Source: Xylona heveae TC161
Taxonomy: Eukaryota > Ascomycota > Xylonomycetes > Xylonales > Xylonaceae
Assembly: GCF_001619985.1 (NCBI RefSeq)
Contig: NW_017264197.1
Location: forward strand, 1,178,001-1,242,000
Direction of reading: 5' to 3'
Length of the DNA stretch: 64,000 bases
Positions 1-64,000 of this stretch are shown here, piece after piece. Numbering within the stretch: position 1 is the stretch's first letter; every line of letters begins with the position of its first letter. The notes beneath the pieces were generated by a model that was not told the origin of the DNA, searched no databases, and was given only the letters and a program-made list of their open reading frames with translations. A program made the position numbers and the translations under genes.

Positions 1-701
1 CAAATATCCCTCGAATCCAATCAAATCACCCATGCTGCAGAAACGATTAGCGGTCGAGCTGGGTTCGCCTCGGTTTCAAAGAGCTAATGACTTACGTTGC
101 CATGGTGTTATCGAGAATCACGTACATCCCTCGGCTGTGGATGTCAGCAACACACTCCCGCCAAGCGGAAATGTTGCCAAAATGTGCGTCCAGGAGGGTC
201 AAGTCCAACGGACTGTAACCGTCATTCTCCCACGGCACGTTGATGTGCGGACTTCCAGCCAGATAGATTCCCTGCGAATGTCTCTTAGTCTACACTTCAA
301 GGTCGACGGACAGATGTTGCTCCTACCTTGACGCCCATGCCTTGAAGGTAGTCCAAAGACGCTTTCAAGCCGTCCACGTCACCACCATAGCGCAGTTGCG
401 TGCCATAAAGGTCATGTTCCCATGCGGTACCGTTGATGTCGTCATTGGCTGGATCGCCATTTACGAATCGGTCCAGGAAGAAGCTGTAAAAGGGCATACG
501 CCAATTCTCAGGCGACGGTGTGTACGTGTGATTTTCCCATTCTCCCCAGTAATCGAGGGGGTCGATAGCCGTTTTGTTGGTGTTCAGATTCCAGTCTTCG
601 TAGGCAGGATCGTACCGAAGGGAGTGAGATACGGGGATTAGCAGTGCCAGCAAGATGCTCAGGGACGTGCCCAACATCTTGGGCGATTTGAGATGAACCA
701 T
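1..701 (-). CDS. ags1: Alpha-1,3-glucan synthase, N-terminal part (cut by window edge)
   Basis: Large plasma-membrane enzyme that makes cell-wall alpha-1,3-glucan. Only the first three exons are here: 701-327, 271-96 and 34-1 (continues beyond the window). Introns have GTAGGA/GTAAGT donors and CAG acceptors, and phases agree (125 codons, then 58 codons plus 2 nt). The product starts with a signal peptide (about residues 1-27), then the mature start LRYDPAYEDWN typical of the family, then the extracellular GH13-like domain with MPFYSFFLDRFVNGDP, LDYLQGMGVKGIYLAGSP and MYVILDNTMATMGDL. These match Aspergillus Ags proteins as I remember them. The C-terminal synthase and multi-membrane-span parts lie outside. 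The divergent GH13 gene at 5629 fits the known clustering of ags genes with amylase genes in Aspergillus. Which Ags paralogue this is cannot be decided. Confidence 0.93.
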
Positions 702-1663
702 ACGGATGGTTCAGATCTCTCGCAGTTTCCTGCTGCGCTGGCCTGGAGAAGAAAAGGCAGCTCGAGATCGATATAGAAGGGTGCGTTGAAAAAGATTATG
801 AAAGAGTATAGAGAAAGTGCTTCGGCCGTTGGCTGCACAAATCAATGGTTGCAGCAAATAAGGCCACCAACGACAACGTAAACAAATGAAACGAAGGTGG
901 TAGGCAGTCGTGTGAGTTGATGCCCGGAAAGGAGGATGAAACAAGCAGGATGAAAAAGACCCAAAGGAGAGGGACACCTGCTGCTGCTGTTGCTGTTGTT
1001 TGGGGCAAAGACACCACACACACACCGGCACAGCCGCAGAGGTCTTGACAGAGAAGAAAGGAAAACGAAGGAAGAGAGGGAGATGCAGAATAGAAAAAGG
1101 GTAGCAACTGGCGGAGGTGGTTCGTACATGTACTCCGTAATGTATTTAGTGTATGGGCCCGGTATCCGATGGGGGCAAGATCATGGCAGGTCGACGGGGA
1201 GCATGCAGACCGGTTGAGACAGGGCTGGTTAGAGGGGCTGATTGGGTCCAGAGACGCCATAGGAATTGGATGAAGGGGTCCTGCATGTGAGAGAAGAGAC
1301 GGTGCAGTCGACCAGGTGAGGACGGTGCAATCTGGCCATGGTTGTGGGGGGGTGGAGGGGGGATTGATGGAAGCATTCCCACTTTGGGCGCGCATCATCA
1401 TGATCCGTAGCAGCAGCAAATAACAATATCATCAGCCTTAACTCCAGATCAGGTATCAAGCGGGACGGTCCCCTGACGGCGTTGTGTGTAGTTGCAGAAC
1501 TAGCTTCCGAAGACAAGACGAGGAAAAGGATGCTTGTTCAGTCTATCAGAGAATGGCCGGGTGGGCCACGCAGCTATCCGGCGCTCCGTCTCATAATCCA
1601 TCATCATGATGGTAGTTGCATCGGTTGATAATATCCAGGTACGAAGAAACGCAGACCCATGTA

Positions 1664-1698
1664 ACCACCACCACCACCACCACCGACACCACCACCAG
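1664..1698. repeat. CAC/ACC trinucleotide microsatellite
   Basis: Nearly perfect run of ACC units, interrupted once by CGA, in the intergenic region upstream of the glucan synthase gene. Confidence 0.85.
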
Positions 1699-4600
1699 GA
1701 GCACCTCGAAAGCAATTTTTAGGCTCTAGTTCGGCTCGCTTGCATGCGTGCAGTGGCTTGCTGAGTCGACGTCTCTTGAGAAAAATGCGTTCCGGCACAC
1801 CAATTTTGCCCACGGCTTGTCTCTTGCGTGCCGGGTCCTGTACCAGGGGACAGGGTTCCACTTTACTTAGGGAGGCAACGACTGCAGGTCAAGCCGATGC
1901 CGATTCGGACGGGGGGAGGGTCGGTGAGTACAGTGGTACTGAGCATGGGGGGGGAGTAGTGGTTGTACTGTTGTAATTTTCGTAGTGTGGGTGTGGGTGT
2001 GGGTGGACTCTGTCATTCACCCATACACAATTCTCCCCATCTGGGGGACCTCAGCGAAGAATACCGTACAGCTCAAGCTGGTCGCTTAAGCACGGGCCTC
2101 GAACCCGTTCGCCACGCTTGCGTCGCACATTTTGGCCTGTCATGAAATGCTTTTTCATGACTCTTAGTGCAGGCAGACAACAAGTAGCAAAATAGATTTT
2201 AGTGGGGATTAATTCAGGAGTTGCAGGCATCCTGCTGCTCTGAAGTGGGCTCACCCAAGTATCGGTCAAGGGTCTCGCTCTCTACTACTCCGGCAGATCT
2301 TCGCTTGGCCGATCGATGATCCCGGCAAAAGTCCTGTTCGGGGATTTTCCTCACCAAAATTGTTGAAGAGCGAAGACAGCCGAAAACTACAGGACCTATA
2401 CAAAGGTACCAGCACGGTCATTTCTCCGGGACAGCAATTCTTATCGGCCCTTGATGAAGCTAAGCTAACTCGTTAGTGCAGAGAAATAAAATGGCCCACC
2501 TTGCCCGATTTGGGGCCCCGTGGATGCGCGTGGGACGGCCCTGAACGTGGGAACTTGTCAAATCTCCAACCCAACCACAATCGGCCATGCCGCCATGGCA
2601 ATCCGGACTGGCCAAAAACCTTTTTGCCAAATACAAAGTACAGAACCATGGCACCGTTGGACACCACAGCAGACAAAAGGCTAGGATAACCCGTGAGCGG
2701 GAGCCGCTCTTTCCCTTTTTCTTGGGGACAGCAGAAATTTTCTCCACCAATAATCCTTTGCTTGGACTCCATGTCCAAGCAAGTCGCCAAAAAGAATTAC
2801 TCGTTGAATATACCCTTTGTATGGTGTCAAGGATGCCCCTGTTTTCCCGCCTTATCCGCTTTTTCCTTCCAGTACGTGAGAAACGATACGTATCTGAAAT
2901 CGTTGAACTCTCTTACCAGACATGAACAGTTGAGAGGAAAGGGGAATTGTCCCAACCCTGGTCTAGGCCGTCAGGACTGCCGTCGAGCTCTCTCTACCGA
3001 GCGTTGCCATTCAAGCCTCTTGTTGCGTGCGGGTGGTGAAAGACACCGCCGCTAACACCCACCGTGTGTAAGAGGATGGTTCTAGCAGGGAAAGGCGCCA
3101 GCGCCCAGAAGGGTATAGACACCACGTCGATCCTAAACCCACTGTTCCGCCTACCTCTAGGTACTCTACGTAAATGTGTATTTGTTATCCCTCCCACGCA
3201 CTATGAATTATTCAACGAAACATGTCCACACGCGTGGGACGCGGGTTTAGCGTGGCGTGCGCCCTTCTTCTGAGACCGACGTCGTATCGATGCACCCTTT
3301 TTTTGGCAACAGTACCTCCGTATCTACCTTAGGTACTATTTTTGCTTTTTATTGAAAAGAAATTTTTTATTTTTCAACTGGTTTGCCAGAATTTTCTGAA
3401 GCAGAATGTGGGCGTACAGGACGTCGTACCTACATGTTGTACCTTGCACATCATGATTTCTGCGCAGCCCGCATCCTACAAAATGCATAAAATGGGATTG
3501 GCGGAGATCCCAAGGATCGTATTGCTCGTGCATGCTACCGTGCATGCTCTCTGTATTTTTCATCTTACCACAATACCCTAATAGAATAATAATCGTACTG
3601 GCACAGTCCACCATTGCATCGACCCACCCGATTATGACGCGCTTGAGTGCCTTCGCTTGGTTCGAGGTTTTCCGCATGGCCGGGGCATCCCAGGGATGAT
3701 CGTACTTGTCTCAATGAACCCGTCGTTCTGGCTCTCAATTACAGGATACCATGGACTTGACTGCGGGTATGGAGTAGGCTCAGCACAAGAGCGGGGAGTA
3801 GGTGGCCCGACACACAGCAAAAGCGGGGACTTCATTGAATGATGGATATGATACGGAGGTAGTGGTCGATAATTCTGAGAAATTACGAGCGGCTGAATGC
3901 ATGCTCGTTATAATCTCAAATGATCCAAGATGCTTTTCTGCAAGGGTAGCACGATGATCGTCACAATAAAAGTTGCAGTAGTGGCAGTTATAGTTCTACT
4001 ATATTGTTTGTAAAATTAATGTCGCTATCAAGGGAAAATGAGCGGGTCCTTAAACTTGGGTGGCAAAACGTTTATAGGAGAGAGAGAGAGATGTCAAATC
4101 TCTTCTGATGTGGAGAGACCACCAGATGCGAATTGGAGAAGAACGGGGTTTATCTTTGCCGAGGGTGATTCTTCCTCTCAGAGTCATTGAACCAACTGGG
4201 GAGGGTAAAGGGGGAGGGGCCGCGCGCGGTGGGTCGGCGGCGATTTGCGATGATGACGAGCTGGGGATCGGATCTCTCTCAAGTACTACTACCTTATTGA
4301 CTGTACCTGCGATTTCACTTGCTGGAGAATCGACTTAACAGGTAGGTAGAGTACGTACACCTCGTTAAGTTTCCTCTTATTCTACAATCTAGTCTCTTGT
4401 AGAGGCACTTTTAATTTGGCCAAAGTGTAGCATAAACTATAGTATCTCTACCTGCTTATAAATATCGCCTCTTTCCTTTGACCCATTCAGCGGGTCAAAG
4501 CACTGATCAAAAAGACAAACTTGCTCGTCCTTGCTGCCGATCACTCAATGGTTTCATTTCAGAAAAGTCCTGTTGCTGCCTCGGAAACCAAGCTCTACTG

Positions 4601-4856
4601 GAGTAGTGGTCTTCCTGCTTTGTCTCAGGAAAACACCAATATAGTGCGACAAGATGTCCACAGCAACACTATTGATTCAAAGATGAAACAGTGGTTCAGC
4701 GGACCTTCTTCCCTATTGGGTACATTTTTACTTGGTTGTTACCTCGGCCCCACCATGTTCATAAATCATGGGCCTCACCGCCCTACTACGTAGTACCATG
4801 GTAATCAGCAATATCAATTCCATAACCTTGGAAAGTCGGCAATTCCAATTCCAATT

Positions 4857-4890
4857 CTTTTTCTTTTTCTTTTTCTTTTTCTTTTTTTTT
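4857..4890. repeat. CTTTTT microsatellite
   Basis: Tandem six-base CTTTTT units ending in a pure T run, in intergenic DNA about 740 bases before the GH13 gene. Confidence 0.85.
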
Positions 4891-5628
4891 GCGGTCATTA
4901 TCTTCTTACCACGTTCAGAGGAGCTGAGCCAAAGGCGTTTGTCAAATATTGTTGCATGGCCACGGGATAAGGTCCGGCCATCAAAGAAGATACAACCACA
5001 CGAAGTACATGTGCACGTGGGATCCAAGTGCCGGTTCACTCCATTACTGTACAGAGTATACACAACCTGAGTAACAATAATGATCCGTGATAGCTGGACG
5101 GGAAGCGCACCTGTCATCAACAGGCCGCCCTGGTGAGATTTTGGCTTATCGTCGTCTATTCTTAGCCTTTTCTTCCCATCCGATAACTGTGTTCCGGCAT
5201 TTCAGCGCCCAACACGGCAACTTTGTTGGCCTGTCTGAGTTTGTGTTCCATGCCTATCTTCCTTGCTGAGCACATGCATGTCTTGGGGATATCATTTGCG
5301 CCTGGGATGTCATATCTTTTACGGATGCCGTGCCTCTCAATAATTCTAAAATCCCCTGCCACCGGGTGGTGTCATTGCAGGTGACTGGTGCAGAGCAGCC
5401 CATGTGAATTATTCTCCAAAAAATCAGCCGTTGGAGAGTGATAGGGCGCGCAAGCTGAGGCATAAGCAACTATCGATAAGCCCTGTGCCTGTCTAATCCC
5501 GCAATTCTGGTAGTTAATATCTCAATCATTCCCTCCTTCGTTATGCACTGCCAAGACTCCATTGTGCAAGGACAGAGACGCACATTTTGTTCGATTATGC
5601 ATTGATGTATCTGGGATATTGCTTGACA

Positions 5629-7836
5629 ATGAATTTTCTTCCATGCTGGCTGCTGCTTTTGGGGTATGCCGTTCCATCTCTTGCCGCGACTCCAGAGGAT
5701 TGGAGATCGAGGGCCATCTATCAGGTGGTGACGGATCGTTTTGCAGTTGACGATGGCTCGACCAATACCCCTTGTAATCCGGGGCTGGGCCGCTATTGCG
5801 GAGGAACATATCAGGGTCTAATCAAGCGTCTTGACTATATACAAAATATGGGGTTTAGCGCAGTGAGTTAACGTCTTTTTCCTTTGTCTTGTAATGTCGT
5901 CTGTATAATTTTCACAAAGCAATTAATGCTGACAATAAATTCGCCCATCTTCAACGCAAAAAGATCTGGATATCCCCGATTACCAAACAACTCCCCCAGC
6001 ATACGGTGGACCTTGATGCCTATCATGGCTACTGGCAGCAGGATATATATCAGTTGAATGAACATTTTGGGGACCCAGACGACCTGAAGGCGCTCTCAAA
6101 AGCATTGCATGATCGTGGAATGGTAAGCACCTAGATGAGAAAAGGAAAGTTACATGGGGTTTCTGCAATCTAACATCGACCGAACAAAATAAAGTACTTG
6201 ATGGTTGACATAGTTGTCAATCATTACGGGTGGGCCGGGCCTGGGCCCACTACAAATTTCACGGAATTATCCCCGTTTAATGACGAGCGATATTTTCACA
6301 CCTACTGTCCATTCTCTGAGCCGGACAATCAGACCAATGTTGAAGAGGTTCGTACACCATCAATCGTTTTAATTTAGTAAGAGCACGAGGATCTTATCTT
6401 GTGGCACAGTGCTGGCTGGGCGACGAAGTTATTTCCCTCCCCGACCTTCGGACTGAAGACGACGATGTTGTGGACATATATTACGATTGGATTAAGAGTC
6501 TTGTCTCGAATTACTCTGGTTCGTTGACACCCTGAGCACTGGCCGATGCTAAGTCATTATTCTAATATCGCAGATAGTTGATGGTCTTCGAGTTGATACT
6601 GTCTTAAATGTCGACAAACAATTTTTTCCAGGATTCAGCAACGCCGCGGGCGTTTTCTTGACGGGCGAGGTCACGTCCGGGGTCTCCGATTATACTTGTC
6701 CATATCAACAGATTATAGATAGTGTTCTCAATTACCCCATGTGCGCCGGTCTCTCGGCTCCCCTTGCTTAAGCTCGAACTAAATAATTTGGTTAGTTATT
6801 GGCCTCTGACCCGCGCGTTTACATCGCCGGACGGTAGTATTACCGATTTGCTCGAGGAGATTTATGCGGTGAGAGCAACATGCAAGGTAGTTTAATCGTG
6901 TGACTAAGATGTATCTAAACCCGAAAAGGCTCACTTGTCGCATAGGATCCGACCTTACTTGGAAGCTTTTCAGAAAATCATGACGTCCCAAGGTTCCCTT
7001 CTCATACCTCTGATCTATCGGTGAGGGCTTTTTCTAAGGTGTCTTCGCGACGATCCTAGATACTTTTACTAATGGTATATCCAGCTTGCGAAAAATGTGA
7101 TCGCGTATACAATGCTCACAGATGGCATTCCAATCAGTAAGACATGTACAATTTAGAGCATGATCATAATTATTTCATTTGTTAAGAGTTCCTCCTAGTT
7201 TATGCAGGCCAAGAACAACACTATTCGGGAGCATTCAACCCTGTCAATCGGGAAGCGGTTTGGTCGTCTGGCTACAATACCGACAGTGAATTGTACAAGT
7301 TTGTCACGACCCTTAACACGATAAGGAATTACGCCATTCGACAAGCTACGAACTATACAATTTATCTCAGTACACCCGTATTCAATGACACCAACACACT
7401 TGCTCTGCGAAAGGGCTTTGATGGAACTCAGAGCCTTTTAGTTCTAAGCAATCTAGGATCACAGGGGAAGCATTATAGTGTGACCCTGGGCGACACTTTC
7501 CAAGCCCATGAACAAGTCACCGAACTAATTGGCTGTTCCAATGCAACGACGGATGGCCATGGCGGCCTTGCAGTACAGATGGGCGGCGGATTACCCAAGA
7601 TGTACTATCCCAGCTCTCTCCTGAAGGATTCTGGTCTCTGCGGCTTCCTTGGGAAAGCAGCAAAGCCAACGGCGCCGCCTCCATCGACACCGACACATGG
7701 ACCGGTAGCTCCAAAACCCCACCACAAGAGTTCGGCCAACTCTTTGGTGGAAATGATTCCACGCCACCACATCTGCATAGTGTTTTTGTTTACATTGCTC
7801 ATTCGGGGGATTATCGACTTCAGCTCTGGCAAATGA
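5629..7836 (+). CDS. amyD: Secreted, C-terminally anchored GH13 alpha-amylase / 4-alpha-glucanotransferase (AmyD/AgtA type)
   Basis: Acts on alpha-1,4-glucan, probably during alpha-glucan wall synthesis. Nine exons: 5629-5862, 5964-6122, 6195-6347, 6410-6518, 6578-6740, 6796-6868, 6946-7020, 7085-7136 and 7199-7836, giving 551 aa in frame. A signal peptide (about 1-21, ending PSLAA) opens the protein. GH13 signatures follow: DIVVNH (136-141), nucleophile Asp225 in GLRVDT, acid/base Glu249 in FLTGEV, and ENHD with Asp310. Normal amylases have Lys-His three and four residues after the nucleophile; here they are Leu228-Asn229, which suggests changed acceptor or substrate use. A Pro/Ser/Thr linker and a hydrophobic C-terminal stretch ([14 protein letters not shown]) fit a GPI or membrane anchor, though the signal is imperfect. 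Introns 3 and 4 use unusual GTTCGT donors. Three in-frame ATGs exist; 5629 is chosen because it directly precedes the signal peptide. Symbol by family and neighbourhood; could be an agtA-type paralogue. Confidence 0.88.
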
Positions 7837-10800
7837 AAGGGCTGATACCGCATCGTACGATATCTTTCAGCAAAAGACTGTTTAGCTTTATGGATCGCAT
7901 CGCCCTGAGGACGCCACAAAACGTGGGACGTGGGAAACAAAGTTGAAGGCGACCGCTCTACTGGGCCCAGATTGCCTCGCCCTGGGGTCGAGCCAGCAGG
8001 ATGGTTCATTGAAGCTATTACGATCGGGCACTCCGGACAGCCTCAAGAGCGCGGGTGGAAAGCAACGGCAGTTGATTGTCCACGACAAGGGACCAATGGT
8101 TCCGTCTACAATAAGCCTCCTGAAGCGTCTCGGCTCTTCTCTTTCACGCCTTCGTCTGATTGTTAGATCCGCACTGGCGTCTGGGCCTAGGTGGCGGTCT
8201 CTTCAAGGGAGCTGAATGTGCAAGCCAGAGAAGGATTACCCGCTCCATGCTTTTTACGCTTGGGAAAGCTAGCGCCATTTTGTTTGCTGGCATCATGATT
8301 TAGATGGAATCGGCTCCCGCCTCGTAGTTAATCTGTAGGAATGAATCTAACTAATACTTTTTTAAAATGCACATGCCGAGTGGCTTTCCTTTCCTTTCCT
8401 TTTATTATTCGGCTATTGCTCGCTCCTTTTCCCCTTTCCTTTTCCCTTCCCGCTCAAGTTGCGAGAACATGTACAAAAGTGTGTCGTCAACCACGCGTCC
8501 ACACCATCAGCAGCACGAGAATAGACGGGTTTTAGATGGGGCCACGGCTAAGTCTAGTGGGAAATAAGTTAGCACTCGTTCAAGAGCCGAACACTATAGA
8601 GTATTGGAGTATTTGCAAGAGGGTATCTCTGATCACACTCCGAGGGGCTCGCATACTCGCAATGGCTACCGAGGGGAACGAGAACCGAATACAGCGTACC
8701 AGTGTTGCGCGTACCGTGGCCAAGATTTTCACCGACCCTTTGGGAAAATCTAGAGCCGAGGCCGACACTCGATGATCAATCGTTCCCCACAGTTGAATTG
8801 ATGATAGCTTAGCGAACAAACAAAAAGTCCTCGAGTAGTTGTCTTTCTTCCTCCTCACGTGTTCTGATCGTCAGGGACGCCTTGTCTACATTGGGTATAG
8901 TCTACTAGTTTTACCTTCCTCTCGCTCAGATCCGACCAATGAGCTATCTTTGCTTCATCATCTATTGGATCCTCCGATGTGAGAGCACTGAGTTCACTTA
9001 GTTGCTCTACTCTAAGAAAACTTTAACATTATTACAGTATTGCTCACGGGGATATTTCAAGTGAAAAGGGTGCGACGGTGTCCCTGAGATAGAACGCCAC
9101 CCGGATGCTCCGTCGGTACGCACCGAAAAAGCTATATTGTGGCTTCGGCAGAAATACTTTACATTCTACGCCTTTCTGAGAGGCTACCCTTGTCACTTCA
9201 AATGATATCATGTCAATTGGAATCATCCCTTCAGTTCCTACTCCGTACATCATCGATCCGCTCCAATTTTTATTTCTAACTTGTTTCCTCCTTTTTTTCT
9301 CCTTTTTTTTTCCTTTTTTTTTCGACGACTGCTTTTGGCCCCGGTTTTGTCGGGAGCAGATGAAGCAGCGGATGTCGGAGGCTTGTCCGTAGTTTGCTGA
9401 GTGGATGTGGCACAACTGCTCTTGGAATCTGTCAGGTACCCGTGTGGGTGGGTGAAGTCGTTTTGACGGCGACAAGGGTCGTCTGTGGCCTATCTTTTGG
9501 TGCAAGCAAGCTGAAATCGATTTAGCAGGGGTGCATATTATCGGATCGAGGTCCCCCAATCAATACTGTGACATACCAGTACCAGTACGTACTCGACAGT
9601 GGGTACAATTACAGTAACAGACGTATCTGCTTTTCCGGGAGCGAGGAGGGCGAGTCAGGCCCTTATGCAGATCACCTCTGGCTCTCTCTGTGGCCCAAGT
9701 GTCTAGTCCACGACACTAATCATGATAGATGGTCACTATTGTTCTCTAGCAGGCAATGGTTCACTCGGCACCGACATGGTCTCGAAGGACCCGGCGGCAC
9801 AGGGTGTTGGTTTTGATTTCCTGTCCCATGTACAGAGTAATCTCAATTCTGTCCCACGCATGCCTAGTCGCTATGATTCTCTGGGTTTCTGCATATTCGT
9901 GTCACATATCGGAGCACGAAGGCATGCTGCAGAAGGATGATTTCCCAATCTTCCCGCCATCTTGACGAACTTGTGTGACGGCCAAGGGTGGCTGTTGATG
10001 TTGGCTGACAGCTTCTGAACCTAAATTTCCCTTGTTCAGGCAACGGCACGGCACATCATTACGGAATAGTCAGGGGTAAAAGTAGTACCGTACCGATATC
10101 CCCGATAAATCTACTGTTTCGGATGATTTATCTTATTTATCCTAATCCACTGCGATGACTTCAAGTCTAAGCAAACTCTCCAACTGAACCCTTTATCCAT
10201 CAAAATGCTTGTGCTTCCCGTCAAACTTGAAACAGCTAGGGATTTCAGCTGGCATCTTTTTCGATTCCATCTTGTTGAGATCAAGATGGACTAGAGGGAG
10301 CTCGCTTTTGAACCGGCTTTCATCGGGTAATCCAGCGCTGAAAGAGGGTCCGCACTCTAATCTGCTCTCTGAAGCTAGGATCTCCGATGTCAACCCGCTG
10401 CAAATCCCATCATTCATCTCGTTCTACTCAAATATCCCGGTGACGGGATCGGCATTGTGGATCTTTTTTTAAATGCGTCGTGCAGTGACAAGGTCGCATA
10501 CTCCACGGCTTTATCGTGAGATGCAGACCTCTTTCAAATCGTTTATTTCTGCTCCTTTCGACAATCATTGCCTTTTGATGATGATCGACACCTGACATAA
10601 GTGTTGAAGTCAATGATCGGCATCCGTGTTGAATGCTTATGGATTGTTAGTGCACCACATCTCTCGGGAAGGTTATTGGCTCCACTGCGGGAATCTCCTT
10701 TTTCCGATGATCGTCGTTTTCAATATATTGACCTTCCCGTCTTGTCCACATCGCTAAGACCCAAGAATAATACTCGTACTAACTACTGTAATAACAGGTT

Positions 10801-12517
10801 TTATTATGGGTTTGCCAAATGAACTCTCGAGGTCAATGTGTTTTGGGGCCCCATTTTTTGGCGTCGTGCTCACACTGAGACAATCGCGGTTTGCGGATCA
10901 AAGTGACCTGGATTATCCGCTCTGACGGCAAGACCACCAACTAATGTAGCACAAAGAAATACATCCACTGAAATCTGTCAAAATGTCCACACTTGAGGCT
11001 AACTATCCAGGTAAATTCTTCTCCCGCCTTAGCTTGTCTTGTTTTATGATTCTTGCATGCCCAGCTCGGAGATGTGATGAATCAACTTTGCCACTGTCGT
11101 CTCAATCTATGCATTCTTTCTTTCTTTCCTTTTTTTTTCTTGCTGCGTCTCCGATAACCATTTCCACTTTTCTACGCGGTGGCGAAGAAAAGGAGAGGGG
11201 GGACCGTCTCTCAGCTTCGTTGGCCATCTATCCACGTGCTTGTGTGCGCTAATCTGCCTTCTGCACGTCAAAACTGTCAGGTTTTGGTTCGTGACGATCC
11301 GATCCATATCATAGGAGTTACTCCATCAAAGGACCGCAGCCGCAGTGTCAATGAGTCTGTGCCTTTTTGTCTTTCTTCAGAAATGAATTCTGACTATCCG
11401 GATATGCCTTCCGAAATATGATACAATCGTATTGTATTTGGAATTGTATCTTGTCCGTTACGTTCCAATATTGCAGTGCATCGCCTTTTCTTTTTTTCCC
11501 CTTTTCTTCTTCTTTTCTTTTCTCTTTTTCGTTCGAACTTTTCTCCTCTCTCTTTCTTTTCGTGCTACAGGCCACCCCTTCACTCTCACATCTTTTCACA
11601 GCCGTGCAAGCACAAGACGTTTCATGAAGGACCACTCCACCTTTACATGAGCATGCACAGTTATGTTGTTCCATTGACTTAGGATCGGACTCCTCGATGC
11701 CAGACGAACCGTATTTCCGGGCCCTGTATTTCCAGGTTAAACAATGCCAAGCGGCCAGCTTCCCAAACAACTTTTGTGACTTGATCCCATTCAAAAAAAA
11801 CTAGTGCACCTCGGAAAATCTCAGTCAGGGATGCAATTCAGCAAGGACGGCTGCACAGCGTGTCCGCACAGAGCGGAAAGGAATACTAAGAATACTAAGA
11901 ATACGAAGAATGCATAGACGGTCAAATTTTGCCAAGCCTTTCTGCTGCTGCAGCTTACTGCAGAATCTTGACGCGACCGTGCCCAAACGTTGAGACGCCA
12001 CATGCTGACCGCCTGCTGTATTACATGGCCGCCTGTATTGCAACGTATCTGACACTACATTTGTGCAACTTCGATTTGCAGCTTCTTTTTACAGTGTATT
12101 TCATAGGATCTCTCGCTTTCGAATACACGTGGATCATATAGTACAGCGGATAGTTTATACTATCGCCTAGAGACATACCGTTGATACATGTACTATCTTC
12201 TTCTCCATACATGATTTTGTTATATTTTACTCCATGCTATTTTATTCTATTCTGTCTCACTTCATGGTATACCATTTATTATTCCATTTCTGTCTCACTT
12301 CGTCATATATCATCTCAATATATAGCTCCATTTCATCTCAATATATCAGACTTTTCTTATCACAAGCTTGTGTATCACTCACGAAACACTGACAGGCCAT
12401 TGCCGTCTTTCTCATTATTTGCCTATTGCCATTTTTGCAACAGAGTCTTTTGTACGAGCATTGCATTATACATAAAATGATGAACATACCCATGTTGTCT
12501 ACTGTCTACTCTGTCTA

Positions 12518-12544
12518 CTCTAAACCTCTAAACCTCTAAACCTT
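12518..12544. repeat. Short CTCTAAAC tandem repeat
   Basis: Three tandem copies of CTCTAAAC, preceded by several CTACTGT/CTACTCTGT units from about 12498. It looks slightly like a telomere repeat, but the unit is not TTAGGG/CCCTAA, so it is not a telomere. Confidence 0.75.
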
Positions 12545-13063
12545 ATAAGTCTGTGAGACCCACACTGCATTAAATGCATAAACCCTCCTGTATACCTATT
12601 GACATTTCACTCGTAGTTTGACTTACTTTGCACAACGTTCCAATCTTCCCCAGAAAGCTTTTCCATTGGTTTGTCGATTCATTTGTTCATCCATTTATGT
12701 ATCTGGAAAAGACAATGCAACATACAGCTTATTTTGTTCATGAAATAACGAGTACAATTGTTCTACTTTGACACGTCAAGTCCGACATATGGTATCTTTC
12801 TTAATATCTTACATCTCCCATCTTGGTATACCCCATCTTCCCAACCAGCCGCTGCGCTGTCGAATCCTGTACACCTCCTCTAGAAAACACATCTACATGC
12901 CCTGTATGTCTTGTTTTGGTAACTTTGTTGACTGGTAGTCGTACCTGATTGATCTAGATTGCTGGATTGCTGGATTCTTGGATTTTGGAATTGCTAGACT
13001 GTTAGAACAGTTGTAGTGCTGGTCGTCTATTTTGTCTGCTTCTGCTACAACACATAGCGTAGT

Positions 13064-13120
13064 AGCACAGCAGCACAGCAGCACAGCAGCATAGAAGTGG
13101 AGCAGCGGAGCAGCGGAGCA
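13064..13120. repeat. AGCAGCAC / AGCAGCGG tandem repeat
   Basis: Direct repeats of GCACAGCA-like units followed by GCGGAGCA-like units, in intergenic DNA. No frame through it has coding character. Confidence 0.8.
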
Positions 13121-16100
13121 GTAGATTATTGTATGTATTGCAGTACGCTACAGCGCAAGTACATCAAGGGTAGAGTGTCCAAAAGTCGTTATATCCTCCT
13201 GACTATGCTACTTTATCATACTATCTCGACATTTCTCCGCGAGCTTGGTGAGCTTATTGGACTTGGTTTGCGTTTCTGTTCTGCTTTGTCCGCATTCCTT
13301 TGTTTCCTTTGACAGTCTAGGAGTCGAGCGGTTCAGGGTTAAAGGGTGCTGGGTTCGAAAGTCCAACATTTCAGGGTGTCAAAACTTCAGCGTCTCGGCT
13401 TTAAAGACGTGAATTGCTTCGCTCGGAGTGCACTGGCTGTCCTGGATTCGTGAACCCTGGATACTAGATATCAGATGCCACATACCTGGATATAAGTGTC
13501 AATGGCTGCGATATGCCCATGTATAATATCGTGATATACCCTGCAATTGTCTCTTCATCGATCAGCTGTTCGTTTAGCTGCCGGCGACACGGTCAGGACT
13601 GGGAGACTTCGCGCGAGGAAAAGATGGCCAAACTTTTCAAAGTTGTAAAACTTGTAGAGATAGTCCGAGAGGGTTCAATGTCTCAAGATTTCTGTGGGTT
13701 GTAGATTGCAAGTTGTAGCATGCCACTCTGCATGCCAACTAGCCGCCGAGAACGGGACTCGGGGATATCTAAAGGGCAGGGTTGTAAGAAGTGGAAATCG
13801 GTATGTTTTCAGGAGTGCTGGATTTAAGAGAGTGTGTAAGCCGTGCAGAGGGATGAGCAGCACGGCCAGGATAAGGGAGCGACGATGACGACGATAATGA
13901 CAGCAGGACTGGAACAGGAGGAGGAGACACAAGGATAAATGCTGAGAAAGGGGGGGGGGGTAAGAAGAAGAATGGTAATATTAAGAATGGTAATAATAAT
14001 ATTATTAATAAGACAACAGCGACGAGTGAATAGAAAAAAAGAAGACGGCAAACGAACATGCAATCCAAGTGCTCGGTCCCAGTATATATCTCCCGGCTCA
14101 TTGCTCAATATACCCTATATTTCGCCAACTGATATACTGATCATGTCCAAGCCAGAATATTTAGAGTCCCTTATGTATTTTCGCAGACAGTCCAGATACG
14201 TGTCGGTACGCACTCTGCTCCAGAGCTTGCGATCTGGCCACCTAGAATTAAGTGGCCTCTTTATTCGTGTTCAATTTCCAGTGTCAGTGTGCGATGCCCA
14301 GTACAAGCTTTTCGACACTTGGGACGCTTGTGATGCTTTGGCAACTTGCCTTGTGATCCATTCGTAGGGCTTGCCGTCGAGATCTCACTGATATCTCAGT
14401 CTTTGTTGTGAAGAGTATCTATAATGTGCAGCCGCGGAGCAACAGATAGCACAACTTGGCATTTTGCTTTAGTTCCAGGGAAAGGGAAGGCGAGCGGCAG
14501 GGTATAGGCATTAGTTGACAACTGTTTTGTAATGCTCGAAGCCTTGACACCTCGAACCTTGGTGTTTGAGGTTTCGAGGGTTTAAGGATCTGGCTTTTGA
14601 CTTTTGACGTTCGTACAACAGGTAATCGGACCGTCGCCGACTGAGAGAATTTGAAGGCGTGGGCGCTAAAGAGTGATGCACTTTCAATGGGTCGATGGAT
14701 CATATCGTTAGGAGCCTTGGATTCAGGAGAACTAGATTGCCAGGGTGGTGAACTTCCGGACGTGGGATCCATGAGTCCAATCATTCGACGAATGCTCTTC
14801 TCAATGTACAAGGGAGGAAATCTGCCCATTGGCCACTTCATCGCCGGCGGTTGAAAGGCTCTCACTATTAGTAGTAACAAAATTTATAAGTAATGGCATT
14901 CCGTTGAGAGATCTGGGCGTGACTAGCGTTCTGTTTCTCAGAAGGTCAGGCTTCGACAATCCGTAATCGGAGGATCAGGCTGGAGAAAGAAACAGAGGTG
15001 TAGCTTTTGGTTAATTCTTCCCGGTCGAAAAGTCAAGCTCAAATAAACAAGAAACAATGGACCAATGGTAGTTTTGCAGTGTTGGTAATGTGGTTTCGAG
15101 GAGCCAAAACGCCTTGATGGTGCGGTCGAGAATAGCTGATCAGTAATGATGCATCGGTGGGTTCGGTTGGCTAGTACAGTGATAACAGCTTCGTGGTTCC
15201 AGGACTCCAGTCAAAGGAGTCAATGGCGGTTAATGGTTGTTTTGTTCCTGGACCTCCGAGTGGTGTAGCATGATTGCAATTGGGTCGTTGCCCTTTGTGG
15301 GGCTGTTTTCTTCTGGCCTCAGATGGTTTTGTGAGTTTTTTCTAGCACGATCAATTGAATGATCAGAAATAGAAGGGATAGCATTATGATGATGCTCTCG
15401 AGACATCCTGTGCTGGACAGTTGAGTTCGCTGCTTGAAATTTATTCGGAATTTATAATAGAAAACGTGCATAATAAATATAAATTTCTAAAATAATCGAA
15501 TATAAACAACAAAAGAAAAATACCTAGGAAAACAAAGTAAACAGAATAATTAAAGAAATCGCATTAAAATGCCTAGAAATTAAATTTGCAAAACGGGAAC
15601 ACAGAAAAGGCGCCGTAAATAAATAAAAAAGAAAAAAAAGACAGACAAATAAATATAAAAACAAAAAATGGGTTGGACAAAAAACGTACAACAGCGGGGA
15701 TTCGCTGGTCGTCACCGACCCAACTACTAGTCCGCCGATCTGAGGCTTATGTATGGCAGAGCGGACGGGATGCCCAGTTTTCCTCAGTCTATGGTCGTAC
15801 GTGCTCATTCTACCAAATTTGTACACTATATCCCTTCATAATATGAGATAATCAGGGACCGACGAAACGGTAGTTGGGAGGATTTGACCTAAACTGCACG
15901 CTATATAGTATCAGATGGCCCATTAAGTTTATCCTTATTTATTAGATATCATATATTCATAAGAAGTTGTCTGCTTTGCAGGATGGAAGTTGCAAGTACA
16001 TCGGATTAGCATAAGATACGGCCCCATGTTAACGTCTTTTTACACGAAGGCTGCGAAATTGCCAAAGCGCATGATACGAGAAAGACGGAAATGCCATGCC

Positions 16101-17345
16101 TAGAGAAATGGCATTCTGTAATAATTGCACGCCGGAGTTCTCTAACGAACCAATCATATTACGACATGCTTGCATGTACGGGACAGGACATGGCCAGAAA
16201 TGCAAAAGCAAGGCCAAGCTCGATGACGTGAAGGTCGGGTGGGGCATGAGGGGCATCAGTTGACGTCATTGCGCTGATAGTTCATCTAATTCTGGCTGGG
16301 ACAAATCGTGATCCTTCTACTTTGTATGCGGATTAATGGAGTTTTCCCCATTGCAAGGTATCCGTGTACTCAACTTTCCCACTTTACGTGCAGCCTCTCG
16401 CCTCCTTGGCCTTCCCACATGGTGGGGTTCAGGTACGAAAATAGGAGAGGAGCGTTACATGGACCTGTATGAGACACAGGTACAACACCGTTGAATGGTC
16501 CATGTACCAGACGGATGTTGCATGTTGAAGATTCTACAGTACCGTACCAGTAGTAAATGCCTTAATGCTGCATATACTTTTAAGAGTCTGCAGAATGTGT
16601 TTTATCTTTTGAATTATATTAGAGAGAAATGTATGATTATCACACATACAAAGTCAATTGATGACAGATACAGCCAAGCAATCATATGCTACTCACTATC
16701 GTCATCATCTGGATTCTGGACCTTTTGCGCACAGGTCGTAGGCAAGCATTTGACAAGACAACTATCGCTTTATTATTGTGGAGCCCGGTCCGAAGTACTA
16801 TTCGGACGTTGTACCGACAGTCGTCACTCTCAATCATCCCATACGCCCAAATGGTGTGGATTCGGTACATTGTCCGACCCCCAAAGGTAAACGAAGAAAG
16901 GCGCGGGGCACACACACACTTACCTCACACCTCTCATACGTCTGGTAGTGTGTAATTTCGACCCTCAGTGATCTCACTCACTGACGTGCGTTGCGTTTTC
17001 CCCAATGTGGCTGCCCCCGAACTTGTCCTTTTTAAACCCACAAGCTATCCTTTCTTGACATCTCTCTTTTTCTTCATCTCTTCAAGCCTTTCCATCAATA
17101 ACACAAATCTTCCGCTACATTACTTGACCACTCTCTTCATCCCTTTTACACTCACAAGGTACGTCTCTTATCCAGACAGCATATCAGCAGCATCTGTCAA
17201 TCCAGCAATCCCAACGCCTCCAACTCCCAAATTCCGCTTTGAAACACAGCACTTGTCCTTCTATCCCACATGCAATTGCACACCCCTTCAAACCCCAATT
17301 TTGGCAGAAGTCAATGCTAATAAATCCTGTCCGAGTAGCATCAAA

Positions 17346-17573
17346 ATGTCTGCCCCCAACGCCGGCCGTCAGTCCCCTCCCCCGGAGCGCCAGAGCGCTG
17401 CTCAGCTCAACGAGGTCCCCGCCAGCGGCAAGGCCGCTGCTGCCCCCTCGGCCGAGCACGCCAAGCAGACCAGCGAGCAGACCAAGGAGGGTTTGAGCAG
17501 CAACCCCACTGCCCCTCTTGACCAGGCCGCCGAGGCCAAGACCAGCAAAGAAGGTCGCGGTCCTGGCATCTAA
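17346..17573 (+). CDS. Small conserved fungal protein, 75 aa, function unknown
   Basis: Intronless 75-residue protein starting MSAPNAGRQSPPPERQ and ending KTSKEGRGPGI. Similar short, hydrophilic Ala/Ser/Gln/Lys-rich proteins are common in Aspergillus and relatives; I know no function. It has no membrane span, signal peptide or catalytic motif, and is probably disordered. The ATG at 17346 is chosen because it follows a CAAA context, ends a CT-rich, T-rich leader typical of strongly expressed fungal genes, and begins the biased coding sequence (many GCC, GAG, AAG, CCC codons). The same frame is open upstream to 16968, but that stretch is T-rich and reads like 5' UTR. A short 5' UTR intron near 17159-17180 is possible. 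Confidence 0.8.
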   Translation: MSAPNAGRQSPPPERQSAAQLNEVPASGKAAAAPSAEHAKQTSEQTKEGLSSNPTAPLDQAAEAKTSKEGRGPGI

Positions 17574-18224
17574 ACTGCCCAAAATCAGTTTTTCTCCACA
17601 CCTTTTCTCCTAAAGGTAAGATACCAACCCTTTTTTCCCCGGCCAACCAGCGCAACCAAAGCTAATGTATTTCCCAGAATGAATAATTGAATCCCTCAAA
17701 GATATCAAGTCGAGTGATGATATCCATTCCCCACAACCACCACTATGTTTAGCGGCGGGATCAAGAACCCGGTGTTTCTGGGATTTCTGTTTGTCATGAA
17801 TTTACGTCCGTCAATTAGATGACACGAATAATATTTATGAAATAAATACCATACTTTTTTTTTTTTTTTAAAAAAAAAAAAACTGTCAATTGTGCAACTG
17901 ACTTGTGATGATCTCATCCGCCCACTTGGCAAAGGTGTAGAGAACAACAAGTCTACATAAGATCAGGAAACTCCCCTTGTACATATTCCTAACCACCGTC
18001 GGTTAGGTTATCCGCCATAGGAAACAGCAACATGGCCTATGACTCTCACAGCTAAGCCTAAGACTACAACAAGTGGTCCTTGATTGCACTGCACGTTAAT
18101 CTGAACTTTCTCAATTGCCATTCAATATTGACTACTAAACTGCATGCTTTACTCGAGAGAACGCAGCCCACCAGACAAGCAAATCATCAAGCAAGCAAGC
18201 AATAGCTGAAAAAGATCTTGAGAA
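17574..18224. other. Intergenic region with T/A inverted homopolymer
   Basis: Convergent 3' ends of the small protein (plus) and the Vip1-like locus (minus). Apart from the T15A13 tract at 17855-17882 and CAAG repeats near 18176-18202, I see nothing coding. Confidence 0.6.
17855..17882. repeat. T15-A13 inverted homopolymer
   Basis: A T run is followed directly by an A run: a self-complementary tract able to form a hairpin. A shorter similar tract is at 58922-58939. Confidence 0.9.
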
Positions 18225-18393
18225 TCATAAATCATTTCTGTCGTAGCCGTAGCCGTCGCCGTAGTCACCCATCAGCCCCATACTTTCGCCATTCCCTCTC
18301 ACCACACCAGCGTTAAACTCATTCGCCATCTCGTCATCCTCAATGAAGCCTCTCCCTGGGGCAGGAAAAGAAGGAGGGGCTGCTGCTGATTCT
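18225..18393 (-). other. Candidate alternative terminal coding exon of the Vip1-like gene
   Basis: On the minus strand a clear acceptor (CTGTTTAG, with CTGAT upstream) is followed from 18393 by an open frame of 55 codons to TGA at 18225. It reads ESAAAPPSFPAPGRG, then GFIEDDEMANEFNAGV, then a Gly/Tyr/Asp tail ending YGYDRNDL. The acidic and Gly-Tyr composition looks like real protein, and no other minus-strand gene lies between it and the Vip1-like gene. The frame needs a donor of phase 2. The GTAGCT at 18969, overlapping the stop of the cysteine-rich tail, has that phase and would give a 381-aa protein. A GTCTTC in the exon at 18719-18816 also has it but is a poor donor. Confidence 0.5.
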
Positions 18394-18718
18394 CTAAACA
18401 GACACGAATAAATCAGACGGCTACTCTTCTGTCCAAGAGTACAGACGGTAGTAGAGAGCGAGAGGGAATATGGCAGAAGTGACAGTAAAAGAGAAGACAG
18501 AGTCTTCGTTCAGGGTTTGAGACGGGATCAATGAATGGAGGACAGTCAAAGTGGAACAAGAACAGATGATGGGCTTTGACAATAGAATGACAGGAGCAGA
18601 AATCATAAAAAAAAATAGGATTGCCTGAGGAAAGCAAAAAGAATAAGGGATAAAAGTAAAAGAAGAAACAACCAACCATAACGATAAGCATAAAATGACC
18701 AACACTCGGCACGCTCCT

Positions 18719-18816
18719 TTAAGAAGACTTCTCGCTAGCAACGTTTTCTCCGAGAGGCGCCACGTTCGATTGAGCAGCAACGTCCGCACTCGGTCCAGTG
18801 GCAGTCTGTTGCTCAG
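18719..18816 (-). other. Candidate alternative 3' exon of the Vip1-like gene (skips the metallothionein-like tail)
   Basis: A good acceptor (GGTTTAG at 18817, with GCTAAT about 40 nt upstream) is followed by a frame reading SEQQTATGPSADVAAQ through PLGENVASEKSS to a TAA at 18719. A perfect GTAAGT donor at 19267, inside the coding region just before the cysteine-rich modules, has the matching phase 1. Joining them gives a 258-aa protein without the modules. The intron would be 451 nt, long for this genome. Confidence 0.5.
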
Positions 18817-18965
18817 CTAAACCAAAAACACCGCGAAAAAGACACGCGGCCCCAACATTAGCTTTTCTTTCTCTCTCAACACCACATATAAAAAGAAAAG
18901 AAAAGGAGAAAAAGAAAAAAGGAGGATATTGTCCTGAAACACACAACTGGTTTGAATGCGAAAAG

Positions 18966-20110
18966 CTACTTTCCGCAGCCAGAACAGCCGCAGTGCCCCG
19001 GCTCGCATTTGCATTCGCCTTCATTTGCGCCGCAGTTGCACTCCGTCTTTTCCGTCTGCGCAATCTGATGCACATCCTTGGGGTTCTTGGCACAGCCGCC
19101 ACAGGCACAGTGTCCCTCCCCGCACGAGCAATTCTTTGAGTTGCCGCCGCAGCCGCAGGTAGTAAACTCTGTGCCTGGGATATGGTGCACAGCAGACTTG
19201 CCGCAGTCCGCGCAAGCGCATTTTCCGGGCGGGCAGGAACAGGCTTCAGTATGAGAATCGCACTTACACGTCGTGGACTTGCCACTCTTGAGATCGGCGA
19301 GACGGCGAGCTTCGGCATGGATGTCGCGCACTTGCTTGTCACCCTGGGTATAGAATGCACGGACACGCTGGCCGGTGGGGGTGCCAAGCGCCTTCTCAAA
19401 GTACTGGCCCAGGCTCTTCCAGCCGGCGTTGGCCTTTTCGGAGATGCCGTAGCTGGTGTCCAGCCCCTTGGCCTTGTCGGTGGCGTGGTACTTGCTGTCA
19501 AAGTTGGTGAGGGCTTGAGTGAAGCGGCTCGAGATGCCGTGCTTCTGGTCCAGAGCAATGGCGCGCTCAATCGCAGCGTCGCTCAGTGCGTATCCATGCG
19601 CAAGGTACTCGGCTACGATGCGAGAGCGGGGCTTGTCTTCTTGTGGGATATCATTGTCGTCGCCGCCCAAGCCACCCTCGTCTTTCTCTCCGGCGAGCTC
19701 TTCAAGACTAGCGGCACTGGAGACTGATACGGCAGATGGGCCAAGCTGAGTGTTGTCAAGTAGAAGAGCGGTCTTGGCAGCACTGTTTCAGGAAAGAGTC
19801 ATAAGTCATGGTCCATCTGACGGTGAGCATCTTCCGGAACCCGCAAATGAAGATGGCCACATTCAAACAAGGTTGCCAACTTACGTTTCCTTTTCAAAGG
19901 TTACAGTGGCGGACTGAGGGCTTCCATGACCATCAGAGGTGGGCGTCACGGAGAGAGAGCTGATCTTTCCGCTGTAGACAAGCAAGAGCGATTAGTGAGA
20001 CTGGAAGGGATAACGTCCTCAAAGACGACGTACCAAAAGCTAAAGAAATCCCTGACTTCCTTTTCGGTAGTCTGCGCAGCAATGTTGTTCACATGAACGG
20101 TGTTGGCCAT
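18966..20110 (-). CDS. vip1: Vip1-like RRM protein with a triple metallothionein-like C-terminal tail
   Basis: RNA-recognition protein of the fungal Vip1 family (often annotated as actin cytoskeleton protein VIP1; exact role unclear). Exons 20110-20034, 19971-19885 and 19782-18966 give 326 aa. Residues about 3-80 are an RRM, with RNP2-like VHVNNI and RNP1-like ATVTFEKE. Then comes the family core: PRSRIVAEYLAHGYALSDAA, helical segments and VRDIHAEARRLADLK. After residue about 222 the protein becomes cysteine-rich: three modules, each C-x-C-x6-C-x-C-x4-C-x-C-x2-C followed by K or a K-containing linker, 21 cysteines in all. This is close to the seven-Cys pattern of Neurospora copper metallothionein. 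I do not recall this tail in other Vip1 proteins. A perfect GTAAGT donor (19267) lies at the start of the first module, so this tail may be an alternatively retained segment; see the candidate exons at 18719 and 18225. Confidence 0.85.
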
Positions 20111-21071
20111 GTTTGCTGTTGTGATTTGTTTGACGCAGTAAAAGTACTAGAGGTGATACGTTCAACGCTTGAGGAGTTGTTTCAAGTTTGCAAAAGTCGA
20201 GGTTCGCTGGGAAAGGAGTTTAATAAATACTCTGAAGGTGAATCCAACAAATTCCCCGTTGAACTATCCTGGGAGGTAAGGAGAAGTGAATTGGGGAACT
20301 GGTTAGAAGCACCAGGTATGTGGTGTTTGCCTCTTACCGCGTGTGTGCTTAGCCCGAAGGAGCTATGGGCCGCGCTAATGAGGGGCTTCGTGCAGCCCCA
20401 ATGCTGACAACGTCATCGGTGTGACGAAGGGCAGTGGAGGGGATGTACTTTGCCCAGTGTGGCGGTGTTTGGCGGTGTCACTACAACCACAGCTCACGCC
20501 TCGGCTATCACGTGCGTGATCGCATGTCTTACTGCCATTATACATTCAAGCAATTGAAGAGCCAACTTCATTTCGTTCTTCACTTGTGTGCATTATGGGC
20601 TGAAATGGAGTTTAATAAAAGCGTAGAGAGAGATCAGATTCTCTTTGATCAGAGTGATGACGAAAACAGAGAAAAGGAAAAAGCAAGAGAAAAAAAATAT
20701 TGCTACAGAGAATGGTAAATTCTGGGACAGCTTCGCTCCTAGCTGTATTTGCAATCCTGCTGCCTGGCGCCTTTGCTCCCCTTATTGAAAGCTGCTTCCC
20801 GAGCTGGTCAAAGGCATCCATCCAAGGAAGGAGATAGATACTGTCAGTCAAACCCTACCTCCCAAAACCGAGAAGCGCCGTGGCCACATAAAAAGTGAAG
20901 AAAAAGAAAAAAAGAAAAAGACCAAATATCGCAAATGGAAAGACGTAGGGAGTTGATGTGCTTATTATCATCTTATGCTCGAAACCACACAAATTGCAGG
21001 TTGACTTGTGCTGCGTGGCCGTCTATGGGATACTCTATGTTTCTGCTGTTCAAGGTCCTGCGCTCACAGAG
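20111..21071. other. Intergenic region between vip1-like and sip5 genes
   Basis: About 960 bases between the sip5 stop and the vip1-like start, both on the minus strand, so it holds the sip5 3' UTR and vip1 promoter. A-rich tracts lie near 20640-20700 and 20895-20920. Nothing coding is supported. Confidence 0.6.
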
Positions 21072-23693
21072 CTAAGCTTGGGAGCTCGTAGAAGTTGGGC
21101 CGTTATGGTCGGACACCTGTGCAGTGATGTTTGGATTCAGTGCTTTCACCGTCGCCACGCTCTCCCCTAGATCACCTTCATCTGACGCAGGCGTAGCGCT
21201 AGTGTCATTCTCTAACTCGGTTTGGGCGGGCGCCTGAGAGTCTGGATCCTCAGCGTGGTTCACTGCTGCTGCATTATCCTCCTCCTTCTCCTGTTCTCCA
21301 ATCATCGCAGCCAAACTTCTAAAGTTCAGCAAAGGCTCGAGGCTCGAAGCGCCCCCAGCAGGAGTCGAAGTGCCCAAACTGTCGTATTCTCCGCCCGCAT
21401 TCAAAGCTGGGGTGCTAGAGGTGGGGTCAAAAGATGAATTGGATGCAGCAAATTCGTTGCGTACAGAACCAGGACCAGAATCTAAAAAGGAAGACGCCGA
21501 GGAAGATGTATTAGAGACGTGTCGCAAGTGAGAGGGCCGGGAAGGAGTCAAGGTGTCTGCTGGATGGCTGCGAGGCAGCTCACCGCCGCGGATTGACATG
21601 TCGCTCATGGTATTTCCAGATCCAGATCGTAGGCGCCCGCTGGAGGAGGAATGCTCACTAAGAAGAGAAGGTCTCAGTGGTGCAGCGTCAGATGCGTTGC
21701 TCTGTGGCCGATCCACACTCTTGCCCTTTGACTGTATGGCAGAATCTCTCACTGTGGATGAAGTGGACACGCCCGGATTAGTCTGCGGAGAGTTCGCGAT
21801 TGATGATGCTGAAGCGTTCTCGCTTGCGGCGTTATGATAGACACCGCCTTTCTTTGCCGCCTTCTCGGCTTTCCTCGTCTCCTTCTCCTTCTTTTTGGCC
21901 GTTTTCTTGGCTTCCTTTTCCTCCTTGCGCTTTCTCTCCTCTTCAGCTGCCAAACTCAGCCGAATAGCTTCCATCATCATCATCTCTTCCAAGTCCTCAA
22001 GCCTACTCCTCCGTGAACTAACTCGAGCAGGAGTTAGACTGACACTGGGCCCCTCAAAAGCATTACCATTATTGCCCGGCCCAGACTCTCGATCAATGGC
22101 CTGGATGAGTCCGCCAAGACCACCGGCACCAAACGTATCCCGTGGTCTGGCTTCACTGACATTCTCATTACTTGCACCAGGTCGTCGAATCAATCCACTA
22201 CGTCTGCCAAATCCGCCGAATCCCCGTGATTCAGCGCCGCTATTGGTGTTTAGTAAATATGCAGCAGTATGCAAGGCCGTAGCGGCAGCAGACCTGCGTG
22301 CGGCATGTGCCCGAGCATTCGCAAGTTTTTGAGCCCAATCGGGTCGAATTTTATCAGTGGTGATAACAGCAGGGGATGTCGCAGACAAAGAAGTCGTCCT
22401 CCGCCGACCTGTCCCTTGAGGAGAAAGACGGTCTCCAGCAGCGCCCACGGAGGAAAGCGAAGATGAGGAGGACATGGCGGATGGACCATGGGCAACTCCG
22501 CTTGCATGTGCATATACGAGGCCCTTTCGGAATGGAGGCGGCTCGTACGTGATCCCGAATTCAGGCTGAACGCAGAATGGGCACGCTGCCGGCTCCGAGA
22601 CCAGGGTGAGCTCTTCGACCTGCTCTCTCCCTTCACCGCCGTTGTTATCATTGTGTTCCGGTGGATGCGGATCGGGCCTCTTGATTTGAACGAAGCACTC
22701 CGAACAAATGGCTTGATCGCAGCAACGAGTCTTATTGAGATAAGGCGGGTAGTATAAAAAGCAAATGGGACATTCAGTCGCATCTTTGTACAAATATGCC
22801 TCGACGGGTTGGCCATTAACATAAGGATCCTTGGGCAAATGCACCTCCCTTGGAGTCATATCCATGGGTGAATTGCTCTTCGATGTGGTCAGCGAGGCCA
22901 AGGTTTTAGAACGTCCGCGGAAGAGAGGTGATGTTGCAGATGGCGCAAGCAAGGGAGACGTGGTATTTGGAAGCGATGAAGCTGGCTGCGAACCGTCAGA
23001 AGTCGCGGAATGAGTACGCGCAACGATCGGAACGCTCAAAGTATTCTTGGGTTGCTCAGAGGCATGCGGATCGGAAACGTTGGTGGTGGACCTGCTTGCG
23101 AACTCGGCAGGTATATCATCAGCAGCGGGAAGCGGAAGACCCCTCGCTGCGGCCACAAGTTGATGCTCAGTCCATGAGTCGGAGTGGTCGTTGAGGCCCT
23201 TCCAAAAAGGAGCAAGACGTCTTTCAATCTATATTCCGCAATTAGCTCAGCCCAGCGACTCACGTCACAATTGTTTTGGTAGACTTGCCATCAACTGTCT
23301 AACTATGGCCTTGTTGAAATCCTCCGGCCCTGTGTAGACACCCTGCGTGACGAGAAAGCCGCCATCTACGCTTTCCTCTCGTATGCTTCGCTCTCTCTCC
23401 TTTTCCCTTGCAATCCTCTCTTTCTCTAGCCTTCGAGCTTCTCTCTCCTGCTTTGTCTCCCTTCGAGTCTCAGCGGGCGCTTCATCTCGATTGCTTGACC
23501 CGCCTATGCCAAGAAAGCTAGTGAGATCTGGCCTGCTCCCTCTCGCAGGACGAGAGCTGTAAATAGGAGACGCTTGACGGCCTAACGGGGCGAGTCCAGC
23601 TCCGACGGCAGCCGGGCCGGAGGAGCTATGATGCCGTGACCCTGAAGGACGGGATTGTGCTTGACGTTGCTCTTTCGTTGCAGAGTTACCCAT
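21072..23693 (-). CDS. sip5: Sip5-like RING-type zinc-finger protein
   Basis: Homologue of yeast Sip5, a protein that binds the Snf1 kinase and Glc7/Reg1 phosphatase in glucose signalling. Exons 23693-23289 and 23228-21072 give 853 aa. The start [13 protein letters not shown] has an N-myristoylation-like Gly2. A charged helix rich in ERK repeats follows, then [21 protein letters not shown] joined to [20 protein letters not shown]. The zinc module begins [19 protein letters not shown] and [13 protein letters not shown] and is completed by ACPFC. The second half is low-complexity Ser-rich, with a [10 protein letters not shown] charged coil. The single intron begins with GC (GCAAGT) and ends TATAG: a GC-AG intron. 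The only nearby GT donor (GTGAGT) lies beyond an in-frame TGA, so the GC site is needed. Confidence 0.9.
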
Positions 23694-25131
23694 TGCCGAA
23701 TCACGGCCGTATTCGAGGCCGGAGAAAGTCGTGAAGGGAGATCAAGCGGAGACCCGCGGATGACGCTGATGATTTCGAATGTTATGGTAAGAGGGAGAGC
23801 TTGGGTGACCAGACCAATAGCTCACAGAAAGAGAAACGGGCGATGTTTGATGTGAAACAATCCAAAATATCCCGCAGATGACCGCGTCAGAGTAAATGTG
23901 GGGGGGTTTTTCTAAGTTAAGGTGGAAGAGTGAACGCAAGAGAGCTACACTTCACCAGTGGTCAATGCGTGCCACATCCGATCGCCAGCTGCGGACAGCA
24001 GGTGTGCACCGTTGGACCAAGGATGGGCGAGGGAATGAATGAATATGCAATCATGAATAAGACAACATGATTCCCCCTAGAGCTTGTCGAGGTCGAACGA
24101 TCAAAGGACAACGAACGAAGAGCGAACAATAGGGTTGGATGATGATGATCGATTATGACCTGGCTGGGCGACAAGCGTAAGATGGGGTGGTTGATGGTTG
24201 TGTTCCTCGGGCTCGCTACGGGTGGGAAGAGTTAGTAGTGAAGCGTTCGAGTGGGAAGGATAGACAGCACAATGTACTACAAGTAAGGATTAAGTATGGC
24301 AGAGGTACTTCGTGGTCCAGGAGCATACGTCGTCTTTCCTTGGTTCGAGTGGAGGCGGGAGACGACATGGCCGCTACTGTCTCCACTATAGGATCACCCG
24401 GCCTAACCCAAAGTATCTCTTTTGTACATCATCTTTGGTCCGACTAATCCGGTTCTTCTACTGGTGTTTTATATCGCGCTCCGGAAGCCAACGAGCCGAT
24501 CCTTCTCCGTTCTATCCACCACCCACGCTAGATAGCCCATTGCTGGACAGCACATGCGACATGAGACAACCTACGCAAATGTCTATCCGACAAACTAGAG
24601 TGGAAGACATGAATTTGTAAGACTAATTAGCCAGTTTTTCGGAACTGCTATTCCAGTGTCAGGGGCATGGAGAACAAAAGAATACTCCGTAGTGCATGGT
24701 CTGTGAGCTAAACCAGTTGAAGCGCTTCATTCTGCAAGACAGTCATTGTCAGGAAGGCAGACCAAGTATTGGCCTGCATCCATCACATGAAACCAAATAT
24801 TTGAAGTCCAGCGATCTTCATGCATCACCTAGATTTTACATATGAAAAATAATCTCTGTCACGAGACCCCATAAATTATCAAGTAAGCAAACGGGGAGAC
24901 TTTGAACAGTAGAATAGTCGCTGAGAGCGTGGCTGCACAACTGAACTCCTCATAAAAAGCTAAATGTATGAATAGTTTGATATTGAAAAGGCTGGAAAAG
25001 AAAGTTCTGAACGCAAGGTAGCAGACTAAAGAATCAGTATACTCCGTGCAAACACGTCCGAGTCTGAATAGATGTGACAGCTCAAATATAAGGAACATCA
25101 GTAAAACACATGGAGAAAATTAATCACCACC
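23694..25131. other. Intergenic region
   Basis: Promoter of sip5 (minus) and 3' side of the hydrolase gene (minus). Contains one TACTCCGTA nonamer at 24683-24691. No coding sequence supported. Confidence 0.6.
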
Positions 25132-26264
25132 TTACGATAGTTGAATCTTGTCGTCCTCGGGAATTGCAATCTCTTCGCCCTTGACCTGTCTTCTCTGCGC
25201 AAGCATCCATTTAAAAAGCTCAACATTATTATAAGCATTCGTCCAGCTATCGTGCGTAGCGTCCGGGTGTCGAGTAAATCGGACGTCTGGTGCTCCGGCC
25301 TTCTGCAGTGCCTTGACCATTTCCTGAGACTGGCGCACAGGAATGATGTCATCAAGATCTCCATGATGAACCCTGGTCCGGCAAATGTCAGAAAATAATA
25401 TGTTCCGAATTCAATCTCACTTAGTAAAAGAGCCTCAAGAGAACGGAGAATTGTGTTCAATCCAACAAAAAGGTAAATGACTTACCATTGAGGAACGTGT
25501 CTGATGTTCTTCACCCTTAATGAATCACCTCCTCCACATACAGGGACAAGACTTGCAAAACGTTCCGGCGTCTGCATGGCCAGCTTCCATGTGCCATAGC
25601 CTCCCATAGAAAACCCCGTGACGTGGACTCGGTCGACATCAACTCGATACGATTGGACAATTTCATCAAGCAAGCTCGACAGTACCTGATTATTCCACCC
25701 ATACCCCCATTCCATGTTCAGGGAAGGTGTAACAGTGATAAATCTTTCTGCAACGAGGTTGCACACATCCTCGGGCACAGGCTCAGACGACAGGTCCGAA
25801 CCATTTGGATTCCTCTTTAGAAGGCGAGGGGCTAGCGGAATTTGTATTGAGGGCGGATTCATTCCGGACTTCACTCTGTCATAGCAAAGTATGATTTTGG
25901 GAATTCCATGTCGAATAGACACATAGGACTCATTAGCGCCGCGCTGAGACTCCCCGGCACCGTGGAGAAAAAGAATCAGTGGCCACTGTTTTGCAGGCTC
26001 CGAGTCATATGAAGGCGGGAGAGAGACATAGTGCTCATATCCAAAAGGGGCAGAAGAAGTTGATTGGTCAAAATAGTCAAAGGATATGTTTCGAGTGACT
26101 GCGTAAGGATGGCCAGGGTCTTTGGAAACATGGTGAATTTCTGGATGATGCTGCATGATAGAAACCTTTTCAATAAATGTGCCCGACGACAAACGGATTG
26201 CTCCTTGGTAGTTCAAAGCAGTCTTGACTTTGGGCCAAATTGACATCAACAGAGACCGAAACAA
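25132..26264 (-). CDS. Alpha/beta-hydrolase, phospholipase/carboxylesterase (predicted esterase/peptidase) family
   Basis: Serine hydrolase; substrate unknown. Exons 26264-25486 and 25372-25132 (GTAAGT/CCAG intron, phase 2) give 339 aa. Visible features are WPLILFLHGAGESQRG (oxyanion region), nucleophile Ser219 in HVTGFSMGGYGTW, Asp267 in HHGDLDDIIP and His300 in ATHDSW, a full catalytic triad in the usual order. The C-terminus ends DDKIQLS. No signal peptide is clear, so the enzyme is probably intracellular. The first ATG of the frame is used; later in-frame ATGs (for example 26156) are possible starts because the first 35 residues have no recognisable motif. It shares a 387-base divergent promoter region with rtf2. 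Confidence 0.85.
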
Positions 26265-26651
26265 AAACGAATTCAGGGCTGGACACGTAAGAGAGCCTTT
26301 TTATATATTTAGAGTACATTTTTCAAAATAATGAAGCAATAGCAACCAAAACGCGGGAAATCTGAGAGTATGTTTGCCACAGTTGATGTCTTGAAATGAC
26401 CTTGACGGGATAAAGTCCCGTCGAATAGGGATGGTTGCCAAACAAGACAAGCACTTTCAAACGAGCCGCCCCGCGCTTAACCTTGTATGCGGGGACAGCC
26501 GCCAGGCCGCCTGGTGGCAAAAAAGCGACTCCAAATCCACAGAACATTACCCGGCAAAATCTTATCACTCTAAGGGTTGGGATTTCCAGCGAAGCAGGTC
26601 ATTTAATAATTTCCAACCTTGGTTCAAATCAATTCCCGCGCCTTTTGAATC
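26265..26651. other. Bidirectional promoter region (hydrolase / rtf2)
   Basis: 387 bases between divergent start codons. Nothing else recognised. Confidence 0.6.
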
Positions 26652-27678
26652 ATGGGTAACGATGGAGGAAGCATTCCCACGCGGCGAGAACTTGTCAAGG
26701 AGGCTTCTCGAAATCCGACGACATCGCAGGTCAAAGAATCGCAATCGGAGCAACAAGAGTACCACTGGACTACCTGCCCGCTATCGCACCGTCCGCTCGC
26801 ACTGCCGGTAGTCTCTGATTCATCAGGGAAATTATATAACAAGGATGCTGTTCTCGAATCTCTGTTGCCTTCCAGCGATGGGAACAAAGCCGACAACGAG
26901 CAGGTTCTTCAAGGGCGAGTGCGCAGCCTGAGGGATGTCGTGGAAGTCAAATTCCAAGAAGACAAAGAGCCTAGTCAGGATAAGAACCCGCGAGGACAGC
27001 GATGGGTTTGCCCAGTGACGAAGAAGACCCTGGGTCCTGGAATTCGCGCTGTGTATCTGGTCCCCTGTGGACACGCATACTCTGAAAGTGCAGTCCGGGA
27101 ACTGGCTGGCGAGAATTGCCAGGAGGTAAGTCGGACCCCCATTCAAAGTGGCATTGACAAGGGGAAGCGAAGGATTTTATATGCTAATATGGTGGCTGTA
27201 GTGCAACGAACCTTGTGCACCCGAAAATATTATTCCGATCCTTCCTACGTCTGCTGCTGAGATTGAAAAGCTCGCTGCACGAGCAAACAAACTCAAAGAA
27301 CAAGGTCTTACTCATTCACTGAAGAAGGCACTTGGATCGAGCAAGAAGCGCAAGAAGAATGGCGAGACATCCGTTGCAGCGGAGACCGGCGCTTCGTCGT
27401 CATCGAATGGAGAAAAGGACGCAAAGAGTAAGACTGCTACAAAGGCAGCAACGCCACAACCCACGAGTGGTACCGCAACGCCGAGCAACGGCATTAAGAA
27501 TGCCGCGACTGCATCTTTGACTGCCAAAGTACTCGAGGAGGAGGCAGAGAGAAACAAAAGAAGAAAGTATGGAACTAACGACAATATCAAGAGTCTCTTC
27601 TCTTCGGGAAACGGTGCTGGCAAGGACGGAGATTTTATGACGCGTGGATTTTCGATTCCTGCTGGCGCAAAGAGATGA
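26652..27678 (+). CDS. rtf2: Replication termination factor Rtf2
   Basis: Nuclear protein that, in fission yeast, stabilises forks paused at a site-specific replication barrier; it carries a variant RING/U-box (C2HC2-like) domain. Exons 26652-27125 and 27202-27678 (GTAAGT/TAG intron) give 316 aa. The family start MGNDGGSIPTRRELVKEA is intact. It is followed by TTCPLSHRPLALPVVSD and KLYNKDAVLESLL, then WVCPVTKKTLGPGIRAVYLV, CGHAYSESAVREL and, across the intron, CNEPCAPENIIPILPT. The C-terminal half is basic and low-complexity, ending with NDNIKSLFSSG and FMTRGFSIPAGAKR. Length and order match the family. It converges with the kelch gene 270 bases downstream. Confidence 0.95.
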
Positions 27679-27948
27679 ATCTACATACCCAAGGCGTTGG
27701 TTGGCGTACAAATCATAACGGGTCGCCGCATATATACTTTTATATGAAATATCATATGCTTGGTTCGGCTCTCCAATTTTGTTCAATCTCACTTGAGCGT
27801 TCGCTTTTTTGTATTGATTTAGAAGAAATCTAGACTTGTTACGAATGAATATATTGTGCTTTTGATTCACTTTCTCGCAACTTTCCAGTTGGCCTGAACT
27901 TTCGCATTAGAATCGCCCGACATTTCCAGCCTCGTCAGTATGTGATTC

Positions 27949-29286
27949 TTATATCACCGTAATGATCCAGCCGTCGCCACATCGCTCGTTATCTTCGTTC
28001 AACCCGCCCCAGATAATGACGGAGCCGGGATCCGTGTCCGCCGCTGGCGCACTTGCAAACCAGCCCCTACTTCCCAGGTGCTTGGTTTCATCGCTCTGTT
28101 CTTTCCCTTCTTCATCAACGATTTTCACCTCTGCCCATTCTCCCTCACCAGTTCTCTTGCCAATGAGCTGCCTCGTGGCATCCTTGAAGCTTGCCGCTGT
28201 CATTCCGTCCGGCTGTAGCTGGAAGCTCCATATGTCACTCCAGAATTTTCCAGCGCCTGCGTGGCCCTGTGAGCTGGGATCCCTCTCGCCAAACATTAGC
28301 AAGAGGTAGTTGCGGCCCTGGCCCGTTGTTACTGGCTGTAGACCAGCAACGCTCCGGTTTCCAGGGAGCTCCAGGTCAGCATCGAACGAAATGGTTTCCC
28401 AGTGGTCTGAAGTGGAAGACAAGCACATCTCGCCTGTGCCACCCTTGTCATTGAAGGTAGCTCGGACAATGTGTAGGTAGTCTATCTGCCCACCAATTTC
28501 ACTTTTCCCATCATATCCGCCAAAACGAAAGAGTTTGTTATGAGCAAAGGCAAGACTTGGCCCGCCTCTTTCCGGACCAGGAGCATCTGGAAATTTTGTC
28601 CACGTCCGAGAGGCGACATCAAAAGCCCACAGATCAGATAGCCTACCTGACGCAGTGCAACCAGCGTGGACAAAGAGCGTGCCATGATCGCTCGCCGCAA
28701 TCTCCTCACCCCGTGCATACGTATTACCTTGAGATTTTGACGGGACGGGATGCTCATTAGCAACAGATGCATGGTATGATCTTGCCTCTGGGTAAGGCGA
28801 GTCCTGGACGGGATCGAGTTTACTCCATCGGCTTGTGCTGGTATCAAATACCCAGACTCGGCCTTTCTCTTCCAAAGCTTTCATGTCAGTGCCTCCACGA
28901 CCGCCAAACACAAATATCCGGTCCCCAATGGATGATGCGGTATGTCCAACTCTCGGGGCAGGCAGTTGGTCGCCGGGAATCGCTGCCTGTGGCGCAACGA
29001 CGCGATAGTCGGCATCTGTGGCGGTCGTGGATGGATTTGGAAGAGTATACACGTGCATAGCATTATCGACAGGCTCACGGGGAGATATTTCACCGCCAAA
29101 GATGTACGCGTGGCCTCTGATCACGCACAGAGAATGAGATGATCGCGCAAGCGGGGTGCTGCTTTGAATCCGGCTGAGGGAAGCCTTCAGAGGCATGGTC
29201 GGGCGAGCAACGCCTGCTGCAATGCCAACGGCCCCTTCAACAGCCGTCTCTGCTCCATAGATGGCTCCCGCTGCTGCCGCATCCAT
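27949..29286 (-). CDS. Kelch-repeat beta-propeller protein
   Basis: Single-exon 445-aa protein of the galactose-oxidase/kelch propeller superfamily. Kelch blades are visible: RSSHSLCVIRGHAYIFGGE (about 48-66), RVGHTASSIGDRIFVFGGRG, VWVFDTSTSRWSKLDP, DLWAFDVASRTWTKFP, GGPSLAFAHNKLFRFGGYDG and SVIIWGGLNEDNERCGDGW near the end. No other domain, signal peptide or membrane span is seen. Such short kelch proteins are common in Eurotiales and usually act as binding scaffolds; the partner here is unknown. The first in-frame ATG gives an Ala-rich N-terminus (MDAAAAGAIYGAETAVEG), which may be slightly too long. Confidence 0.87.
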   Translation of the reverse strand: MDAAAAGAIYGAETAVEGAVGIAAGVARPTMPLKASLSRIQSSTPLARSSHSLCVIRGHAYIFGGEISPREPVDNAMHVYTLPNPSTTATDADYRVVAPQAAIPGDQLPAPRVGHTASSIGDRIFVFGGRGGTDMKALEEKGRVWVFDTSTSRWSKLDPVQDSPYPEARSYHASVANEHPVPSKSQGNTYARGEEIAASDHGTLFVHAGCTASGRLSDLWAFDVASRTWTKFPDAPGPERGGPSLAFAHNKLFRFGGYDGKSEIGGQIDYLHIVRATFNDKGGTGEMCLSSTSDHWETISFDADLELPGNRSVAGLQPVTTGQGRNYLLLMFGERDPSSQGHAGAGKFWSDIWSFQLQPDGMTAASFKDATRQLIGKRTGEGEWAEVKIVDEEGKEQSDETKHLGSRGWFASAPAADTDPGSVIIWGGLNEDNERCGDGWIITVI

Positions 29287-30471
29287 TGCTGATGTCTGAT
29301 GTTATCTCTTGGCCCGAAATTAGGCAGAAATGATATTGAATATGCTTTAAAGTGCACGACGGGAGTGTAGTGTAAGGGTCTACTAGAACTACGGAGTAAG
29401 TACCAAGGTAGGTATGCCGAGGGGTAAACACGAGGTGACGTATACCTGGCTAAGGATAGCGGGGGTTAGCGTGGAGACTATAGTAAGTAGGCTGATAAGA
29501 TCGGTGCTCCAACGAGTGTGATAGTGAGGGGATTGAGTATGCCATAACTGGACTATAGTTATGCCGTATCACTACAGCATAACCGTGCAGGGTGGTAGTC
29601 GTAGGGCAAATCGTTCCTCAATCACTACTCATTGAAGAGTATCAGTGTTGTTATGCAACCCTTGCTTCTCAGGACATCCACCGATGCTTTGCTAGATTTC
29701 ACTCATTGTGAAAAGGACTTGGGGAAATAAAGGTGCCTAGATCAATGCAACAATCACGTACGAGTAGATTATTGTGCTGCGCCATAGCATCGGACGAGGC
29801 ACAGAGGGCCCTCTGCCAAGGACCTTCCGCCTTTGGTTCGCTCCGGCAGGAGATGTCCCCTGTCAAATCCAAATGTAAGTTAAAGCAAACCAGGCTAGGG
29901 ATCAGCTAAAGATTTCGCGTGTCCTTCTAACTTTATGCCATCCAATAGTCAAGAGAACAATACTTGACCCGTTGCGATTGTCCCATAATTTGCAGCAGCA
30001 CGTCAACGAATCAACTCTCGTTCTCCATGTACGGCCCGCTGCATCTGACTCATTTGACAGGCATCAGCGATAGTAAATGATGGAGAGCAAGTGCTGCAAC
30101 AACAAAGGCGCGAATGAAAGGAAACCTCAACTAATCGGGAAAAGCTCCACGTCAGGACGTGCCTTTGTCCGGGCTGAGATGCATGGACCTGTCTGATTAC
30201 ATTGTACCATATCCTTAACTCTGCTGCCTTGGGAGCAAATAGAAAGAGGGTTCAGCTCCATAAATCACGAACGTGGCTCAGCAACTGATGCTCTTTGGCT
30301 TGATTATTAGAGATTGTCGTTGATTTCACAATAGAAAGCTTTTCAAAATCAGTGTACTCTTGCGTTCGATTTTGTGTCCTCAGAAAGGCATCAATTTAGG
30401 AAATTTCGACCAGTTAACCCACTTCGTTGGACGTCTGCATTGACCGTATTGTATCTCCACTTTTATACATC
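29287..30471. other. Intergenic region with divergent promoters
   Basis: About 1.2 kb between the kelch gene (minus) and the acetyltransferase gene (plus). One TACGGAGTA nonamer lies at 29390-29398. No coding sequence supported. Confidence 0.6.
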
Positions 30472-31215
30472 ATGGTCCTCCAACTCGCTCGCGCCACTAT
30501 CGACGACGTCGAAGCCCTCGCTGAATGCGGCCGTCTCGCTTTTGAGAATGACAAGTTGAACAATCTGCTTTTGCCACCAACCCCGGCCGTTCAGCAATGG
30601 CGGATCGACCGAATCAAATCGCGAATCAATAGCCCGCATTTTCACGCTTGGAAAGTGACCGACTCGGAGCGTGACGATTTGGTCGTTGCTCTTGCTGGCT
30701 GGATTGGTGCTGTTCCACCAGAGGTGCTGGACGAAATAAATGCTGAGGCTTCACAGCTTAGTCTCCCTGAGGGTGCAGACGAGGAATTGGCGAACTCCTT
30801 TTATGGGCAAGTGAAAGAGAAGAAGAAGAAGTTTGCGGAAGAGCATCCGAGATTTTGGTGTAAGTACCATATACTACATTATATTTTCTCTTGCGCTTCC
30901 GATCTTTCCTCCGAGACAGATATCGAATTTGAGCAATTGGTTAATCTGTGCTCGTTTTATCTTCCAGATCTAGCATCACTCGCAACTCGCCCAGATTATC
31001 AACGTCGAGGCTGCGCAGCAATGCTGCTGCAATGGGGCTTAGACCAAGCCGGAAAGGATGGAACAGTCGTGTATCTGGAGGCCTCGGAAGCGGGGCTACC
31101 CTTTTACTATCGTTATGGCGCACAAGAAGTTGATTTTATTGAGACCTTAGGTGGTCAGTGCAGACATGCCTGTCTCGTGATACATCCAAAAAAAATGAAC
31201 GCAGAGGGATCATGA
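30472..31215 (+). CDS. GNAT-family N-acetyltransferase
   Basis: Acetyl-CoA-dependent acetyltransferase of unknown substrate. Exons 30472-30859 and 30968-31215 give 211 aa. The intron has a GTAAGT donor and TTCCAG acceptor, phase 1, giving the join HPRFWYLASLATRPDYQRRG. Family features are VLQLARATIDDVEALAECG at the start, the acetyl-CoA P-loop region PDYQRRGCAAMLLQWG, and YLEASEAGLPFYYRYGAQEV near the end. Reading straight through the intron also stays open, but it inserts a T-rich, motif-less stretch before the conserved LASLATRPDYQRRG, so splicing is preferred. No targeting signal is seen. Confidence 0.9.
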   Translation: MVLQLARATIDDVEALAECGRLAFENDKLNNLLLPPTPAVQQWRIDRIKSRINSPHFHAWKVTDSERDDLVVALAGWIGAVPPEVLDEINAEASQLSLPEGADEELANSFYGQVKEKKKKFAEEHPRFWCKYHILHYIFSCASDLSSETDIEFEQLVNLCSFYLPDLASLATRPDYQRRGCAAMLLQWGLDQAGKDGTVVYLEASEAGLPFYYRYGAQEVDFIETLGGQCRHACLVIHPKKMNAEGS

Positions 31216-31500
31216 TTTTTCTTCACCAATATTTGCTGGCATGTCATAAATAATACATTACTATCAGATTCGGACCTAATATAAGTAATACGGTTAATCT
31301 ACGCTATGATATCTTAATCAAATAAGAGCTTCTGACTCATCCGCAAATTGACTCGCGGGGGATGAGGCCCAGAGCCCATTTTCTCTCGGAAATATATGAT
31401 GAATCACAACTGGCTCTCTCAGTCCTTCCCGGTCCACGACATGATGAAGTCCCTAAAAGGGCCGAGCAAAGCAATCTGCAAAAACAAAAAAAAAAGACGC

Positions 31501-33876
31501 TTAGAAGGCGTGAGCATATACTGCTACGGTAGTTCCGTTGAAACCACACAGTCCGGGGCCTTCCGGGCATGCACCACAGTTCGTAATAAGAACTTGGCCG
31601 CTGCCAACACCTGCCATTGGCACCAGATTGATGGTATTACCACAATAGCAGTACGCACCGGGAGTCGCCGCTCCTGATGGAGTTCCAACAGTTCCGAAAT
31701 AATTATAGGCAGAGACAGCACAAGTCGATGCGCACGTGGAGTCGTCCGATGCTGTGTACAGCCCTTCGTAAGTAGTGAGGGCGTTTCCGGATGAGCTTCC
31801 CTGACCACCAGTTTGGATAAAGCATCCCAAGAAAGAATATCCAAAGCCGGCTGCGCCAGTTGGTCCAGCTGGACCAGAAGGTCCCGATGGCCCCGATGGC
31901 CCCGATGGTCCAGTGCTGCCAACCGGTCCAGTCGCGCCTGTAGGGCCAGTTGGTCCAACAGCGCCTGTGGGTCCAGCACTTCCCACGGGACCAGAGGGCC
32001 CAGACGGGCCGGTCGGGCCAATAGGACCAATTGCACCAGTTGGGCCAGAGGGACCTGAAGGGCCAACTGCGCCAGAGGGACCAGAGGGACCAGATGGGCC
32101 GGCAGCACCAGAGGGACCNNNNNNNNNNNNNNNNNNNNNNNNNNNNNNNNNNNNNNNNNNNNNNNNNNNNNNNNNNNNNNNNNNNNNNNNNNNNNNNNNN
32201 NNNNNNNNNNNNNNNNNNNNNNNNNNNNNNNNNNNNNNNNNNNNNNNNNNNNNNNNNNNNNNNNNNNNNNNNNNNNNNNNNNNNNNNNNNNNNNNNNNNN
32301 NNNNNNNNNNNNNNNNNNNNNNNNNNNNNNNNNNNNNNNNNNNNNNNNNNNNNNNNNNNNNNNNNNNNNNNNNNNNNNNNNNNNNNNNNNNNNNNNNNNN
32401 NNNNNNNNNNNNNNNNNNNNNNNNNNNNNNNNNNNNNNNNNNNNNNNNNNNNNNNNNNNNNNNNNNNNNNNNNNNNNNNNNNNNNNNNNNNNNNNNNNNN
32501 NNNNNNNNNNGAAGGACCGGCAGCACCAGATGGACCAGAGGGGCCGGCAGCGCCAGAGGGACCTGTAGGGCCAACAGCGCCAGAGGGACCAGAGGGACCA
32601 GCCGCACCAGAGGGACCAGAAGGACCGGCTGCGCCAGAGGGACCAGATGGGCCGGCAGCACCAGATGGACCAGAGGGGCCTGCAGGACCAGTAGAACCAA
32701 CAGGACCTGATGGACCGGCAGCACCGGAGGGGCCAGAGGGACCAGCCGCACCAGAGGGGCCAGAAGGACCAGCCGCACCAGAGGGGCCAGAAGGACCAGC
32801 CGCACCAGAGGGACCAGAAGGACCGGCAGCACCAGAGGGACCAGAAGGACCGGCAGCACCAGATGGACCAGAGGGACCGGCAGCACCAGAGGGACCGCTC
32901 GGGCCTGAAGGACCTGGCAGACCAGAAGCACCGCTCGGGCCTGAAGGACCTGTTGGACCGGTAGGACCTATTGGACCGGTAGGACCGGTGGGCCCAGGTG
33001 GACCTTGACCGACGATTGACGTGGAATTCGAACAGGCCGTCACTACACTCATTAGCACCGTCAAAAAGAATCGAAAATCTTCCTCTTACCGCCAGCGACG
33101 ACTAAGTTGACGAAAATACAGCCCGCGGGTTGTGTCCCAAATTGGTATACAACGATTACAGTTCCACTAGAGGAAACACAGAAGGATGCCTGTCCGTTCG
33201 AGAAAGCACTATTGATCCAGCCAAGAGTGCCGTCAGAGTACGTCACGAAAGTTCCCGTAATGCTTCCAGGGCTGGATGGCGCCACAAACGGCTCGTAATT
33301 GGTGCCGGGATTAGTCGAGTATTCATTGCCATTGGCATCGTAGAGATGGCCGTTTTTGAGGTTGTAGGCCAGGGCTTGGTTACAAGTACTTGTGCTTCCA
33401 CCGTTGGCACTCACGAATCCAACGACGTTCAGGTCTCTCTTTTTATTTTTTGAACTGCCAGCAAAGGTCAAACGGAATGGCTTCTCCGGATGAATGAACT
33501 GATAAGTCGGGCTATGCAGCTTGTCAATATTAAAAATGTATCGAAATTCATTGAGCATAGCTTACCCCTTTGGTATCGGCAATGGCAACGGCAACCTCCT
33601 AAGTGTCGTCTCCTTATGTTTCCCTGTTGCCCATGCTGATGTCGTCCACGCCGCCGCCGTACTGACCTCAATTGGTGAAGTAAAAGGATAGCTCGAAAAA
33701 GATGAATTTGACAAAGTCCTGCATGTTCCGGTGGATGTAATTATGCTTCCGTCGAAAGTCGGTGGGAAAGGCAGCAGATCAGGTACTGGAACGGGAAGTC
33801 TAGCAGCATCGATCAAATGAGTGAATATAAAAAAACAAACGAGGTGCAATGCACGACGAAAATGAGTGGGCGTCAT
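31501..33876 (-). CDS. Secreted collagen-like protein with DUF7908-like domain and WSC-like C-terminal domain
   Basis: Predicted extracellular or wall protein. Exons are 33876-33566, 33454-33090 and 33042-31501; the last contains the N gap 32119-32510. A signal peptide (about 1-25, [16 protein letters not shown]) opens it. Exon 2 carries a cysteine-containing domain ([32 protein letters not shown]) that I associate with DUF7908. From about residue 237 there is a Gly-X-Y collagen region, mostly Gly-Pro-Ser and Gly-Ala-Ala triplets. The C-terminus ([51 protein letters not shown]) resembles a WSC carbohydrate-binding domain. The frames on the two sides of the gap do not match if the gap is really 392 bases, so the gap length is probably wrong. 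The first intron acceptor (GCTGGCAG) was chosen because only it keeps the frame. Confidence 0.82.
31849..33000. repeat. Collagen-coding minisatellite
   Basis: Degenerate 9-, 18- and 27-base repeats on the minus strand encode GPS, GAA and GPSGPSGAA units. Codon third positions vary between copies. The repetitive sequence is the likely cause of the assembly gap inside it. Confidence 0.9.
32119..32510. other. Assembly gap (392 N)
   Basis: A run of N within the collagen repeat. Its length is not a multiple of three and does not join the flanking reading frames. Confidence 0.99.
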
Positions 33877-35001
33877 GCTTGGGGGCTGCCGGAAGCCCTT
33901 ATCAAGCGTAAATCAAACTGTGATCCACAACGAATGGAATACCAAGCTGGCTAGCGGGCTCGAAACAACCGTGAGGGAAAGAGAGAAGGGAAATATAAGA
34001 TGCAAATAAAGAAGGACACTTTGGCATATCATAAACAACATTTGCTAGCGCGGCAAAACAAACATATAAGCTTCACAAAAGACACAGGGAGTGAGGAAGG
34101 GCGCACGCCCCCCTCTCCCCACCAGCCCCTCCAGGCAGGGCGTGCATGAGTTGTAGCATGGCGAAGTAGGAAAGAGAGCAAGGTGAGGGCTTTGTTCAGC
34201 AAAGAATGTGCGTTTGACAAGCAAAGAGTGTTTCTTTGACGAGTTAACGAGAAAGCCGCTGCGCACGAGACGACATACGCTTTCAGGAGACGCGGGGGGG
34301 GTTTCGAACTCCCTTTTGGAAGGGCAGCTGTTCCCTGGATGAAGGGAGCCGCCGAGCCACCATAACCATGATCTCCAGCATTAACTATGTTTGAACTACT
34401 AGATGTCACGTCAATGGAAGATGGCCATGGAGATCCATCTCAGGATGAAGGAGAGTCATGCATTCTTCGATGACTCAGATGGTAAAGTCCTTGCCTATTA
34501 GCCAACCTCCAGAAGAGTTTCCATTAGGGGGTCAATTGAAGCTCATCGAAAGGTTCTTGAGCAAAGCTCATCTGTTCATCAGTCTGCAGGTAGTCTGTTG
34601 AGGGAGTGTCGCTTGCCTCTTAGAGTCGAAGCGCGTGCTTGCCAACAATTAGGCGAATCAAGGGAGACCCGCGAGGGTATAACTAAGGAATGGAAGAGGG
34701 TTTCACTGTCGCCTGTTGTCCGCCACCCGCTCGAGGACTGCCGCGGAGGTGCTTCCGACCGTTAGTCCGAGCAAGCCTAAACCCGCCTTTTCGCATAAGA
34801 GCAGGGGCTTTAGTCCTAGCCTCCATCGCGAATGCTTATTTCAATAAAGGAATATCAAAGAAAAGGACCCCCTTCAGAATATCACACACAAAAATAAAAA
34901 GGTTGCATTCCTTAATATGAGGGACGTATCTATGAAATCGCACAGCGATCGAATTCGATGATCCGACACTGCTCCAGTATAGTACAAGATTCTATCATGT
35001 A
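33877..35001. other. Region between collagen-like gene and mL50 gene
   Basis: Holds the promoter of the collagen-like gene and, from about 34030, the tract of unusual character listed separately. No fungal gene supported. Confidence 0.6.
34030..34930. other. Tract of foreign or organellar appearance
   Basis: This stretch differs in texture from nearby intergenic DNA. It lacks the usual fungal T-rich and A-rich runs, holds dense mixed-composition sequence, and has partial open frames with protein-like stretches on both strands (for example LVRASLNPPFRIRAGALVLA near 34765-34825 plus, and YGGSAAPFIQGTAALPKGSS near 34306-34365 minus). The style reminds me of plant mitochondrial intergenic DNA. 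That is an impression, not a match. A tRNA-like box A (TGACTCAGATGG near 34475) and a box-B-like GAGTTCGAAAC on the minus strand near 34305 occur, but neither folds into a proper tRNA. Confidence 0.3.
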
Positions 35002-36235
35002 TCACAAGCTAGTATGCCCGGTGACAGGGAGGCCTCTCGCCCGTAGTTCCCTTTCAATAAGCTTCCACCTGCCCAGATCCCTTTCTTTGTCTATAGGGGT
35101 GACCCTGTGTTCAGATAGCTTCACATTTGGCAGGCTAGCCATCTCCTCGTGAGCAAAGAGAGCATCAGCTAATTTTCTTGGCTTTGGGGCTGCTGCGAGA
35201 TTATTGAGGAGTGCGCCCAGGGTGTTGACGTGCTGAATAGTGGGATCAGGGATTCGAACGCCAGTAAGCTGCATAACGCGCTTAATGATCTTTTCTCAAG
35301 TTAGTATCTACAATGTGCGTTTGCGGGGTCAATATTGTGACATACGGTAAATTTGATGGAGCGGTCGTGGAGGGGAATTGAGAACCATTGAGTACCCCAA
35401 GCAGCCACTCTCTCTTCGAGAATACTAGTTTGTTCACTCGCAGCTGGAATGGTTGAATGCGAAGATTCGGCTTCTTGCTCTGCTTCGACAACTTCTTCAA
35501 CAGGCTTAGATGGTATTGTCGCTTTGAGAATATCGTCTCGGATATGCTCATTGGGATAAGAAATGGCTACAGTTTGTCCATCTGCTGACGGATCAAGCTG
35601 GACACGCCAGTACTCCCCAATAACTCCGTCGTCGCGGATATTACATACGTCAGACACGGGACGGCCGGCGCCTTGGAGGGTAAAAATTTCAACTACGGCT
35701 CGATAGAGGGCCGAAGCCAAAGCAGCGCGCGAGTCTAGCCGTTCAGAGGGCATGAAGCTGAATTATCTTGGGTCAGCACAGAGTTTCAACCGCAAAAATC
35801 TCGTTGTTTATACCCTTGAAATTTGTGCGCTGGGTCCCAATTCTCCTTCCACCAATGCCCAAATCCACCAACGCTCTCGAGACCATCCCATGTCGTCGCG
35901 GGCTCATATCCAGTGGTGTTCTGGTTTGCGCTGGACTCGCGAGGTCTACGCTGCGCAGCAAGCTGCTGATTTTCAGAAAGTCGACTGTAAGGGTCGTCCT
36001 GACCTGGCGGTGTCTCTGTTCCCCAGATTTTTCGGCGAAGTCTTTCCGTCAACGGGACCTCACCGGTTTCGCTGCGCCGAGCCGGATGAGACGTCGAGGT
36101 AGTGAATGGAGATGCTGTACGGGCAGTTTGATTTCGTGTCCGACAAGAAAAGCACAGCGATTCAGTTGCCGACGGACGCTTGGGTAGATCTGTTAAGGGG
36201 TCAATTGACCTTTGCAATCTTGAAAGACGCCGCAT
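35002..36235 (-). CDS. Mitochondrial large ribosomal subunit protein mL50
   Basis: Component of the mitochondrial ribosome large subunit (family also annotated as Ribosomal subunit 39S / L50). Exons 36235-35814, 35757-35346 and 35280-35002 give 370 aa; introns are phase 2 (GTATAA donor) and phase 0 (GTATGT donor). The N-terminus MRRLSRLQRSIDPLTDLPKR is basic and fits a mitochondrial presequence. The join reads HKFQGFMPSERLDSRAALA. The conserved C-terminal part reads IKFTRVMQLTGVRIPDPTI, then HVNTLGALLNNLAAAPKPRK and ELRARGLPVTGHTSL. Length is normal for Aspergillus-type homologues. Confidence 0.85.
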
Positions 36236-36904
36236 CTTGCCGTATCCTTTCGCGTTGCAAATCGAAAATAGGTATTATTCAAGCAGTCGACATATCTACG
36301 GAATCCAGAAGCAAATTCTGGGCACGTGACGGCTTTGGAAATTGCTTTTCTTATGTAAGCCATTTTGCGGAACGTTTGGGCGGGAGGGCAGGCGAAGGGG
36401 GGAGTCGGGCAGGCAGCGGTTTTGAGCGGCAGTGCCATTTCGCTTGAAAACGGTAAGCGGCATAAACAAAGCACTGAGCCCTTAAACATTTACATCTCTA
36501 GAGTTAATTTCAAATTCACCTAACTACTGGCTGTAGGCTTCCGGTGATGACCTAGAAATGTACTCTTTGGAGTTCTGATCAAGTGTGTGTTTTTATTTTC
36601 TTATTTTCGATTTTCATTTTTCTTGTTCTTTGTGTAACGCTGTGCTGTCTTTTAGGTTTAGTTCATATCTTGTAGAAAGTCCCATTCCTGTGCAACTCAA
36701 CTGTGTCGCTGATAATGGCGGATATCATCATTTTTAATTTCAGGGCTGCAACGTGGGCCATCGAAAATGTTCATTCTATATATAAGCCAGCCATTTGATT
36801 GGCGATTGGAGCAGGTAAATCTACCCCTGTTATGTGTACATTCGGAATGCTTCTTCACTCTTTTTCTGCATTACACCAGAAGCGGCAGGCGGATTGTTTG
36901 TTTG
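36236..36904. other. Intergenic region
   Basis: Promoter of the mL50 gene and 3' region of the aldo/keto reductase gene, both minus strand. T-rich near 36590-36640. Nothing coding supported. Confidence 0.6.
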
Positions 36905-38065
36905 TCAATTCCCTCTTGTGTTCTTAAATCCTGCAGGTGGACTTGACCAGGTAGAGTCGACCCACTCTCCTAACGACTCCCGAATCTCTTTGACAAGAGA
37001 TTGGACCTTTTCCTGCATCTGAACGCTTTTCTCATAATCGTTCGGGCGTTCCTTGGCGGAAATAGAGTCCTCAATACCATCTAAAATGCTTGCCCATACC
37101 TGTAAAGTCTCCTCCAATTCCTCCGTGGAGCTAACTCCAATCACGCTAACTCCTAACTTCCGATCAGGGGCAGCATCTGCTCGACCCTCTTCTAATGGTG
37201 CGCCAAAATTCAATTTCCCTTTTGAGCCCACCGCACTGCCCGCAGAAAGCCAACTCTCCAATGCATAGCGGAGCGCCACACTTTCGAGTTTCTCGTTGTG
37301 ACGATCGGAGACATCAGTGGCCTGTCGCACAGCGGCTCGAAGGTCCTGACTAGCAGGATGAAAGTCTCCTTGGCCGCCGATTGGAACGCCTTGTCTTCGC
37401 AATAAGCCCATACCCAGGAGGGATGCGTTCAACACAACATCGACACCAGCTGCCTGAAGCCTCGCGACTCCCTCCGTTGCGAGCCTAGTGTTCTGCACAG
37501 TGTAGTTCGCATACGACATGACTGCATCCAAAGGCTCTCCTGTTTCGCGAAGGATCATCTCAGCAATCTCGCAGAGCGTATTGACTGGATATCCCGAGAT
37601 TCCAATATACTTGACCACACCTGTCTCGTCGCGGATCTGACGAAGCTCCTTTACAGCGGCAAGTACTTCTGGCGGGGTCACGAACTCCACGTCATGGCAA
37701 TAAACCAAGTCCAAGTATCTGGTCCGCAGTTTTCCAAGACTGTTGCCCACGCTCTCGCGAACCCATTCCGGTGAATAATCGAATTCGGTTTCCTTTATGC
37801 GGCCAACCTTCGTCAGGACCATGTAGTCCTTCCTCGGGAAATTCTCTTCTATAAAGGGAGTATCCAAAGCTTGTCCGAGTAATTGTTCTGAAGGACCATA
37901 ATATGGGGAAGAATCAAATGCGCGCAATCCTGACGCAAATGCGCGATGAACGATTGCTGTTGTTGGAAGTGCCTGGGGATCGGCGTTATATTGATCATTA
38001 AACGTCGCGGTTCCGCAAATGAGCGGAGGTAAAGTAGAAGACAAGGGTGGAGAAGTGCGCGGCAT
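36905..38065 (-). CDS. ara2: Aldo/keto reductase, D-arabinose 1-dehydrogenase (Ara2) type
   Basis: NAD(P)-dependent oxidoreductase. Yeast Ara2 oxidises D-arabinose in erythroascorbate synthesis, and plant L-galactose dehydrogenase is related. Single exon, 386 aa. The catalytic tetrad is present: Asp51 and Tyr56 in RAFDSSPYYGPSE, Lys86 in LTKVGR, His124 in LVYCHDVEF. Other AKR signatures are VVKYIGISGYPV and SLLGMGLLRRQGVP (cofactor side), with SVIGVSSTEELEETL near the C-terminus. No targeting signal, so probably cytosolic. The C-terminal 60 residues form a charged helical extension ending PPAGFKNTRGN, usual for the fungal proteins. Substrate assignment is by family. Confidence 0.9.
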   Translation of the reverse strand: MPRTSPPLSSTLPPLICGTATFNDQYNADPQALPTTAIVHRAFASGLRAFDSSPYYGPSEQLLGQALDTPFIEENFPRKDYMVLTKVGRIKETEFDYSPEWVRESVGNSLGKLRTRYLDLVYCHDVEFVTPPEVLAAVKELRQIRDETGVVKYIGISGYPVNTLCEIAEMILRETGEPLDAVMSYANYTVQNTRLATEGVARLQAAGVDVVLNASLLGMGLLRRQGVPIGGQGDFHPASQDLRAAVRQATDVSDRHNEKLESVALRYALESWLSAGSAVGSKGKLNFGAPLEEGRADAAPDRKLGVSVIGVSSTEELEETLQVWASILDGIEDSISAKERPNDYEKSVQMQEKVQSLVKEIRESLGEWVDSTWSSPPAGFKNTRGN

Positions 38066-38859
38066 CGTGAAGCAGTACTACCAGTGAAGAGAAATCGAAG
38101 ATTGTACAATTTGCTTCTTGTAGCAGATCCCGCCTGACTGGTCAATAAAATATCAACGGCCAGGCACAGAGGGGCAAGGACTGGTCCTTCAAAACTGAGG
38201 GGCTATGACGCTAAACTGGCACCGTGATAGAGCTACAGGTGATATGACGAGATACAGGCGATTGCGCTCAGGTACAGGTACCGGTGTCGGCGAGAGATTG
38301 ACCAATAGACTTCCAGCCATAAATATCCGCGGTCCTCAATTCCCCCGATCGGGTACTTGGTTCTTCCCTGAACCGAGAAGGGTCTTGTTCTTATTCGGGG
38401 TGCGAGATTGTTCAGAATGGCAATGCTTCGCCCGGAAGAGGCCAACTCAGGTTGAACAATGGCAAGGAAAGTACTTGTAGCCTATAATACAGGATCGAGC
38501 CTCACATTTTCTAAGAAAGAATAGGCATGTCGCAGTTCAAGTGCCATTGTGATTCACCGTCATGGCCGAAGAAAGAAGATCGCTGATTTGAACTGACCTA
38601 ATAATACATGGTAATGAGGTTGTGTATGAGTGAGGAAGTAGAGGTGCAAAGCAAAGTTCTGCGAGCGCATGAAGTCGTATATCGACAAATATGCATGATG
38701 TTCTGCTAAAAATAAACCTGATCAAAAAGATCCCCAACGCCCAGCCGATGCATACTCTAGGCATCTGAGAAGGTAAACGCAATGCCTCTTGAAATAAGCG
38801 GCATAAATTCGGGCGCATATGTTCAAAAGATGGATATCAAGCCAGACTCCGCTTCTTCA
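38066..38859. other. Intergenic region
   Basis: Promoter of the aldo/keto reductase gene and 3' region of pam16, both minus strand. Nothing else recognised. Confidence 0.6.
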
Positions 38860-39377
38860 CTACCTTTCCTTGTAAACCTTGGGATTCCAGCCCTCTTTCA
38901 GTTCCTGCTCTCTCTCGGCTACCCTCTCCGCATTCTTCACCTCCAACTCTATTCGTTCCCTAGCTCGGAGGATCTTGCTTTGAAGATAGAAGCTTCCGCC
39001 TTTCTTGGGATCATTTTGATCAAAAAGTCGCTTGAATCGACCCATTACATCCTCCATGTTGGCTTTGCCACCCTGAGGAGGTTTGACGTTGAGGATTTTG
39101 CATGCTTCGTCAAGTGTGAGGCCAGAAGAGGCGAGATTATTGGCGGCTCCAGGATTGCTCTTCGCGGCCTGGGCAGCGTATTTTTGCGAGGCAGCTGCTT
39201 GACGATACGCTTCTGCAACAGCGCGACCCAGAACCCGAGAGCCGGTAAGGACAACCTGGGTGATTATACGGTGCGCCTAAAAACGATCAGTCATCTGTCA
39301 AGAGACGATTGAAGGATCCATGGGAGTTTCCAAAGATCAAATGTGTGAAGACCAATTACAATCACAATACTCACCAT
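38860..39377 (-). CDS. pam16: Mitochondrial import motor subunit Pam16 (Tim16)
   Basis: J-like protein that pairs with Pam18/Tim14 and restrains its stimulation of mtHsp70 at the TIM23 import motor. Exons 39377-39375 and 39276-38860 give 139 aa, the usual length. The first coding exon is only the ATG: the intron (GTGAGT to TTTTAG) follows the start codon directly, and exon 2 continues AHRIITQVVLTGSRVLGRA, the conserved N-terminal targeting and membrane segment. The J-like part reads LDEACKILNV, ANMEDVMGRFKRLFDQNDP and GSFYLQSKILRARERIELE; the HPD motif of true J proteins is absent, as expected for Pam16. It ends GWNPKVYKER. Confidence 0.95.
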
Positions 39378-40091
39378 GACTGATCAGCCCCTATCCCACA
39401 GGTCTTAAGAAAAGATGCCGCGAGAATGTAATGAACGGAGATTGTGGCGCGGTGATGATGATTATCTCGCCATAAAATTTCCCAGATGTTGCCCAGAACG
39501 GCAACTCGGACATAGCGGCTCTAGGCGAGGTCATGTGACTGGATTGTTCCCTGGAGTGCATCATTCACGCATTGGACCCTTGGTTGTAAGAGCTTGTTCT
39601 TGGTAATGGTTCTGTCTATGGTTTTGTTACATTATATTGGGCAGGCCGCAAATGAATCAGTCTTTCTTTTTCTTTTAATGTTCGGACTCTGTATGTCTTG
39701 AGAATGTATACTCCCTGGACAGCCTCGGCCAGACCAGCAGTGACGACAGAGAAGTAGCGGAAGCGACATGTGCTTGCAACAACGAAACCCCACCGCGATT
39801 CCTTTCACATTTCTCGTTGCTTGTCAGCAAATCGGGATGTGATATACTCAGACTTGTCGTAGTTGTTCAATATTTATGCCTGAGTAGTTCTGGAAGAGCA
39901 CTTGTTTGCCCAGTTTTTGTTACGATGCAACCCGAGCTGAAGCTGAATGTTTAACTCTGAATGCTGTATTACATTGAATCTGACATGACGTCCGGTTAAT
40001 GGCAGCACTTGGTGAATCTCCCCAGATATTTGATTTGCTTGCCATGTGCTAATATAGTTCTACTGGAGCAGATACTCCTTGGACTTCTTCC
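39378..40091. other. Divergent promoter region (pam16 / peroxin)
   Basis: 714 bases between divergent start codons. No further coding sequence seen. Confidence 0.6.
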
Positions 40092-41800
40092 ATGTCCACT
40101 GCAGCTGCACACCCTTCGGAGAACGGGGCCTCTCCGCAAGGTCCCGGTCTCAATCCACCAACTTTTGCCTCATTTTCTCCAGTTACTCTAGGTCGCCCGT
40201 CTTCCTCAGCGAGGCAGCGCTCCACCATTCTTGTTCATCAGAAGTCCCCACTGCTTGTTGCTACACCTCCACAGATCACACGCGCGCTCGCGTATTCTTA
40301 TCCCTTCCTTCTTCCGCTGAACAGGTTTGCCGGTCTCCTGTCATGGACGACTGGTGACCCATGGGAAAGTTTTCTTCTTCTGGCAGGGTTTTGGGCTGTC
40401 GTGCTCTATGGAGATCTGGTGATCCAGTTCTCTGGGCCAATTATAATAGTCCTTTCTCTGATGCTGGGCATGTACTCTCGCAGATACTCGCCTCTGTCGT
40501 CGACTGGATTGACTGGCGAAAAAGCAAAGAGGGGCCACAAAAGAGATGATTCTGATGGCAATACAAGACATTATAAGAGCTTGGATGAGATTGTTGAGAC
40601 ACTCAGGGTCTTTACATCACGATGCAATGTCCTTCTCGATCCATTCATCCAGCTCACCGAATTCCTATCCACCCAGAGAACTGCAACCTCGGCCACAACC
40701 CGTCCAGCGTTGACAACGTTGTTTCTTCGAATCTTGCTTCTCACCCCCCTTTGGATAGCTCTCACGCTTCCGCCGTTTTACATCATTACTACACGCCGTG
40801 TTGTCCTTACGACTGGTACGCTTACGTTGAGTTGGCATTCTCGGCCTGCTAGAGCAGCCCGTGCAATCATCTGGCGCTCGTTGCTCATTCGTCGACTCTG
40901 TTCAATAATTACCGGTCTAGACTTTACCGGAGCAACTAGAGGAAATTCGTCCTTGAAGCACAACGGGGTTGCTCATAAAGCACCTCCACGAGTCAAAACT
41001 GCAAACGAACTGAGTGCGCTAGCTGTCGCAAAGGGCAGCTCTGATTCTTCTGGTGTGCATTTCACTTTCATTCTATTCGAAAATCAGCGCCGTTGGATTG
41101 GTCTTGGTTGGACTTCGTCGCTCTTGACCTACGAACGGGCTCCATGGACTGACGAGTATCTCAATCCAACTCCTCCTAAGGAGCAATTTCAGCTGCCTGA
41201 AGTTGAGGGAGGACATGCAAAATGGCGGTGGGCCGAAGGGAGCGAGTGGCAAGTGGAAGGAGCTGGCGATAGAAAGGATGACGACAGCGATGGCTGGATC
41301 TATTACGACAATAAGGTAATCCAATCCGAATGTTACTATGAAGTCAAAATTCACTGACAAATTCTTCTAAGTGGCACGATGGACGCCGAGGCCAAGATGG
41401 CTGGGGACGATACACGAGACGCCGGAAATGGTACCGCGATGCAGAGCTGGTAGAGACGTCCCCTGGAGACAATAGCAATGAACCTGCTTCGAAGGTTCCG
41501 AGTCAAGCTTCCAAAGGAGCCGAATCTGCGTCTGAAGATGGAAAGGGATCAAATGAGATACTGATGGATGCCAATCCTGCTCAGAAAGGGGATGATGGTA
41601 CGATTGAGTCTCGGTCGCGCAAGAAAGGCTGGTTTCGGCGCAGCAGTAAGGGAAGCACAACCAGCGATGGTAAGGCGGCAAGTGGAGCCAGCGTTGCCCT
41701 GAGTGATACCAACGAAGACGACCATCACGATATTCATCAAGAGCCGACTCGTGAAGTCGACTGGGGAGTTGGCGACGATGCGAGAATGGGATTGGGATGA
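40092..41800 (+). CDS. Pex24/Pex30-family peroxin with dysferlin domains
   Basis: Membrane protein of the ER-peroxisome contact family (yeast Pex23, Pex24, Pex28-Pex32) that controls peroxisome number and size. Exons 40092-41315 and 41372-41800 give 550 aa; the short intron (GTAATC donor, CTAAG acceptor) is phase 0. The N-terminal 65 residues are Ser/Pro-rich. Hydrophobic segments follow (SFLLLAGFWAVVLYGDLVI; IIIVLSLMLGMYS; LFLRILLLTPLWIALTLPPF). DysF-N is HFTFILFENQRRWIGLGWT; DysF-C is GWIYYDNKWHDGRRGQDGWG and RYTRRRKWYRDAEL. The tail is acidic and Ser-rich, ending VDWGVGDDARMGLG. Which Pex23-class member it matches cannot be decided from sequence alone. Confidence 0.88.
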
Positions 41801-42152
41801 GTTTAATGTGGCCAATACTCTGCAAATAATGCTTCAGGCCATAAGCGGGTTCCGTTATTCACAACATCAGTTGATATCAGGTGCTTTTGAGATGCAAATG
41901 AGTTTGAAGGAGTGACTATTGAACAGATAAAACTCGATCTTAACAGGCCTTAACCGCTCCACACCACTGCTCGCGAGCACTTCAACTCCGATTCGAACTT
42001 CACTCTTTTCCCAAAATCGCACACAACACCTAGTCGCTGGCCGCCAATAAATGTTTCGAGCGCCTAGATTTTTCTCTTGACTGGAGGATTCCCGGCCATG
42101 CGTAATCAATCCATTTACTAGGTCGCCCAGTTACGGTCATGGGGGTTTAATG
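41801..42152. other. Convergent 3' region
   Basis: 352 bases between the peroxin stop (plus) and the metallothionein stop (minus). Nothing coding seen. Confidence 0.6.
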
Positions 42153-42369
42153 CTAGAGCTCATTAGCCTTGAGTCCTGGATAGTAGTAGATGACCATTTG
42201 GGGATGGCTTTGGGGGCAGGTATGAAAGGAAGTTAGGTAGCATACGCAGCCCGAGCAGCAGCTGCAGTTGGAGCAGCTTGCGCAGTTGCAGCTCTTGCAG
42301 TCTATATGCTGTCAGCGAGTCTCAAGCTGACAAGGGAAAGCAAACATGTTACGAACCACAGGGAGACAT
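42153..42369 (-). CDS. Metallothionein-like cysteine-rich protein, 53 aa
   Basis: Small metal-binding protein, probably cytosolic Cu/Zn/Cd buffering. Exon 1 is 42369-42357 (ATG TCT CCC TGT G) and exon 2 is 42301-42153, giving 53 aa. The first 25 residues are MSPCDCKSCNCASC followed by SNCSCCSGCVC: ten cysteines in C-x-C, C-C and C-x2-C spacings, without aromatic residues. An eleventh cysteine lies in a tail (HTCPQSHPQ) unlike usual metallothioneins. The intron uses GTTCGT as donor and ATATAG as acceptor, the only combination that brings the cysteine frame in line with the ATG. The same donor type occurs twice in the amylase gene. A TATATAAA box lies about 120 bases upstream (42489-42496, minus-strand sense). 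The second metallothionein gene is 1.3 kb away on the same strand. Exon 1 is tiny, so the start is inferred. Confidence 0.72.
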
Positions 42370-43673
42370 GTTGTCTTTTTTCAGAAAGATGGGATGGATC
42401 TTGAAAGAATATATTTCAGTTGTAGCTGGTGCTTGATCGGATTGGTTGCAGAATGTACGATATGTGTACGAGGCTTGAGAAGTTCAGCTTTATATATTCG
42501 TCCCTTTATCAAGTCCTGTCGAGATTCTCGGCGGGGCTACGTTTTCTCGGCAGACTTTCGATCCATCCCGCGTGGATCATCTCTGCTGGAAGTAGTCTGG
42601 TGATACTTGGAGGACCCCTTCCTAGGTGGGTTTGAGAAGGTATGAGTGTGACCTGTCAGCCCCGCACCTTGTAGCATATGCTGCTGATTGGATGGAAGAG
42701 CATGGCCAGCATGCACCAGCAAGCCACTCCACGAATTGGAGGCTGCAGAATTCATCATGATGGTGGTACGAAGCAGAAGAAAAACAAAGCTCCGGGAGGG
42801 GTAGCTGAGGTTCTCCCGGGAAGCAATGCGATTCGATTCTTCAGACCCCAGACGCAGCCTGTTGATGGGCTGATGCTTTAGCCAAAATGAAGGAAACAGG
42901 CCGAGCATTCCTTGTTCATTTACGGAGGTTACCGAGTTTCTTAGGTAAAGAGTTGCCTGCTGCATCAAGTCTAAACCTCCCAAAGCGCCCCCACGTTTAC
43001 TTAAGGTCAGCTGTGAATGGAAGACCCTGCTGTATTACGCACGTTGCATAACACGATACCAGGATGACTGCCCCTTGTTGGCGTGACTGCTTCCGATTTG
43101 ACTCCTGCACATGTTTCTGGCCAATCTCCTTCGTCTTGCTATCGCACAACTCAACCTGTATTCCAGAAGGAGGAAGCCACAAAGTGATGTGGTATAACAA
43201 TGTGGTGGCAAGGAGACTCTCCGGTAATGGCGACTTTTTGTATCGCATCACTAACTGCAGATATTCCTGAAACGTTGGCATCGAGTACACAAATAATGCG
43301 GCATAATAAATTGTGACCTTGAGAGAAGTGTTGAAAAGAATTTTAAAAGAACAACCTGGCATTCTTCTCTCCCCAAACAAGAAGCTACTAGAACTGAAGC
43401 ACAAATATCTCTTGATCAAAACCTCACCGATCTCGGACACGTTACATGAGATGACCCCCTCGCTGTTTTCCTGAAGGGGAACCCGTCGCAGCATGCATTC
43501 GCAGGGCTACGAAATAGACGCTAAGGAGTCTGATTCTGCAGAGAAAATCGGATCTTAACAGTCGCACCATTATTTAGGCCTAAAGAAAAAGAAAAAAGAA
43601 ATTGTGAGCCCCTCTCCAATCAAATACGCAAATGGAAATGTCGGCCAAATTCATTGCGGCCAGAAGGGTCTCT
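42370..43673. other. Region between the two metallothionein genes
   Basis: 1.3 kb holding the promoter of the 53-aa gene and the 3' region of the 24-aa gene. Short open frames (42537-42983 minus, 42997-43494 minus) show no recognisable motif. Confidence 0.55.
42489..42496 (-). promoter_or_regulatory. TATA box of the 53-aa metallothionein gene
   Basis: TATATAAA on the minus strand, about 120 bases before the ATG at 42369, a normal position for an inducible fungal promoter. Confidence 0.5.
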
Positions 43674-43838
43674 CTATACTGACTTTCCACAGGTGCAGGA
43701 TGAGCCGCACTAAGAAAATAAAAGCAATCAGTCATCAGCAAGTTCAGATTTAGGTTTATCAACCCCGCCATAGATGGGGCCAAACTTCGCTGGTCTTACC
43801 TGGCAGCTAGAGCCGCAGGAACAGCCGTGGTCGCTCAT
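43674..43838 (-). CDS. Minimal metallothionein, 24 aa
   Basis: Very short metal-thiolate protein of the fungal type. Exon 1 is 43838-43800 (MSDHGCSCGSSCQ) and exon 2 is 43709-43674 (CGSSCTCGKSV, stop TAG). The intron has a canonical GTAAGA donor, TTCTTAG acceptor and phase 0, with CTGAT/CTGAC-like branch sequence near the end. Cysteines at 6, 8, 12, 14, 18 and 20 form three C-x-C pairs separated by Gly-Ser-Ser or an equivalent three residues. Neurospora copper metallothionein (about 25 aa) has the same C-x-C periodicity plus one more cysteine. The regular cysteine spacing across a clean intron makes a real gene likely despite the size. A further intron after GGA AA (GTCAGT) could extend the C-terminus; no evidence for it was seen. 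Confidence 0.82.
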
Positions 43839-45733
43839 GGTGATTGAAGTGGAGAGATGTTGACGTCAAAGAGAAATTCTTTTGGAAAAGTTTCGAAGAT
43901 GGACTTTTTCTTTGGGTTCTCTTCGGCTTGGTCACAACGATAATTAGAGTCAGCTACTCTGGACTGTGGGTCCAGGACGCCTTTTTATGTTTACAGCCGC
44001 GATTTGCGCTTTTGGCCGCCGCCTCCGACTCTACTTAGAATCTCTCCACCTCGGCCAAATTAGCCTTGCCCCGCTGCCCGTGCAGTATCCGAGCGACAAC
44101 TTGGCAAGCAGGATCGAGGGATGTGTGTTTTGCTTTTGACGAATCGGCCGGCTCCTTCTAACCAGACTACTCCGGTAATGTCTTGAGTTGCCTGTGACAC
44201 TTGTCAAGTGCTCCGCTCTGCAAGTCCAACTCGACGACTATGCGACAGAAAAATACTTTATCAAACGCTTCCACTAATGATTGTCTAGGATATCCCTTGA
44301 TCGGAACCTGAAGTCGACGGCATTACCTCCGTCATTACACATTTTATCTTATAACTGGCGTCTTGTCACGACAAATTTAACAGTCGCAAATTTTTCAATG
44401 ATGGAACCGGTCTACGACTTCCACCATATTTTCTAATTATACTACCTCTCTCTTGCTCGTATGGGTTCTTCTCGTGTCGTTTCTTTGATATTGACCGCGA
44501 AAAGTGCCGTTCATCTCATTGAGCATCTCAATCTTCCCCGTTGTCCACGTTGATTCCCTCTTCAAGTGCTAAGCAATGCAGTTGTTGCCACCTTAAACGT
44601 CACAGATCAAATCAGCTCACCCCTTTCATCCTCCGCTGAGCAGATTTGCGGCAAATGGCTTAATTGTGCATGAAGCATATGCAAGGTGTCGAGATCTGCG
44701 CTGTGGTTGGTGCACCTGTGATTCGTCAGTGTAAGAACAGGCCCATAACATTTTTTGCTTCTCGGCCGAGGCCGAGTATTCTGCCTGGCTTTGACTCGTC
44801 CATGGATCGTTAATCCGAGGAAATATACGTTTTTTTTAAGAATATGGACAAGCACGGACGGGATTACGTCGTAAATCAATACTGCCCATAATTTATATAT
44901 GAATATTTGATACACCGTACTACGATAGGAGCCCGATCCCACGATTGATATGAAGAGAAACAGTCTTCTTGTTCGCACGAGGGCAGTACATTATCCTAGC
45001 GAGACTCTCCGGGAACTGGCCAAGGTCTGAGACTTCTACCTGTCAATGCACAAAATGTCTATTATTCGCCGTTCGATAGAAGTGTAGCTTTACCCCAAAG
45101 ATCCCCTTTTATATGGAAACCGAAACCTAAAATGTTATTGCATTACAAGCAACTGGAATAAAGTGCACAAAACAAGCATTAAGAATAAATGCTTGCCTTT
45201 CTACACACGACGACTCAGGGAAGAGAAGAAAGTGTTAGCTTTGAGCTGACTCGCGTAACACTATGCAGTAGTGTACTGTTGACTATAATTTCAAGAAAAA
45301 GCACACCTTGCGAGTCATCGTAAACAAATGGCTCGAGGATGAGGTTTCAGAGCCATTTCCTGCTATTGATGATACGGCGATCCCTGATTTTCTCAGTCGC
45401 ATATATAGACACCGCTTATTTGCTTCCATGGATCGGTGCTTGAAGACTTTCTTCAGAAATACTTTCCTTTCGTTTGTAAACGGCTTGATTAAGACGTTAC
45501 ACGGCGTCGCCTATTTAGAGTTTCTGGAACCGCAGCAACAGTTACGGACATGAACATTTGCAGCCACAAAGGAACCATCACACGTCGTCAAAGGGCGCAC
45601 TGAAGAATTTGTGTCATGTGATAAGTTGGTATTACTGCACATGTCAATTGGTGAAGATTAAATGAAATAATTATTCCTGCCGTTGAGTCTAGATTTGTCG
45701 AGACATAGCCAGGTCTAAGCCATCTGACCTGTC
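43839..45733. other. Intergenic region
   Basis: 1.9 kb between the 24-aa metallothionein (minus) and the GFA-domain gene (plus). Open frames at 44607-44978 (minus) and 45308-45553 (plus, 81 codons) have no recognisable motif and are not called. Confidence 0.55.
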
Positions 45734-46849
45734 ATGGCTGAAGTTAAGGTCAAGGTCTCCTGCCATTGCCAGAAGAATCAATCTGTCATTGCTCTCGATT
45801 TATCAGACCTGCCTCTATCAGCTAATATCTGTCACTGCGATACGTCTCGTCATGTTTCCGGTGTTCTAGGTACAATTTCTATAAAAGTCCCTTCCGGCCC
45901 GGCTAGTCTGGACAATTTGACTGCTTTCGAGACCTCTGAGTTTATGACTCGATACTCCTGCTCAACATGCGGCGCGCAGGTGTTTGCATATGACACCCGA
46001 GAGAGCACGTGGAGAGTGCCCACTGGACTCCTGGACAGAACCGAGGGGATCTTCGAAATACAAGCTCACATGTGGGTAGGAGACACCAGAGACGGAGGAA
46101 TGAGCGACTGGATACCTTCTATCAGTGGTCGGCCATTATCGAGGTGGCTCGAAGCTCCGGAAATTGAGAAGAGTAAAGAATTATTTGAAAGTCAAACTCT
46201 GGGTGGCAAAGTTCCAACAATGAAATTTGAAGACGAGGACAAGATCCACGCGCATTGCCGGTGTGGCGGCGTTCAATTCTACATAACTTTGCCTGATAAA
46301 GCTTCCGCCGAAGCGACCTCGCCATGGCCAGATCTGATCGTTCCCTATCATTCAGGCTCTCCTGAAAATCCAGAAAATGAAACTTGGTGGCTCGCGGCCA
46401 ATAAGACAAAGTACCTAGCCGGCACCTGCGCGTGCGATTCATGCCGGTTGACATCGGGCTACGAAATCACACCATGGGCTTTTATTCCCAAGACAAATCT
46501 CGTCCAGTTGAATGGCCAGCCGCTGGAGTTCAGTATGGGGACCTTGAAGCAATATGAGAGCTCCCCTGGGGTTTATCGGGAGTTTTGCAGTAGATGCGGC
46601 GCAACAGTATTTTACCATAATGACGAAAGACCGGCACTAGTGGACGTCGCCGTTGGCCTTCTGCATTCAACAAGCGGCGTTCGAGCGGAGAATCTGCTCG
46701 AGTGGAGGACTGAGCGAGTAAGTTTCGAAGAAGATGCCATCAATCGGAGTTTGGTAGATGGCTTGAGGGAGGGTTTGGGGTCATGGGGAGTCCAACGACA
46801 AGGTCGAACTGGTCCTCGCGCCGAACCATGGAAATCTCGAAAGTTATAA
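45734..46849 (+). CDS. Protein with two GFA (CENP-V type) zinc domains
   Basis: Intronless 371-aa protein with tandem glutathione-dependent formaldehyde-activating (GFA/DUF636) folds, which bind zinc by cysteines. Domain 1, about residues 8-125: SCHCQKN, ANICHCDTSRHVSG, CSTCGAQVFAYD. Domain 2, about 178-330: HAHCRCGGVQFYITL, AGTCACDSCRLTSGYEI, FCSRCGATVFYHND. In domain 1 the second motif reads CHCDTSRH where the usual C-H-C-x2-C is expected, so one zinc ligand is replaced by Ser and that domain may be structurally degraded. Domain 2 is intact. The C-terminus (EEDAINRSLVDGLREGLGSW) is typical of the fungal double-GFA proteins. Substrate unknown; the family name does not prove formaldehyde or glutathione chemistry. 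Confidence 0.88.
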   Translation: MAEVKVKVSCHCQKNQSVIALDLSDLPLSANICHCDTSRHVSGVLGTISIKVPSGPASLDNLTAFETSEFMTRYSCSTCGAQVFAYDTRESTWRVPTGLLDRTEGIFEIQAHMWVGDTRDGGMSDWIPSISGRPLSRWLEAPEIEKSKELFESQTLGGKVPTMKFEDEDKIHAHCRCGGVQFYITLPDKASAEATSPWPDLIVPYHSGSPENPENETWWLAANKTKYLAGTCACDSCRLTSGYEITPWAFIPKTNLVQLNGQPLEFSMGTLKQYESSPGVYREFCSRCGATVFYHNDERPALVDVAVGLLHSTSGVRAENLLEWRTERVSFEEDAINRSLVDGLREGLGSWGVQRQGRTGPRAEPWKSRKL

Positions 46850-47566
46850 GGCTTGCATAAATGACTGAGATTCTCCGACATGGTCGCCATATCGTATGCA
46901 AAGAAGCAGATGTCTTCAATGATCTTCGCTGTCTGGTTATAGGTTGTGGAATTTTAATGGTATTATTTTACATGTGAATGGTTAAATTCATACCCATAAT
47001 ATTTAATTTTGTAATTTCTGTGAATATGTATACGAGCCTTGCCCTTCTGATTTTCAGTCGCCTCTATCCTAGAACGAGTCAACACAAGTGATGAAGATCT
47101 ACTCACTGTATATTTATATCAAAATTGTTGATATGATTGCTGGCGGATCAGAAATATTCCACAGAGAGACGCATACTCCAATGTTGTGGCTGAAGCTGTC
47201 GACTCCCTTGTAAGCCTTGGGTCAAATAATTGATTACGTAACTGTTCCTGTGGCGCACCGCGCTTTTACCGAGGGGGATAAGCCCACAATCCGCTTCCTG
47301 TAACTATGACGGCTTCGTCTTTTTCCCGCGTCCGATTATCTCGCAACAATCGTCCCCCCAAAAGCCATTTGCTCCAAGCAAGGCAACAGTTACCTGCAGC
47401 ATTGATGATGCTTATGAGAGCGTCCTTTGTCAACTGACTATAGGTTTCTGTGATTCTGGTATAGTATAATCCAGCCCAGTCCAGGCACAACTTCGCGTCC
47501 CACGAGTGAGTCGCGCCCGGCATACATATTGCAAACCGCGCCCTGGCTCAGGCAAGTTGAAGCAAC
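46850..47566. other. Intergenic region
   Basis: 717 bases between two plus-strand genes. AT-rich in the first half; no coding sequence supported. Confidence 0.6.
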
Positions 47567-49934
47567 ATGCCTCGCCCTGCGAAACGGCACCCACTGCCCC
47601 CTCGACCGCCGGCTGCACCGAGGTCTTCCTCGCCACGACCCTCAATGTATAGTTTCGGTGGCGACTCCTATCGTCCCGGTAGTAATGATCCGGTCTCTTC
47701 CGGTCGAGGAAAATTCTCTTTTCGCCCAGCACATGATGCTCCTAGCTACTCCAAGAATGTCGATCTGGCAGATCGATATGTGCCAAGGGGCCCTCGCGCT
47801 CGGCCTTCCGATTACCGAAAAGGCCGTCAGCAAAGAAGAGGAGATCGAGACTCGAGGGGATATGGTCGTTGGCGACCGAGGCCCCCAATACCTACCCATG
47901 AACGTCCTTTGCTACAAGCTCGAAGAGGCTCTACGCCGGAGCAGCTTCTTGGCATGAATGAAGAACAAGGAACGGGAGGCCGTTATTTGGATGTCTCTGA
48001 TGTTTCGGATAGCGAGGAAGAGGATATGGAGATGGATTCTGATGAAGATGAGAAAGAACAAAAACCTTCACATGATGAATCCAAAGAAATCCATGCTAAT
48101 TCCAACGAGCATCAAGAAGAAGAGAATGCAAATTCAGAGCAAAATGAGCCTGAAAATCCCTCGGCGCCGCGTTGGTCAAACCCAGATCCTTACACGGTAC
48201 TTCCGCCTCCGGATGAGTCTCAGAGAAAGAAAAAAGACATGGTGAAGCTCATCCGCAAGGCTCGCGTTAATTCACAAAAGGAAGAAGCTCCTGCAAATCC
48301 AGTTTCTACAAACGCCGATTTCATTTCTTTGGACTTTGGTGATGAAGCATTCAATGAGGAAAAGCAGAGCAACGTCTCTTCTGACGAGGACGAACAAGAA
48401 ACGTCAAGACTCGAGGATAATGAACCGCCAGCGGATGCGCCGAAAGAACCAAAGCGTTTTAGTCATCTGACTAATCTCCACGGCCCACTCACTCCTACTC
48501 CTTCAGCCCCTGGCACAGACGGCGTGACTACGTCTAGCACCCTAGGTCCACCTCCCGGAATTGTTCCCCCACTGTCAACGTCTCAAGCGAAATCTCCATT
48601 GGACGTTTGGCCACCTCCTACCGCAGAAGCTGCTGTCGGCAAGCGTAAACGTGATTTTGAAGATCTTGATGGTAGACCAACTCTGAAGAAAGCCAAAGGA
48701 GGGAAAAAAGCGGGCTCCGGTGGATTTCTGGTAGAGGAGTGGCAGCCACAGTCTGGCGCAGACCCGACACCATGGTGTACCGTAGATCACTCGCGCACCG
48801 AGAAGATGGGTTACTGGTATGTTGCAATTACCGCATTCTCCTGTACGGGCCGCACGCTAACTGATATGAAAAAGGCTACATAAAGAGGTATGTGATTTCT
48901 ACAATTACGTTCGACCCAGAGAGTTCGAGGACGTTGTTCGAAGGGATCTACTTGCTCGACTTCAGAGAGGCATCTCTCGACGGTATCCTGGTTGCGAGGT
49001 GCGTTCTTTCGGATCTTTTGCTGCCGGACTCTATCTGCCAAATTCCGACATGGACGTCGTCCTCGTTTCTCGCGACTTCCTTAGGCGTGGAATCAAACAA
49101 GTCTGTCAGACGTCGAGGCACATGTTTCAGTTTAGAGCCTTTCTGGAGAGGGAGGGAATTCCAGTTCCAGGAACTGTCGAGGTCATTGCGAAGGCCAGGG
49201 TCCCCATTGTCAAATTCATCGACAAAGCTACCGGTCTGAAAGTGGACATGTCTTTTGAAAATGACACCGGCATCGTTGCAAATGAAACATTTCAAGCATG
49301 GAGGCACAGATACCCTGCTATGCCCGTCATTGTCACGGTAATCAAGCAATTCCTCATGATGCGTGGACTAAATGAGGTCTTCACTGGCGGTCTAGGAGGC
49401 TTTTCCGTCACTTGTCTCGTCACCAGCCTGCTGCAAAATATGCCTCAAGTGCAGAGCGGGAACTTTGTACCCGAGAAACATTTGGGAGAGGTCCTGATGG
49501 AGTTCTTTGACCTCTATGGTAATGAGTTTAATGTTTTGACAACTGGAATCCAACTGGAACCTCCTGGATACTTTGAGAAGGTAATTCAACGCTCTTTATC
49601 AGTACCTCAAGCGGCCAGCTAATTGTGACAGCGTTCGAACATGAATATCATATATCAGCTGAACAAAATGGATCGCCTTTCCATTGTCGATCCAAACAAG
49701 CCGGACAATGACATTTCCAGCGGATCTTCTAATGTTGCATTGATCTTCCGTTGTTTCTCTGAAGCTTATGAGATACTGCAAAAGCGGATGGCGGATCTGC
49801 GCTTTAGGAATTTCTCTGAACGACGCGGTCAGAGTATTCTCGGAACGATCATGGCCGGAGACTATTCTTGGTTTGAATGGCAAAGAGATAGACTTCGGCG
49901 GCTGTATGACGACAGATACAATTCTTTGTCATGA
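47567..49934 (+). CDS. trf4: Non-canonical poly(A) polymerase, Trf4/Cid14 family
   Basis: Nuclear poly(A) polymerase of the TRAMP complex type, marking RNAs for exosome decay. Exons 47567-48816, 48875-49580 and 49632-49934 give 752 aa; introns are phase 2 (GTATGT/AAAAAG) and phase 0 (GTAATT/ACAG). Residues 1-400 are disordered: Arg/Pro-rich start, acidic Ser/Glu/Asp block (DVSDSEEEDMEMDSDEDEK), then basic. The nucleotidyltransferase domain starts at LHKEVCDFYNYVRP; its catalytic signature is Gly463-Ser464 with Asp475 and Asp477 in GSFAAGLYLPNSDMDVVLV, with a third Asp in LKVDMSFEND. The PAP-associated region follows: GGLGGFSVTCLVTSLLQNMP, LGEVLMEFFDLYGNEFN and DRLSIVDPNKPDNDIS. Family length and order are normal. 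Confidence 0.93.
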
Positions 49935-51530
49935 TGATTGCGTCGAAACTTGGTCTTCGCGCCTTGAATCATTACCTTTGCATTTACGATATGGGAAACG
50001 GCTGTCAGCACACGTTGGGCATAAAATCGATTTCTTCCCCACTCGCAATGATCACACAAAAGATTCGCATCAAACCGTTTGCATCGCATCGCTACGCTAG
50101 GCAGTTCATCATTTTCATCTTCTTCGACTTTTTATCAACATTGTTTAGAGCACGATGGGGTTTACTTCAGTCGGGATGATTTTATTTTCTCCGTCTAGAG
50201 TTTTCATACTGGGGGAGCATCGTTTCCCATTCCCCCCCCACCCTTTTCTCCCTCCCTCCCCGATCTGTGGTTACATGGCTAAATAGTTTCTGCAGGGCGT
50301 ACCGGTCCCGGAGTTACGGATCGATACCCCGAACATCGGTCATGAAATTTTTTTTTTCACGCGTGTAAATAGCTCTCGCGCCATCCCCATCTCTTTTTGG
50401 CATGGCATAGATACCTACACTTCAACCTTTTCCCCCCTTCTTTTCCCGAATCTGGGAGAACACGGGGACCTTCCTAGGTTTGAAACCTATTTATTGCTCA
50501 CAAGAATTACGTTTTTTTCTCTTGCATGTCGTTTGTCAATTTTTTCTTTGTTGAGGTATTCTTTCTCGACCTTGCCTACGTGATTTGATCGACATGGATG
50601 TGGATATTGATTTGGTGTGTGTCCCACATTGGACACCATCAGGAAAACCCGGAGACACTCGATGCTGTGTCCCGTTATCTTGTGCTGCTAATTGTCAATA
50701 GGTCTCGCAATATCTTCGACAGCGTTTTTCGACCCGCATATACCTCATAATAACTGTGCGAGCCACCTAGTTTATCTCTTCATTTGTTCTATTTCTTATT
50801 TTATCAATTATCTCGGTAGCGAAACATGCGGCGAAGATCCTGCGACCTCACTTAATTCGACTTTCCGTCCGGTACCGACGCAACCAACGTTAACAGCGCC
50901 CGACCGCCCGACCGACCGACCACCTTTATAGTCCGACCACATCCTCAACAAACCTATTTTATATAGGATCCGGACTCTCGCGCATTTCCCGCGCAATCAA
51001 ACTCTCGGGGAAATATTATGGACAGAATGTGTTTTTATACATATCTGTCCTTGTGGTGCCGGATCTTTTTTCTTTTCAACTCCCTTTTCTTTCTTTCTTT
51101 CTTTCTTCTCATCACTGTATTCGCTTTATGCGAGTTTGTGAGGAGGAGAGTACCTAATATACATACTGTGCTTGTGCTTAGCTCCGCGTTGGGATTCCGA
51201 GAGTAGGATCGTCAAAACGACCTTGTCAACCAAGTTACTCCAAACCTTACTTTTGCTCGAGCAGAGCATGTGGGATAAGTCCGGGTCGGGAATTGGGATG
51301 TCCATCTGGCTTGACCGTATGGCTGGACTCAGCTTGAGAAGGGGATCCTGAGAGACATCTCACATCTCAAAAAGTTGGGAAATTTGCCCTGCAGGCAGCA
51401 AGTATCAACGACAAGTGAGGAGGGCGTAGTAAATATTCAAAAATATTCTGAGAATAGTCTATTTGCAGGTAGGTCTACCCCGCGAATTTCTTTCGTCCCG
51501 CATACCCTTTTCCCCATATACTCAAATTAC
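49935..51530. other. Convergent 3' region
   Basis: 1.6 kb between trf4 (plus) and the DUF2458 gene (minus). Contains C-rich and T-rich tracts near 50230-50270, 50346-50358 and 51070-51107, and a CCGACCGCC-type repeat at 50898-50922. No gene supported. Confidence 0.6.
51085..51107. repeat. TTTC microsatellite
   Basis: Tandem TTTC units in intergenic DNA. Confidence 0.85.
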
Positions 51531-52995
51531 TCACTCCTTACACATATCTTCCAAGAGCTCAAGCATTCGCCGCTGTAGTTTGTTTAGTTCTGTCGCTGTC
51601 AGAGCCTGCTGTAGCTGTAGCTGTCCCTGTCCCTGCCCCGGTCCGGGCCCTGAAGAAGTCGGGGTGTGGCCGTCGGCAGAGGACCGAGCGACAATTAAAT
51701 GAGATTTCGTTCCAAAAAATGGGATCCCGAGATGTTCTAGTTCAGTGGTCATGGCCTTGACCATTTCTGTGGCGGCGCGGTGGACTTTGATGTCGTAGCG
51801 CTTTATCTCGGCTGCGTCGTCCTCGGGGGTCTATCTCCCGTATCGTTAGATTTGTAATGTTTAAACGCAGAGATGGATGTGTGAGTGAGTGTGAGTGTCT
51901 ACACAAAAAGAAGGGAACGTGCGTGAAAAAGTGTGATAAAATAATGGGACCAAAAGTACTTACGGATACGGTACTGCTTGTAGGAACGATGCCGCCGACA
52001 GAGAGTCTGGTATGAGATATGTTGATTAGCTGAGTGGTTCTAGTTGGGGCTGCGGGAAAAGGAAACCGCTGGGGGAAAAACATGATAAGAAGAACGTAGA
52101 AAACATAAGGTATATACCAAGATAGACCATTATTGGAAATGGAAATAACGACAAACTGGCACATGTAAACTAATGACAGAAACATTTGCAAACACTTACA
52201 GCACAGCATCCAACTTCTTCTTTCCTTCAGCACGTGCACTCTGCTTCTCTAGGAGAGCTTTTCGTCCTTCGAACCTAGAATTTCGTTAGTCCCAAAGGTT
52301 CAGTGGAAAGGCTGCTGACACAATACGACAATGTGTCTCAACTCGGTTGAGGGGCAATTGGCACACATGGAATTGCGGAAGAGACACAGCTTACCATTGT
52401 TTTTCATGATCATGTTGAACTTGTATCATCTGGCTATATGTCAGTATTGATCTAGCATTTTTGGCATATCTGGTCTAGAATCTCCGGAATAAGAGTTTCA
52501 ACACGGTTTAACAAGGGGCAAAAACCTGACCTTTCGAACTCGGACTTGAATAGCTTCACTGCGAGCTACAGTCTTCATTACGCACTTGAGCGCGGTAGAC
52601 CAGTCGGTGATAGTCGACGGATCGACTGCCGAAGGAGTAGGCGTAGGCCCAGGAATAGGTGTCGCGCTATGCTGGGGAGTGCTTGTGCCTGTCGTTCTGC
52701 CGGTAGCTCCATGGCCATTTTGATAATATGACTGAGGAGCACCATCAGTAGTAGTGGTTGGAGCAGTAATCAAGTTCGTGCTGGGGGTCCAATGGCTCGC
52801 TGAAAAGGCCTGCGGAGCGGAAAATGATCCAGGGTCCTCAATAGGCTCGTAGTCGTCGTCTCCGGTAGCCTCTGTATTCGCGGATACATTATGATTCAAT
52901 GCGGCCTCAGAAGTGTTCGGTACAGGCGGCGCATATTGAGCAAGCGTTCTCAAGACGGACGCCAAATCTGGGGCCTGGTAGGAATTTGTATCCAT
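51531..52995 (-). CDS. DUF2458-family protein
   Basis: Conserved ascomycete protein of unknown function. Five exons, 52995-52531, 52429-52395, 52274-52200, 52006-51964 and 51830-51531, join in frame to 305 aa. It starts MDTNSYQAPDLASVLRTLAQ, as in the family. A Ser/Thr/Pro-rich middle follows, then the domain: WSTALKCVMKTVARSEAIQV, RKMIQVQHDHEKQWFEGRKA, LLEKQSARAEGKKKLDAVL, and across two more introns LSVGGIVPTSS and TPEDDAAEIKRYDIKVHRAA, then EMVKAMTTELEHLGIPFFG. It ends with a helix (LNKLQRRMLELLEDMCKE). Exon 2 is only 35 nt and exon 4 only 43 nt, so simple open-frame searches miss them. Donors are GTCAGG, GTAAGC, GTAAGT and GTAAGT. A Gly-Pro-Gln stretch near the end (GPGPGQGQGQLQLQQ) is low complexity. 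Confidence 0.85.
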
Positions 52996-53536
52996 TTTTG
53001 TCAAGAAGAAGGCCAGATCCGGATATAAATTTTCGATATATCAACGTAAAAGCTCCGAGGATTCCGACGTCTATTGGAAGCCAAGCCTTGAGCCAGTAAA
53101 CGAACGGCCTCGGTGGACAGGCGTATCTACTAGATATTGCTCTCTGGTCTGAAAAACTGAAATATAACAATTCAAAATATTCCCAGAATACCCAATTGAC
53201 ATTTGTATCCGAATTAAACTCTGAATAAATGGAAAATGCGGCAGAATATTGACCAATTCAGTTTGTTTTAATGGTCATGGGCATCGAAGTTGATACGCTA
53301 GGCGAATCCATAATATCGAGTCCGTAAGCGGTTTAGCCGAATCTACTGCAACGGAGCCGTCCGCCGACCTTAGAAGGACTAATATTCACCTCGAAATTCT
53401 CCTTTGGGGGGAAAACGAATAATAACATCCAGAAAGGGCGCAGAACAATCGATTGGAAAGGCGCTCCGTAGCAGCAGCGCAAGATCGGAAGCTTTGATAG
53501 CTGCCAGCTCACAGTCTCTTACGCTATTTCAGCAAG
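52996..53536. other. Divergent promoter region (DUF2458 gene / cox14-like gene)
   Basis: 541 bases between divergent start codons; nothing else recognised. Confidence 0.6.
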
Positions 53537-54567
53537 ATGGCTCGTTCGCCGGCCGACGCAACGCGCTTTACGGCCACTGGACCGCACGCGCATTCGAAAT
53601 TCAACATGCATGGATCTTCGGCTTCATCGGCTTTCCCTCCGCCATCGCATCCAGAGACCCCGCAGGAGAAGGTCAATCGTCTGCGAAATGCAGCACGCCA
53701 GGCGAAGCTGGCCAAGGAGAGCCGATTCGACAAAGTCACCGCTCGAGGACGAGTGTGGGCAGACCGAGCACATCGCATCACAGCATTGACATTGATTGCA
53801 GCGACTGGTACGAACACTTCCCCCCTTCACAGTTCCTCTTATGTCATGATTCCTGCACAAAGAAATTGCACTTGGAATCCGAAAAGCCAATTCACTCAAA
53901 GGATTGTGCTCAATACCACCTGAAAGAAACCTTTTGGCGGAAGCAATCTTAAGAGGAAAGTCCAAAAAAATGTACTAACTGTAACTCTTATCAAACAGGT
54001 ATTGCCGGAGTCGTGACTGTGTTCGCACTGGGTGACATGATTGTGTACAACCGGAAAAAGAGAAAGGAGTTCTTCGCTGAAAAGGAGGCGCAGCATGCCG
54101 TCAAATTGGAGCGTGCCAGAGATGCCGCAACCAAGGGTACTGCCAGTGACTACCAAAAACTGTTGCTCAACCGCGAGCGTGCTGCTGCCGAGGCTGAGCA
54201 AGAGCGCCTGAACAACAAGGGCTACTTTGCTGGCGCCAAGGATTGGCTCTACAGCGGACTGAAAAAGGACGATGTGGCCGAGAACTCGTCTGAGCAAGGG
54301 AACGAGCGCGCTGATGGACTCTCAATAGCGGCTGACGCTGCTCACAAGGTTTCCGACGAGGTTCAGAACCTCACTGCTACAGGAAAGGCTGCGAGCGAAA
54401 AGGGCGTGCTGCAGATGGTGCAGGAAAAGGCCCAAAGTGGCAACGCAACCGGTCAAGATGTTGCTGCCAAGGGTGGATATTTGGACCGCTTGGGCCAAGC
54501 TCCGTCAGAAAAGGAGCCAGAAGAGCAAAAGCCGCGCAGCTGGACCAGTTGGCTGGGAGGCCGGTAA
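53537..54567 (+). CDS. cox14: Cox14-family cytochrome c oxidase assembly protein
   Basis: Mitochondrial inner-membrane protein of the COX14 family, which in yeast couples Cox1 synthesis to complex IV assembly. Exons 53537-53807 and 53999-54567 (GTACGA donor, ACAG acceptor, phase 1) give 279 aa. It starts MARSPADATRFTATGPHAHS, as in Aspergillus homologues. The core is SRFDKVTARGRVWADRAHRI followed by the single membrane span TALTLIAATGIAGVVTVFAL and GDMIVYNRKKRKEFFAEKEA. The C-terminal 150 residues are a charged Ala/Glu/Lys-rich extension absent from the 70-aa yeast protein, ending SWTSWLGGR; many filamentous fungi have such an extension. Confidence 0.85.
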
Positions 54568-55127
54568 TAAATGAGCTACTGCGTGCAACACATTGTAAAA
54601 TTGGGAGCCTCTTCACTTTCTTTTATACGCCATGGTTCTGTCGAGCGGATTTAAACTCAATTCATGTACGATACTTTCTTCAGCACCTTTTGCATGGTGC
54701 AATTTCGTTTTCTACATATACGCATGCATCAATGTAGAGGAGTTCTTGGTTTCATATTCATGCTTCATTCAATCTGCACCACATGCTCGTCCCTGCCCTT
54801 GCTTTACTTTCTGTCGTCGTAGTCAGGTTGTGTTGTCAGTTTCCTCTAAACATGATCAATTAGGTAGGTCACTTTGAACAGCCGTGCTCGCCAACCTGCA
54901 GCTTGCCTGTATATTGGGAAAGAGGAAGCTCAAATACAAAATTTTGACAATTCAAAAGGCTCAATGCATTGTGTACCAGACGCCAATGATATATACAAGG
55001 AAATCGAGAGCCGCCAGTTGCATGCAACCACGGGCCGAGAAGTCGAAGAAAATTGGTTTAAAAAAACAACTTTTTTTTTGCTGCAATAGAGCAGCATTCT
55101 TCAATCATGCATCAAATACGTCGTTAC
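54568..55127. other. Convergent 3' region
   Basis: 560 bases between cox14 (plus) and aro4 (minus) 3' ends. Nothing coding supported. Confidence 0.6.
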
Positions 55128-56446
<1,319 letters not shown>

Positions 56447-57490
56447 CTTGTGTTTGTGCGAAAAGAGGTTGGAAAATAGAAAGCGCAGTTTTGATCCCAA
56501 TTCCGTATAAAAAAAACGGGATGTGAAACCAAGAAGGTTAAATGGAGAGGGGTCAAAGTAAGGTGTGAGTCAAGTGGCGGGGAAATTCGAGGTAATTTCT
56601 ACCTTGGGGATTGTAATAATGCGAGGGTTTCGGAGTTCCAACCAGGGCAACAAAAGTTTTGTGGAATCAAAGAAGTGACCGAACTAGCTGCGGTTTCGGC
56701 CACCCGCATATGTAAGTTCCAGCCAATGGTCTAGACACAATTTGATTACATGGCCAGGTTGGTTCACATCATTCTCCCTCGCCCGACGTTTAGGCGTTCC
56801 ATTGGGACCATTAATGCAGTTTGCATCATGACTACCTACCTGAACTAACATCGCTAACCACAAGGGTATCCTGCCCTCTCCACTTCGACATCATCCAAAC
56901 CATGACCATCTAACATACGGAGTAATTGCTCTTTCTGCATGTTGGATTTGCTAATAAATCGAATAGAGAACAATAATATCTGGAAGGAGAAACTCGAATG
57001 AACAAACAACGCATGACCCTGTTCGAAGTGACCTGGGGGTGGCCTGTCTCTTCCTCCAATTCTTGCTCGCTTTCAAAAATAGCTGTATACGTGGAAGATT
57101 CCTGAGGATATCAGGCATCATATGGCGTGTGTTTGCGCGTCATCTAAATGCTACCCCACCAGCTCTACTCAGGACCCTGCCTTGAAGGGTGCCGACTTGA
57201 TGGTTTCCCGATTGACATTCATTCTTCTATTAAATACTTGGGACTGAGAGAAAAGACAGCATTTTTGCTCTATTTAAAGTGCTTGTGGAACACGTTAACC
57301 CATATTAACACATTTTACACCTTTGACATATTTGACTCGGCTCGCAGTGATGACTTCAGCTTTGAGCTGGCCGTACGGCCATCAATACGCTTCTGCTTGG
57401 GGAGCTCAGACGTCCACCGTGAAGTTGGTGCTCCTTTCCAATATACCATTGTGCACTGAAAGAATTTGAATCAATGAGTGAGTGTACTGA
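56447..57490. other. Divergent intergenic region
   Basis: Promoter of aro4 (minus) and region upstream of the ceramidase exons. A TACGGAGTA nonamer is at 56916-56924. An open frame at 57148-57459 has no recognisable motif. The missing first exon of the ceramidase gene, if it exists, should be here. Confidence 0.5.
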
Positions 57491-58743
57491 TTTGGGATTG
57501 AACTACCTAGCTTCTGCGAGACTGTAAGTCGGAATAAAATCATCCCGTGCTGCGACATGGACGCTCAACTATGACCACTCTCAGGATTACTACATATCTC
57601 CTTACATAGCGGAGTTCATTAACACCATTTCCAATTTTTCATATTGTGAGACGAGCATCCTTTGGGCCCTTCAATCCACAGGAAACTAAACCTTTGTACT
57701 AGTGGTGCTTGCTTGGTATGGCTGGCGAAACACGTCCAAGCATACTGGGGACAACGCCATGCTGTCCAGTTATGCGCAGTTGGCCTTTGTCGGTGTTGGA
57801 TCGACTGTTTTTCATGCAACACTGAAGTTTTCTGGTCAAATAGGTATGCTTTGTCTATTGCGTCGACGCGCATGTCATGACTATTTCTCCATTTTTTTTT
57901 TATTTTTTTTTTATACATAACCGAATTTCGTGGGCAATATGTATGACAAAAGAGTCGACGTCTGACTGATTATAGCGGATGAAATGGCGATGCTATACGC
58001 TACTGCGACAGCGATATACGCGCTTGTGGGAGTCCGTCTTGAGCTTCTTCAACGAATTGTCCTAGGCATAGCTCTCACGGTCGCAGTCACGATCATCACC
58101 ATTGCCCATGTTTATCAAGACAACTCCAATATGCATCGCCTTTGCTTTGCCTTTATGGTCATTGGAGTGGCTGCTCGGTGTCGATGGCTTATCTGTGAGT
58201 TAAAGTCATCACCAACAAAGCGGGACGTCGCATTCCTCGCAATCGTCGGTTCTAGTAAGTCTCTATAAGCATCGAAGAGAGATAAATATGTGATGCGTTT
58301 CCTTTTCTTGGAAAACCCCCGTTCAACCTTGACCAGTGCTTATACTTTTTCATTGTCCAGTAATTTTCGTCTCCGGATATGGACTCTGGTTGGTGGATGA
58401 GCATTTTTGCAGCGTCCTCCAACGCTGGCGAGCCGCCTTGGGCATCCCATTTGGATTTCTGCTTGAACTTCATGGATGGTATGTTTCGGGAGAGAATCCG
58501 CTCACTCATTTCCTTTCATAGAACTTGAGAGGCTGACAAGGCCTCTGACCCAGGTGGCATGTTTTAACGGCAATTGGCGTCTATTACTATCTCCTTTTGG
58601 TTGAGCGCTTGCGGCTGTGTTCGCAACACGCTCTTTCTCTTAATGATAATGACATTAGGGTCAGCTTCAACATGCTCGGCATTCCGTCACTGCATTTCCC
58701 GCGTCCCCTCATTCAGCCATCTTCGAACCTGGTTCTCAAATGA
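57491..58743 (+). CDS. Alkaline ceramidase (Ypc1/Ydc1 family), N-terminus unresolved
   Basis: ER membrane hydrolase that splits (phyto/dihydro)ceramide into sphingoid base and fatty acid. Supported exons are 57491-57523, 57585-57645, 57703-57843, 57976-58254, 58361-58478 and 58554-58743; from 57585 they join to 262 codons without a break. Motifs are FCETDYYISPYIAEFINTIS, GVGSTVFHATLKFSGQIADE (catalytic His and Asp region), MAMLYATATAIYAL and, near the end, FGFLLELHGWWHVLTAIGVY with the second His pair. Hydrophobic spans fit a seven-span membrane protein. The first piece (FGIELPSFCET) is preceded directly by an in-frame TGA with no in-frame ATG. Either a first exon has a splice site I cannot see, or the N-terminus has decayed. 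The rest is intact, with every splice site canonical. Confidence 0.8.
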
Positions 58744-59145
58744 TTCTGCACAACAGTAGCTCATTCTCAGCGTCGAGCATATTTGCCATGGTGCCAGAGC
58801 CCGCGGTTGTGGGCCCAAATTAGACAAGGATTCTTTGATCAAACTTCAAACAAATAGTCGATTGTTTTTCCTGCTATATCAAATGTTTTCTGAACCATTC
58901 CTTGCATGAATTGTCTTATTGTTTTTTTTTTAAAAAAAAGGATATAAAACAAAAGAGATCCCAAAGCCTATATATCTTGTCAACCGACTCCAAAGTTTAT
59001 AAAGCAAGAGAAATGTCCCACAAAACCCTATTTACAGACAGTGTCTAAATTTGATGAACGACCCATACGTCATGAAATACATATCCAGACGATTCTATGA
59101 CCGGAGTCCTCACGGGACGTACATTCCTTCGATTTGAGGCGCAGT
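58744..59145. other. Convergent 3' region
   Basis: 402 bases between the ceramidase and RTA1 3' ends, including a T10A8 tract at 58922-58939. Nothing coding seen. Confidence 0.6.
58922..58939. repeat. T10-A8 inverted homopolymer
   Basis: A T run followed directly by an A run between two convergent gene ends; it could act in 3' end formation of both. Confidence 0.8.
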
Positions 59146-60290
59146 TCAGCATGCGCTCTCGGCCTCCGAACCTTTGCCGCTCTCCTCCATGGGAATTTGC
59201 TCGTCCTCTGGTCCAACCATGACATCTGACTGCTTCGGGAGCAGCCAGCCCGGGTGAAGAACGTTGAACACGCCGACAGCGATCACCATCATGGCACCGT
59301 CCAATGCAATAAAGTACCTCTCGTGGGTAATCAGGTAGCCCGACCATCCCTGCAGCAACTCAATGGTACGGTAAATGCTTCGGATATAAATGACCACAAC
59401 TGAGATGGTCATAGCAAGCAAGAGAGGTCGGATTGAGAGTCTTTTTTCTCGTGGCGCCACACGCAGCCGGTACAAGAAATCAATCATGCAGTAGACAAAG
59501 ACGGTGATACTGGCAAGCTGGAAGATGATACCAGCAACCATGATGTCGGTACCAGGCTTGGTGTTACCGTTTGGCGAGTTGGCCTGTCCGGACGCCATAC
59601 CTCCGCCAATGGCTTGGATGACCAAACTCAGCACATCGCATGTGCAGAAAATCCAGAGGTACCAGGTCGGTTTCATAAAGGAATACTCTTGTCCTAGAAT
59701 CTGGAGGAAGCGGCCTAAGATGATATAGATGCCAGCAGTGAAGAATACAGGAGCTATGATCAAACCAGCAGTCAGCATACGCGAGGCCAAAAATGTACCA
59801 CGGCTTGAACCTTGAAATTTGACAGGTGGATAAGCCGAAGTTGACATGGGCCGTGAGACATACCAATAATCAGGGTTGAAATCTGCATCAAGAAAGCAGT
59901 TCCGTTGTATGGACAGTCTGCTGACCATGTTCTGCCTGCCCAACCAAGTACTTCGGCTGCAGTTACAAATAACCATTAGCAGGCTGCTAAACCAATCAAA
60001 GACGGTTTAGGAAGGGGACTATTGGGAAGCATCAACTCACTCAAAGCACCAAGGGCAAAGACTAGGCACCACCATCGCTTCGTCCATATGGCTTGGCCAG
60101 TGTGAATAAACATTGACAAGCCAAAGAGCACACAGAAGGTGATTCCAGCTGCCATAGACGGTATGTAGCCATAGCTAGGGTCGTAACCAGGAACATACGC
60201 GTGACATGCTTCGGTCAGGGCCAGAAGCGTCTGCTGGTGGCTCATGGTAGAGTTTCCGGTCGAATTCGACATGTTGATCGGTTGCTCCAA
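59146..60290 (-). CDS. RTA1-family seven-span membrane protein
   Basis: Member of the RTA1/RTM1 family (RTA1-like lipid-translocating exporters; yeast relatives affect resistance to 7-aminocholesterol and toxins). Exons 60290-60041, 59956-59864 and 59753-59146 give 316 aa; donors are GTGAGT and GTATGT, acceptors TGCAG and CATAG, both phase 1. The extracellular N-terminus carries N-glycosylation sites (NSTGNSTM). Membrane spans and family motifs: GYIPSMAAGITFCVLFGLSM, TEVLGWAGRTWSADCPYN, MQISTLIIAPVFFTAGIYII, WIFCTCDVLSLVIQAIGGGM, SIYRTIELLQGW and ALDGAMMVIAVGVFNVLHPG. The tail is acidic (EDEQIPMEESGKGSEAESAC) and presumably cytosolic. Start could also be the ATG 18 bases downstream (MSNSTGN). 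Confidence 0.92.
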
Positions 60291-61701
60291 CAGAAGTAGC
60301 GGTTTTGTTTGGCCGAGGTTTTCTTATATTTCTACGTCTTGTACAGCCCGGTGATCTTTTTCCAAAGTTCTCTGTCGCTTTAGCCCGCAAACAGATATTT
60401 CTCTGCTGGGTTGCACTTCGATAGACGCCGTATTTTAAGCACGCAATGGACTGGCTTTTCGTGGTGCTGGGAATCGACCTGGAGAGATATCTCGAAAGTC
60501 GGATAGCTTGGAGACGGACAAAGAGGACTTGATCCAGGAGTTGACAGATCCATTGAGTGCGGAAGAGCAGGATATTAAATAATGAACATGGGTGCATCAG
60601 GTAGGTAAATGGTCATAACACAGCCGGAGAGTTAATTTGGCCGTGGGTCAATTTCATGCCGGGATGGACTTATCGTTCGGATCCGCTGCGCCTTCATTTG
60701 TGCCCTTTACTGGGGGGCTCTTTCGCGCAATTATTACCATATTGGTATAAGGGACATGGCCATAACCTAGCAACACGTCTCCACGGAATGCACGGGCGAA
60801 GCCTTAGCGGCTAGGCAGTCATTATATCACTTGTAAGTGGAGCAAATTGGACAGCCGCTCAGGCCTGCGTAGGTGCCGGGCCCATTCCTATTCCTAACGG
60901 GCGAAGTCAAATCCAAGGGCCGTGATCCACAAAAAGTCTTCTAAACGCCTGACCTCGTGTTCCTTTACGGCCGTTTCGGGGCACTTGGTATCCGAGGTCT
61001 CCGCGGCACTTTGCCGATTGTAGCAAAGTCGGGCTGCAAATCAAATACCCAAGAAGAGGAGCAAAGATCGCACCCAAAGCCTTTTCCGCTCCGAGTCAGT
61101 CCGGAGTTTGGTATCCCTTAGGCGCCCGCTCTCAGGGGGAGAAAATGCTAGCAAATCACCCACCTTGGGCCGTAGGATTTCGTAGGGCAGGCTTTAACCC
61201 GGCTAAGTACAACATCCTCTATCCTGTTTCTGGTAATCATATCGCGTGGGTTTCAGTAGGAAGCACCTTAGCCCTTTAGGTAACTTAGTAAATTATCTGG
61301 AGTATGCACAGACTGTGAAAAGTATGTGAACTTCTATTCGCGAATAAAAATAGAGACAGAGAGCAGTACTAGGTACCAGCCATGTGAATGTATGCTTATT
61401 CGCACAGTTGGTCGGGCCTGAGAATTGAGCATCTTACTACTTTGGGAAGGAATCATACGCGAGAGCGTCACTACTAAACTACTTTTAACAAACAACTTTG
61501 TTACTGTGCGCCTGTGCTTCGAACACAACAAGACCTGGTGCAGTGATTATTATTGCTTTAGGAACAACATCAAAATGAGCACGAAACAGCAATTTTATGC
61601 TTCGAACGGGGATGGCATACTAGCAGTCCGGGGTGTGACTATCTAACTGGTAGCGTCTTAACCTTGCTTCGTCATCATACATACATACCTTGCCAGTTGC
61701 C
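60291..61701. other. Divergent intergenic region
   Basis: 1.4 kb between the RTA1-family gene (minus) and an unknown gene (plus). A short inverted repeat CTTTGCCGATTGTAGCAAAG lies near 61011-61030. No gene supported. Confidence 0.55.
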
Positions 61702-62497
61702 ATGTTTCCTCCAAGCTTGTTGAAAAGGCCATTCATTGATGATGAGCCGCCTTATCAAGGCGAGAGCGGTCTAGACACGAGACGTGAAGAGAAGGTAAGA
61801 ACTCCTGTGTTTATCAGTTAAGCATGGATATTTTCCAGTCTGACACAACGCTTTTCCTTTACAGAGACCTCGAACACTTCCAATCCGCACTTCGCCTTCC
61901 ACTGCTCACCGATCTGTCTCGTCTTCATTAGGCGAATTCCAAGAAGAGCACAGGCACACCTCTCATCATTCAAAGGTTGATGCAGCCTCGAACCTGCGCG
62001 AAGATGCTTACCCCAGCCCTGGCATTACAAAGTCGCACGGCGCTTACTTGGACCCTGACGTTGATATGTCAGACGAGAATTATGAGAGTAATGGCCAAGC
62101 TCAGTTATCAATATCCAATCCTAGCGGCCCAGACTACAAGTCATTGCTATCTTTGAACCAGTGCTGGAAACATCAGGGTGGGTTTCGGCCCTCTTCTACT
62201 GGAAGCTACGCCTCAGCATGGAATACGCTGGAATCGAAGCCTGAGTGCCAGTCACCACCATCGAATCCGTTGCAGGATCCCGGAGAGATGATGCCAGCAC
62301 TGGAGCCGAGTAGCATGCCAAGGAGTCCATCCGCCGAGCCAGATGTCGACATGGACGAAAGCGACAGCGTCAATGGCAATAAGAGACATAGAGAAAATTC
62401 CAAGCTTGTCTTCAGCATGGGCTTTCGGGCGGACTGCGAAAAGTGCCTCATGAGGGTCCCAGGACACTACAGTCATGTTTATCGAAGAGAAGAGTGA
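61702..62497 (+). CDS. Fungal protein of unknown function with C-terminal Cys motif
   Basis: Exons 61702-61794 and 61865-62497 (GTAAGA donor, TACAG acceptor, phase 0) give 241 aa. The start MFPPSLLKRPFIDDEPPYQG follows a CC-ATG context and precedes a good intron. Most of the protein is hydrophilic, Ser/Pro/Asp-rich and probably disordered (DPDVDMSDENYES; AEPDVDMDESDSVNGNKRHR). The C-terminus is the only ordered-looking part: KLVFSMGFRADCEKCLMRVP followed by GHYSHVYRREE. I recall a similar Met-Gly-x-Arg-Ala-Asp-Cys-Glu-Lys-Cys ending in other ascomycete hypothetical proteins, but know no function. A lone C-x2-C pair with nearby His could bind metal, as an inference. Acidic and basic clusters suggest a nuclear protein. 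Confidence 0.72.
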
Positions 62498-64000
62498 AAT
62501 TCTACGGAGCACTGCACCCGAATTTCCCAATCACAAAACCATTATTAAGCCTCAGCCAACCTCGTTTCTCAATGGCTAGACCTTTGCCGCCGGCGTTCTC
62601 GGAAATATCTCCTTTCTCTTACCATGTTTGCTGCGCCATCTACACCGCGAGATCAAACAGGGTCTACCCCAGCTTGCAAATAGATTTGTCTCAAAATAGC
62701 GCAATTTTTTCCACCACTTATTCGTTGCTTTGGAGCACTCACGTCATCCATAACACAACCCCTATTCATCTCTCTGGCCGCACAATCCAGGGCCGGCGGC
62801 CTCATACTTATCACCGCTTCTTGAAAGACATTGGCATCAATGACGAAATTGATGGACGACTTGGCTCGCCATTGCCCACCTGGCGTCTTTCTCGACAACG
62901 TCATTAAATGTGGCTATTTTGTGTGTTTGCAGACGGGACGCAAATACCACCTGATGCTTATTTGGTTCCTTTGGTATGAGAATCGACTTTGCCGCTAGAT
63001 CTCTACGAGGTAACACCCATTAGCCTTTACATAATTCAGATGACATATTTAGCAATGAAATGATGAATCTCCCTTATTACCACCGTTGGACGTTTTTCCG
63101 TGTTGACCGTGTCGCTTAACATTGCAACTACCGCAAGCCAGTCCTGGTCGAAAATATTGCCCACCACAGATGTTGCTGGCGTTTTCGGAGAGCAGTCATT
63201 GAACGTTATTTCAAGCGTGTGTGACCGATATCTTTTGCCACTCTGTCATGCTGAATACTTCGAGTATAGTTCCGGAAAAGTTACATTGTTTCGACTAGAT
63301 ATATTTCAGTTTGCAGAGATCGACGACCAACATACTATGGCAATTTGAAAGGTAAAAACCGGATCGGATTATTTTGGCATGTGACGATTATCATTTACTT
63401 CTTTGAATCGATTTTTTTGCAATTTACATCACTGTGATGCCCACCTCGTCGACATAATTTTCTTGGCAATCTAAACCATGATGGGTTTTGTTTGACATTG
63501 CTGCAATCAATCATGCCGTCGCGGATCCTGTTTTCAGATTTTGGTACGATCGACAAGAGATGATGAAAGAAACGGCAGAACGAAGGAACCGTTATGTGGA
63601 TGCACCAGCTGGCTCTGACCAACTAAATACACAACTGAACATTTTCACTTGCGCAAAAAGTACGGAAGCTCTGCATTACCGGGTCGCAAAGGCCGCTTTG
63701 AGCCGGTTGCATGCATTTTCGCCATTTTGGCGGCGATGGCCACAGAGTCGTCACAGGAGACGTCACAGGAGAGAGCTCCAATCATGCGGTCCAGATCACA
63801 GTGATTTCCCATGTCTTGCGCCCCCTTGGCTTTTGGGTCGTGTGAGAGTCTGTTCTAGATCGACTCCCGAGCGAGGATCGAGTCACAGGAAATGGACACG
63901 AGGATCAACTAGAGACAAATCACTTTTGACCAGTCCATTTCTCCTCAAGCACGGGAAGAAATTATCAGAACTCTTCTACTTTGTTTAGTTCAATCGTTGG
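62498..64000. other. Right end of window, no supported gene
   Basis: Open frames at 62443-62907, 63100-63348 and 63488-63988 (plus) have no recognisable motif. A real gene continuing beyond the window cannot be excluded. Confidence 0.5.

What the first reader, a model, noticed from the sequence alone, without database searches (positions are those of the whole stretch)
18966..19270. Three Neurospora-type metallothionein modules fused in frame to an RRM protein
Seen: after the Vip1-like core, 21 cysteines fall in three modules with identical spacing, C-x-C-x6-C-x-C-x4-C-x-C-x2-C, separated by His-containing linkers (AVHHIPG, DVHQIAQ). Known: Neurospora copper metallothionein has C-x-C-x5-C-x-C-x3-C-x-C-x2-C. 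Inference: an RNA-binding protein carrying a 21-thiol metal cluster could sense or buffer metal (or zinc/copper-dependent redox state) and link it to RNA fate. I do not know of a described RRM-metallothionein protein of this kind.
Basis: partly seen in the sequence, partly recalled or inferred. Interest (0 to 1): 0.8.

Follow-up and report, generated by a model that had tools for sequence, protein, structure and literature searches.

The report
Metallothionein tail on fungal RRM protein
A fungal gene can encode an RRM (RNA-recognition-fold) protein with a 21-cysteine, metallothionein-like tail, but the public gene model splices that tail out, so one gene probably makes a form with the tail and a form without it.

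Summary
The minus-strand gene (exons 20110-20034, 19971-19885, 19782-18966) reads in frame through an RRM, a helical Vip1-type core and three perfect CxCx6CxCx4CxCx2C modules, 21 Cys. The architecture is shared: 126 of 172 retrieved relatives carry 1-6 modules of this spacing, while a 27-protein clade including Aspergillus and Trichophyton has none. Pfam matched nothing in the tail. Five literature searches listed no paper on such a fusion.

A 451-nt intron, 19267-18817, is removed; its GTAAGT donor lies inside the codons of the first C-K-C, and the acceptor opens a terminal exon with a conserved ATGP...APLGE end. Both mutually exclusive C-termini are conserved, so I infer two products: a 21-thiol, probably Cu(I)-binding form (intron retained) and one without the tail (spliced).

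RNA binding is doubtful, because three usual aromatic RNA-contact positions are Ser, Thr and His. Neither metal binding nor expression of either isoform was tested.

The parts
20034..20110 (-). Exon 1: start codon to the split codon of residue 26 (first part of RRM)
   Evidence: spliced product equals P0001 over the shared part
19885..19971 (-). Exon 2 (RRM continued)
   Evidence: Pfam RRM_1 residues 6-69, E 3.7e-09
19269..19782 (-). Exon 3, core part: end of RRM, acidic linker, helical Vip1-type region to ...LADLKSGKSTT
   Evidence: AlphaFold2 model: RRM residues 1-80 mean pLDDT 90-98 per block of ten, helices 102-220 at 51-84
18966..19268 (-). Metallothionein-like tail, 100 codons plus stop, 21 Cys in three 7-Cys modules
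19203..19268 (-). Module 1 CKCDSHTEACSCPPGKCACADC
19092..19157 (-). Module 2 CGCGGNSKNCSCGEGHCACGGC
18975..19040 (-). Module 3 CNCGANEGECKCEPGHCGCSGC
18817..19267 (-). 451-nt intron of the public gene model; it contains the module array except the first T of the first Cys codon, and the stop of the long form
   Evidence: Splicing it gives P0001 letter for letter, 258 aa
19262..19267 (-). 5' splice site GTAAGT inside TGT AAG TGC (C-K-C of module 1)
18857..18861 (-). Branch-point-like CTAAT, 42 nt before the acceptor
   Evidence: consensus CTRAY recalled
18719..18816 (-). Alternative terminal exon, encodes S-EQQTATGPSADVAAQSNVAPLGENVASEKSS
   Evidence: 18 of 27 residues identical to the end of the Sarea resinae protein P0035

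Best explanation
One Vip1-family gene with two C-termini. Retention of the 451-nt last intron gives a 326-aa protein: RRM, helical core, and three 7-Cys modules that probably wrap Cu(I) in thiolate clusters, about five or six Cu per module by analogy with the Neurospora, Agaricus and Cryptococcus modules. Splicing of that intron, whose donor is written into the C-K-C codons of module 1, gives a 258-aa protein without the 21 tail Cys and with a conserved ATGP...APLGE end. The gene thereby sets how much of its Vip1 carries a metal/thiol load; the likeliest role is a tethered copper (or thiol-redox) buffer or sensor at the site where Vip1 works. Shown: the frame, the modules, their conservation, the splice signals, and the two encoded C-termini. 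Inferred: that both transcripts are made, that the tail binds Cu(I), and what the load does to Vip1.
For: Three perfect modules in frame; only Met is M1, no in-frame ATG in the open frame before the tail. Modules of the same spacing in 126 of 172 relatives; spacing 6/4/2 in 215 of 222 seven-Cys matches found with flexible spacing. Module-to-module differences are heaviest at third codon positions in two of three pairs (9/8/17, 7/8/15; the third pair is 7/9/9), as expected under protein-level selection. The spliced form reproduces the database protein exactly. Its terminal exon is conserved: 18 of 27 residues with P0035; 53 of 173 rows, P0001 among them, match an ATG...PL end pattern of my own making. 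P0035 (Sarea resinae) and P0092 (Pleopsidium flavum) show the same joint, KTT then S then the ATGP end. K in the first CxC, needed for GTAAGT, stands in 31 of 54 first modules of multi-module proteins and 10 of 89 later ones. 43 environmental proteins on contigs under 1.8 kb run unbroken across both upstream intron sites and carry modules, which looks like cDNA. The tail finds one locus in the 24.3-Mb genome.
Against: No RNA data were examined. The database protein of this gene lacks the tail. The joints in P0001, P0035 and P0092 come from named genome records, presumably automatic models, and may be artefacts of a strong GTAAGT; other relatives' models cut a module at varied points (P0002, P0019, P0095, P0122), which looks like annotation noise. 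The K count is not corrected for kinship, and single-module proteins have K in only 16 of 73. Ten further module-bearing environmental proteins cross both intron sites on contigs of 2.3 kb to 2 Mb or of unstated length, so an unbroken frame need not mean cDNA. No Pfam, NCBIfam or PDB sequence matched the tail. No DNA of a relative was obtained.
Confidence: 0.55

Rival explanations
1. Annotation error only: the tail is always translated (RRM-metallothionein fusion is the sole or main product) and the 451-nt intron is a false call; the terminal exon is a relic or part of the 3' UTR.
For: 16 of 173 rows, the window's own included, end at or within three residues after the last module. MT genes are often misannotated automatically (PMC4755600, passage seen). 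The called intron (451 nt) is far longer than introns 1 and 2 (62 and 102 nt).
Against: The terminal exon keeps an intact, conserved ATGP...APLGE sequence in the frame reached by that splice, with GTAAGT, CTAAT and TTTAG signals; a relic should have decayed.
Confidence: 0.25
2. Constitutive intron: X. heveae always removes the array and the modules are a relic of an ancestral tail.
For: The public gene model (P0001) and the nearest relative in the tree, P0035, lack modules. A clade without modules exists (27 rows, SH-aLRT 99).
Against: All 21 Cys and all spacings are intact. The stretch is stop-free in frame; 368 of 20,000 base shuffles are. Third-position excess between modules in two of three pairs.
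Confidence: 0.1
3. The tail is translated but its job is not copper binding: zinc/cadmium detoxification, redox switch by disulfides, or scaffold for protein contacts.
For: Spacing differs from the characterised Cu-thioneins; no family model matches. Metal preference cannot be read from spacing.
Against: The second half of module 1 (CSCPPGKCACADC) fits the Tremella Cu-thionein block CSCPPGXCXCAXC (PMC4755600, abstract and passages seen). The genome has two copper-fist matches, which says only that copper regulators are likely present.
Confidence: 0.1

Closest known systems
Neurospora crassa copper metallothionein (fungal MT family I)
   Same: 7-Cys unit with three CxC pairs and a final Cys
   Different: x6/x4/x2 spacing instead of x5/x3/x2 (pattern given in PMC4755600); repeated three times; fused to an RRM protein; not a free 26-aa peptide
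Cryptococcus CnMT1/CnMT2 and Tremella TmMT modular metallothioneins
   Same: Tandem 7-Cys boxes separated by spacers; the TmMT block CXCX3CSCPPGXCXCAXCP resembles module 1 from the second CxC on (PMC4755600, passages)
   Different: First spacer x6 versus x3 in TmMT; those are stand-alone MTs; here the array is the tail of another protein and lies in an annotated intron
Vip1 RRM proteins ('Protein vip1' and 'actin cytoskeleton protein' in database names)
   Same: RRM plus conserved core; relatives bear these names
   Different: The 27-row clade has no modules; no direct comparison with S. pombe Vip1 was made
Intron retention / exitrons (exonic introns)
   Same: A protein-coding stretch flanked by GT...AG that can be kept or removed
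   Different: Here the kept form ends at its own stop, so the two products differ in C-terminus; one search on fungal intron retention listed 11 papers, titles and abstract starts seen, none about this gene

Membership tests
Fungal metallothionein, family I (N. crassa type) | Cys pattern CxC-x5-CxC-x3-CxC-x2-C | tested here: not met
   x6/x4/x2 in all three modules and in 215 of 222 family matches
Fungal metallothionein, family I (N. crassa type) | Free, small Cys-rich protein without other domains | tested here: not met
   In frame behind RRM and core, no ATG of its own
Fungal metallothionein, family I (N. crassa type) | Binds Cu(I) in thiolate cluster | not testable with these tools
   Needs purified protein
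Modular 7-Cys-box metallothioneins (CnMT/TmMT) | Tandem 7-Cys boxes with spacers | tested here: met
   Three boxes, linkers of 15 and 17 residues
Modular 7-Cys-box metallothioneins (CnMT/TmMT) | Detectable sequence homology to MT families or structures | tested here: not met
   0 Pfam families at E up to 10 and 0 NCBIfam families at E up to 1 for the tail; 0 PDB sequences at E up to 10
Vip1 RRM family | N-terminal RRM plus conserved core ending EARRLADLK | tested here: met
   Pfam RRM_1; alignment of 11 relatives; relatives named Protein vip1
Canonical RNA-binding RRM | Aromatic residues at RNP2 position 2 and RNP1 positions 3 and 5 (recalled) | tested here: not met
   RNP1 position 3 Ser 144/161, position 5 Thr 138/161, in the 161 of 172 rows where the motif was located; RNP2 position 2 His 158/172, Tyr 7
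Alternatively retained intron | Splice signals and coding sense in both states | tested here: met
   GTAAGT, CTAAT, TTTAG and conserved products of both states
Alternatively retained intron | Both transcripts observed in the same organism | not testable with these tools
   No RNA reads available here

The most novel reading that the evidence does not exclude
A conserved fungal switch in which the splice donor is itself encoded by a metal-binding motif (TGT AAG TGC = C-K-C), so that retaining or removing one intron adds or removes a whole 21-thiol metallothionein array on a Vip1 RRM protein, possibly in response to copper or redox state.
Probability: 0.35. Interest if true: 0.82.

Novelty: new variant of a known kind. 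Interest (0 to 1): 0.66.

Why it matters
Fungal metallothioneins are described as free peptides (PMC4755600 and PMC13107397, passages). Here 7-Cys modules of a distinct, conserved spacing are welded to an RRM protein found at one place in this genome and shared by 126 of 172 retrieved relatives; Pfam does not see them, and in this genome they fall inside an annotated intron. If both forms are made, cells change the thiol content of one protein by splicing, and some public gene models of this family miss a functional domain. It also gives a handle on Vip1, whose bound RNA is stated as unknown (PMC7397868, one passage).

Tried and rejected
Separate tail transcript with its own ATG: rejected, none in the 174 open codons up to the first tail Cys. 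Chance Cys run: rejected. Known Cys domain of another kind: no Pfam match to the tail at E up to 10. His-linker metal ligands as a family feature: rejected, 19 of 89 linkers. DNA of relatives to compare intron borders: one scan each of genome contigs and viral contigs gave none. Another module locus in the genome: none found with the tail at E up to 10, in a six-frame search that scores only the best candidates. Metal-response motifs in 1 kb upstream: one ACE1-like on one strand, one MRE-like on each strand, no control run, not used. Structure: only the RRM was confident (pTM 0.37); the 50 Foldseek hits shown align over 73-110 columns, mostly to entries named as RRM proteins, and teach nothing about the helical core. 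A donor after module 3 that would join all modules to the ATGP end: no consensus-like one before the stop; a weak one cannot be excluded. Cys codon use (15 TGC, 6 TGT) is no evidence, since Cys has only these two codons. A recalled lead that plant BPA1-type proteins resemble the core: one literature search gave one unrelated paper, not followed. PMC12113139 and PMC6437275 were opened for passages and did not bear on the fusion.

Full report
Observation. On the minus strand, exons 20110-20034, 19971-19885 and 19782-18966 (introns 62 and 102 nt, GT-AG) encode 326 residues with 22 Cys, 21 of them in the last 100 residues in three copies of C-x-C-x6-C-x-C-x4-C-x-C-x2-C. No other perfect module occurs in the window in six frames. 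Of 200,000 shuffles of the 105-residue tail none had two modules and 84 had one. Residue 1 is the only Met, and the 174 codons from the preceding stop (19790) to the first tail Cys hold no ATG (one GTG, four CTG), so the tail is part of the RRM protein or is not translated from an ATG.

Identity of the genome. The window lies in G000, 24.28 Mb, 17 contigs. The best protein hit is Xylona heveae TC161 L228DRAFT_247275 (P0001), which the window's DNA reproduces letter for letter when one further intron is removed. The full protein matches one place in the genome at E up to 0.001, exon by exon, and the tail finds no second locus at E up to 10 (both searches score only the best candidates).

The hidden intron. 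P0001 has 258 residues and ends ...LKSGKSTT-SEQQTATGPSADVAAQSNVAPLGENVASEKSS. It arises from a 451-nt intron, 19267-18817, with donor GTAAGT, a CTAAT 42 nt before the acceptor, and acceptor TTTAG. The donor sits in the codons TGT AAG TGC, the C-K-C of module 1; the three modules (bar the first T) and the stop of the long form lie inside the intron. The terminal exon 18816-18719 is conserved: its product matches 18 of 27 residues of the end of P0035 from Sarea resinae, and an ATG...PL end pattern of my own making is present in 53 of 173 rows, P0001 among them. The two C-termini exclude one another in this gene unless a weak donor after module 3 is used; no consensus-like one was found there.

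Family. Searches listed 172 different proteins: the best 120 of 2,096 and of 2,164 hits, and 3 of 3. With the window's own protein, 173 rows were counted: 0 modules 46, one 73, two 32, three 15, four 3, five 2, six 2. So 126 of 172 database proteins hold at least one perfect module; the listing is biased because the queries held the tail. Of the 46 rows at zero, five have seven or more Cys in a variant arrangement (P0067, P0070, P0124, P0126, P0158) and two have fewer (P0122, P0128). Spacing was 6/4/2 in 215 of 222 flexible matches. A tree of 169 core sequences (P0001, P0073, P0171, P0172 left out; quick IQ-TREE, 58 of 166 inner branches under 80) puts the window's protein beside P0035 (SH-aLRT 91) and collects 27 proteins without modules in one group (SH-aLRT 99) whose named members include Aspergillus, Paecilomyces, Trichophyton and Blastomyces (names); module-bearing proteins are spread over the rest. 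Module number is fluid: at least 38 changes among four classes on this tree. The simplest reading is an old tail, lost in one clade and expanded or shrunk elsewhere; the root is not fixed, so gain versus loss is inferred. Names of fungal classes in my notes are recalled, not from a call.

Are two isoforms made? For: both ends are conserved; P0035 and P0092 show the same joint, KTT followed by S, where relatives have KTT-C (82 modules are preceded by KTT); K in the first CxC, needed for GTAAGT, occurs in 31 of 54 first modules of multi-module proteins and 10 of 89 later ones (Fisher p 6.6e-9, not corrected for kinship), but in only 16 of 73 single-module proteins. P0017 and P0021 (one module) share 98-99% of the core with P0114 (none), and P0053 shares 98% with P0095 (21 and 19 tail Cys); these may be sister species, and 39 rows without the exact core-end motif were left out of that comparison. 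Of 81 environmental proteins, 72 read unbroken across both upstream intron sites and 53 of those have modules; 43 of the 53 sit on contigs under 1.8 kb and look like cDNA, but ten sit on contigs of 2.3 kb to 2 Mb or of unstated length, so an unbroken frame can also come from genomic DNA or an intron-aware caller; the tables do not say which. Against: the named joints are database gene models, other models cut a module at scattered places, and no RNA was examined. Third-position excess between modules (9/8/17, 7/8/15; but 7/9/9 for the third pair) argues that the array is protein-coding under selection; the stop-free frame is uncommon but not decisive (368 of 20,000 shuffles).

Function. The modules resemble the 7-Cys boxes of Cryptococcus and Tremella MTs, which behave as Cu5-(7-Cys) units, and N. 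crassa MT, which takes up six Cu(I) (PMC4755600 and PMC13107397, passages seen). By analogy the tail could carry about 15-18 Cu(I); not tested. No Pfam, NCBIfam or PDB sequence matched the tail. The RRM is confidently modelled and matches solved RRMs, but RNP1 positions 3 and 5 are Ser (144/161) and Thr (138/161) and RNP2 position 2 is His (158/172); the importance of aromatics there is recalled. Canonical stacking on RNA is therefore unlikely. [quoted passage not shown] that this yeast protein is the same family rests on the name). I favour a tethered metal/thiol load on Vip1, adjusted by splicing, over a direct metal-to-RNA link.

Literature. Searches of the open library for metallothionein with RRM, with Vip1, with RNA recognition motif, for modular fungal MTs, and for RNA-binding metallothionein-like proteins (listings and abstract starts seen) showed no paper whose title or abstract start describes this fusion. 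Most subscription journals are not held, so absence from print is not shown.

Noticed in passing
window 18225-18390, minus strand: Open frame ending ...GRGFIEDDEMANEFNAGVVRGNGESMGLMGDYGDGYGYDRNDL just downstream of the terminal exon, preceded by a TTTAG; looks like a lone coding exon, no Pfam match.
   Followed up: partly
window 21072-23228, minus strand: Upstream neighbour, open frame of 718 aa with a [10 protein letters not shown]...[12 protein letters not shown] cysteine cluster and no Pfam match at E up to 0.1; resembles SIP5-type proteins by recall.
   Followed up: partly
P0002, P0019, P0095, P0119, P0122 (database proteins): Public models cut the last or only module at different points before a PL-containing end; either more alternative splicing or annotation noise in this family.
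   Followed up: partly
P0067, P0070, P0126, P0158: Variant module with a shortened second spacer (CPC then two residues then CxC; spacing 6/2/2 found four times) in these one-module proteins.
   Followed up: no
P0025: 446-aa model that continues past the ATGP end into other sequence, probably a fused gene model.
   Followed up: no
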